From assembly GCA_029777885.1 (NCBI GenBank), contig JAKORJ010000142.1, positions 1 through 34,730 on the forward strand: a stretch of 34,730 bases of DNA, given 5' to 3'. The translations under genes were made by a program, and so were the position numbers. The notes under the pieces were generated by a model. It saw only the letters and a program-made list of their open reading frames with translations, did not search any database and was not told the DNA's origin. Below, in pieces: positions 1 to 34,730 of the stretch. Within the stretch, counting starts at the first letter, position 1. Each line of letters opens with the position of its first letter. The stretch is from Bacillota bacterium. Its GTDB lineage: Bacteria; Bacillota; Clostridia; Caldicoprobacterales; DTU083.

Positions 1-60
1 AGGAATCCCACCTGCTGAGAGGCGGGTATTAAAATCATAGGTGGACGGCATCATGGGATA
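1..60 (+). ncRNA. ssrS: possible 3' end of 6S RNA (partial)
   Basis: The first 60 bases look like the end of a structured RNA. A hairpin can form from ACCTGC (10-15) and GCGGGT (22-27), followed by TTAAAA and then GGTGGACGGCATCATGGGAT (41-60 region). The order hairpin, TTAAAA, CGGCATC, then a closing-stem strand resembles the 3' end of 6S RNA as I know it from E. coli (CCTTAAAAC and later GCGGCATCTCGGAGATT). The 5' half would lie outside the window. A strong hairpin terminator follows directly. The match is from memory and short, so another structured RNA, or the end of a coding region stopping at 38-40, is possible. Confidence 0.4.
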
Positions 61-94
61 ATAAGCCCTCAATAGTGCATTGAGGGCTTATTAT
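58..94 (+). terminator. hairpin terminator after the left-edge RNA
   Basis: A perfect 16-bp stem (58-73 with 79-94) encloses the loop AGTGC. The T-rich 3' arm ends GGGCTTATTAT, with no long T-run after it. It separates whatever enters from the left from the tRNA promoter. Confidence 0.65.
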
Positions 95-134
95 AAGACA
101 AATGAACAATTTAAAGCAACCTGAAAATTTACGG

Positions 135-162
135 TTGACAATCATACCAAAAATGTTATAAT
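135..162 (+). promoter_or_regulatory. promoter of the tRNA operon
   Basis: TTGACA at 135-140 and TATAAT at 157-162 are separated by 16 bp. TG at 154-155 gives an extended -10. Transcription would start near 169, about 14 bases before the first tRNA. This is close to the SigA consensus, as expected for a stable RNA operon. Confidence 0.8.
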
Positions 163-182
163 AATATTCGTCGCAAAAATGA

Positions 183-256
183 TGCGGAATGGTGTAACGG
201 TAGCACATGTGACTCTGACTCACAGTGTCTGGGTTCGAATCCTAGTTCCGCAGCCA
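183..256 (+). tRNA. tRNA-Gln (CUG)
   Basis: The full cloverleaf can be drawn. The acceptor TGCGGAA (183-189) pairs with TTCCGCA (246-252), followed by G and an encoded CCA (254-256). The anticodon stem TGTGA/TCACA holds the loop CTCTGAC, giving anticodon CUG (codon CAG). The T arm has TTCGAAT, with one G-T pair in the stem. The U1-A72 pair is typical of glutamine tRNAs. Confidence 0.95.
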
Positions 257-260
257 TAAT

Positions 261-335
261 GCTCCCATGGTCAAGTGGTCAAGACACCGCCCTCTCACGG
301 CGGTAACAGGGGTTCGAATCCCCTTGGGAGTGCCA
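261..335 (+). tRNA. tRNA-Glu (CUC)
   Basis: The acceptor GCTCCCA (261-267) pairs with TGGGAGT (325-331, first pair G-T), followed by G and an encoded CCA (333-335). The anticodon stem CCGCC/GGCGG encloses CTCTCAC, giving anticodon CUC (codon GAG). The T arm AGGGG-TTCGAAT-CCCCT is regular. It lies four bases after tRNA-Gln, so the two are cotranscribed. Low-GC Firmicutes often rely on a UUC tRNA alone for Glu; a CUC species fits the GAG-rich codon use of this window. Confidence 0.95.
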
Positions 336-337
336 TT

Positions 338-377
338 ATATCCACAAGACTGTTAAGGTTTTGTGGATATTTTTTTT
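338..377 (+). terminator. rho-independent terminator of the tRNA operon
   Basis: The stem ATATCCACAA (338-347) pairs perfectly with TTGTGGATAT (361-370), with a 13-base loop, and is followed by seven T (371-377). Confidence 0.92.
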
Positions 378-447
378 ATTATGCTTCAAAATACTTAATA
401 TGAAAAAATATTGCTATCTAACCTGACTACAGAAGGGAAATCCTGGT

Positions 448-1929
448 GTGAGACTTGCAGACTTAGCGACCTGCCTGGATGCAGTCAAGATCTACGGTAC
501 ACTGGACAGAGAGATCAGGGGGATATCCTATAATTCAAAGCTTACCGGGAAAGACTATATCTTTGTTGCCATTGAAGGCCTGAAGCATGACGGCCATAAG
601 TATATAGACGATGCCCTGGGCAGGGGTGCCTGTGCTGTAGTGGTCAGCAAGGAGCCGGATAGACTGCCTGATGGCGCGACGGTGATCTGGGTAGCCGATA
701 CGAGGCTTGCTTTGAGCAGGCTTTCTGCCTGCTTTTACGGCTTTCCGTCAAAAAGCTTTGAGCTCATTGGCGTTACAGGCACCAATGGCAAAACAACCAC
801 AACATACCTGGTGAAATCAATCCTCGACCGTTCAAATCATAAAACCGGGCTAATAGGCTCGTTGGGCCTGTATATAGTGGATCATTTTGAAAGCACGACC
901 CATACGACCCCTGAATCACTGGAGCTGCAGCAAATGTTCAGGAGAATGGCTGACATCGGCGTCAAAGCCTGCGTTATGGAGGTCTCGTCCCATTCGATCG
1001 AGTTAGGACGGATCAATGACTGCGATTTCGATATAGGCATATTTACAAACCTGACCCATGAGCACCTGGACTTCCATAAAACCATGGAGCACTACTATGA
1101 AGTGAAAAGGAAGCTGTTTTTCATAACGAGGGAAACCAACATCATAAATATAGACGATCAGTATGGGCGGCAACTGGCTGATGAGCTGTCGGAGGCAAAA
1201 CAGTCTGTCGTGACCTATGGCATCTCCAATAAAGCAGATGTATATGCCAGGGACATTGTCCTGAAGGAAGGCGCCACCAGCTTTACCCTCGTGTCTTATG
1301 AAGGTGCCATTGAGATAGCTTCATACCTCCCGGGTAGGTACAATATCTACAACAGCCTGGCAGCAGCCGCCTGCTGCTTGAAGCTGGGTGCCGGCCTGGA
1401 AACGGTCAAACAGGGGCTGGAGTCTGTCAGGGGAGTCCCGGGCAGGTTTGAAAGGATCAATATCAGGGACAACATAAATGTCATCATCGACTATGCCCAT
1501 ACGCCCGATGGTTTCGTCCAGCTCCTCCAGACGGTGAGGAGCTTTGCGAAAGGCAGGATCATCATAGTGTTCGGCTGCGTCGGTGAGAGGGACAGGAGCA
1601 AGCGAAGCGTGATGGGCAGGATAGCAGCTGAGTATTGCGATTTATGCATACTGACAACGGACAACTGCCGCCTGGAAGACCCGGGCGAGATAATCGAGGA
1701 GATCAAGCGGGGGATCCCTCATGGAGCAAAATATATTGAGATCCTGGACAGGGCAGAGGCGATAAGATACGCGATCCTGAACAGCCGGGAAAACGATACG
1801 ATCCTTATCACGGGCAAAGGGCATGAACGCAGGCAGATCATAGGCGATGAAGTCTTTTATTTCAATGAGGCGGAGATAGTGGAACAAGCCAGGAAGGAGC
1901 TCCTGAATATGGTGGTTACGACAGTCTAG
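448..1929 (+). CDS. murE: UDP-N-acetylmuramyl-tripeptide synthetase MurE
   Basis: A cytoplasmic Mur ligase that adds the third stem-peptide residue (normally meso-diaminopimelate) to UDP-MurNAc-L-Ala-D-Glu using ATP. The 493 aa length is normal. Visible motifs are the P-loop GTNGKTTTT near residue 111, TTPESLELQ, MEVSSHS, HEHLDFH and the C-terminal GKGHE. The mDAP-recognition motif, usually DNPR, reads DNCR at residues 405-408: the arginine is kept but proline is replaced by cysteine. The start is GTG at 448 with AGAAGGG upstream at 431-437. The gene stands alone after the tRNA terminator, outside any division and cell wall cluster, so it may be a second MurE paralogue. A terminator hairpin overlaps its stop codon. 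The family is certain; mDAP specificity is inferred. Confidence 0.9.
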   Translation: MRLADLATCLDAVKIYGTLDREIRGISYNSKLTGKDYIFVAIEGLKHDGHKYIDDALGRGACAVVVSKEPDRLPDGATVIWVADTRLALSRLSACFYGFPSKSFELIGVTGTNGKTTTTYLVKSILDRSNHKTGLIGSLGLYIVDHFESTTHTTPESLELQQMFRRMADIGVKACVMEVSSHSIELGRINDCDFDIGIFTNLTHEHLDFHKTMEHYYEVKRKLFFITRETNIINIDDQYGRQLADELSEAKQSVVTYGISNKADVYARDIVLKEGATSFTLVSYEGAIEIASYLPGRYNIYNSLAAAACCLKLGAGLETVKQGLESVRGVPGRFERINIRDNINVIIDYAHTPDGFVQLLQTVRSFAKGRIIIVFGCVGERDRSKRSVMGRIAAEYCDLCILTTDNCRLEDPGEIIEEIKRGIPHGAKYIEILDRAEAIRYAILNSRENDTILITGKGHERRQIIGDEVFYFNEAEIVEQARKELLNMVVTTV

Positions 1930-1944
1930 TTTGACTGTCTTTTT
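1920..1944 (+). terminator. terminator overlapping the murE stop codon
   Basis: GACAGTC (1920-1926) pairs with GACTGTC (1933-1939) around a 6-base loop that contains the TAG stop, followed by TTTTT (1940-1944). This suggests murE transcription ends here. Confidence 0.75.
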
Positions 1945-1959
1945 AAATAAGTGTAAAAT
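1931..1959 (+). promoter_or_regulatory. promoter of the oxidoreductase-glpK operon
   Basis: TTGACT (1931-1936) and TAAAAT (1954-1959) have 17-bp spacing, and TG directly precedes the -10. The -35 lies inside the loop and 3' arm of the murE terminator hairpin. Confidence 0.55.
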
Positions 1960-1989
1960 ATAAGCAATAAGGGTGATGGAGGTTTGAAT

Positions 1990-3147
1990 ATGGATAAGGT
2001 AAGGATCGGGATTATCGGCATCGGCAGCATGGGCAGCATGCATGCAACCTACATATCAAAGGGCGACATACCGAATGCCGAGCTCACAGCCGTGTGCGAC
2101 ATAAATCCCGAAAGGCTCAAATGGGCCAAAGCAGCCCTGGGAGACAAGGTTAAGCTGTTTGACGACAGCAAGGCGTTTTTCGACTCACATGCCATGGACG
2201 CAGTCATGATCGCGACTCCTCATTATTTCCATCCGCCGCTGGCCATCGATGCCTTCAAGTCAGGCTACCATGTGCTCACAGAAAAACCGGCAGGCGTATA
2301 TACCAAGCAGGTCAGGGAGATGAACGAGGCAGCAGCCAAAAGCGGCAAGGTTTTCGGGATAATGTTCAACCAGCGCACCAATCCCTTGTATCAAAAGGTG
2401 AGAGACCTGGTCAAATCCGGAGAGCTGGGTGAGATGAAGCGGACCATCTGGATCATAACCAACTGGTACAGGTCCCAGAGCTACTATGATTCGGGCGGCT
2501 GGAGAGCTACCTGGGCCGGAGAAGGCGGCGGGGTGCTCCTGAACCAGGATCCCCATCAGCTTGACCTGTGGCAGTGGATGTGTGGCATGCCTAAGAGGGT
2601 CCGTGCCTTTTGTGCATTCGGCAAGTATCACAACATCGAGGTCGAAGATGACGTGACGGCTTACGTGGAATATGAGAACGGCGCCACAGGCCTGTTCGTC
2701 ACATCCACCGGTGAATCCCCGGGTACGAACAGGTTTGAGATCTCAGCCGACAGGGGCAAGCTCGTTGTTGAGGACGGAAAGCTGACCTTCTGGCGCCTGC
2801 GTGTCCCCGAGCGCCAGTTCAATGCCGAGTATAAGGGCGGGTTTGGCGAGCCGGAATGCTGGAAGTGCGAGATCCCGGTACACGGCACCTATACCGAGCA
2901 CAGGGGCATTACCACCAACTGGGTGCAGGCGATCCTCAAAGGTACACCGCTGCTGGCACCCGGATACGAAGGCATAAAAGGCTTGGAGATCTCTAATGCC
3001 ATGCACCTGTCAGCCTGGACGGATTCCTGGGTAGACCTGCCCATAGATGAGGACCTTTTCTATGAGCTGCTCCAGGAGAGGATAAAGACCTCTACATTCA
3101 GGAAGCCTGATGCTTCCGGTACCTTGAACGTGGAAGACACATTCTGA
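1990..3147 (+). CDS. Gfo/Idh/MocA family oxidoreductase
   Basis: An NAD(P)-dependent sugar or polyol dehydrogenase-type protein of 385 aa. The N-terminal Rossmann motif is GIIGIGSMGSMHA (residues 8-20). EKPAG of the conserved EKP motif lies near residue 97, and NQDPHQLDLW carries the usual catalytic histidine region near residue 182. The C-terminal half is the family's beta-sheet substrate domain. ATG at 1990 is chosen because GGAGG (1978-1982) lies 7 bases upstream; an in-frame TTG at 1984 would be only 1 base from it. It is followed after 41 bp by a sugar isomerase-like gene and then glycerol kinase, so it probably acts in a carbohydrate pathway. The substrate cannot be told from sequence. 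Confidence 0.88.
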   Translation: MDKVRIGIIGIGSMGSMHATYISKGDIPNAELTAVCDINPERLKWAKAALGDKVKLFDDSKAFFDSHAMDAVMIATPHYFHPPLAIDAFKSGYHVLTEKPAGVYTKQVREMNEAAAKSGKVFGIMFNQRTNPLYQKVRDLVKSGELGEMKRTIWIITNWYRSQSYYDSGGWRATWAGEGGGVLLNQDPHQLDLWQWMCGMPKRVRAFCAFGKYHNIEVEDDVTAYVEYENGATGLFVTSTGESPGTNRFEISADRGKLVVEDGKLTFWRLRVPERQFNAEYKGGFGEPECWKCEIPVHGTYTEHRGITTNWVQAILKGTPLLAPGYEGIKGLEISNAMHLSAWTDSWVDLPIDEDLFYELLQERIKTSTFRKPDASGTLNVEDTF

Positions 3148-3188
3148 AAGAGTGCTGATAATAATTTAATGAGCGAGGAGGTTGCAAA

Positions 3189-3962
3189 ATGGATAACCTT
3201 AGAATTGCTGCCCAAATGTATACCGTGCGCGAGTTCACCAAAACCCTTGAGGGCATTTATGAAAGCCTGAAAAAAATCAAGCAGGCGGGCTATGACGCGG
3301 TACAAACATCAGGGCTTGGGCCGATCGATGACCATGAGCTGAAAGCTATGACTGACGAGCTGGGACTTACGATATGTGCGACACATGTAGGATATGACGA
3401 TTTGAAGGACAGGCTGGATGCCGTTATAGCCCAGCACAAGCTTTGGAACTGCAAGTATGTAGGGCTAGGGGCCATGCCCTTCAAGTACAAGGACAGCGCT
3501 GAGGGCTTCAAAACCTTTGCCAGGGAAGCATCCCAAATCGCTAAAGCTCTCAATGAGTCAGGCCTCAAGTTCATATACCACAACCACAGCTTCGAATTCG
3601 TCAGGTTCGACGGAGTATGCGGCATGGACATCCTGCTCAATGAGTGCGCTCCCGAGGTAGGCTTTGAAATAGACACCTACTGGGTCCAGCACGGCGGCGC
3701 TGATCCGATCCAGTGGATCAGGAAGGTCAAGGGCCGCATGGATGTAGTGCATTTTAAGGATATGGTCGTAGAAAAGGCTGACATCTGGGTAGCTCAGGCC
3801 ATGGCTGAAGTAGGGGAAGGCAACCTGAACTGGCAAGGCATCATCGAAGCCTGCAAAGAGACAGGTGTCAAATGGGCAGCGGTGGAGCAGGATGTCTGCA
3901 AGCGGGACCCCTTCGAAAGCCTGGCCATGAGCAGGCAATATCTCAAGAAGATGGGCCTGTAG
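3189..3962 (+). CDS. sugar phosphate isomerase/epimerase (xylose isomerase-like TIM barrel)
   Basis: A 257-aa AP-endonuclease/xylose-isomerase-type TIM barrel, the fold of IolE, IolI and related sugar epimerases. The metal-site strands are visible: IYHNHSFEF with His/Glu near residue 130, FEIDTYWV near 157, VVHFKDM near 188 and a final VEQD near 236. The start ATG at 3189 has GAGGAGG at 3175-3181. In many bacteria such a protein is paired with a Gfo/Idh/MocA dehydrogenase in inositol or keto-sugar catabolism, and that pairing is seen here. The exact substrate is not inferable. It is cytoplasmic and the middle gene of a three-gene operon. Confidence 0.85.
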
Positions 3963-4012
3963 AGGATCTGACCACAGAAGCGTATGCGAATAATGGTTTG
4001 GGGGGTGCCATC

Positions 4013-5506
4013 TTGGAGAAGTATATTCTCGCGTTGGATCAGGGTACTACTAGCTGCCGGGCTGTCTTATACGACCGGCAGGGCCAAATAGCAGGCTCCA
4101 GGGCTAAGGAGTTCAGGCAAGTTTACCCAAAGCCCGGCTGGGTCGAGCATGACCCGGTGGAGATATGGGAATGCCAGCTGGGCGTTATGCGCGACCTGCT
4201 GAAGGAGAAAAGCATTTCCGCTGAGCAGATAGAGGCTGTCGGTATAACCAACCAGAGGGAAACGGTAGTTGTTTGGGAAAAAGCCACGGGCAGGCCTGTG
4301 ACCAATGCCATCGTATGGCAGTGCCGCAGGACTGCATCGATTTGTGAAGAGCTCAAGCAGCGGGGCCTGGCTGATATGATACATAAAAAGACAGGCCTTG
4401 TCATAGATGCTTACTTCTCAGGCACAAAGCTCAAATGGATACTTGATGAGAGCCCTGGATTGAGACAAAGGGCCTATAATGGAGAGATCCTGGCAGGCAC
4501 CATCGATACATGGCTCATCTGGAACCTGACAGGCGGCACAAGCCATGTTACTGACTATTCCAACGCATCGAGAACGATGCTGTACAATATAAGGGACCTA
4601 TGCTGGGATGAAGACCTGCTTCGCATACTCGATATCCCGGCGGCCATCCTGCCCCAGGTAAAGCCCTCCAGCTGCTTGCTGGGCGTACTGGATCCGAGCA
4701 TCCTGGGGGTAGAGATCCCAATCACCGGTACCGCGGGCGACCAGCAGGCCGCCCTATTCGGTCAGGTCTGCTTCAATAGGGGCGATGTAAAAAATACATA
4801 CGGCACAGGCTGCTTTTTGCTCATGAATACGGGCGGAGATATCGTGTATTCCTCCCATGGCCTGCTCACCACGATAGCATGGGGCCTTGGCGGTACGGTA
4901 GAGTACGCCCTTGAAGGCAGCGTCTTTGTCGCCGGGGCAGCGGTCCAATGGCTGAGGGATGAGCTCAAGCTTGTCAGGACCGCTGCTGAAACTGAAACAG
5001 CTGCCCTGTCGGTTGGCGATACCAATGGAGTGTACATGGTGCCCGCCTTTGTCGGCCTGGGCGCGCCTCATTGGGATATGTATGCCCAAGGGGCGTTTTT
5101 CGGTCTGACCCGGGGCACGAACCGGTGCCACCTGATAAGGGCGGCACTTGAGTCCATTGCTTATCAGAGCAGGGACGTGCTGAGCGTTATGGAGAAGGAC
5201 TCAGGCATCAGTTTCATGCAGCTTAAGGTGGATGGCGGCGCGTCCGCCAACAACTTCCTGATGCAATTCCAATCCGATATACTCGATACAGAAGTCATTC
5301 GGCCTGAAAACATCGAAACGACATCCATGGGAGCGGCTTTTCTTGCCGGGCTGGAAACAGGGTTCTGGAAGGACAAGGATGATGTACGAAGCATCTGGAA
5401 GGCGGACAGGGTCTTCAAGCCAGAAATGCCTAATGATGTGCGGATGAAAAAGCTGGAGGGCTGGAAAAGGGCTGTCGAAAGCTGTATCAGCTTCAGACAA
5501 CCCTAA
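4013..5506 (+). CDS. glpK: glycerol kinase
   Basis: A FGGY-family kinase that phosphorylates glycerol to glycerol 3-phosphate with ATP in the cytoplasm. At 497 aa it has the standard GlpK length. Diagnostic stretches are [10 protein letters not shown] at the N-terminus, [56 protein letters not shown] and [12 protein letters not shown]. The start is TTG at 4013 with GGGGGGTG 6-7 bases upstream; this gives the family length, whereas an upstream in-frame start at 3872 would read through the isomerase gene. No GlpF or GlpD is nearby. The neighbours are a dehydrogenase and an isomerase, so this copy may serve a pathway other than plain glycerol uptake. Confidence 0.93.
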
Positions 5507-5523
5507 GCGTTACCAATGACAGG

Positions 5524-6435
5524 TCATTTGATCTGTTCCAGGTTTTTGAGGAGGATCTGGCCTTTTAGCTGGGCAAGGTTGATTTTCTCCTTGTCGATCA
5601 TGTATGCAAAATCCTGAATAGCCGCATCGATTTTCTTGTTCAAAGCTTCATCCTTTTTCTGCATACGGGCCTTGGCAGTCTGCCAGGCTCTTCTCATATC
5701 CGCTATCAGGGCCTTGGCCTCGGGCCATTTATCTTGCTGCCCGTATAAAAGCATCTGCCTGGCCAGGAATTTCATTTTCTTGACCTCCGGCGGCTGCTTG
5801 TGCTTGTACAGGTTCATAAATTCCGGGTAGTAGGAGTAAAGCTCATTGGCAACAGACAGGGTCTCTTCTTCGGCGCGTGACATTATATGCTCCGTCAGGG
5901 TATTGAGCCTATCCTCAAAGCCGGAGATATCTTCCGGGGAAATCCCTTCCACTTCCGCGTCCGGTTCGAAGTTGTTCCAGGCGGTATGAATAGCCTCGAC
6001 GGACTTTTCTATCTGGTTCCAGTCAAGCACAGGCATTTTGGGCTGCTCTGCCTGCTGCCCCTGCTGCTGGCCTTTTTCACCTTGCTGATTTTGACTCTGC
6101 TGCCCCTGGCCTTGCTGCTTCTGGTCTTGCTCATTCTGACCTTGCTGTTCATTTTGCCGGACTAGACCGCCTTGTTTTTCTACACCTTCGGCTTTTGAAG
6201 GCTTCATTTGTTCACGCTGTAGCTTTTCTCTTTCTTTCCTTATATCCTCGATGGATTTGATTATTTTTTCCGTTTCCTGTTCCATAAGGGTAAGGGCTTT
6301 TGGCGGGTCCTTTTTCCCGTCGGTTTGGGCGCTTTTTTGCTTAGGCCGTTTGAAAAGGGTGCAGCCTGAAAGAAGTACACAGGACAATATCATCAAAGCA
6401 ATGCATCTTATTACCATGCATGGCCGTCGATTCAT
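5524..6435 (-). CDS. Gln-rich lipoprotein of unknown function
   Basis: A 303-aa secreted lipoprotein. The signal peptide has basic residues, a hydrophobic core and a lipobox LLSGC with Cys25 as the lipidated residue. A charged helical segment follows (residues 47-78). Next comes a very Gln-rich linker (about 94-131: Q, N, G, E and K only) and a mostly helical C-terminal domain rich in Ala, Lys and Glu. ATG at 6435 is preferred over GTG at 6444 because AGAGG lies 8 bases upstream on this strand. It is divergent from the two ABC ATPases and convergent with glpK (17-bp gap). I do not recognise the C-terminal domain. A role at the cell surface or as partner of the ABC proteins is only inference. 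Confidence 0.82.
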   Translation of the reverse strand: MNRRPCMVIRCIALMILSCVLLSGCTLFKRPKQKSAQTDGKKDPPKALTLMEQETEKIIKSIEDIRKEREKLQREQMKPSKAEGVEKQGGLVRQNEQQGQNEQDQKQQGQGQQSQNQQGEKGQQQGQQAEQPKMPVLDWNQIEKSVEAIHTAWNNFEPDAEVEGISPEDISGFEDRLNTLTEHIMSRAEEETLSVANELYSYYPEFMNLYKHKQPPEVKKMKFLARQMLLYGQQDKWPEAKALIADMRRAWQTAKARMQKKDEALNKKIDAAIQDFAYMIDKEKINLAQLKGQILLKNLEQIK

Positions 6436-6633
6436 GCAGATCACCTCTGAAATATTATTCCCGTCGCCAATCCAATAATTCAGGCTGACAGCCGATAAGC
6501 CTGGCAGTTTCCGTATTTTTGAATGCTTGCACCAAAGCGCTTTATTATTGCAGAATTTTGTAATATAATAATCTATACAAGTGTGTATCTGTCAATTGGT
6601 TCAATTATTTACATGCATATAGGGGGCATTCAA

Positions 6634-7311
6634 GTGTCGTGCATTATCAAAACAGTGGATCTATCCCGTCAATTCAAATCAGGAAATGAAACTGTTGATG
6701 CCTTGAAGGACGTTAGTATTGAGATCCGGGAAGGGACCCTCACGATGCTCAGGGGAAGGTCCGGTTCAGGCAAGACCACGCTGATCAACCTGCTAGGCGC
6801 CCTGGATAAGCCTACAAGGGGTTACGTCTATTTCGACGGGGAGGAGATCACCCAGCTGCCTGAGGCTAAAAGGGACCTGCTTCGTAGGAACAAGATGGGC
6901 TTTGTGTTTCAGTCCATAGCCCTGATGCCCCTCATGTCTGCATACGAAAACGTGGAGTTTGCGCTTAGGATAGCAGGCTACAACAAAAGCAGAATGAAGG
7001 CCAGAGTCGAGGAATGCCTGTCGATAGTGAACCTCACCGGGAGGATGCATCACAGGCCCCAGGAGCTGTCCGGTGGGGAACAGCAACGCGTAGCTATAGC
7101 CCGGGCAATAGCTCACAGGCCCAAGGTCGTTTTTGCCGACGAGCCTACGGCTGAGCTTGATACCGGTATGGGCCGCCAGGTCATAAAGCTGTTGAAAAGC
7201 CTGACGGAAAGGGAAGGCCTGACGGTGGTCCTCACGACCCATGACCCCGACCTGCTGGAACTGGCGGATTGCGTTTATACCTTAGAGGACGGTATGATAA
7301 TAAAGGAATAA
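6634..7311 (+). CDS. ABC transporter ATP-binding protein, MacB/LolD type (first of pair)
   Basis: A 225-aa nucleotide-binding subunit. Walker A is GRSGSGKTT (residues 41-49), the Q-loop region is GFVFQSIALMPLM, the signature is LSGGEQQRVAIARA, Walker B is VVFADEPTAELD, and the H-loop is TTHDPDLLELAD. The start is GTG at 6634 with AGGGGG at 6621-6626; upstream in-frame starts lack a ribosome site and add a stretch not found in the family. Proteins of this class usually energise FtsX/MacB-type permeases, but no permease is adjacent. A second ATPase follows after 16 bp, so the two may form a heterodimer. Confidence 0.9.
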   Translation: MSCIIKTVDLSRQFKSGNETVDALKDVSIEIREGTLTMLRGRSGSGKTTLINLLGALDKPTRGYVYFDGEEITQLPEAKRDLLRRNKMGFVFQSIALMPLMSAYENVEFALRIAGYNKSRMKARVEECLSIVNLTGRMHHRPQELSGGEQQRVAIARAIAHRPKVVFADEPTAELDTGMGRQVIKLLKSLTEREGLTVVLTTHDPDLLELADCVYTLEDGMIIKE

Positions 7312-7327
7312 GCGGAGGATATGAGCC

Positions 7328-8230
7328 TTGATACGTTGCGAAAACCTGGTCAAGATCTATAAGACGGCCGAGCTGGAGGTCATCGCCCTTCAGGGACTTG
7401 ACCTGTCCGTGGAGGACGGAGAGGTGATGGCTATAATAGGCAACAGCGGGAGCGGGAAATCTACCCTGCTAAATATCCTGGGCGGCCTGGACAGGCCGTC
7501 GGCCGGTACTGTCATGGTGGACAACAAGGACCTGCTCAAGCTGACGGACCAGCAGCTGGTGAAGTATAAAAGGGAGACAGTCGGCTTTGTATGGCAGAAC
7601 AATGCTCGCAACCTGATCCCATACCTGACTGCGCTGGAAAATGTCGAGCTCCCCATGATAATAAGCGGCAAAGCCAAACGCGACAGGGCTTTGGAGCTGT
7701 TGGACATGGTGGGGCTGTCCCATCGGCGCAACAGCAAGCTGAGCCAGTTGTCCGGCGGGGAGCAGCAGAGGGTCGCGATCGCCATTGCCCTTGCCAATAA
7801 GCCCAAGCTGCTGCTGGCGGACGAACCGACAGGCGCGGTGGATACCAGGACAGCTGACCAGATCCTGGACGTGTTCCGCGAGTTCAATAAAACATACGGC
7901 ATCACCATTGTCATTGTTACCCATGACCGCAAGCTGTCCAGGAAGGTCGACCGGGTCGTCGCCATACGGGATGGAAGGACCAGCAGTGAATTCATCCGCA
8001 AGCGGAACAACTCGGAGGAGCCGGCCGAGGTACAAGCTGGCCTGAATGACATGGCAGCTGTGGAAGAAGATACCCACGAGGAACTCGCGGTGATCGATAA
8101 GGCCGGACGGGTCCAGATACCAAAGGAGTACCTGGAAGCCCTGGGGTTGCTGGGCAAGAACAAGATCAAGGTGGAGCTGGACAATAACAAGATCATCCTG
8201 GTCCCGCCGGAAAGCCAGGATATTACTTGA
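7328..8230 (+). CDS. ABC transporter ATP-binding protein with C-terminal SpoVT/AbrB domain
   Basis: A 300-aa protein in two parts. Residues 1-220 form a complete MacB/LolD-type ATPase: Walker A GNSGSGKST (38-46), Q-loop GFVWQ, signature LSGGEQQ (141-147), Walker B LLLADEPTG, H-loop VTHD. The usual AIARAL after the signature reads AIAIAL. A charged linker (about 221-252) leads to a SpoVT/AbrB-like swapped-hairpin domain at about 253-295, with VIDKAGRVQIPKEYLEALG and then KVELDNNKIILVPPE. AbrB domains bind DNA or dimerise. The start is TTG at 7328, 9 bases after GGAGG (7314-7318); ATG at 7321 is out of frame. A hairpin terminator follows the gene. Confidence 0.9.
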   Translation: MIRCENLVKIYKTAELEVIALQGLDLSVEDGEVMAIIGNSGSGKSTLLNILGGLDRPSAGTVMVDNKDLLKLTDQQLVKYKRETVGFVWQNNARNLIPYLTALENVELPMIISGKAKRDRALELLDMVGLSHRRNSKLSQLSGGEQQRVAIAIALANKPKLLLADEPTGAVDTRTADQILDVFREFNKTYGITIVIVTHDRKLSRKVDRVVAIRDGRTSSEFIRKRNNSEEPAEVQAGLNDMAAVEEDTHEELAVIDKAGRVQIPKEYLEALGLLGKNKIKVELDNNKIILVPPESQDIT

Positions 8231-8338
8231 AAACAAAACTAAAATCATGATTGATAGCCAAGCTGCGATCAACTAAGTTAAACCAGAGCTATATTAAATA
8301 ATAATAGCTGTTAATTATGATAGAAATTTAAAATAGTG

Positions 8339-8366
8339 AAGCCGCCTTTCAGGCGGCTTGCTTTTT
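8339..8366. terminator. bidirectional terminator between ABC-AbrB and chemoreceptor genes
   Basis: AAGCCGCCT (8339-8347) pairs perfectly with AGGCGGCTT (8351-8359), followed by GCTTTTT. On the other strand the stem is followed by a T-rich stretch (complement of 8325-8338), so it can serve both convergent genes. The rest of 8231-8388 is AT-rich and shows no gene. Confidence 0.88.
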
Positions 8367-8388
8367 GGATTATAACTGCATGGATGCC

Positions 8389-9666
8389 TTAGAACTTGTA
8401 TATCTCAACATACTTCCTGAGCCTTTGAGCCAGCACATTCAACTCTTTAGCTGAATTGGTCATGGAGTTGATGATCTCCTTCTGCTCCTGGGTGCTTGCT
8501 GCTACCTGTTGGCTGGAAGCGGCTGCTTCCTCAGATACTGCAGATATGTTCTGGATGGCGTTGATGGCGTCATTCTTGCTCTGCTCCATGACTCTGGCTG
8601 CTTCAACGACCTGGTCTATCTTTTCCGATATAGTATTCATACCGTCTGCTATCTGCTGGAATGTGAGGATCGTATTGTCAACAGCCTGGGACTGCATTGT
8701 CATGACGCTGTGGGTATGTTCCAGGATCTCAGAGGCGTGGTCGGCTTCCTTTATGATGCCTTCCATGATACTTTCAATCTGGTCGGTCGCCCTCTTGCTG
8801 TTGTCAGCGAGCTTCCTGACCTCATCCGCGACAACTGCAAAACCGAGGCCTGCTTCGCCGGCCCTGGCAGCCTCGATAGCCGCATTCAAGGCGAGCAGGT
8901 TGGTCTGGGTGGCTATCGTGTTTATCGTTGTGACAAACTGGCCTATTTCTTTTGATTTGTCTATAAATGAGGTAATGAACTCGGAAACCTTTCCGGTCGT
9001 GCTCGTGCTTTCCTCATTGGCCTGTTTAAGTGAATTGATGGCGTCGATACCCTTTTTATTGAGCGCGATCATATCCTTGGAGGCCTCGGCAACATTGAAT
9101 GAGTGCTCGGCAACCCTGTTGATCTGCTCGGACAAGCCCATGATCAGGTTAACGCCCTTTTCCGCCTCGGATGCCTGCTCGGAAGCCCCTCTGGCTATCT
9201 CGTTCATCGTCATTGATATATCATCGATTGAAGAGTTTACTTTTTCATAGTTGTTGCTGAACATATTAGAGGTCTCCAGCAACTGCCTGGACAGGTCGTT
9301 GAAGGTCGTCATTATATTGCGCAGGTCATCGATCATAGCCTTGAAGCTGGTGGCCACATCCTCCAGCCCCTCAAGCTCGGAAAGATCCAATACCTTTTCA
9401 TTCAGGTCCTTGGCCCTGATCCTGTCCATAATATAGCTGGTCGATCTCATCCTGCGGTTGGAGGCATTTACCAATAAGGCAGTAACACCTAATAGTGAGC
9501 CCAGCATGAAAATCAAAAGCATTATGAATTGCGGTCCGGTCACCTTCCATTCAGGTCCGATTATCTGCCACAGGATCAATATTAGCGTTATACCGAAAAT
9601 CGATACGAATAAAAACGGTTTTTTGAGAAATACCATAAGAAGCTTGTCTAACAGCGATTTATTCAT
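8389..9666 (-). CDS. methyl-accepting chemotaxis protein without extracellular sensor domain
   Basis: A 425-aa chemoreceptor. Two hydrophobic segments (about residues 17-36 and 44-66) are separated by only a few residues, so there is no periplasmic ligand domain. A HAMP-like region (about 67-120) and a long coiled-coil signalling domain follow. The hairpin tip that contacts CheA/CheW is clear: [19 protein letters not shown] followed by [13 protein letters not shown]. It may sense membrane or cytoplasmic cues, as short receptors of this layout are thought to do. The start ATG at 9666 is preceded by GGAGG at 7-base spacing. No other chemotaxis gene is in the window. Confidence 0.93.
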
Positions 9667-9695
9667 AACATAACCTCCAGTAAGATTCTGTGTAA

Positions 9696-9704
9696 ATTAT
9701 AGCA
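9696..9704 (-). promoter_or_regulatory. extended -10 of the chemoreceptor promoter
   Basis: On the minus strand TGCTATAAT (9704-9696) forms an extended -10; the -35 region (TTTACT, 18 bp upstream) is weak. This is a SigA-type signal; the sigma-D motility consensus GCCGATAA is not seen. Confidence 0.55.
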
Positions 9705-9730
9705 TTTTTCAAATTATTTAGTAAAGCGTT

Positions 9731-9759
9731 TTGACGGAAAATAAATAATTATGTATGAT
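9731..9759 (+). promoter_or_regulatory. aconitase promoter P1 (distal)
   Basis: TTGACG (9731-9736) and TATGAT (9754-9759) with exactly 17 bp between them. Confidence 0.55.
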
Positions 9760-9787
9760 TGACGCATGTTGTATAATTGTATACAAT
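9759..9787 (+). promoter_or_regulatory. aconitase promoter P2 (proximal)
   Basis: TTGACG (9759-9764) and TACAAT (9782-9787) with 17-bp spacing. Its -10 lies inside the 22-bp palindrome at 9771-9792, so a protein bound there would block it. Confidence 0.65.
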
Positions 9788-9792
9788 TATAC
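9771..9792. promoter_or_regulatory. perfect 22-bp palindrome, probable GntR operator
   Basis: Bases 9771-9792 are a perfect inverted repeat with no spacer, centred between 9781 and 9782. The core is TTGTATACAA, with arms extending to GTATAA and TTATAC. FCD-type GntR regulators commonly bind short palindromes of the TNGTNNNACNA kind, and TTGTATACAA fits. It overlaps the -10 of P2 and lies about 55 bp before the aconitase start. The GntR/FCD gene just downstream of acn is the likely binder. Confidence 0.7.
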
Positions 9793-9846
9793 CGTATATA
9801 AATGCATATCAATATCTGTATGAACATATAAGGCAGGAGGTTTACT

Positions 9847-11778
9847 ATGGGATACAACATAACGCAGAAAATAATCAAGAGTCATCTGGTATCCGGTTCG
9901 ATGGTCCCGGGCAGCGAGATCGCAATAGCCATTGACCAGACCTTGACCCAGGATTCCACTGGGACGATGGCATATCTACAGTTTGAAGCAATGGGCGTGT
10001 CGAGGGTAAGGACAAAGAAGTCGGTGGCTTATATAGACCATAATACCCTGCAGCAGGGCTTTGAGAATGCAGACGACCATAAATATATACAGACAGTAGC
10101 TTCAAAGCACGGGGTATACTTTTCCAGGCCAGGCAACGGGATCTGCCACCAGGTCCACCTGGAGAGGTTCGGTAGGCCGGGCTGGACGCTCCTGGGCTCC
10201 GACAGCCATACACCGACCGCAGGAGGCATAGGCATGCTGGCCATAGGCGCAGGCGGCCTTGATGTTGCCGTTGCCATGGCAGGAGGGCCTTATCATCTGG
10301 CCATGCCAAAGGTATGCAAGGTTACGCTCAAGGGTAAGCTACAGCCCTGGGTATCGGCCAAGGACATAATACTGAGGATATTGATGCTGCTCAGCGTAAA
10401 GGGCGGGGTAGGAAAGGTACTGGAGTATGCCGGCCCCGGCGTGGCATCCCTGACTGTGCCTGAGAGGTCCACGATCACCAACATGGGTGCAGAGCTTGGC
10501 GCGACGACGTCGATCTTCCCCAGCGATGAGCAGACCAGGCTTTTTATGAAGGCCCAGGGCAGGGAGGAAGAATGGATGCCGCTGGCAGCGGATCCGGATG
10601 CGGTATATGATGAAGAGATCGAGCTTGACTTAAGCGAGCTGGAACCCATGGTTGCTAGGCCCCACAGCCCGGACAATGTAGTGCCTGTCAGTGAAGTAAA
10701 GAACCTTAAGATCGACCAGGTAGCGATCGGCAGCTGTACCAACTCGTCATACCTGGACCTGATGAAGACAGCCAGGATACTCAAGGGCAGGACCGTGCAC
10801 CCGGATGTGAGCCTGGTGATCGCTCCGGGTTCCAAGCAGGTTTATACTATGCTTGCAAAGAACGGCGCTCTTGCTGATTTGATAGAAGCAGGGGCCAGGA
10901 TCCTGGAGTCAGCCTGCGGCCCGTGCATAGGCATGGGTCAGGCGCCGGCGTCAGGGGCTGTGTCTTTGAGGACCTTCAACCGCAACTTCTATGGCAGAAG
11001 TGGGACCCTGAGTGCTCATGTATACCTTGTGAGCCCGGAAGTGGCTGCGGTTTCAGCCTTGACCGGTGTCCTGACTGATCCCAGGGAGTTTGGCGAGCCG
11101 CCAATGATCGACCTTCCTGAATACTTCCTGATAAATGACAACGGCATAATCCCGCCTGCAGAGGATCCGGACAGCGTTGAGGTGGTAAGGGGACCAAACA
11201 TCAAGCCGTTCCCCATAAACAAGGAGCTGCCTGGTGAAGTTAAAGGGACAGTGCTCCTGAAAATGGAGGACAACATCACCACGGACCATATAATGCCGTC
11301 TAATGCGAAGCTACTGCCATTCAGGTCCAATATACCTTACCTTTCGGATTACTGCCTGACGCCGGTGGACAGCGAGTTCCCGAAACATGCAAAGGAAAAG
11401 GGCGGCGGTTTCCTGGTAGCCGGACACAATTACGGCCAGGGCTCGAGCCGCGAGCATGCTGCCCTGGTACCTCTTTACCTGGGCATCAAAGGCGTGATAG
11501 CCAAGTCCTTTGCCCGTATACACAGGTCAAACCTGATAAATTCCGGCATATTGCCGCTTGTATTCAGCGATGAGGCGGATTATGACAAGCTCAACCAGGG
11601 GGACGACCTGGTGATCGAGGATGCTGATTCCCAGGTCAAAGCCGGTGAAGTGATAGAAATCAAAAATCTGACCAAGGGTGTAACTATAAAGGCTGTACTA
11701 AGGCTCTCGCCCAGGGAGAAGGAGATCATACTCGCAGGCGGGCTGCTCAATCTTACACGGAAAGCTGCAATAGAATAG
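9847..11778 (+). CDS. acn: aconitate hydratase (Aquifex type)
   Basis: A [4Fe-4S] enzyme interconverting citrate and isocitrate in the cytoplasm. Its 643 aa matches the short Aquifex-type aconitases rather than the 850-900 aa AcnA/AcnB. The cluster cysteines are visible as GSCTNSS (Cys297) and ACGPCIGMG (Cys357, Cys360). Also present are LLGSDSHTPTAGG near residue 117, and in the swivel domain TTDHIMPSNA and GHNYGQGSSREHAAL, which carries the substrate-binding serine/arginine. The start ATG at 9847 has GGCAGGAGG at 9832-9840. Isocitrate dehydrogenase, often a neighbour in Clostridia, is absent. Tandem promoters and a palindromic operator precede it and a GntR regulator follows after 36 bp. 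In an anaerobe it most likely supplies 2-oxoglutarate for glutamate synthesis. Confidence 0.93.
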   Translation: MGYNITQKIIKSHLVSGSMVPGSEIAIAIDQTLTQDSTGTMAYLQFEAMGVSRVRTKKSVAYIDHNTLQQGFENADDHKYIQTVASKHGVYFSRPGNGICHQVHLERFGRPGWTLLGSDSHTPTAGGIGMLAIGAGGLDVAVAMAGGPYHLAMPKVCKVTLKGKLQPWVSAKDIILRILMLLSVKGGVGKVLEYAGPGVASLTVPERSTITNMGAELGATTSIFPSDEQTRLFMKAQGREEEWMPLAADPDAVYDEEIELDLSELEPMVARPHSPDNVVPVSEVKNLKIDQVAIGSCTNSSYLDLMKTARILKGRTVHPDVSLVIAPGSKQVYTMLAKNGALADLIEAGARILESACGPCIGMGQAPASGAVSLRTFNRNFYGRSGTLSAHVYLVSPEVAAVSALTGVLTDPREFGEPPMIDLPEYFLINDNGIIPPAEDPDSVEVVRGPNIKPFPINKELPGEVKGTVLLKMEDNITTDHIMPSNAKLLPFRSNIPYLSDYCLTPVDSEFPKHAKEKGGGFLVAGHNYGQGSSREHAALVPLYLGIKGVIAKSFARIHRSNLINSGILPLVFSDEADYDKLNQGDDLVIEDADSQVKAGEVIEIKNLTKGVTIKAVLRLSPREKEIILAGGLLNLTRKAAIE

Positions 11779-11814
11779 GCTTATGCGAAAAAAGGCTGTT
11801 CAGGAGGTAATAAA

Positions 11815-12525
11815 GTGGATTTCAGGTTGAAAGCTCCCTCTCATTCCGATGAATCGTCCCTGCGCCAGCAGGTTTTCAATCACATCCTGGAAGCGGTATT
11901 GAGCGGCAGATTCAAGCCCGGTGAACCCCTGATCGAGCTCAAGCTGGCTGAGGAGCTCGGCGTCAGCAGGACTCCGATACGGGAAGCCCTGAGGCAGCTT
12001 GAATATGAGGGACTTGTGTCGTCCATACCGAACAAAGGGGTCATCGTTAACGGCATTTCGGAAACTGACATCGAGGAAATATATGCTATCAGGGAATTGG
12101 TTGAAGGCCTGGCGGTGAAATGGGCGGCAGAGCGCATTAGTGAGCAGCAGCGTCGCGATTTGGAAGAGACCTTCGAGCTGATGTGCTTTTATACAAGGAA
12201 AAAGGACTACCAGCAGCTCGCTAAATACGATGCCAGGTTCCATAACCTGCTCTTTGATTCCTGCCAAAGCAAGGTGCTCAGGCATATCCTGCGTATGCTG
12301 ATGCGTTATGTTGAGCATGCCAGGATCGGGTCATTCAGGGTGACTGAGCGGGCGGAGCAGGCCCTTGAGGAGCATAGGGCGATCCTCGAGGCGGTGCTGG
12401 AGGGCAGCGCAGAAAAAGCCCGCGACCTCATGACCATGCACATAAAAAATGCCCTGGTGAATCTTATGGAGCAGAGAAAGGTCAGTGAGAAAAGAGATCA
12501 GGCTAAGGAAAGGGATCAGGCATAG
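11815..12525 (+). CDS. GntR family transcriptional regulator, FCD subfamily
   Basis: A 236-aa DNA-binding regulator. The N-terminal winged helix has LAEELGVSRTPIREALRQLE at about residues 44-63. The C-terminal all-helical FCD domain keeps the metal/ligand set: Asp/His in YDARFHNLLFD, His in EEHRAIL and His in TMHIKNAL. FCD proteins sense small organic acids. The start is GTG at 11815 with AGGAGG 7 bases upstream. It lies 36 bp after acn in the same direction, so it is probably cotranscribed and autoregulates the operon through the palindrome at 9771-9792 (inference). The C-terminus is a short charged repeat (KRDQAKERDQA), with its last codons inside a large palindrome shared with the convergent gene. 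Confidence 0.9.
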   Translation: MDFRLKAPSHSDESSLRQQVFNHILEAVLSGRFKPGEPLIELKLAEELGVSRTPIREALRQLEYEGLVSSIPNKGVIVNGISETDIEEIYAIRELVEGLAVKWAAERISEQQRRDLEETFELMCFYTRKKDYQQLAKYDARFHNLLFDSCQSKVLRHILRMLMRYVEHARIGSFRVTERAEQALEEHRAILEAVLEGSAEKARDLMTMHIKNALVNLMEQRKVSEKRDQAKERDQA

Positions 12526-12549
12526 ATCATTGGGATCTATGCCTGATCC
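12513..12549. terminator. bidirectional hairpin spanning both convergent 3' ends
   Basis: GGATCAGGCATAGATC (12513-12528) pairs perfectly with its complement at 12534-12549 around a 5-base loop. The stop codons of the GntR gene (12523-12525) and of the ABC-F gene (12537-12539, minus) both lie inside. Neither side has a good T-run, so termination efficiency is uncertain. Confidence 0.6.
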
Positions 12550-14462
12550 TCCTGCAGCATGAGCCATTCGTTATATTTGTCATCCAGGTCAGATTTGGTG
12601 TTGTTGTATAATTGCTGTATCTCGAGCATCCGGTCTACGTTGTTATACAGGTCCGGACTGCACATTTCCGCTTCACGGGACTTTAATTCCTGTTCAAGAG
12701 ACCTTATTGATTCCTCCAGGTCCAATAGGAGCTGTTTGAAGGCTTTCTTTTTCTGCCTTTCAAGCTGCTCCTTTTTTCTTTGCTCCTTCAGCGCGGTCTT
12801 GGTCATTGCAGGCTCTTTTTCGGCTTCCAGGTGCTTCAGTTCCTCAAGGTAAGCCTTTTTTGCGATATAATCGTCATAGTTGCCCTGGTACTCCGTTACT
12901 GACATATTTTCCAGCACCAGGATGCGGTTTGCGATCTTGTTTAAAAAATATCTGTCATGAGATATGACCAGGATCGAGCCGTCATATTCGCTGAGAGCAT
13001 TCTCCAGCACTTCCTTTGAAGCCATATCGAGATGGTTCGTGGGCTCGTCCAGGAGCAGGAAATTGTTCTGGGCTAGCATCAGCTTGGCGAGGATGACCCG
13101 CCCCCGCTCACCGCCGCTTAAGGAACTGATCGTCTTGAAAACATCGTCTCCCCTGAATAAAAATAAGGCCAGGGCATTTCTGATCTCCCCGGTAGTCAGG
13201 TGGGGAAAAGCTCCGATCAGCTCGTCCATCAGGGTGTTTGTCGGATCCAGGCTGGTCTGCTCCTGGTCATAATAGCCAATATCCACTCCAGTGCCAAAGC
13301 GTATTTCTCCCTTAAGCGGAGCAAGCCTGCCCAAGAGCAGCCTGAACAGGGTCGTCTTGCCCGTGCCGTTTGCCCCGATTATGCCGACCCTGTCGCCCTT
13401 CTCCATCCTGAAGGATACGTTTTCGAACAGGCGGTTATTGCCAAAGGCCATGCTGAGCCCTTCGACTGAAAGCACATCGCGGCCGCAATGGTTTTTTGCC
13501 TTGAAGGACATGCGGATTTCCTCGGTGTATACCGGTTTTTCAACCAGGGTCATCTTAGCCAAAGCCTTCTCACGGCTTTCTGCAGCCCTGATGCTTTTTT
13601 CCCGGTTATAGGACCTGTACCTGCGGATTATGGCTTCCTGCCGTTCAATCTCCTTTTGCTGGAGCTTGTATTCCTTCTCCTGAAGCTCGACCTGCAGCCG
13701 TTTCTTTTTATGATATTCCGAATAATTGCCGGTAAAGACCTGGCCCTTGCGGTTCTCGATCTCCAATATGGAATCACAGACCTTGTCAAGGAAATAACGG
13801 TCGTGGGAAATGATCATCACAGTACCGGAGTAGCCTTTCAGAAAATCCTCCAGCCACTGCATTGCATCCAGGTCCAGGTAGTTGGTCGGCTCATCCAGCA
13901 GTAGGATCTCAGGCTTTTGCAGGAGGAGCCTGGCCATTGCGACCCTGGCCTTCTGGCCGCCGCTTAAGTGGCTGACTGGCTTTATATATTCTTCCTGAGA
14001 GAAGCCCAGCCCGGTCAGGACACCGCGAATCAGGCTTTCATACCTGTAGCCGTTTTTCGCTTCGAATTCTTCCAGCAGCCCAGCGTACTCATCTGCCAAC
14101 TTTTTATACTCAGGGCTGCCGGTGTCTTCATACCTGGAAATATCTATTTCCAGGTCTCTGATCCTCTTTTCCATATCCAAAACAGGCTCAAAGACCTTAA
14201 GCAGTTCATCCCAGACCGCAAGGTCCGACTCGACCGAGCTGTTTTGCTCCAGATAGCCGATAACCGCCCCTTTGGCCTTGTATACGCTGCCGCTGTCAGG
14301 AGCTATCGAGCCTGTTATTATCCTGAAAAGGGTCGTTTTGCCGGAGCCGTTCGGGCCTACCACCCCCATGCGGGCTCCTTCCGTCACTGAAAACGTGATC
14401 CCGTCCAATACCAGGTCTATGCCAAATGATTTGCTGATGCCATCGCAAGCCAGTATGATCAT
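12537..14462 (-). CDS. ABC-F family ATP-binding protein (YdiF/Uup-like)
   Basis: A 641-aa soluble protein with two ABC ATPase domains and no membrane segment, the mark of the ABC-F ribosome-associated factors. Domain 1 has GPNGSGKTT near residue 35, LSGGQKARVAMARLLL and LLLDEPTNYLD. An arginine/lysine-rich linker follows (about 240-310, with many K, R, E and Q). Domain 2 has GANGTGKTT, LSGGERGRVILAKLML and LLLDEPTNHLD. A coiled-coil C-terminal arm follows (about 550-640). The length and layout resemble B. subtilis YdiF; members act on stalled ribosomes or give antibiotic protection. The start ATG at 14462 is chosen for AAGGAG 6-7 bases upstream; an in-frame start at 14552 lacks one. It is convergent with the GntR gene and divergent from rex. 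Confidence 0.92.
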   Translation of the reverse strand: MIILACDGISKSFGIDLVLDGITFSVTEGARMGVVGPNGSGKTTLFRIITGSIAPDSGSVYKAKGAVIGYLEQNSSVESDLAVWDELLKVFEPVLDMEKRIRDLEIDISRYEDTGSPEYKKLADEYAGLLEEFEAKNGYRYESLIRGVLTGLGFSQEEYIKPVSHLSGGQKARVAMARLLLQKPEILLLDEPTNYLDLDAMQWLEDFLKGYSGTVMIISHDRYFLDKVCDSILEIENRKGQVFTGNYSEYHKKKRLQVELQEKEYKLQQKEIERQEAIIRRYRSYNREKSIRAAESREKALAKMTLVEKPVYTEEIRMSFKAKNHCGRDVLSVEGLSMAFGNNRLFENVSFRMEKGDRVGIIGANGTGKTTLFRLLLGRLAPLKGEIRFGTGVDIGYYDQEQTSLDPTNTLMDELIGAFPHLTTGEIRNALALFLFRGDDVFKTISSLSGGERGRVILAKLMLAQNNFLLLDEPTNHLDMASKEVLENALSEYDGSILVISHDRYFLNKIANRILVLENMSVTEYQGNYDDYIAKKAYLEELKHLEAEKEPAMTKTALKEQRKKEQLERQKKKAFKQLLLDLEESIRSLEQELKSREAEMCSPDLYNNVDRMLEIQQLYNNTKSDLDDKYNEWLMLQEDQA

Positions 14463-14498
14463 TGAATTCTCCTTGTGTTTCATTATTATTACTATATA

Positions 14499-14527
14499 AT
14501 AATAGCAAAAACCCCCGGGAATGAAAA
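14499..14527 (-). promoter_or_regulatory. probable promoter of the ABC-F gene
   Basis: On the minus strand TTTTCA (14527-14522) and TATTAT (14504-14499) are spaced 17 bp, with the start codon about 37 bp further on. Confidence 0.45.
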
Positions 14528-14558
14528 GCGCAACGGCTTTGCCCGTTATCACATGCTG

Positions 14559-14588
14559 TTGACAGGCATTGTATATGAATAGTATAAT
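14559..14588 (+). promoter_or_regulatory. promoter of rex
   Basis: TTGACA (14559-14564) and TATAAT (14583-14588) with 18-bp spacing. Both boxes are consensus. A TTGTTAAAA stretch just downstream (14590-14598) resembles one half of a Rex site, but the second half is missing. Confidence 0.75.
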
Positions 14589-14625
14589 TTTGTTAAAAGA
14601 TTGTCATATTGAGGGAGGTTTCCAA

Positions 14626-15264
14626 ATGGCGAAGAATGGCAGTTATGTGTCGGAAGCAGTCATACGTCGCATGCCGAAATACTACAGGTACCTGGAGGAC
14701 CTGGAAAAGAGCGGGGTAGAAAGGGTTTCCTCCAAAGAGCTCAGCCAACGCATGGGATTGACCGCCTCACAAATCAGACAGGACTTCAACTGCTTCGGCG
14801 GTTTTGGCCAGCAGGGTTACGGTTACAATGTTTCGGACCTGAAGCGGGAGATCATGAAGATCCTGGGCTTGGACAGGACATACAATGTGATCATCGTTGG
14901 AGCCGGCAATATAGGCCAGGCCCTGGCCAACTACACTGGCTTTGAAAAAGAAGGGTTTTTTATCAAAGCGCTGTTTGATATCAATCCAAAGCTTATCGGC
15001 ATGTCTATCAGGGATATCATGATATATGACCTGGACAGCCTTGAAGATTTCCTTGAAAAGAATCCGATCGATATAGCTGTCATATCTACGCCAAAGGATA
15101 AAGCGCAGGAAGTAGCCGACAGGCTCACGGCAAACGGCATCAGGGGCATATGGAACTTTGCCGCCGTAGATGTAGCGGTTCCCCGGGGCGTTATTGCTGA
15201 AAACGTGCATTTGAGCGACAGCCTGTTTACATTGTCATTCCGCATCAGGGAAAGCCTCGACTGA
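14626..15264 (+). CDS. rex: redox-sensing transcriptional repressor Rex
   Basis: A 212-aa NADH/NAD+ sensor that represses fermentation and NADH-consuming genes when NADH is low. The N-terminal winged helix (about 1-80) carries VSSKELSQRMGLTASQIRQD and the typical FGGFGQQGYGYNV. The Rossmann domain has VGAGNIGQALANY near residue 92. C-terminal NFAAVDVAVP and the final helix provide the domain-swapped dimer interface. ATG at 14626 follows GGGAGG at 7-base spacing. A consensus promoter precedes the gene and a hairpin terminator follows, so it looks monocistronic. It agrees with an anaerobic fermentative lifestyle. Confidence 0.95.
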   Translation: MAKNGSYVSEAVIRRMPKYYRYLEDLEKSGVERVSSKELSQRMGLTASQIRQDFNCFGGFGQQGYGYNVSDLKREIMKILGLDRTYNVIIVGAGNIGQALANYTGFEKEGFFIKALFDINPKLIGMSIRDIMIYDLDSLEDFLEKNPIDIAVISTPKDKAQEVADRLTANGIRGIWNFAAVDVAVPRGVIAENVHLSDSLFTLSFRIRESLD

Positions 15265-15290
15265 ATAATAAATGATAAAGCTTATATCAA

Positions 15291-15328
15291 AAAGGACTTG
15301 CAGGCTATAGTTGCTGCAGGTCCTTTCT
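15291..15328 (+). terminator. terminator of rex
   Basis: AAAGGACTTGCAG (15291-15303) pairs with CTGCAGGTCCTTT (15314-15326) through 13 pairs including one T-G, with a 10-base loop, then CTTAATT. The T-tract is partly formed by the stem itself. Apart from this hairpin, 15265-15449 shows no gene; TACAATGTTGTA (15403-15414) is a small inverted repeat before manA. Confidence 0.8.
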
Positions 15329-15449
15329 TAATTATGCTTGTCCCGATATTATGTACAGATGGATGCTGATACAGGGATATGGCATTAGCGGATATTTTGC
15401 AGTACAATGTTGTATAACGAACAGGAAAAATCTATATAGGGGTGACATA

Positions 15450-16511
15450 ATGCTATATCCTTTATTTTTTGAACCCGTACACAAGGAAAGGATCTGGGGC
15501 GGTACTGCGCTTGCAGACAAGTACAACAGGGATCTGGCCGGCCGGCGGATCGGCGAGAGCTGGGAGGTATCCTGCCATGAACACGGGACCAGTGTTATCA
15601 AAAGCGGTCCGCTCAAAGGGCTGAGCCTGCCGGACGCGATCAGCAGGTACGGGAAAGATTTGCTGGGCTTGAGCATATATAATGAAAGGTACAGGAAATT
15701 CCCGCTGCTTATTAAGATATTGGATGCGGCAGACGTACTGTCCGTACAGGTCCATCCTGATGACAAATATGCGATGGAAAATGAGGGCGGTGAGCTGGGC
15801 AAAACTGAGATGTGGTATGTCATTGATGCAAAGCCCGGGGCTCGGCTCGTATATGGCCTTAAGCCGGGCGTTGATGCAGTTGCCTTTGAAAGCGCCATAA
15901 ATGCGGGCAGGCTCAAGGACTGCCTCAACGAGCTTGAGGTCAAAGCCGGGGATGTTGTCTACATACCGGCGGGCATGGTCCATGCCATTGGTGAAGGCAT
16001 ACTCATCTGCGAGATCCAGCAGAATTCCGATACCACCTATCGTGTGTATGACTGGGACAGGGTCGATGCAAACGGGCAGCCGCGTGAGCTTCATCTGAAA
16101 AAGGCCTTGGATGTCATAGATTATGGCAACAGGTACTCGCGGGGCAAGCTGAAAGGCCTAGAGCTCCGGGAAGAGGGAGGCACAAGGACAATATACACGG
16201 CCTGCGATTATTTTGCAATGGAAAAGCTAATGGTGAGCGGCAGGCTGTCCCTTCATATGGACGGCAGGCGCTTCCAGACCCTGACCTGCATAGAGGGTAG
16301 CGGGGAGATCATTTATAGGGATGGGAGAGCAAGGCTGGAGCCGGGGAGCTCTTGCCTGGTGCCGGCAGTGATGAGTGAATTCGATATAGAAGGCAGTTGT
16401 ATAGTCATACGGGCTTATGTCCCTGACAAGGCCGAAAACATAATAAAGCCCTTGTTGGCAAAGGGATTCAGCCGTAACGACCTTAAGAAGATAGCGGGAT
16501 TGCTTGATTGA
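15450..16511 (+). CDS. manA: mannose-6-phosphate isomerase, class I
   Basis: A zinc enzyme interconverting mannose 6-phosphate and fructose 6-phosphate, linking mannose to glycolysis. The cupin zinc ligands are visible in SVQVHPDD (His near residue 98), GKTEMWYV (Glu near 116) and IPAGMVHAIG (His near 177). EIQQNSDTTYRVYDWDR is diagnostic for the family. It has 353 aa, slightly longer than the usual 315-325 aa short bacterial type; the extra part is a C-terminal extension after the second cupin region. ATG at 15450 has AGGGG 7 bases upstream. It is followed after 56 bp by the rhomboid gene on the same strand. Confidence 0.93.
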   Translation: MLYPLFFEPVHKERIWGGTALADKYNRDLAGRRIGESWEVSCHEHGTSVIKSGPLKGLSLPDAISRYGKDLLGLSIYNERYRKFPLLIKILDAADVLSVQVHPDDKYAMENEGGELGKTEMWYVIDAKPGARLVYGLKPGVDAVAFESAINAGRLKDCLNELEVKAGDVVYIPAGMVHAIGEGILICEIQQNSDTTYRVYDWDRVDANGQPRELHLKKALDVIDYGNRYSRGKLKGLELREEGGTRTIYTACDYFAMEKLMVSGRLSLHMDGRRFQTLTCIEGSGEIIYRDGRARLEPGSSCLVPAVMSEFDIEGSCIVIRAYVPDKAENIIKPLLAKGFSRNDLKKIAGLLD

Positions 16512-16567
16512 TGTACTTTCATGGGTGTATATAAATAGCAGGCGATACTGCTGTAAAGGAGAAGGTA

Positions 16568-17371
16568 ATGACTGATAGGGAAGATTACAGGAAATTCATA
16601 GAGGGTGAATATGAGGTACTGGAAGAAAGGGACTACCAGGATCCATATGACCATTATGATTACAGGTACAGGGGCGGCTATTTTGAGACCGATCCATATC
16701 CGCCCTATGTGACATACCTGCTGCTTGGACTGAATATAGCCGCCTACCTTATAATGACCGGGACTGGCCTGCTCTTTGGGCTTAACCAGACAAAACAGCT
16801 GATCATATTCGGCGCGAAGGTCAACGAATTGATTGCCTATGGTCAATACTGGAGGCTATTGACTGCCATGTTTTTACATATAGGGATCATGCACCTGTTT
16901 TTCAACTCCTACGCCCTTTTCGCATATGGTCCGACGGTTGAGAAGCTTTACGGAAAGCTCAAATTTGCCTTGGTATACCTTGTTTCCGGCCTAACGGGCA
17001 GTTTGTTCAGCTACGTATTCAGCCCTTATCCGGCAGCTGGGGCCTCAGGCGCCATATTCGGGCTTATGGGATCCCTCCTTTATTTTCGCCGGCGCAGGAA
17101 GGACATTTATCAAAGGGTATTCGGCCCCCGCCTTATGATAATCATCGCCATAAACCTTTTTTATGGGTTTGTACAGCCGGGGATAGACAACTGGGGCCAT
17201 ATCGGCGGGCTGGTGGGCGGCTACCTGGTCGGCAACGCAACAGGCTTGTACAAGGAGAGGGACTCTGGTATAAAGAGGCTGCTCTTCTGGTTGCTGATAA
17301 TTGCCCTGTTTGCTGCTGGCTTGTATTACGGCCGCCTTAAATACAGGGTGTATATACCCAATGTGCTTTAG
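16568..17371 (+). CDS. rhomboid family intramembrane serine protease
   Basis: A 267-aa integral membrane protease with about six transmembrane segments from residue 48 on. The catalytic serine is S160 in GASGAIFG and the histidine is H211 in NWGHIGG. HLFFN, with N113 forming the oxyanion side, is also present. The cytoplasmic N-terminal tail (residues 1-48) is unusually rich in Tyr, Asp and Glu (YQDPYDHYDYRYRGGYFE). ATG at 16568 has AGGAG 6 bases upstream. The substrate is unknown. It lies between manA and a DUF362 gene on the same strand, with no obvious functional link. Confidence 0.92.
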   Translation: MTDREDYRKFIEGEYEVLEERDYQDPYDHYDYRYRGGYFETDPYPPYVTYLLLGLNIAAYLIMTGTGLLFGLNQTKQLIIFGAKVNELIAYGQYWRLLTAMFLHIGIMHLFFNSYALFAYGPTVEKLYGKLKFALVYLVSGLTGSLFSYVFSPYPAAGASGAIFGLMGSLLYFRRRRKDIYQRVFGPRLMIIIAINLFYGFVQPGIDNWGHIGGLVGGYLVGNATGLYKERDSGIKRLLFWLLIIALFAAGLYYGRLKYRVYIPNVL

Positions 17372-17446
17372 CCGGATCGATCAGGTATTGTTTCAATCCT
17401 AAGATATTTCCAGATATTTTAAATAATTGATCATGGAGTTGAGCCT

Positions 17447-18595
17447 ATGTCCAAAGTCGCAATAGTGAAATGTGCAGATTACGATCCCCAAACTGTATAT
17501 GCTTCATTATCAAAGAGCCTGGAATTGCTGGGAGGAATAGAAAAATACATAAAGCCGGGCATGAAGGTGCTGCTCAAATGCAACCTTTTGATGAAAAAAA
17601 GGCCCGAGGAAGCAGCGACGACCCACCCGGAGGTGGCGGCCGCCCTGGCACGGGCAGTCAAGGAAGCTGGAGCCTACCCCATTATAGCTGACAGCCCGGG
17701 GGGCTTGTACACCACGTCAGCCCTCAAAGGAGTGTACAGGGCATGTGGGATGGAAGAGGTGTCCGGCAGGGACGATATTGAGCTCAATTATAACGTGGAG
17801 ACGCTCGATGTATGCCACCCGGAAGGCAAAATCGTCAAGCACCTGACAGTCATAAAGCTCCTGGAGGAAGTTGATGCAGTCATATCCGTGTGCAAGCTGA
17901 AGACCCACAGCCTGGCCCTGTTCACCGGGGCGGTAAAGAACCTTTTCGGAGTGATACCCGGCACCGCAAAGGCCGAGTACCACCTGAGGATGAAGAGGAT
18001 CGAGGACTTCTCCGATATGCTGGTCGATATTACGACCTATGTGAAACCGGTGCTTTCCGTCATGGACGCAGTCGTCGGCATGGAAGGGGACGGGCCCTCT
18101 GCGGGGACGCCTCGTAAAGTAGGCGCTATCCTTGCCAGCGCCAGTCCCTATGCCCTTGATGTCGTGGCTGCCTCAATGATAGGCATTGATACCGGCAGGG
18201 TGTGGACGATCCAAAGGGCTAAGGAGAGGGGCCTCTGCTCGGACAAGCTCTCTGATATCGAGTTGCTGGGTGACAGCTTCGATGAGCTGTATATCAAGGA
18301 TTTCAAGATCCCGAAACACAAGGAAAAAAACCCTATAGAAAGGTATGTCAGCGGAAACAGCAGGATAGCCCGTTTTGTCAGGTCCAGGTTCGGCCCCAGG
18401 CCGGTATTTATCCATTCCGGCTGCATAGGCTGCCGCGATTGTGAGCGCAACTGCCCGCCTAAGGCGATCGAAATAGTGAACAACAGGCCTAATGTAGACC
18501 TGGAAAAGTGCATAAGGTGCTACTGCTGCCAGGAGCTGTGCCCTAAAAAGACCATAGTGATCAAGCAAAACTGGCTGTTCAGGGTATTCAGATAG
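17447..18595 (+). CDS. DUF362 domain protein with C-terminal 2[4Fe-4S] ferredoxin domain
   Basis: A 382-aa protein. Residues 1-300 form a DUF362 domain (ADSPGG near residue 83, SVCKLKTHSLALFTGAVKNLFG near 148, AIL then ALDVVAASMIG near 235). Residues about 323-370 are a bacterial ferredoxin module with CIGCRDCERNCP and CIRCYCCQELCP, enough cysteines for two [4Fe-4S] clusters, with one additional Cys in the second motif. The molecular function of DUF362 is not established; the clusters suggest electron transfer. ATG at 17447 has GGAG 8 bases upstream. Its 3' end overlaps the convergent galT by 8 bp. A second DUF362 gene without ferredoxin lies at 21807. Confidence 0.9.
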   Translation: MSKVAIVKCADYDPQTVYASLSKSLELLGGIEKYIKPGMKVLLKCNLLMKKRPEEAATTHPEVAAALARAVKEAGAYPIIADSPGGLYTTSALKGVYRACGMEEVSGRDDIELNYNVETLDVCHPEGKIVKHLTVIKLLEEVDAVISVCKLKTHSLALFTGAVKNLFGVIPGTAKAEYHLRMKRIEDFSDMLVDITTYVKPVLSVMDAVVGMEGDGPSAGTPRKVGAILASASPYALDVVAASMIGIDTGRVWTIQRAKERGLCSDKLSDIELLGDSFDELYIKDFKIPKHKEKNPIERYVSGNSRIARFVRSRFGPRPVFIHSGCIGCRDCERNCPPKAIEIVNNRPNVDLEKCIRCYCCQELCPKKTIVIKQNWLFRVFR

Positions 18596-20174
18596 AAGGC
18601 ACGCTAAAGCCGCAGGCAGCCAGGAAGCGGTTGAATGCCCTCCGGCCTTGCGGATCGGTCTTATAAACCCCGGCGTCCTGCAGTACCCGCAGGCACTTGG
18701 CGCCTACCTCATCCCTCAATATCGCTTTGGCCCGGTCCGGGCTGTTGGAGCTGCCATATTTATCAATAAGCTGCCTGAGCCAGATGAAATGGTGGTTCAG
18801 GGGATGGCCATCATTGGATAGGCTGTCCGGGTCTGATTTCTCTCCCGTCAGGTAATGCATAAGCTCCTCCAGCTCATTCCTGAGCCGGCCGGGCAGTATG
18901 AAGAGCCCCATGACCTCTATGAGCCCAATGTTCTCCTTCTTTATATGATGGAGGTCTGCATGGGGATGGAAAATGCCCAGGGGATGCTCATCGCTGGTTC
19001 GGTTGTTCCTGAGCACAAGGTCCAGCTCGTACCTGCCGTCCTTTTTCCTACGGGCGATCGGCGTTAGCGTGTTATGGGGAGTCATGCTGCCGTCGCTGCT
19101 TTTGGTGTAGGCGGCAATACCACATGAGCTGTCGGAATACTCCCTCCATTTGCAGAGGATGTCATAGGCAAGCTCAGCCAGGAGCGCCTTTGACCTGCTC
19201 CGAAGCCTTAAGACTGACATAGGCCACTTGACGACTTCAGCCTCGATCCCAGGGTTATCCTTGTATTCAAGAGCGTATTCCGCTCCGGCCTTTTCCATGG
19301 GGAATACATAGCGGCCGCCCTGGAAATGGTCATGGTTCAGTATGGACCCGCCTACGATGGGCAGGTCAGCATTGGAACCTATAAAATAGTGGGGGAACAG
19401 GTCGATGAATTGAAACAGCCTGTCAAAGGTCTCCCTTGTCAGCTTCATGGGCATGTGCCGCTCGCTCAGCACTATGCAATGTTCATTGTAGTATACATAG
19501 GGGGAGTATTGGAAATGCCATACTTCGCCGCACAGCTCAAGGGGCAGGGTCCGAAGGGTATGACGCGCAGGGAAGTTTATCCTGCCCGCATACCCGGTAT
19601 TCTCCACACAGAGCATGCATTTCGGATAGCCTGACTGGGGCGCATTTTTCAGAGCCGCGATCTCCTTTGGATCCTTTTCCGGCTTGGTTAGATTGATGGT
19701 TATCTCAAGGCTCCCAAAGGGGCTGTCCGAGTTCCATTTGATGTTCCTGTTTATCCGGTCCATGCGGATATAGTTGGATTTGATGCACAGGTGATAAAAA
19801 TAATCGGTTGCTGCTTCGATCCCCTTTTCCTTCCATATGGATCTGAAGCTTTTTTCTATCTCCGAAGGCTTGGACATGAAAACCCCCATTATGCGGGTGT
19901 CGAGCAGATCCCTGTGGGTGAGGGTGTTTTCAGTCAAAATGCCTTTCTCCAGGCAATAATCAAGGAGCTTCTCCAGTATGGGCGCGGCGTACTCAGGCAT
20001 ATCATCAGGGCATGCCGTGATTTCAGTATTCTCGCCCGGATCATTTATGGCCAGCAGCTCCATGAGCCGGTTGCGCGTATAATCGATATCCAGTTTATCA
20101 ATAAGCCCGTTATAAAGGGCGTAGCCGATCAGCTCATTTATAAGTGCAGGACCACGGTCGATGCTTTTGTCCAT
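18588..20174 (-). CDS. galT: galactose-1-phosphate uridylyltransferase, class II
   Basis: A Leloir pathway enzyme that exchanges UDP-glucose and galactose 1-phosphate for UDP-galactose and glucose 1-phosphate. It has 528 aa, the long Firmicutes class II type. Recognisable stretches are GYPKCMLCVENTGYAGR, HIVLSERHMPM-like CIVLSERHMPMK, LNHDHFQGG (class II active-site region) and SDEHPLGIFHPHADLHHIKKENIGLIEVMG. ATG at 20174 is chosen because AAGGAAG lies upstream; an in-frame GTG at 20192 is less well placed. It is divergent from galK across a 210-bp promoter region and overlaps the convergent DUF362 gene by 8 bp. No galE is in the window. Confidence 0.92.
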   Translation of the reverse strand: MDKSIDRGPALINELIGYALYNGLIDKLDIDYTRNRLMELLAINDPGENTEITACPDDMPEYAAPILEKLLDYCLEKGILTENTLTHRDLLDTRIMGVFMSKPSEIEKSFRSIWKEKGIEAATDYFYHLCIKSNYIRMDRINRNIKWNSDSPFGSLEITINLTKPEKDPKEIAALKNAPQSGYPKCMLCVENTGYAGRINFPARHTLRTLPLELCGEVWHFQYSPYVYYNEHCIVLSERHMPMKLTRETFDRLFQFIDLFPHYFIGSNADLPIVGGSILNHDHFQGGRYVFPMEKAGAEYALEYKDNPGIEAEVVKWPMSVLRLRSRSKALLAELAYDILCKWREYSDSSCGIAAYTKSSDGSMTPHNTLTPIARRKKDGRYELDLVLRNNRTSDEHPLGIFHPHADLHHIKKENIGLIEVMGLFILPGRLRNELEELMHYLTGEKSDPDSLSNDGHPLNHHFIWLRQLIDKYGSSNSPDRAKAILRDEVGAKCLRVLQDAGVYKTDPQGRRAFNRFLAACGFSVPSI

Positions 20175-20206
20175 AGAAAACACTTCCTTCACAAGTTGTC
20201 TATTCC

Positions 20207-20234
20207 ATTATATTAGCACAGGGCTGAAAATCAA
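20207..20234 (-). promoter_or_regulatory. galT promoter
   Basis: On the minus strand TTGATT (20234-20229) and TATAAT (20212-20207) with 16-bp spacing, about 32 bp before the galT ATG. Confidence 0.6.
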
Positions 20235-20293
20235 TTCAATATTGCGGCATATGCATGAGATTTTGCAAAGCTTGCTCCATTCATATGAGATAA

Positions 20294-20322
20294 TTGTAAT
20301 AAAGTCGGAATACAGGTATAAT
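20294..20322 (+). promoter_or_regulatory. galK promoter
   Basis: TTGTAA (20294-20299) and TATAAT (20317-20322) with 17-bp spacing, leaving a leader of about 55 bases before galK. I see no clear operator in the 210-bp divergent region. Confidence 0.65.
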
Positions 20323-20384
20323 TGATTAGGATTTCATATTAAGGTGTTCTTCGTTAATTACTAAATACACAGGGAGAGATACAG

Positions 20385-21698
20385 ATGTCGAACGAAAACA
20401 AGCTGCAGAGTCTGCTAAGCGGTAAGGCCGCAAAGGAGCTGTTTGCAAAGCTTTATGGCAGCGATACCGCTGTAGTTGAGGCCCAGATAAGCAGGTACAC
20501 AGGTCTTATAAAGGATTTTATGCTCAAGTTCCCTGAAACCAGGGGAGATGTCCACCTGTTCAGCACCTCGGGGCGGACTGAGATAGGAGGCAACCACACA
20601 GACCACAATCACGGCCGGGTACTGGCAGCCGCAGTGAATCTTGACTCCATAGCCGCCGCAGAGAAGAATGACACTAATACCATAGTGCTTTACTCCCGAG
20701 GCTTTTCAGGCGTATTCAGGGTCGAGCTTGACAGCCTGGAGCCAAGGGAAGAGGAACAGGAAACAACAACAGCCCTTATAAGGGGCATCGCATCGAGGTT
20801 CAGGCAATTGGGCTACAATATAGGCGGTTTCAACGCATATATCGCAAGCGACGTCCTGAAAGGCTCGGGCCTGAGTTCCTCCGCCTCAATAGAAGTGCTG
20901 GTGGGGACCATCATGAGCGCCCTGTACAATGAGGGCTGTGTAGACCCCAAGGAACTGGCAAAGATCGGCCAGTACGCGGAAAACGTATATTTCAACAAGC
21001 CCTGCGGCCTGATGGACCAGATAGCGTGCGCGGTAGGCGGCTTTGTTGCCATAGATTTCAAGGATACCGAAAACCCGGTCGTGAACAAGATAGAATTCGA
21101 CCTGGCCAAAGCCGGTTATAGCCTGCTGGTGGTCGATACCGGTGGCAACCATGCGGACCTTACCAGGGATTATGCTGATGTGCCGCGGGAGATGAAAAGC
21201 GTGGCTGCCGCTTTCGGAAAAACCGTGCTGCGCGACCTGTCAGTGGACAAAGTGCTGGCTGATATCCCGGCTCTCAGGCAGAAGGTCGGTGACAGGGCCA
21301 TACTCAGGGCGCTGCACTTTTTCTCGGATAACGAGCGGGCCGCCGCCCAGGCCGAAGCCCTTAAAGCAGGGGACTTCTACGCTTTCCTTGAGCTGGTGAA
21401 TGAGTCGGGCAGCAGCTCATGGCGTCTGTTGCAGAACGTATATACTAACCAGAACCCTGCCGAGCAGGGCGTCACCCTGGCTCTTGCCATAACCGAGAGA
21501 TTTATCAGGCAAAAAGGCGCAGGTGCATGCAGGGTCCACGGGGGCGGGTTTGCCGGGACGATCCAGGCTTACATCAGGCACGAAGATGTGAATGAATATG
21601 TTTCAGTCATAAACAGGATATTCGGTGACAGAGCGACCACAGTGCTTGGCATCAGGCCCTATGGGACACTGCACCTGAATCCGTTGTTGGACGAATAA
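20385..21698 (+). CDS. galK: galactokinase (GHMP kinase)
   Basis: Phosphorylates galactose to galactose 1-phosphate with ATP, the substrate of GalT next door. It has 437 aa, about 40-50 longer than E. coli GalK, mostly at the N-terminus. The galactokinase signature reads GRTEIGGNHTDHNHG at residues 63-77, where the usual form is GR(V)N(L)IGEHTDYN. The sugar-contacting Glu is thus Asn70, while His71 and Asp73 are kept. The GHMP ATP loop is KGSGLSSSAS (about 165-174), GLMDQIACAVGG carries the catalytic Asp, and HGGGFAGTIQ is the C-terminal motif. ATG at 20385 has AGGGAGAG upstream. Family assignment is firm; strict galactose specificity rests on the galT pairing. Confidence 0.9.
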   Translation: MSNENKLQSLLSGKAAKELFAKLYGSDTAVVEAQISRYTGLIKDFMLKFPETRGDVHLFSTSGRTEIGGNHTDHNHGRVLAAAVNLDSIAAAEKNDTNTIVLYSRGFSGVFRVELDSLEPREEEQETTTALIRGIASRFRQLGYNIGGFNAYIASDVLKGSGLSSSASIEVLVGTIMSALYNEGCVDPKELAKIGQYAENVYFNKPCGLMDQIACAVGGFVAIDFKDTENPVVNKIEFDLAKAGYSLLVVDTGGNHADLTRDYADVPREMKSVAAAFGKTVLRDLSVDKVLADIPALRQKVGDRAILRALHFFSDNERAAAQAEALKAGDFYAFLELVNESGSSSWRLLQNVYTNQNPAEQGVTLALAITERFIRQKGAGACRVHGGGFAGTIQAYIRHEDVNEYVSVINRIFGDRATTVLGIRPYGTLHLNPLLDE

Positions 21699-21709
21699 GC
21701 TATAAGCGC

Positions 21710-21732
21710 GGGACCTTAAAGGGTCCCTTTTT
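21710..21732 (+). terminator. terminator of galK
   Basis: GGGACC (21710-21715) pairs with GGTCCC (21722-21727) over a 6-base loop, then TTTTT (21728-21732). Confidence 0.88.
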
Positions 21733-21806
21733 CAACGGCTGATCCGGCGTAACAGGCACTCTTCCTGGGAACCATATATAAAAATGAGCAGACAGGAGAG
21801 TGAAAT

Positions 21807-22706
21807 ATGCGTACGGAAAGAAAGGTCAAGGAATCGATCGTCGCCATATCGGAAAAGGGAGGCACTGAGGGCAATGCGCTCCTGGCAGCCCTTTCCATGC
21901 TGCCTGTGGACAGGATCATTTCAGCTAATGACGTAGTCGTCATAACCCCAAACTGGGTAACAAGCGAACTGCCGGAGCAAGGGACTGTAGTCGGTCCTGA
22001 TACCTTAAGGCAGCTTGTCAGGTTCGTCAAGGGCTTTGGTCCTAGTAGGACAGTTGTGGCCACAGGATCCGGCGGCCGGCCCACGCCTGAGGTGATGAAA
22101 TATAACGGCTTTGACAGGGTCATACAGGATGAGGGCGTTGAATTTGTCGATCTGAACTACGGTCCTTATGTTGAAATCGAGCTTAATCATGCTTACCCGT
22201 CCAAAACCAAGATAAACAAGCTGATAGAAGAGCTGACGGTGCTGATCTCATTTAGTCAGTTGAAGGTCCACTCGGAGGCCACCGCTTCCATGACTATCAA
22301 GAATATTGCCCTCGGTTGGCCTCCTGCGGAGATCCATGGTTTTCCCAAAAAGAACCTGGGCATCCATGAAGACCTGCATGGATTTATATATGCCATGGCT
22401 GAAAAAATACCGGTTGATCTGGCAATCCTCAGCGCGGACAAGGCTATGGTGGGTTTTGGCCCTTCCGGAGGCAAGCCGGTCTCCGCAGGCATGGTCATAG
22501 CCGGGACCGATCCTGTCAGCGTAGATACGGTCGGTGCAAGGCTGCTCGGCTACTACCCCCAGGCCATAAACTATCTCTACCGTCTTATGAAGGCCGGGGT
22601 GGGTGTGGCCGACATACAAAAAATACAGCTCAAGGGCTTGTCCTTGGAAGAAGCCATTACCAAATTCACCACAGCGGCATATGACCATCCGATTTCCATG
22701 AAATGA
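21807..22706 (+). CDS. DUF362 domain protein (no ferredoxin module)
   Basis: A 299-aa protein made of the DUF362 domain only. Seen are VVVITPNWV near residue 43, VATGSGGRPTPEV near 82, SFSQLKVHSEATASMTIKNIALG near 151 (equivalent to the CKLKTH...AVKN segment in the ferredoxin-bearing relative at 17447), and GTDPVSVDTVGARLLGY near 236. No CxxCxxC cluster motif is present. The biochemical role is unknown. ATG at 21807 has AGGAG 8 bases upstream. The galK terminator precedes it, so it has its own transcription; the polymerase gene follows after 89 bp. Confidence 0.85.
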   Translation: MRTERKVKESIVAISEKGGTEGNALLAALSMLPVDRIISANDVVVITPNWVTSELPEQGTVVGPDTLRQLVRFVKGFGPSRTVVATGSGGRPTPEVMKYNGFDRVIQDEGVEFVDLNYGPYVEIELNHAYPSKTKINKLIEELTVLISFSQLKVHSEATASMTIKNIALGWPPAEIHGFPKKNLGIHEDLHGFIYAMAEKIPVDLAILSADKAMVGFGPSGGKPVSAGMVIAGTDPVSVDTVGARLLGYYPQAINYLYRLMKAGVGVADIQKIQLKGLSLEEAITKFTTAAYDHPISMK

Positions 22707-22795
22707 AAACCGTTTAGAAAGCTGCGAGCAGGTATCAATAAAGGATTCTTTTCGCGCATGTAGAATAACACAATGTCGGAAGGTGGTGAAAAGAA

Positions 22796-23983
22796 GTGGA
22801 GCGGGTGATCTTTCTCGTAGACATGAACGCCTTTTTTATTGGCTGTGAAACGGTCAGAGACCCGTCTCTCAAAGGGATACCTGCCGCAGTCGCCGGTGAC
22901 CCCAAAAACCGGTCGGGGATAATACTTGCAGCCAACTATGAAGCGCGCAGCTTCGGAGTCAGGACGACCATGACTATATATGAGGCCTTGAGATTATGCC
23001 CAGGTCTTAGGCTTGTACCTCCGGATCATGAATATTACGAACAGGTCTCGAATAAGATTATGAAGGTACTGTCATCCTACACGCCGGTGATGGAGCAAAA
23101 CAGCATCGACGAGGCCTGGCTGGACATGACCGGATGCGAACCCCTTTTCGGGAAACCCCTTGAGGCAGCGCGCAGGATCATGGATGACCTATATGGCAAC
23201 TATGGCCTGATGTGCTCGATAGGGATCTCGGAAAACAAGTTTCTGGCAAAGATGGCCTCAGAAATGAAGAAGCCCATGGGCATCACAGAATTGTGGAAAA
23301 TCGACATCCCCCACAAGCTGTGGCCCATGCCGGTCGACAAGATGTACGGCATCGGCCGGCAGACCACCGTGAAGCTCAACGGGCTGGGCATTGAAACCAT
23401 AGGGCAGCTGGCGCACTTCAGCGAAAGCCTGCTGGTTGAAAGGTTCGGGAAATACGGCCTGGAGATGCACAGGCTGGCGAACGGCATCGATGACTCCCCT
23501 GTCAGGCCCCATGGGGAAACTGAAATAAAGTCCATAAGCCGTTCGACTACTTTGAGCGAGGACATAACAGATATAGAATACGCAAAGCGGGTCCTGCTCA
23601 GCCTGGCGGACGAGGTAGGTATGGCAGCCCGGAGGCACGACAAAAAGGGGAATACGGTCCATATCACTTTAAAATATTCCGATTTCAAGACCATTACCCG
23701 CCAGATGAAAGTAGCTCCCACCTGCCTGACAAGGGATATATATGAAGCAGGCAGGAGGCTGCTTGAAGCCAACTGGGACAAACGTCTCCCTGTCCGTCTT
23801 CTGGGTATAGGCCTGAGCGGTTTTGAGGCAGGCGCCCAGATCTCCATTTTTGAGGACCTGGCTGGTTACAGGGATGACAGGGAGGAGATCCTTGAAAGGA
23901 CTGCCGACAAGATCAGGCACAAGCATGGTCGGTCCGTACTGAAGCCTGCCTCGTTGCTGCAAAAAAACGACATAAAACAGTAA
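22796..23983 (+). CDS. dinB: Y-family DNA polymerase (Pol IV type)
   Basis: A 395-aa error-prone translesion polymerase. The palm has LVDMNAFFIGCE (first metal Asp kept; the second, non-catalytic Asp of DMD is Asn) and SIDEAWLDMTG with the catalytic Asp-Glu pair. Helix-hairpin-helix segments (MYGIGRQTTVKLNGLGIETIG) and a little-finger domain follow. Near the C-terminus QISIF (348-352) is a good beta-clamp binding motif. The start is GTG at 22796 with AGGTGGTG about 7 bases upstream. No LexA box (GAAC-N4-GTTC) is seen in the 89 bp before it. Downstream is a T-run without a clear hairpin. Confidence 0.92.
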   Translation: MERVIFLVDMNAFFIGCETVRDPSLKGIPAAVAGDPKNRSGIILAANYEARSFGVRTTMTIYEALRLCPGLRLVPPDHEYYEQVSNKIMKVLSSYTPVMEQNSIDEAWLDMTGCEPLFGKPLEAARRIMDDLYGNYGLMCSIGISENKFLAKMASEMKKPMGITELWKIDIPHKLWPMPVDKMYGIGRQTTVKLNGLGIETIGQLAHFSESLLVERFGKYGLEMHRLANGIDDSPVRPHGETEIKSISRSTTLSEDITDIEYAKRVLLSLADEVGMAARRHDKKGNTVHITLKYSDFKTITRQMKVAPTCLTRDIYEAGRRLLEANWDKRLPVRLLGIGLSGFEAGAQISIFEDLAGYRDDREEILERTADKIRHKHGRSVLKPASLLQKNDIKQ

Positions 23984-23997
23984 AGGCTATATTTTTT

Positions 23998-24027
23998 TTG
24001 TAATCATATGTAAATATATAGTATAAT
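23998..24027 (+). promoter_or_regulatory. promoter of degV
   Basis: TTGTAA (23998-24003) and TATAAT (24022-24027), 18-bp spacing, about 38 bp before the ATG. Confidence 0.6.
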
Positions 24028-24065
24028 CAATATGCAATAATATATGTATCATTAGGGGGTTACTT

Positions 24066-24914
24066 ATGAACAAGGTTAAGATCTTTACTGACAGCACAGT
24101 GGACCTGACAAAGGATCTGGTTGAGAAGTACGAAATAGGAGTCGTGCCCTTATACGTAAATATCGAAGATGCAAGCTACCTTGACGGGATCGAGATAACG
24201 ACTGCGGACCTTTACAGGATAGTTGATGAAAAGCAGACGCTGCCCAAGACATCGACCGCACCTGTTACGGATTTCGTTGACGCCTTTACACCGTGGATAA
24301 ACGACGGTTATGATATCATTTTTATGGGAGTCTCATCCAAGCTGTCATCAACATATCAGACAGCGGCACTGGCAGCCAGGGAGTTTGATGAAGGAAGGGT
24401 GACCCTGGTAGATTCCCTGAGCCTTTCGACCGGTACTGCCTTGCAGGTGGTAAAAGCCGCAGAATTGGCAAAGGCCGGTTTGGATTCAAAAACCATAGCC
24501 GGGATCGTATCAGAAATAACGCCCAGGGTCAGGGCGAGCTTTATTATAGATACCCTCAAGTATCTGCACATGGGTGGCAGATGCAGCGCTATCCAGCTTC
24601 TGGCGAGCAATGTGCTGAAGATCCATCCCCAGATCATCGTAAAGGACGGCGCGATGATAGTGGGCGCCAAGTTCCGCGGAAAGTGGAAGAACTGCCTGGA
24701 CAACTACTATGAGGTCACGGTGGGGGATGGCTCACAGATCGATCCCGAGCGGGTATTCATCACCCATTCAAAAAACCAGGAGACCGCTGAGTACTTCAAG
24801 CAGCGCATGGAGAAGGAGCTGAACATAAAGGAGATCCTGATCACGGAAGCAGGCACGGTTATCTCCAGCCACTGCGGCCCTGGCACGATAGGCATTTTGT
24901 ACATTGAAAAATAA
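24066..24914 (+). CDS. DegV family protein (FakB-type fatty-acid binding)
   Basis: A 282-aa DegV-domain protein. In Firmicutes these (FakB) bind a fatty acid and present it to the kinase FakA for phosphorylation and entry into phospholipid synthesis. Seen are the N-terminal FTDSTVDLT, KTSTAPVTDF near residue 61 (headgroup loop, usually TSQPS), LKYLHMGGRCS near 166 with the conserved Gly-Gly-Arg, and SHCGPGTIGI at the end. ATG at 24066 has AGGGGG 6 bases upstream and a consensus-like promoter. No FakA is nearby, as is usual for one of several DegV paralogues. Confidence 0.93.
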   Translation: MNKVKIFTDSTVDLTKDLVEKYEIGVVPLYVNIEDASYLDGIEITTADLYRIVDEKQTLPKTSTAPVTDFVDAFTPWINDGYDIIFMGVSSKLSSTYQTAALAAREFDEGRVTLVDSLSLSTGTALQVVKAAELAKAGLDSKTIAGIVSEITPRVRASFIIDTLKYLHMGGRCSAIQLLASNVLKIHPQIIVKDGAMIVGAKFRGKWKNCLDNYYEVTVGDGSQIDPERVFITHSKNQETAEYFKQRMEKELNIKEILITEAGTVISSHCGPGTIGILYIEK

Positions 24915-25001
24915 TAGGCTTGCCTGACAGCCTGACAAAATCCTGCCGCGTCATTTTTTTACCAATGGGCACATAGGTATTTAAAAAGGGGCGTGAGCAG
25001 G

Positions 25002-25820
25002 ATGAAACTGGGTTTTGCGCAGATAAAAAGCTGCAGTAGTTACGAGGAGTATATGGAGCAATCCATAGACTTTATATATCTTGCAGGCAAGCTTGGCCTC
25101 AACCTGGTTTGCTTCCCCGAGATGCACCTTTCCGACTTCTTTTTGCACAAAATGGCCAGCTCTTATCCCTTTCAGCAGGCCGAGGGGATACCCGGTCCGA
25201 CCGTTGAAAGGTTCCAAAGGCTGGCCAGAGAGCTTAACATAGCGGTGATACTCAACTATACAGAGATCTTTATCCATGATTTTTACAACGCCTCGCCGGT
25301 CATTGACAGCACAGGCAAGATCCTGGGCGTGTCCCGGATGGTGCATGTCCCCCAGGTCGAGGGTTATTATGCCCAAAGCTACTTCATGCCCGGCTGCGGA
25401 GACTTCCATGTATATGAGACGCAGTACTGTCGGGTAGGGGTCCTTATTTCCTTCGACCGGCATTATCCCGAAGCTGCCAGAGCCCTGGCAATACATGATG
25501 CTGATATCATCCTGATCCCAGGCTACCTCTATGCCGGAGACGATCTGGATATTTACGAGGCTGAGATAAGGACAATCGCTTATCAGAACTGCGTTTATGT
25601 AGGGATGTGCAACCGTGTGGGATTCGAGGACGGCGTACGGCATATGGGAGGAAGTATCCTAGCCGGCCCCGACGGGAAAATAATAGTGAGGGGCTCGGAC
25701 CAAAGCGAGTTGGTCGTAGCGGAGATAGATATAGACTATGTCAGGGAAAAGCGTAAAAAAAGCCCATACCTGACGCTGCGCAGACCAGATGAGTACCTCC
25801 ACATCATAAAGCACGGATGA
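25002..25820 (+). CDS. nitrilase-superfamily protein lacking catalytic Lys and Cys
   Basis: A 272-aa alpha-beta-beta-alpha carbon-nitrogen hydrolase fold, close in layout to N-carbamoylputrescine amidases. The superfamily uses Glu-Lys-Cys. Here Glu40 is kept (CFPEMHLSDF). The lysine of the usual YRKxHI is Met113 (GVSRMVHVP, codon ATG), and the cysteine of GICWDxxFPEAAR is Ser150 (VLISFDRHYPEAAR, codon TCC). The second glutamate region also differs (YYAQSYF). The flanking motif IRTIAYQNCVYVGMCNRVG is intact, so the fold should be sound. ATG at 25002 fits AAGGGG 10 bases upstream; GTG at 24993 is too close to it. It lies 42 bp before trmL. It may be non-hydrolytic (binding or regulatory), or a serine variant. 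Confidence 0.88.
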   Translation: MKLGFAQIKSCSSYEEYMEQSIDFIYLAGKLGLNLVCFPEMHLSDFFLHKMASSYPFQQAEGIPGPTVERFQRLARELNIAVILNYTEIFIHDFYNASPVIDSTGKILGVSRMVHVPQVEGYYAQSYFMPGCGDFHVYETQYCRVGVLISFDRHYPEAARALAIHDADIILIPGYLYAGDDLDIYEAEIRTIAYQNCVYVGMCNRVGFEDGVRHMGGSILAGPDGKIIVRGSDQSELVVAEIDIDYVREKRKKSPYLTLRRPDEYLHIIKHG

Positions 25821-25862
25821 TTTAAGTCGCAAGCAATTTTACCAATGAAAGCAGGAGCGGAC

Positions 25863-26351
25863 ATGCCGTTGAACATTGTATTGGTTGAACCTGAGATACC
25901 ACAGAATACAGGCAATATAGCGAGGACCTGTGCGGCAACAGGCACTGTTTTGCACCTGGTGAAGCCATTGGGCTTTTCCGTTGAGGACCGTTACCTAAAG
26001 CGGGCAGGGCTGGATTACTGGAAATTCGTTGATATCCGGTACTATGAATCCCTCGATGAGTTTTTTTCCAGGTACCCGGCAAGCGATTGCTATTTTACCT
26101 CCACAAAGGGCAAGCACAGATATGATGAAGTGAGGTATTCACCGGACAGCTTCATCCTGTTCGGCAAGGAAACCAAGGGGCTGCCCGAGCCGCTGCTTGC
26201 AGCCAACTATGACAGGTGCATCCGGATCCCCATGAAGGCTGAAACCAGGTCCTTGAACCTTTCCAACGCAGCGGCCATAGTCCTGTACGAAGCCTTAAGG
26301 CAGCTTGGCTTTCCCGGGCTGAAGTTCGAAGGCGAGCTCACCCGCTACTAG
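25863..26351 (+). CDS. trmL: tRNA (cytidine(34)-2'-O)-methyltransferase TrmL
   Basis: A 162-aa SPOUT methyltransferase that methylates the 2'-O of the wobble base in leucine tRNAs using S-adenosylmethionine. The family's compact length and motifs are visible: the N-terminal VLVEPEIPQNTGNIARTC, FGKETKGLP near residue 100, and the knot segment IPMKAETRSLNLSNAAAIVLYEA. ATG at 25863 is preferred because AGGAG (25853-25857) lies 5 bases upstream; an in-frame ATG at 25845 has no site. It probably shares a transcript with the preceding nitrilase-like gene. The cggR promoter follows. Confidence 0.93.
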   Translation: MPLNIVLVEPEIPQNTGNIARTCAATGTVLHLVKPLGFSVEDRYLKRAGLDYWKFVDIRYYESLDEFFSRYPASDCYFTSTKGKHRYDEVRYSPDSFILFGKETKGLPEPLLAANYDRCIRIPMKAETRSLNLSNAAAIVLYEALRQLGFPGLKFEGELTRY

Positions 26352-26373
26352 GGCTTCATTTTTACTTTTAGTA

Positions 26374-26402
26374 TTGTATTTCCAATATCGATGTTATAAA
26401 AT
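26374..26402 (+). promoter_or_regulatory. promoter of the cggR glycolytic operon
   Basis: TTGTAT (26374-26379) and TAAAAT (26397-26402) with 17-bp spacing. The start point would be near 26409, just upstream of the CggR operator. Confidence 0.55.
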
Positions 26403-26428
26403 ATACAAGGGTTATACATATTTTTTTG

Positions 26429-26471
26429 TGTCATGCGGGACATATATTGTACAGCGGGACAAATAAGGTCC
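26429..26471 (+). promoter_or_regulatory. CggR operator (direct repeats)
   Basis: Two direct repeats start with CGGGAC at 26436-26441 and 26455-26460, 19 bp apart. They are followed by ATATATTGTAC and AAATAAGGTCC respectively, and TGTC occurs at 26429-26432. The B. subtilis CggR operator is a tandem CGGGAC-N6-TGTC repeat; the CGGGACATATA stretch matches it closely. As in that species, it lies between promoter and cggR, where tetrameric CggR blocks transcription until fructose 1,6-bisphosphate binds. Confidence 0.82.
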
Positions 26472-26484
26472 AAGGGGTTAATAT

Positions 26485-27522
26485 ATGGATGATATACAGA
26501 CTCTCATTGGCAGAGTTATCCCGGAAATGAAAGGTTTGTTCGAAAAGAGATATAATATACTCCGAGTGATATATGCCAATCAGCCTGTCGGCAGGAGGAC
26601 CCTGTCAGGAATTCTCGGCATCGGCGAACGGATCATCCGCAGCGATACGGCAGTGCTCAAGGAGACAGGCCTCATCGATATAAGGCCAGCAGGTATGTTT
26701 TTAACCAAGGAGGGCGAAGAGCTGCTGGATAAGCTGCGTGAATACGCGAGCGCCCTTGGAGGTCTCAACGAGCTTGAGCTCAAGCTAAGGGAAATCCTCG
26801 GCATCAGCAGGGTCATCGTGGTCCCGGGCGAGCTAGATTCGGACCCGAGTGTGCTGGGCGCTATGGGCAAAGCAGCAGCAGTCCTGCTGGAGACCATGCT
26901 GACCGATGGCACAAAGATTGCCGTTACAGGAGGCTCAAGCGTAGCGGCGGCGGCCAATGCAATGACAAGGCACAGGACATACAATGGCATTTTGGTCCTG
27001 CCTGCCAGGGGCGGTATTGGCAGGGAAGTTGAGCACCAGTCCAACACCCTGGCAGCCGTGTTTGCCAAAAAGCTGGGCGGCCAGTATAGGCTACTGCACC
27101 TGCCCGATCAACTTACAATCGAAGCCGCCGAATCCCTGCTCAATGATTCCTATACCCGCAGCGTCATCGATGATGTGAAAAAAGCGGACATACTGATATG
27201 CGGCATAGGCATAGCGGAGGATATGGCCCTGAAACGCAACCTTTCAGGTGAACAGATAGAAGCGCTCAAGAGGGAAGGTGCCGTTGCCGAAGCCTTTGGG
27301 TACTACTTTGACAGCAAGGGCGAGATAATACTGGCTACGAGTACGATCGGCCTTGATATAAAGGACCTTAAGTCCATACCCAGGGTAGTAGGCATAGCAG
27401 GCGGCAGGCAAAAGGCCCAGGCCATATCAGCAGTGCTCACCGGATGGAAAAACTGCACCCTGGTCACCGATGAATCAGCCGCCAGGGAGATACTGAGCCG
27501 GTCTGCCAATATAAATGCCTGA
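26485..27522 (+). CDS. cggR: central glycolytic genes regulator CggR
   Basis: A 345-aa SorC/DeoR-family repressor of the lower-glycolysis operon, relieved by fructose 1,6-bisphosphate. The N-terminal winged helix (about 1-90) includes VGRRTLSGILGIGERIIRSD. The C-terminal sugar-binding domain (about 100-345) has VTGGSSVAAAANAM near residue 152, LPARGGIGREVEHQSN near 172 and the terminal VAGGRQKAQAI. ATG at 26485 has AAGGGG 7 bases upstream, next to the operator. It is first gene of cggR-pgk-tpiA-gpmI-eno. The gap gene that normally follows cggR in Bacillus and many Clostridia is missing. Confidence 0.95.
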   Translation: MDDIQTLIGRVIPEMKGLFEKRYNILRVIYANQPVGRRTLSGILGIGERIIRSDTAVLKETGLIDIRPAGMFLTKEGEELLDKLREYASALGGLNELELKLREILGISRVIVVPGELDSDPSVLGAMGKAAAVLLETMLTDGTKIAVTGGSSVAAAANAMTRHRTYNGILVLPARGGIGREVEHQSNTLAAVFAKKLGGQYRLLHLPDQLTIEAAESLLNDSYTRSVIDDVKKADILICGIGIAEDMALKRNLSGEQIEALKREGAVAEAFGYYFDSKGEIILATSTIGLDIKDLKSIPRVVGIAGGRQKAQAISAVLTGWKNCTLVTDESAAREILSRSANINA

Positions 27523-27534
27523 TCCAGTCAGCCT

Positions 27535-27553
27535 GCGGCTCTAAGACAGCCGC
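27535..27553 (+). other. intercistronic hairpin between cggR and pgk
   Basis: GCGGCT (27535-27540) pairs with AGCCGC (27548-27553) over a 7-base loop, followed by an A/T-rich leader without a T-run. In Bacillus the cggR mRNA is cleaved from the glycolytic genes near a stem-loop, so this may be a processing or stabilising element. Confidence 0.5.
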
Positions 27554-27591
27554 TTGAAATAATAATAAAATATATAGAAGGAGTGAATTTT

Positions 27592-28779
27592 ATGAACAAA
27601 AAAACTTTGAAGGATGTTTCAGTAAACGGCAAAAGGGTTATCGTAAGAGTTGACTTCAACGTTCCCCTTGACAAGGAACGCAATATAACCGACGATACCA
27701 GGATCCGTGCTGCCCTTCCGACCATACAGTATCTGATTGAAAACAATGCAAAGGTTGTATTGATGTCACACCTCGGCAGGCCCAAGGGAACAGGATTTGA
27801 AGAGGATTACAGCATGGCCCCTGTTGCAAAGCGCCTAAGCGAGCTGCTCGGCAAGGACGTTGCCATGGCTACGGATGTCATAGGCGACAGTGCGACAGCG
27901 CTTGTCAACGGCCTTAAGGACGGCGAGGTAGTCCTGCTTGAAAACCTTCGCTTCCACAAGGAGGAAACCAAGAACAATCCTGATTTCGCCAGAGCCCTGG
28001 CAAACTTCGGTGAAATATATGTAAACGACGCCTTTGGTACAGCTCACAGGGCCCACGCATCAACAGAAGGCGTAGCCCATTATCTGCCGGCCGTGGCAGG
28101 CTTCCTGCTTCAGAGGGAGATCGAGATCCTCGGCAAAGCCATAACGAATCCGGACCATCCCTTTGTTGCCATCCTCGGTGGCGCCAAGGTATCTGACAAG
28201 ATCGGCGTCATAAACAACCTGATCGACAAGGTCGACACCCTCATTATCGGCGGCGGCATGGCTTATACCTTCTTCAAGGCCATGGGCTATGAAATAGGGA
28301 ATTCACTCCTGGAAGAGGATAAGGTCGAGCTGGCGAAAGAGCTTATGCAGAAAGCTAAGGACAAGGGCGTCAAGTTCATGCTGCCCGTTGACAACGTAGT
28401 CGCAAAAGAGTTCAAGCCCGATGCAGAGCATAAGGTGGTACCAAGCGACGCAATGCCCAAGGATTGGGAAGGCCTTGACATAGGACCCGAGTCCAGGAAG
28501 CTCTTTGGTGAGGAGATCCTGAAGGCCAAACTGGTCGTCTGGAACGGACCCATGGGCGTATTCGAGATGCCTGCCTTCGCAAAAGGCACGGAGGCTATTG
28601 CGGATTACATGAGCAAATGCAGCGGCACTACCATCATAGGCGGCGGGGATTCTGCAGCAGCAGTTACCAAGCTTGGTTATGCTGATAAGATGACCCATAT
28701 CTCAACAGGCGGAGGTGCTTCCCTGGAGTTCCTCGAGGGCATCGATCTGCCCGGAGTAGCCGCTTTGAATGACAAGTAA
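27592..28779 (+). CDS. pgk: phosphoglycerate kinase
   Basis: Transfers phosphate from 1,3-bisphosphoglycerate to ADP, the first ATP-yielding step of lower glycolysis. The 395 aa length is standard. Visible motifs are [14 protein letters not shown] near residue 16, [10 protein letters not shown] near 58, [14 protein letters not shown] near 145, [11 protein letters not shown] near 192, and the C-terminal nucleotide loop [11 protein letters not shown] with [12 protein letters not shown] at 27592 has AAGGAG 8 bases upstream; an in-frame GTG at 27583 overlaps that site. It directly follows cggR and lies 35 bp before tpiA. Confidence 0.97.
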
Positions 28780-28814
28780 GCATATTCCAATACAAAACAC
28801 AAGGGAGATCGACT

Positions 28815-29561
28815 ATGAGAAGACCAATTATAGCTGGTAACTGGAAAATGAACAAAACACCCGACGAAGCAGCGGCCATGGTAAAAGAGCTGGCACCCCT
28901 CGTTAAGGATGCCGGCGCTGAAGTGGTGATCTGCGCTCCTTTCGTATCGATCCAGGCTGTAAAGGAAGCAGCCGCCGGGACCAATATAAAGGTCGGCGCC
29001 CAAAACATGCACTGGGAGGAGAAGGGCGCATACACCGGTGAGGTATCCCCCGTCATGCTGAAAGCCCTCGGAGTAGAGTATGTCATAATCGGCCATTCTG
29101 AGAGAAGGGAATACTTTGCCGAGACCGACGAAACTGTCAACAAAAAGGTGATTTCAGCCCTTGACCACGGCCTGGTACCGATCGTCTGCGTAGGCGAGAC
29201 CCTGGCCCAGCGGGAGCAGGGTATAACCAGGGAGCTCGTTGAAAAACAGACGGAAGCTGCATTCAAAGGCGTATCGCCTGAGAACGTAAAGAAATGCGTC
29301 ATAGCCTATGAACCGATATGGGCCATAGGTACCGGCAAAACCGCAACCAGCGAGGATGCCAACGAAGTGATCGGATATATCCGCAAAACCATTGCCCGGA
29401 CTCACGGGACTGAAGCTGCTGAAGCGATCCGCATCCAGTACGGCGGCAGCATGAAGCCCGAAAATGCCGCAGAGCTCATGGCTATGCCTGAGATAGACGG
29501 GGGCCTTGTAGGGGGCGCCAGCCTGAAGGCAGCGGATTTTGCAAGGATCGTCAACTACTGA
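28815..29561 (+). CDS. tpiA: triosephosphate isomerase
   Basis: Interconverts dihydroxyacetone phosphate and glyceraldehyde 3-phosphate. It is 248 aa. The catalytic lysine is in GNWKMN (K11), the electrophilic histidine is in IIGHSERR, the catalytic glutamate is in [14 protein letters not shown], and the phosphate loops include [10 protein letters not shown] and [12 protein letters not shown] at 28815 has AAGGGAG 7 bases upstream. It lies in the middle of the glycolytic operon, between pgk and gpmI (30-bp gap). Confidence 0.97.
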
Positions 29562-29591
29562 ATCTTAATGCGAAAACCAGGAGGACATTTA

Positions 29592-31136
29592 ATGGCAAAA
29601 AAACTAACAGCCCTGATAATAATGGATGGTTTCGGGCTTAGCAGCAGCAATGAAGCCAACGCCATAGCAGCAGCTGATACACCCAACTTCGACAGGCTGT
29701 GGTCTGAGTACCCCCATACGACGATCGGAGCAAGTGGCCTTGATGTAGGGTTGCCAGAAGGACAGATGGGCAACTCGGAAGTCGGGCACTTGAACATCGG
29801 CGCCGGCAGGATAGTATACCAGGATTTTACCCGGATCAGCAAAGCCATAAAGGACGGGGACTTTTTCGAAAACCCTGTCTTTCTGGATGCTATTGACCAT
29901 GTAAAGCGCAACAAAACCAAGCTGCACCTGATGGGCCTTGTATCGGAAGGCGGAGTACACAGCCATGTTGAACACATGTATGCACTGGTAGAGCTGGCAA
30001 AGCGGCAGGGCTTGCCGCAGGTATACATACATGCCTTCATGGACGGCAGGGACGTTCCGCCGGCAAGCGGCAAAGCCACCCTGGAAACGGTCGAAACCCG
30101 GCTTGAAGAAATGGGCTTTGGCAAGATCGCTACCGTTTCCGGCAGGTATTATGCCATGGATAGGGACAAGCGGTGGGACCGCGTACAAAAAGCCTATAAT
30201 GCCCTGGTGCTGGGCGAAGGCCAGTATGCATCCGGCTCAGTCGAAGCCATGCAGCAGTCCTATGACGCTGGCGATACCGATGAGTTCGTAAAACCCACGG
30301 TGATCCTGGAAAATGGTAAGCCCGTAGCCACAATAGACAGAAACGATGCGATCATATTCTTCAACTTCAGGCCTGACAGGGCCAGGGAGCTGACAAGAAG
30401 CTTCATAGAACCGGACTTCAAGGAGTTTGAAAGGGCAAAGGGTTATTTCCCGGTCAAATATGTTTCAATGACCCAATACGATGAGACCTTTACAAACCTT
30501 TCAGTCGCCTACGGCCCGGAGTCCCTGACCAATACCCTGGGCGAGTATTTGAGCAGCAAGGGTATAAGGCAGCTTAGGATCGCAGAAACTGAAAAATACG
30601 CCCATGTCACCTTCTTCTTCAACGGCGGTGTCGAAGTGCCCAATCCGGGCGAAGACAGGGTCCTGATACCATCGCCCAAGGTGCCTACCTATGACATGCA
30701 GCCGTCCATGAGCGCTCCCGAGGTGACGGAAGAGGTGCTCAGAAGGATAGACTCCGGCGTATATGACGTGATCATACTCAATTATGCCAACTGCGACATG
30801 GTAGGCCACACTGGGGACTTCAAGGCCGCTGTCGAAGCGGTCGAGACCGTGGACAGGTGCCTGGGCAGGGTCGTGGATGCGATCCTGAACGCAGGGGGCA
30901 CTGTGCTAATAACCGCTGACCATGGCAATGCGGAGCAAATGGTCGATTACGTGACAGGCCAGCCCCATACAGCCCATACTTCCAATCCGGTTCCCCTGAT
31001 ACTGGCCGACAACAGCTTAAAGGCTGTCAAGCTGCGGGCTGACGGACGGCTTGCAGATCTGGCTCCTACCATGCTTGATCTTATGAGCATTGAAAAACCG
31101 GCTGAAATGTCAGGCAAAAGCCTGATTATCAAATGA
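29592..31136 (+). CDS. gpmI: 2,3-bisphosphoglycerate-independent phosphoglycerate mutase
   Basis: A manganese-dependent mutase converting 3-phosphoglycerate to 2-phosphoglycerate. Its 514 aa is the standard iPGM length. Metal Asp12 is in IIMDGFG, the phosphorylated Ser62 is in [17 protein letters not shown] and [11 protein letters not shown] line the active site, and [10 protein letters not shown] and [10 protein letters not shown] are in the phosphatase-like domain. ATG at 29592 is chosen for AGGAGG at 7-base spacing; an in-frame ATG at 29568 has none. It lies 15 bp before eno. Confidence 0.97.
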
Positions 31137-31151
31137 AAGGAGAATATATAA

Positions 31152-32462
<1,311 letters not shown>

Positions 32463-32490
32463 GCATAAGACAGCATTAGCTTTAACTGCA

Positions 32491-32517
32491 GGAGCGGGGG
32501 TATCATGTCCCCGCTCC
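32491..32517 (+). terminator. terminator of the glycolytic operon
   Basis: GGAGCGGGG (32491-32499) pairs with CCCCGCTCC (32509-32517), 9 perfect pairs plus a G-T. The following TTATTCCTT is only moderately T-rich, so some read-through into secG is possible. Confidence 0.7.
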
Positions 32518-32530
32518 ATGCAATTATTCC

Positions 32531-32559
32531 TTGCATTTAATAATCGCATATGATAAACT
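32531..32559 (+). promoter_or_regulatory. possible secG promoter
   Basis: TTGCAT (32531-32536) and TAAACT (32554-32559) with 17-bp spacing, about 32 bp before the secG ATG. Confidence 0.4.
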
Positions 32560-32590
32560 ATTCCTGCTAAATACATAAGGAGGGATATCT

Positions 32591-32833
32591 ATGGGCCCGC
32601 TTTCAATAATACTAGTAATAGTTCTGGTTTTGATAGAGCTGTTTTTGATAGCGGTAGTACTGCTCCAATCAGGGAAAAGTGCGGGGCTGTCAGGTACGAT
32701 TGCCGGAGGCGCTGAGACCTTCTTTGGCAAGAACAAGGCAAAGAGTTTAGAAGGAAAGCTTGAGTTTGCGACCAAGGTGTCCGCCGCAGCTTTCATAGTC
32801 ATTTCGATCATACTGACACTGCTGCTGGATTAA
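32591..32833 (+). CDS. secG: preprotein translocase subunit SecG
   Basis: A small membrane subunit of the SecYEG channel, 80 aa. Two transmembrane helices (about residues 3-25 and 57-79) flank the family loop: VVLLQSGKSAGLSG, then AGGAETFFGKNKAKS. ATG at 32591 has AAGGAGGG about 7 bases upstream. The order eno-secG-rnr is common in Firmicutes, usually followed by smpB. A terminator separates it from rnr. Confidence 0.95.
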   Translation: MGPLSIILVIVLVLIELFLIAVVLLQSGKSAGLSGTIAGGAETFFGKNKAKSLEGKLEFATKVSAAAFIVISIILTLLLD

Positions 32834-32851
32834 TATGCTGATCGATCAAAG

Positions 32852-32875
32852 AACGGCCTTATGGGTCGTTTTTTT
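32852..32875 (+). terminator. terminator of secG
   Basis: AACGGCC (32852-32858) pairs with GGTCGTT (32864-32870, one G-T), followed by a T-run through 32875. Confidence 0.88.
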
Positions 32876-32963
32876 ATGCCTAAATAAATTGTTTATAAAC
32901 CGGCCAGGTGGTTAACATATATAAGTGCATGCTTGATTTAAGAAAACAGATGGAGGAAGACTA

Positions 32964-34730
32964 TTGGATCTGAAGGACAAGATACTGGAATTGCTGGCAC
33001 AGAAGGACAAGATGCCACTTTATGAAGAGCAGTTTGCCGATGAGCTGGAACTAACTGACGAGGAAATCAAGGACCTCAAAGCCACGCTGGAGGATATGCT
33101 CAGGGAAGGCCGGCTTATCCTGACAAAGAAGAAGAAATATGGCCTGCCAGAGGATTTTGGATACAGGGCGGGCAGGCTGCAGGGAAGCCCCAAGGGCTAT
33201 GGCTTCCTCATACCGGACAACAATGAACTGGATGATATCTTCGTACCGGCCGAATGCCTGAACGGTGCCATGCACAATGACCGGGTACTGGTCAAAATAT
33301 ACAAGGGTGCCGGCAAGGATTCGAAGGCGGGAGAAGGGGAAGTGGTCCGGATACTTCAGCGGGCCAACAAAACCGTGGTCGGCACATTCGAGATGGACAA
33401 GTACTTCGGTTTCGTGGTGCCTGACGACAAGCGGATCAGCCAGGATATCTTCATACCGAGGGATGAGATAAACGGGGCGAAACCCGGGTTCAAGGTCGTT
33501 GCTGAGATATATAGGTGGCCTGACAACCGCCGTAACCCCGAGGGCAGGATAATAGAGGTCCTAGGCCACAAGGACGATGTCGGGACCGATATATTATCCA
33601 TAATCAGGATGTTTCAATTGCCCGAGGAGTTCCCGGCTGAAGTGGCAAAGGCAGCAGAAAGCGTGCCGCAGGAGATCTCCGAGGAAGAGATCAGGAAGCG
33701 GAGAGATCTCAGAGGCATGAGGATATTCACCATAGATGGAGCAGACGCCAAGGACCTGGACGATGCCGTTTCGATAGAAAAGCTGGAAAACGGCAATTAC
33801 CTCCTGGGTGTCCATATCGCGGACGTAAGCCATTATGTGAAGGAAAAGAGCCCCCTGGACCTGGAGGCGATGAAGCGGGGGACCAGCGTATATCTGGTCG
33901 ACCGGGTGATCCCGATGCTTCCGAAGGAGCTTTCCAACGGTATATGCAGCCTGAATCCCAGGGAGGACAGGCTGACCCTGTCAGTCTTTATGGAAATTGA
34001 CATAAATGGTGATGTCGTCGACTACAAAATAGAGGAAACAGTTATCCGTTCAGTAGAACGGATGACCTACGAGGATGTGAACAGGATCCTGGAAGATGGC
34101 GATCCTGAGCTCATCATGAAATACAGCCACCTGATAGAGGATTTCCAGCAAATGGAGATCCTGAGTAAAATATTGAGAAACAAAAGGATGAGAAGGGGAA
34201 GCCTGGATTTCGACATTGACGAAGCCAAAATAACCCTGGACATAAAGGGCAAGCCTGTGGATGTGAAAGCCTATGAACGGGGCGTTTCCAACAGGATCAT
34301 TGAAGAGTTCATGCTCGTGTGCAATGAGACCATAGCGGAGCATATGACATGGAGTGAAGTGCCCTTTATGTACCGCGTGCACGAGGAACCTACAGTAGAA
34401 AAGATGCTGGAGTTCAACGAGTTCATCCATAATTTCGGTTACCATCTTAAGGGCATAGGTGGGGAGATCCATCCGAAATCCCTGCAGAACCTGCTGGACA
34501 AGATCAAAGGTACCAGGGAAGAGGACATAATCAGTGCAGTTATGCTGCGCTCCCTGAAAAAGGCCAGGTACAGCAGCGAGCCTTTAGGGCATTTCGGCCT
34601 GGCTGCTAAGTATTATACCCATTTCACCTCTCCCATAAGGCGGTATCCAGACCTGACCATACACAGGATCATAAAGGAGTTCTTGCACGGCGAGATCACC
34701 GAGGACAGGGCGGAACAGTTGGAGAGCACC
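32964..34730 (+). CDS. rnr: ribonuclease R (3' end outside the window)
   Basis: A 3'-to-5' exoribonuclease that degrades structured RNA and acts in trans-translation. The window holds 589 codons of an expected 700-750. The order is an N-terminal helix-turn-helix-like domain (about 1-65), cold-shock domains (YGFLIPDNNELDDIFVP and YFGFVVPDD), and the RNB catalytic domain with the metal-binding FTIDGADAKDLDDAVS near residue 252. YLVDRVIPMLP, LRNKRMRRGSLDFD and HFTSPIRRYPDL follow. The start is TTG at 32964, 7 bases after GGAGG (32952-32956). The reading frame stays open to the last base, so the stop and S1 domain lie beyond; smpB is the expected next gene. Confidence 0.95.
   Translation, partial: MDLKDKILELLAQKDKMPLYEEQFADELELTDEEIKDLKATLEDMLREGRLILTKKKKYGLPEDFGYRAGRLQGSPKGYGFLIPDNNELDDIFVPAECLNGAMHNDRVLVKIYKGAGKDSKAGEGEVVRILQRANKTVVGTFEMDKYFGFVVPDDKRISQDIFIPRDEINGAKPGFKVVAEIYRWPDNRRNPEGRIIEVLGHKDDVGTDILSIIRMFQLPEEFPAEVAKAAESVPQEISEEEIRKRRDLRGMRIFTIDGADAKDLDDAVSIEKLENGNYLLGVHIADVSHYVKEKSPLDLEAMKRGTSVYLVDRVIPMLPKELSNGICSLNPREDRLTLSVFMEIDINGDVVDYKIEETVIRSVERMTYEDVNRILEDGDPELIMKYSHLIEDFQQMEILSKILRNKRMRRGSLDFDIDEAKITLDIKGKPVDVKAYERGVSNRIIEEFMLVCNETIAEHMTWSEVPFMYRVHEEPTVEKMLEFNEFIHNFGYHLKGIGGEIHPKSLQNLLDKIKGTREEDIISAVMLRSLKKARYSSEPLGHFGLAAKYYTHFTSPIRRYPDLTIHRIIKEFLHGEITEDRAEQLEST

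Follow-up and report, generated by a model that had tools for sequence, protein, structure and literature searches.

A conserved nitrilase-fold protein that has lost most of its catalytic residues, probably a maintained pseudoenzyme, beside trmL in a family of Clostridia

The window analysed here is a stretch of 34,730 nucleotides from a Bacillota genome (contig JAKORJ010000142.1; genome G000 below). An uninterrupted open reading frame on its forward strand (positions 25002-25820) encodes a protein of 272 amino acids with a CN_hydrolase fold, the putative pseudo-nitrilase that is the subject of this report. Its ATG start is common to the gene and all of its orthologues; an alternative in-frame GTG at 24993 would extend the protein by MSR. 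The gene is flanked by degV upstream (24066-24914, forward strand) and by trmL downstream (25863-26351, forward strand), which encodes a SPOUT tRNA methyltransferase, and the glycolytic cluster cggR-pgk-tpi-gpmI-eno lies beside them, an arrangement that had already been described in an earlier reading made from the sequence only; the gene names follow from sequence reading. Among the genomes that carry the gene, G000, G001 and G002 share the order degV - gene - trmL - cggR - pgk - tpi - gpmI - eno and G008 and G011 the order dinB - gene - trmL - pgk, so that trmL is the only immediate neighbour common to all five carriers.

The window protein matches the Pfam family CN_hydrolase (PF00795) with an E-value of 8e-40 and 137.2 bits, above the curated cut-off of 23.2, and its nearest NCBIfam model is that of N-carbamoylputrescine amidase (TIGR03381), for which it scores 145.1 bits, well under the equivalog cut-off of 410.25 bits. 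An AlphaFold2 model built from 54 aligned sequences has a mean pLDDT of 91.6 and a pTM of 0.92. Its best structural matches are two structures of the N-carbamoylputrescine amidase MtCPA from Medicago (5h8j and 5h8l), which superpose on 261 residues of the model with an rmsd of 1.6-1.7 and a Z of about 36; solved nitrilases match it with Z of 30-36, in keeping with a predicted alpha-beta-beta-alpha nitrilase fold. The nearest solved relatives are MtCPA (5h8k) and the D-carbamoylases. By sequence profile and predicted structure, the protein is a member of the CN hydrolase/nitrilase fold superfamily, and represents neither a new fold nor a new system. The open frame, the Pfam match and the confidence of the model bear out the proposal of the sequence-only reading that fold motifs and frame are intact. 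The glutaminase domains of glutamine-dependent NAD synthetases share this fold as well; they are fused to a synthetase domain, whereas the window protein stands alone.

The register of the active site was set by alignment of the window protein to MtCPA (PDB 5h8k), and the alignment to N-carbamoylputrescine amidase is unambiguous. In MtCPA the triad consists of Glu48, Lys121 and Cys158, and Glu132 is the second conserved glutamate (PMC4812014). The four catalytic positions fall in the same register in the window protein, which is about 30% identical to the AguB/CPA enzymes (MtCPA structures 5h8i-5h8l). The first glutamate, the general base, is present as Glu40 (codon GAG, 25119-25121, forward strand, as are all codons given here), whereas the catalytic Lys121 is replaced by Met113 (ATG, 25338-25340), the second Glu132 by Ala124 (GCC, 25371-25373) and the nucleophile Cys158 by Ser150 (TCC, 25449-25451). 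The exchanges of Lys for Met113 and of Cys for Ser150 had been assigned to these same residues without the structural alignment, and the retention of Glu40 stands; the statement that only one residue of a triad is left understates the change, since the second glutamate had been missed and three of the four residues of the Glu-Lys-Glu-Cys tetrad, not two of three, are lost. Around the active site, Phe46 takes the place of Tyr54 of the MtCPA pocket, and Gly179 that of Glu187, the residue which selects the amine; the loop after Gly179 is gapped in the alignment. Given these two exchanges, the ligand need not be that of MtCPA.

Orthologues were found in five species from three genera of one family, with 64-94% identity, and all of them have Glu, Met, Ala and Ser at the four positions, with the Ser150 codon being TCC in every case. 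Within that family the match score falls from 561 to 139 bits after the orthologues. The question raised by the sequence-only reading, whether Met and Ser are conserved as a clade, is answered by these homologues: all five close ones share the substitutions and none has the normal triad. Agreement among five genomes and three genera argues against a recent mutation or an assembly error. The catalytic residues do not appear to have been relocated, as the invariant lysines (30, 106 and 252) and cysteines (37, 132 and 203) of the clade all lie off the catalytic motifs; nor is residue 112 a convincing stand-in for the lysine: the window clade has Arg there, but in the more distant relatives with Met at the lysine position (hereafter Met-type) the residue varies between Lys, Arg, Ala and Thr. 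Asp45 and Asp134 are specific to the window clade, in which they are new and invariant.

The window gene is under strong purifying selection, with dN/dS of 0.03-0.06, in the range of the neighbouring housekeeping genes. Against the sister species its dN/dS is 0.057 (0.03-0.13 for the neighbours pgk, trmL, cggR, degV and dinB), and between G008 and G011 it is 0.031 (0.10-0.19 for pgk, dinB and trmL). In 21 relatives that bear the lysine, 37 columns are at least 95% conserved; 31 of these are kept in the window clade and six are changed in all five orthologues, three of the six being catalytic, that is, three of the four catalytic columns (hypergeometric P about 0.01). The protein is thus conserved except at the sites of its former chemistry.

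The gene is absent from seven genomes of the family, in which degV is followed directly by trmL, mostly within about 65 bases (about 145 in G012). In a tree of concatenated neighbour genes the carriers lie on both sides of the midpoint root, and the gene tree branches in the same way as the family tree. Together these observations favour an ancestral gene followed by several losses over a late gain within the family. Two scans of viral contigs found no relatives of the window protein, and the best match on plasmids, at 35% identity, is annotated as an ordinary carbon-nitrogen hydrolase.

A wider search covering a phylum-wide sample and one full class showed what the sequence-only reading could not have seen, namely that Met at the lysine position is common to a wider group that keeps the cysteine and the second glutamate. 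Six distant relatives from other families (L065, at 1501-2295 of that locus, and L094-L098) are all Glu-Met-Glu-Cys, which indicates that the Lys-to-Met exchange is older and shared. They are 31-37% identical to the window protein and resemble it in Met113-Val114-His115, Asn85, Phe46 and Cys203; unlike it, they have kept Cys and the second Glu, and their gene contexts are unrelated. Asn85 (codon 25254-25256), Met113, Val114 and Cys203 (codon 25608-25610) are common to all 11 Met-type sequences, whereas the compared Lys-type relatives have Ser or Pro, Lys, a variable residue, and Ser, Ile, Ala or Val, respectively, in these columns. The Met-type branch is rare, occurring in 5 of the 380 genomes of one class, in the same phylum as the window and in other families. 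In another class (399 genomes), 13 of the best 14 loci translated have Glu-Lys-Glu-Cys; the fourteenth (L185) is cut by a contig end and was left out of the count.

Met-type proteins do not form a simple clade free of Lys-type members. A Lys-type sister group of three loci (L066-L068) falls with the window clade in the same supported clade of 14 members (98/94 to 99/95) and nests inside the Met-type proteins, whose monophyly is weakly rejected by the AU test (p 0.039) in the presence of a long branch. The three differ from the window protein in having a complete tetrad, and in two of them an aminotransferase gene lies directly upstream; it is possible, on weak grounds from the tree, that they regained the lysine, or a tree artefact may account for their position. 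Parsimony on the tree suggests that Lys was replaced by Met at the base and that the Glu-to-Ala and Cys-to-Ser exchanges followed in the window clade. In the surroundings of L066 and L067, where the gene follows the aminotransferase gene, an amino-acid permease gene and a PrpF-like gene are close by. Another Met-type gene, at locus L127 of genome G790 (7151-11799), is part of an apparent operon, in which it follows genes whose sequences read as those of a LysR regulator, M20-type amidohydrolase and YfcC-like permease. From this context, that branch may have to do with the breakdown of amides or peptides.

We propose that the window protein belongs to the nitrilase superfamily as a pseudoenzyme, maintained by vertical descent, which holds a ligand non-covalently and arose by stepwise loss of its catalytic residues, a reading that we regard as probable. 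The features by which a pseudoenzyme is recognised, a conserved clade-wide loss of catalytic residues together with purifying selection, are both found. The same interpretation had been offered in the sequence-only reading, and it is upheld in that no Lys or Cys is conserved elsewhere on the catalytic motifs and the close homologues share the substitutions. The alpha-beta-beta-alpha fold is predicted to be kept, and presumably the pocket with it; the residues that relay protons, stabilise charge and serve as nucleophile have become Met113, Ala124 and Ser150, so that Glu40 and, judging from residue types, a mostly uncharged pocket floor would be left. With the nucleophile, the oxyanion lysine and the second glutamate gone, amide hydrolysis by the nitrilase mechanism very probably does not take place, and conventional hydrolysis by this protein is improbable. 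The closest counterpart studied by experiment is the engineered C158S variant of MtCPA (5h8k and 5h8l), in which serine replaces the nucleophile, the rest of the pocket is intact and the exchange "strongly diminished its reactivity" while binding of its ligand putrescine was retained (PMC4812014). By analogy, the window protein may hold a small ligand bearing an amide, carboxylate or amine group without forming a covalent bond, and would then serve in binding, in sensing or as a scaffold; the C158S variant differs in retaining the lysine and both glutamates, whereas in the window protein the lysine and second glutamate have been lost in a natural lineage. The distribution of active sites suggests that Lys gave way to Met before the second Glu and the Cys were exchanged for Ala and Ser. 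Against a pseudoenzyme it can be held that the invariant pair Glu40 and Ser150 might, in principle, work together as a weak Glu-Ser dyad, that the clade-specific Asp45 and Asp134 could supply unrecognised groups, and that the loss of the gene in seven members of the family marks its function as dispensable.

The first two of these objections would point to an active enzyme, an amidase, esterase or acyltransferase with Ser150 as nucleophile and Glu40 as base, in which backbone amides, perhaps together with Asn85, would hold the oxyanion. The invariance of Ser150 (through an identical codon) and Glu40, the appearance of the two aspartates and the co-conservation of Asn85 with Met113 speak for such an enzyme; the lysine and the second glutamate are missing too, though, and no Ser-type nitrilase was found in the literature searched. 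Because of these two losses and the weak reactivity of MtCPA C158S, the serine-dependent amidase that the sequence-only reading had entertained has become less likely, and we consider this class of enzyme unlikely. The protein might instead serve as a non-catalytic subunit of a hetero-oligomer, in which it would stabilise or regulate an active CN-hydrolase paralogue. Nitrilases do oligomerise, and in MtCPA neighbouring subunits shape the entrance of the pocket (PMC4812014); nevertheless, an AguB-type paralogue occurs among the carriers in G002 only, and in the draft assemblies G000 and G001 no close paralogue was found, the other CN_hydrolase matches there being an NAD synthetase (in G000) and a distant protein of 330-340 amino acids. 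Such an assembly is accordingly unlikely in the window genus, and we give it little credence in general.

It is also conceivable that the pocket is irrelevant and that the protein partners TrmL, or another protein linked to translation or glycolysis, in a moonlighting or structural role. This would fit the constant adjacency to trmL and the nearness of the glycolytic cluster; since the locus is co-linear also in genomes without the gene, this adjacency may be passive, and the role seems to us improbable. As for a decaying gene or an artefact of sequencing or binning, the absence of the gene from several members of the family is all that would agree with it. The frame is open in all five genomes, the low dN/dS and the same locus point to maintenance, and identical substitutions recur across three genera, which makes this explanation extremely improbable.

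A more tentative proposal, doubtful at present but worth stating, concerns the Met-type branch as a whole, in which Lys would have been given up for Met with Asn85, Phe46 and Cys203 becoming fixed. Without the lysine, the branch would either carry out hydrolysis or acyl transfer by a Cys-Glu-Glu chemistry or already have consisted of binding proteins; the window clade would then have lost the second Glu and the Cys, and L066-L068 may have regained a Lys-type site. If so, the branch offers a natural series for the study of how the tetrad is dismantled. The wider Met-type clade, with its co-conserved Asn85 and Cys203, may be a more interesting object than the window protein. Members of the nitrilase family receive a hydrolase annotation almost automatically, and "carbon-nitrogen hydrolase", transferred to the window gene in this way, is probably wrong. 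A nitrilase pseudoenzyme of this kind is not described in the part of the open literature that was searched. The window clade is of value chiefly as part of a natural gradation of active sites, in which the living intermediates Glu-Lys-Glu-Cys, Glu-Met-Glu-Cys and Glu-Met-Ala-Ser allow one to test which residue serves what; the maintained branch also lets one ask what use is made of a nitrilase pocket without chemistry.

A separate observation was made on the NAD synthetase of the window genome (L169; G000:C200, 2549-3301). Its glutaminase (CN_hydrolase) domain reads GVAIGEDVY where the same motif in G008 and G011 reads GVEICEDLW, so that the nucleophilic Cys appears as Gly in G000; an NAD synthetase with this exchange would be ammonia-dependent.
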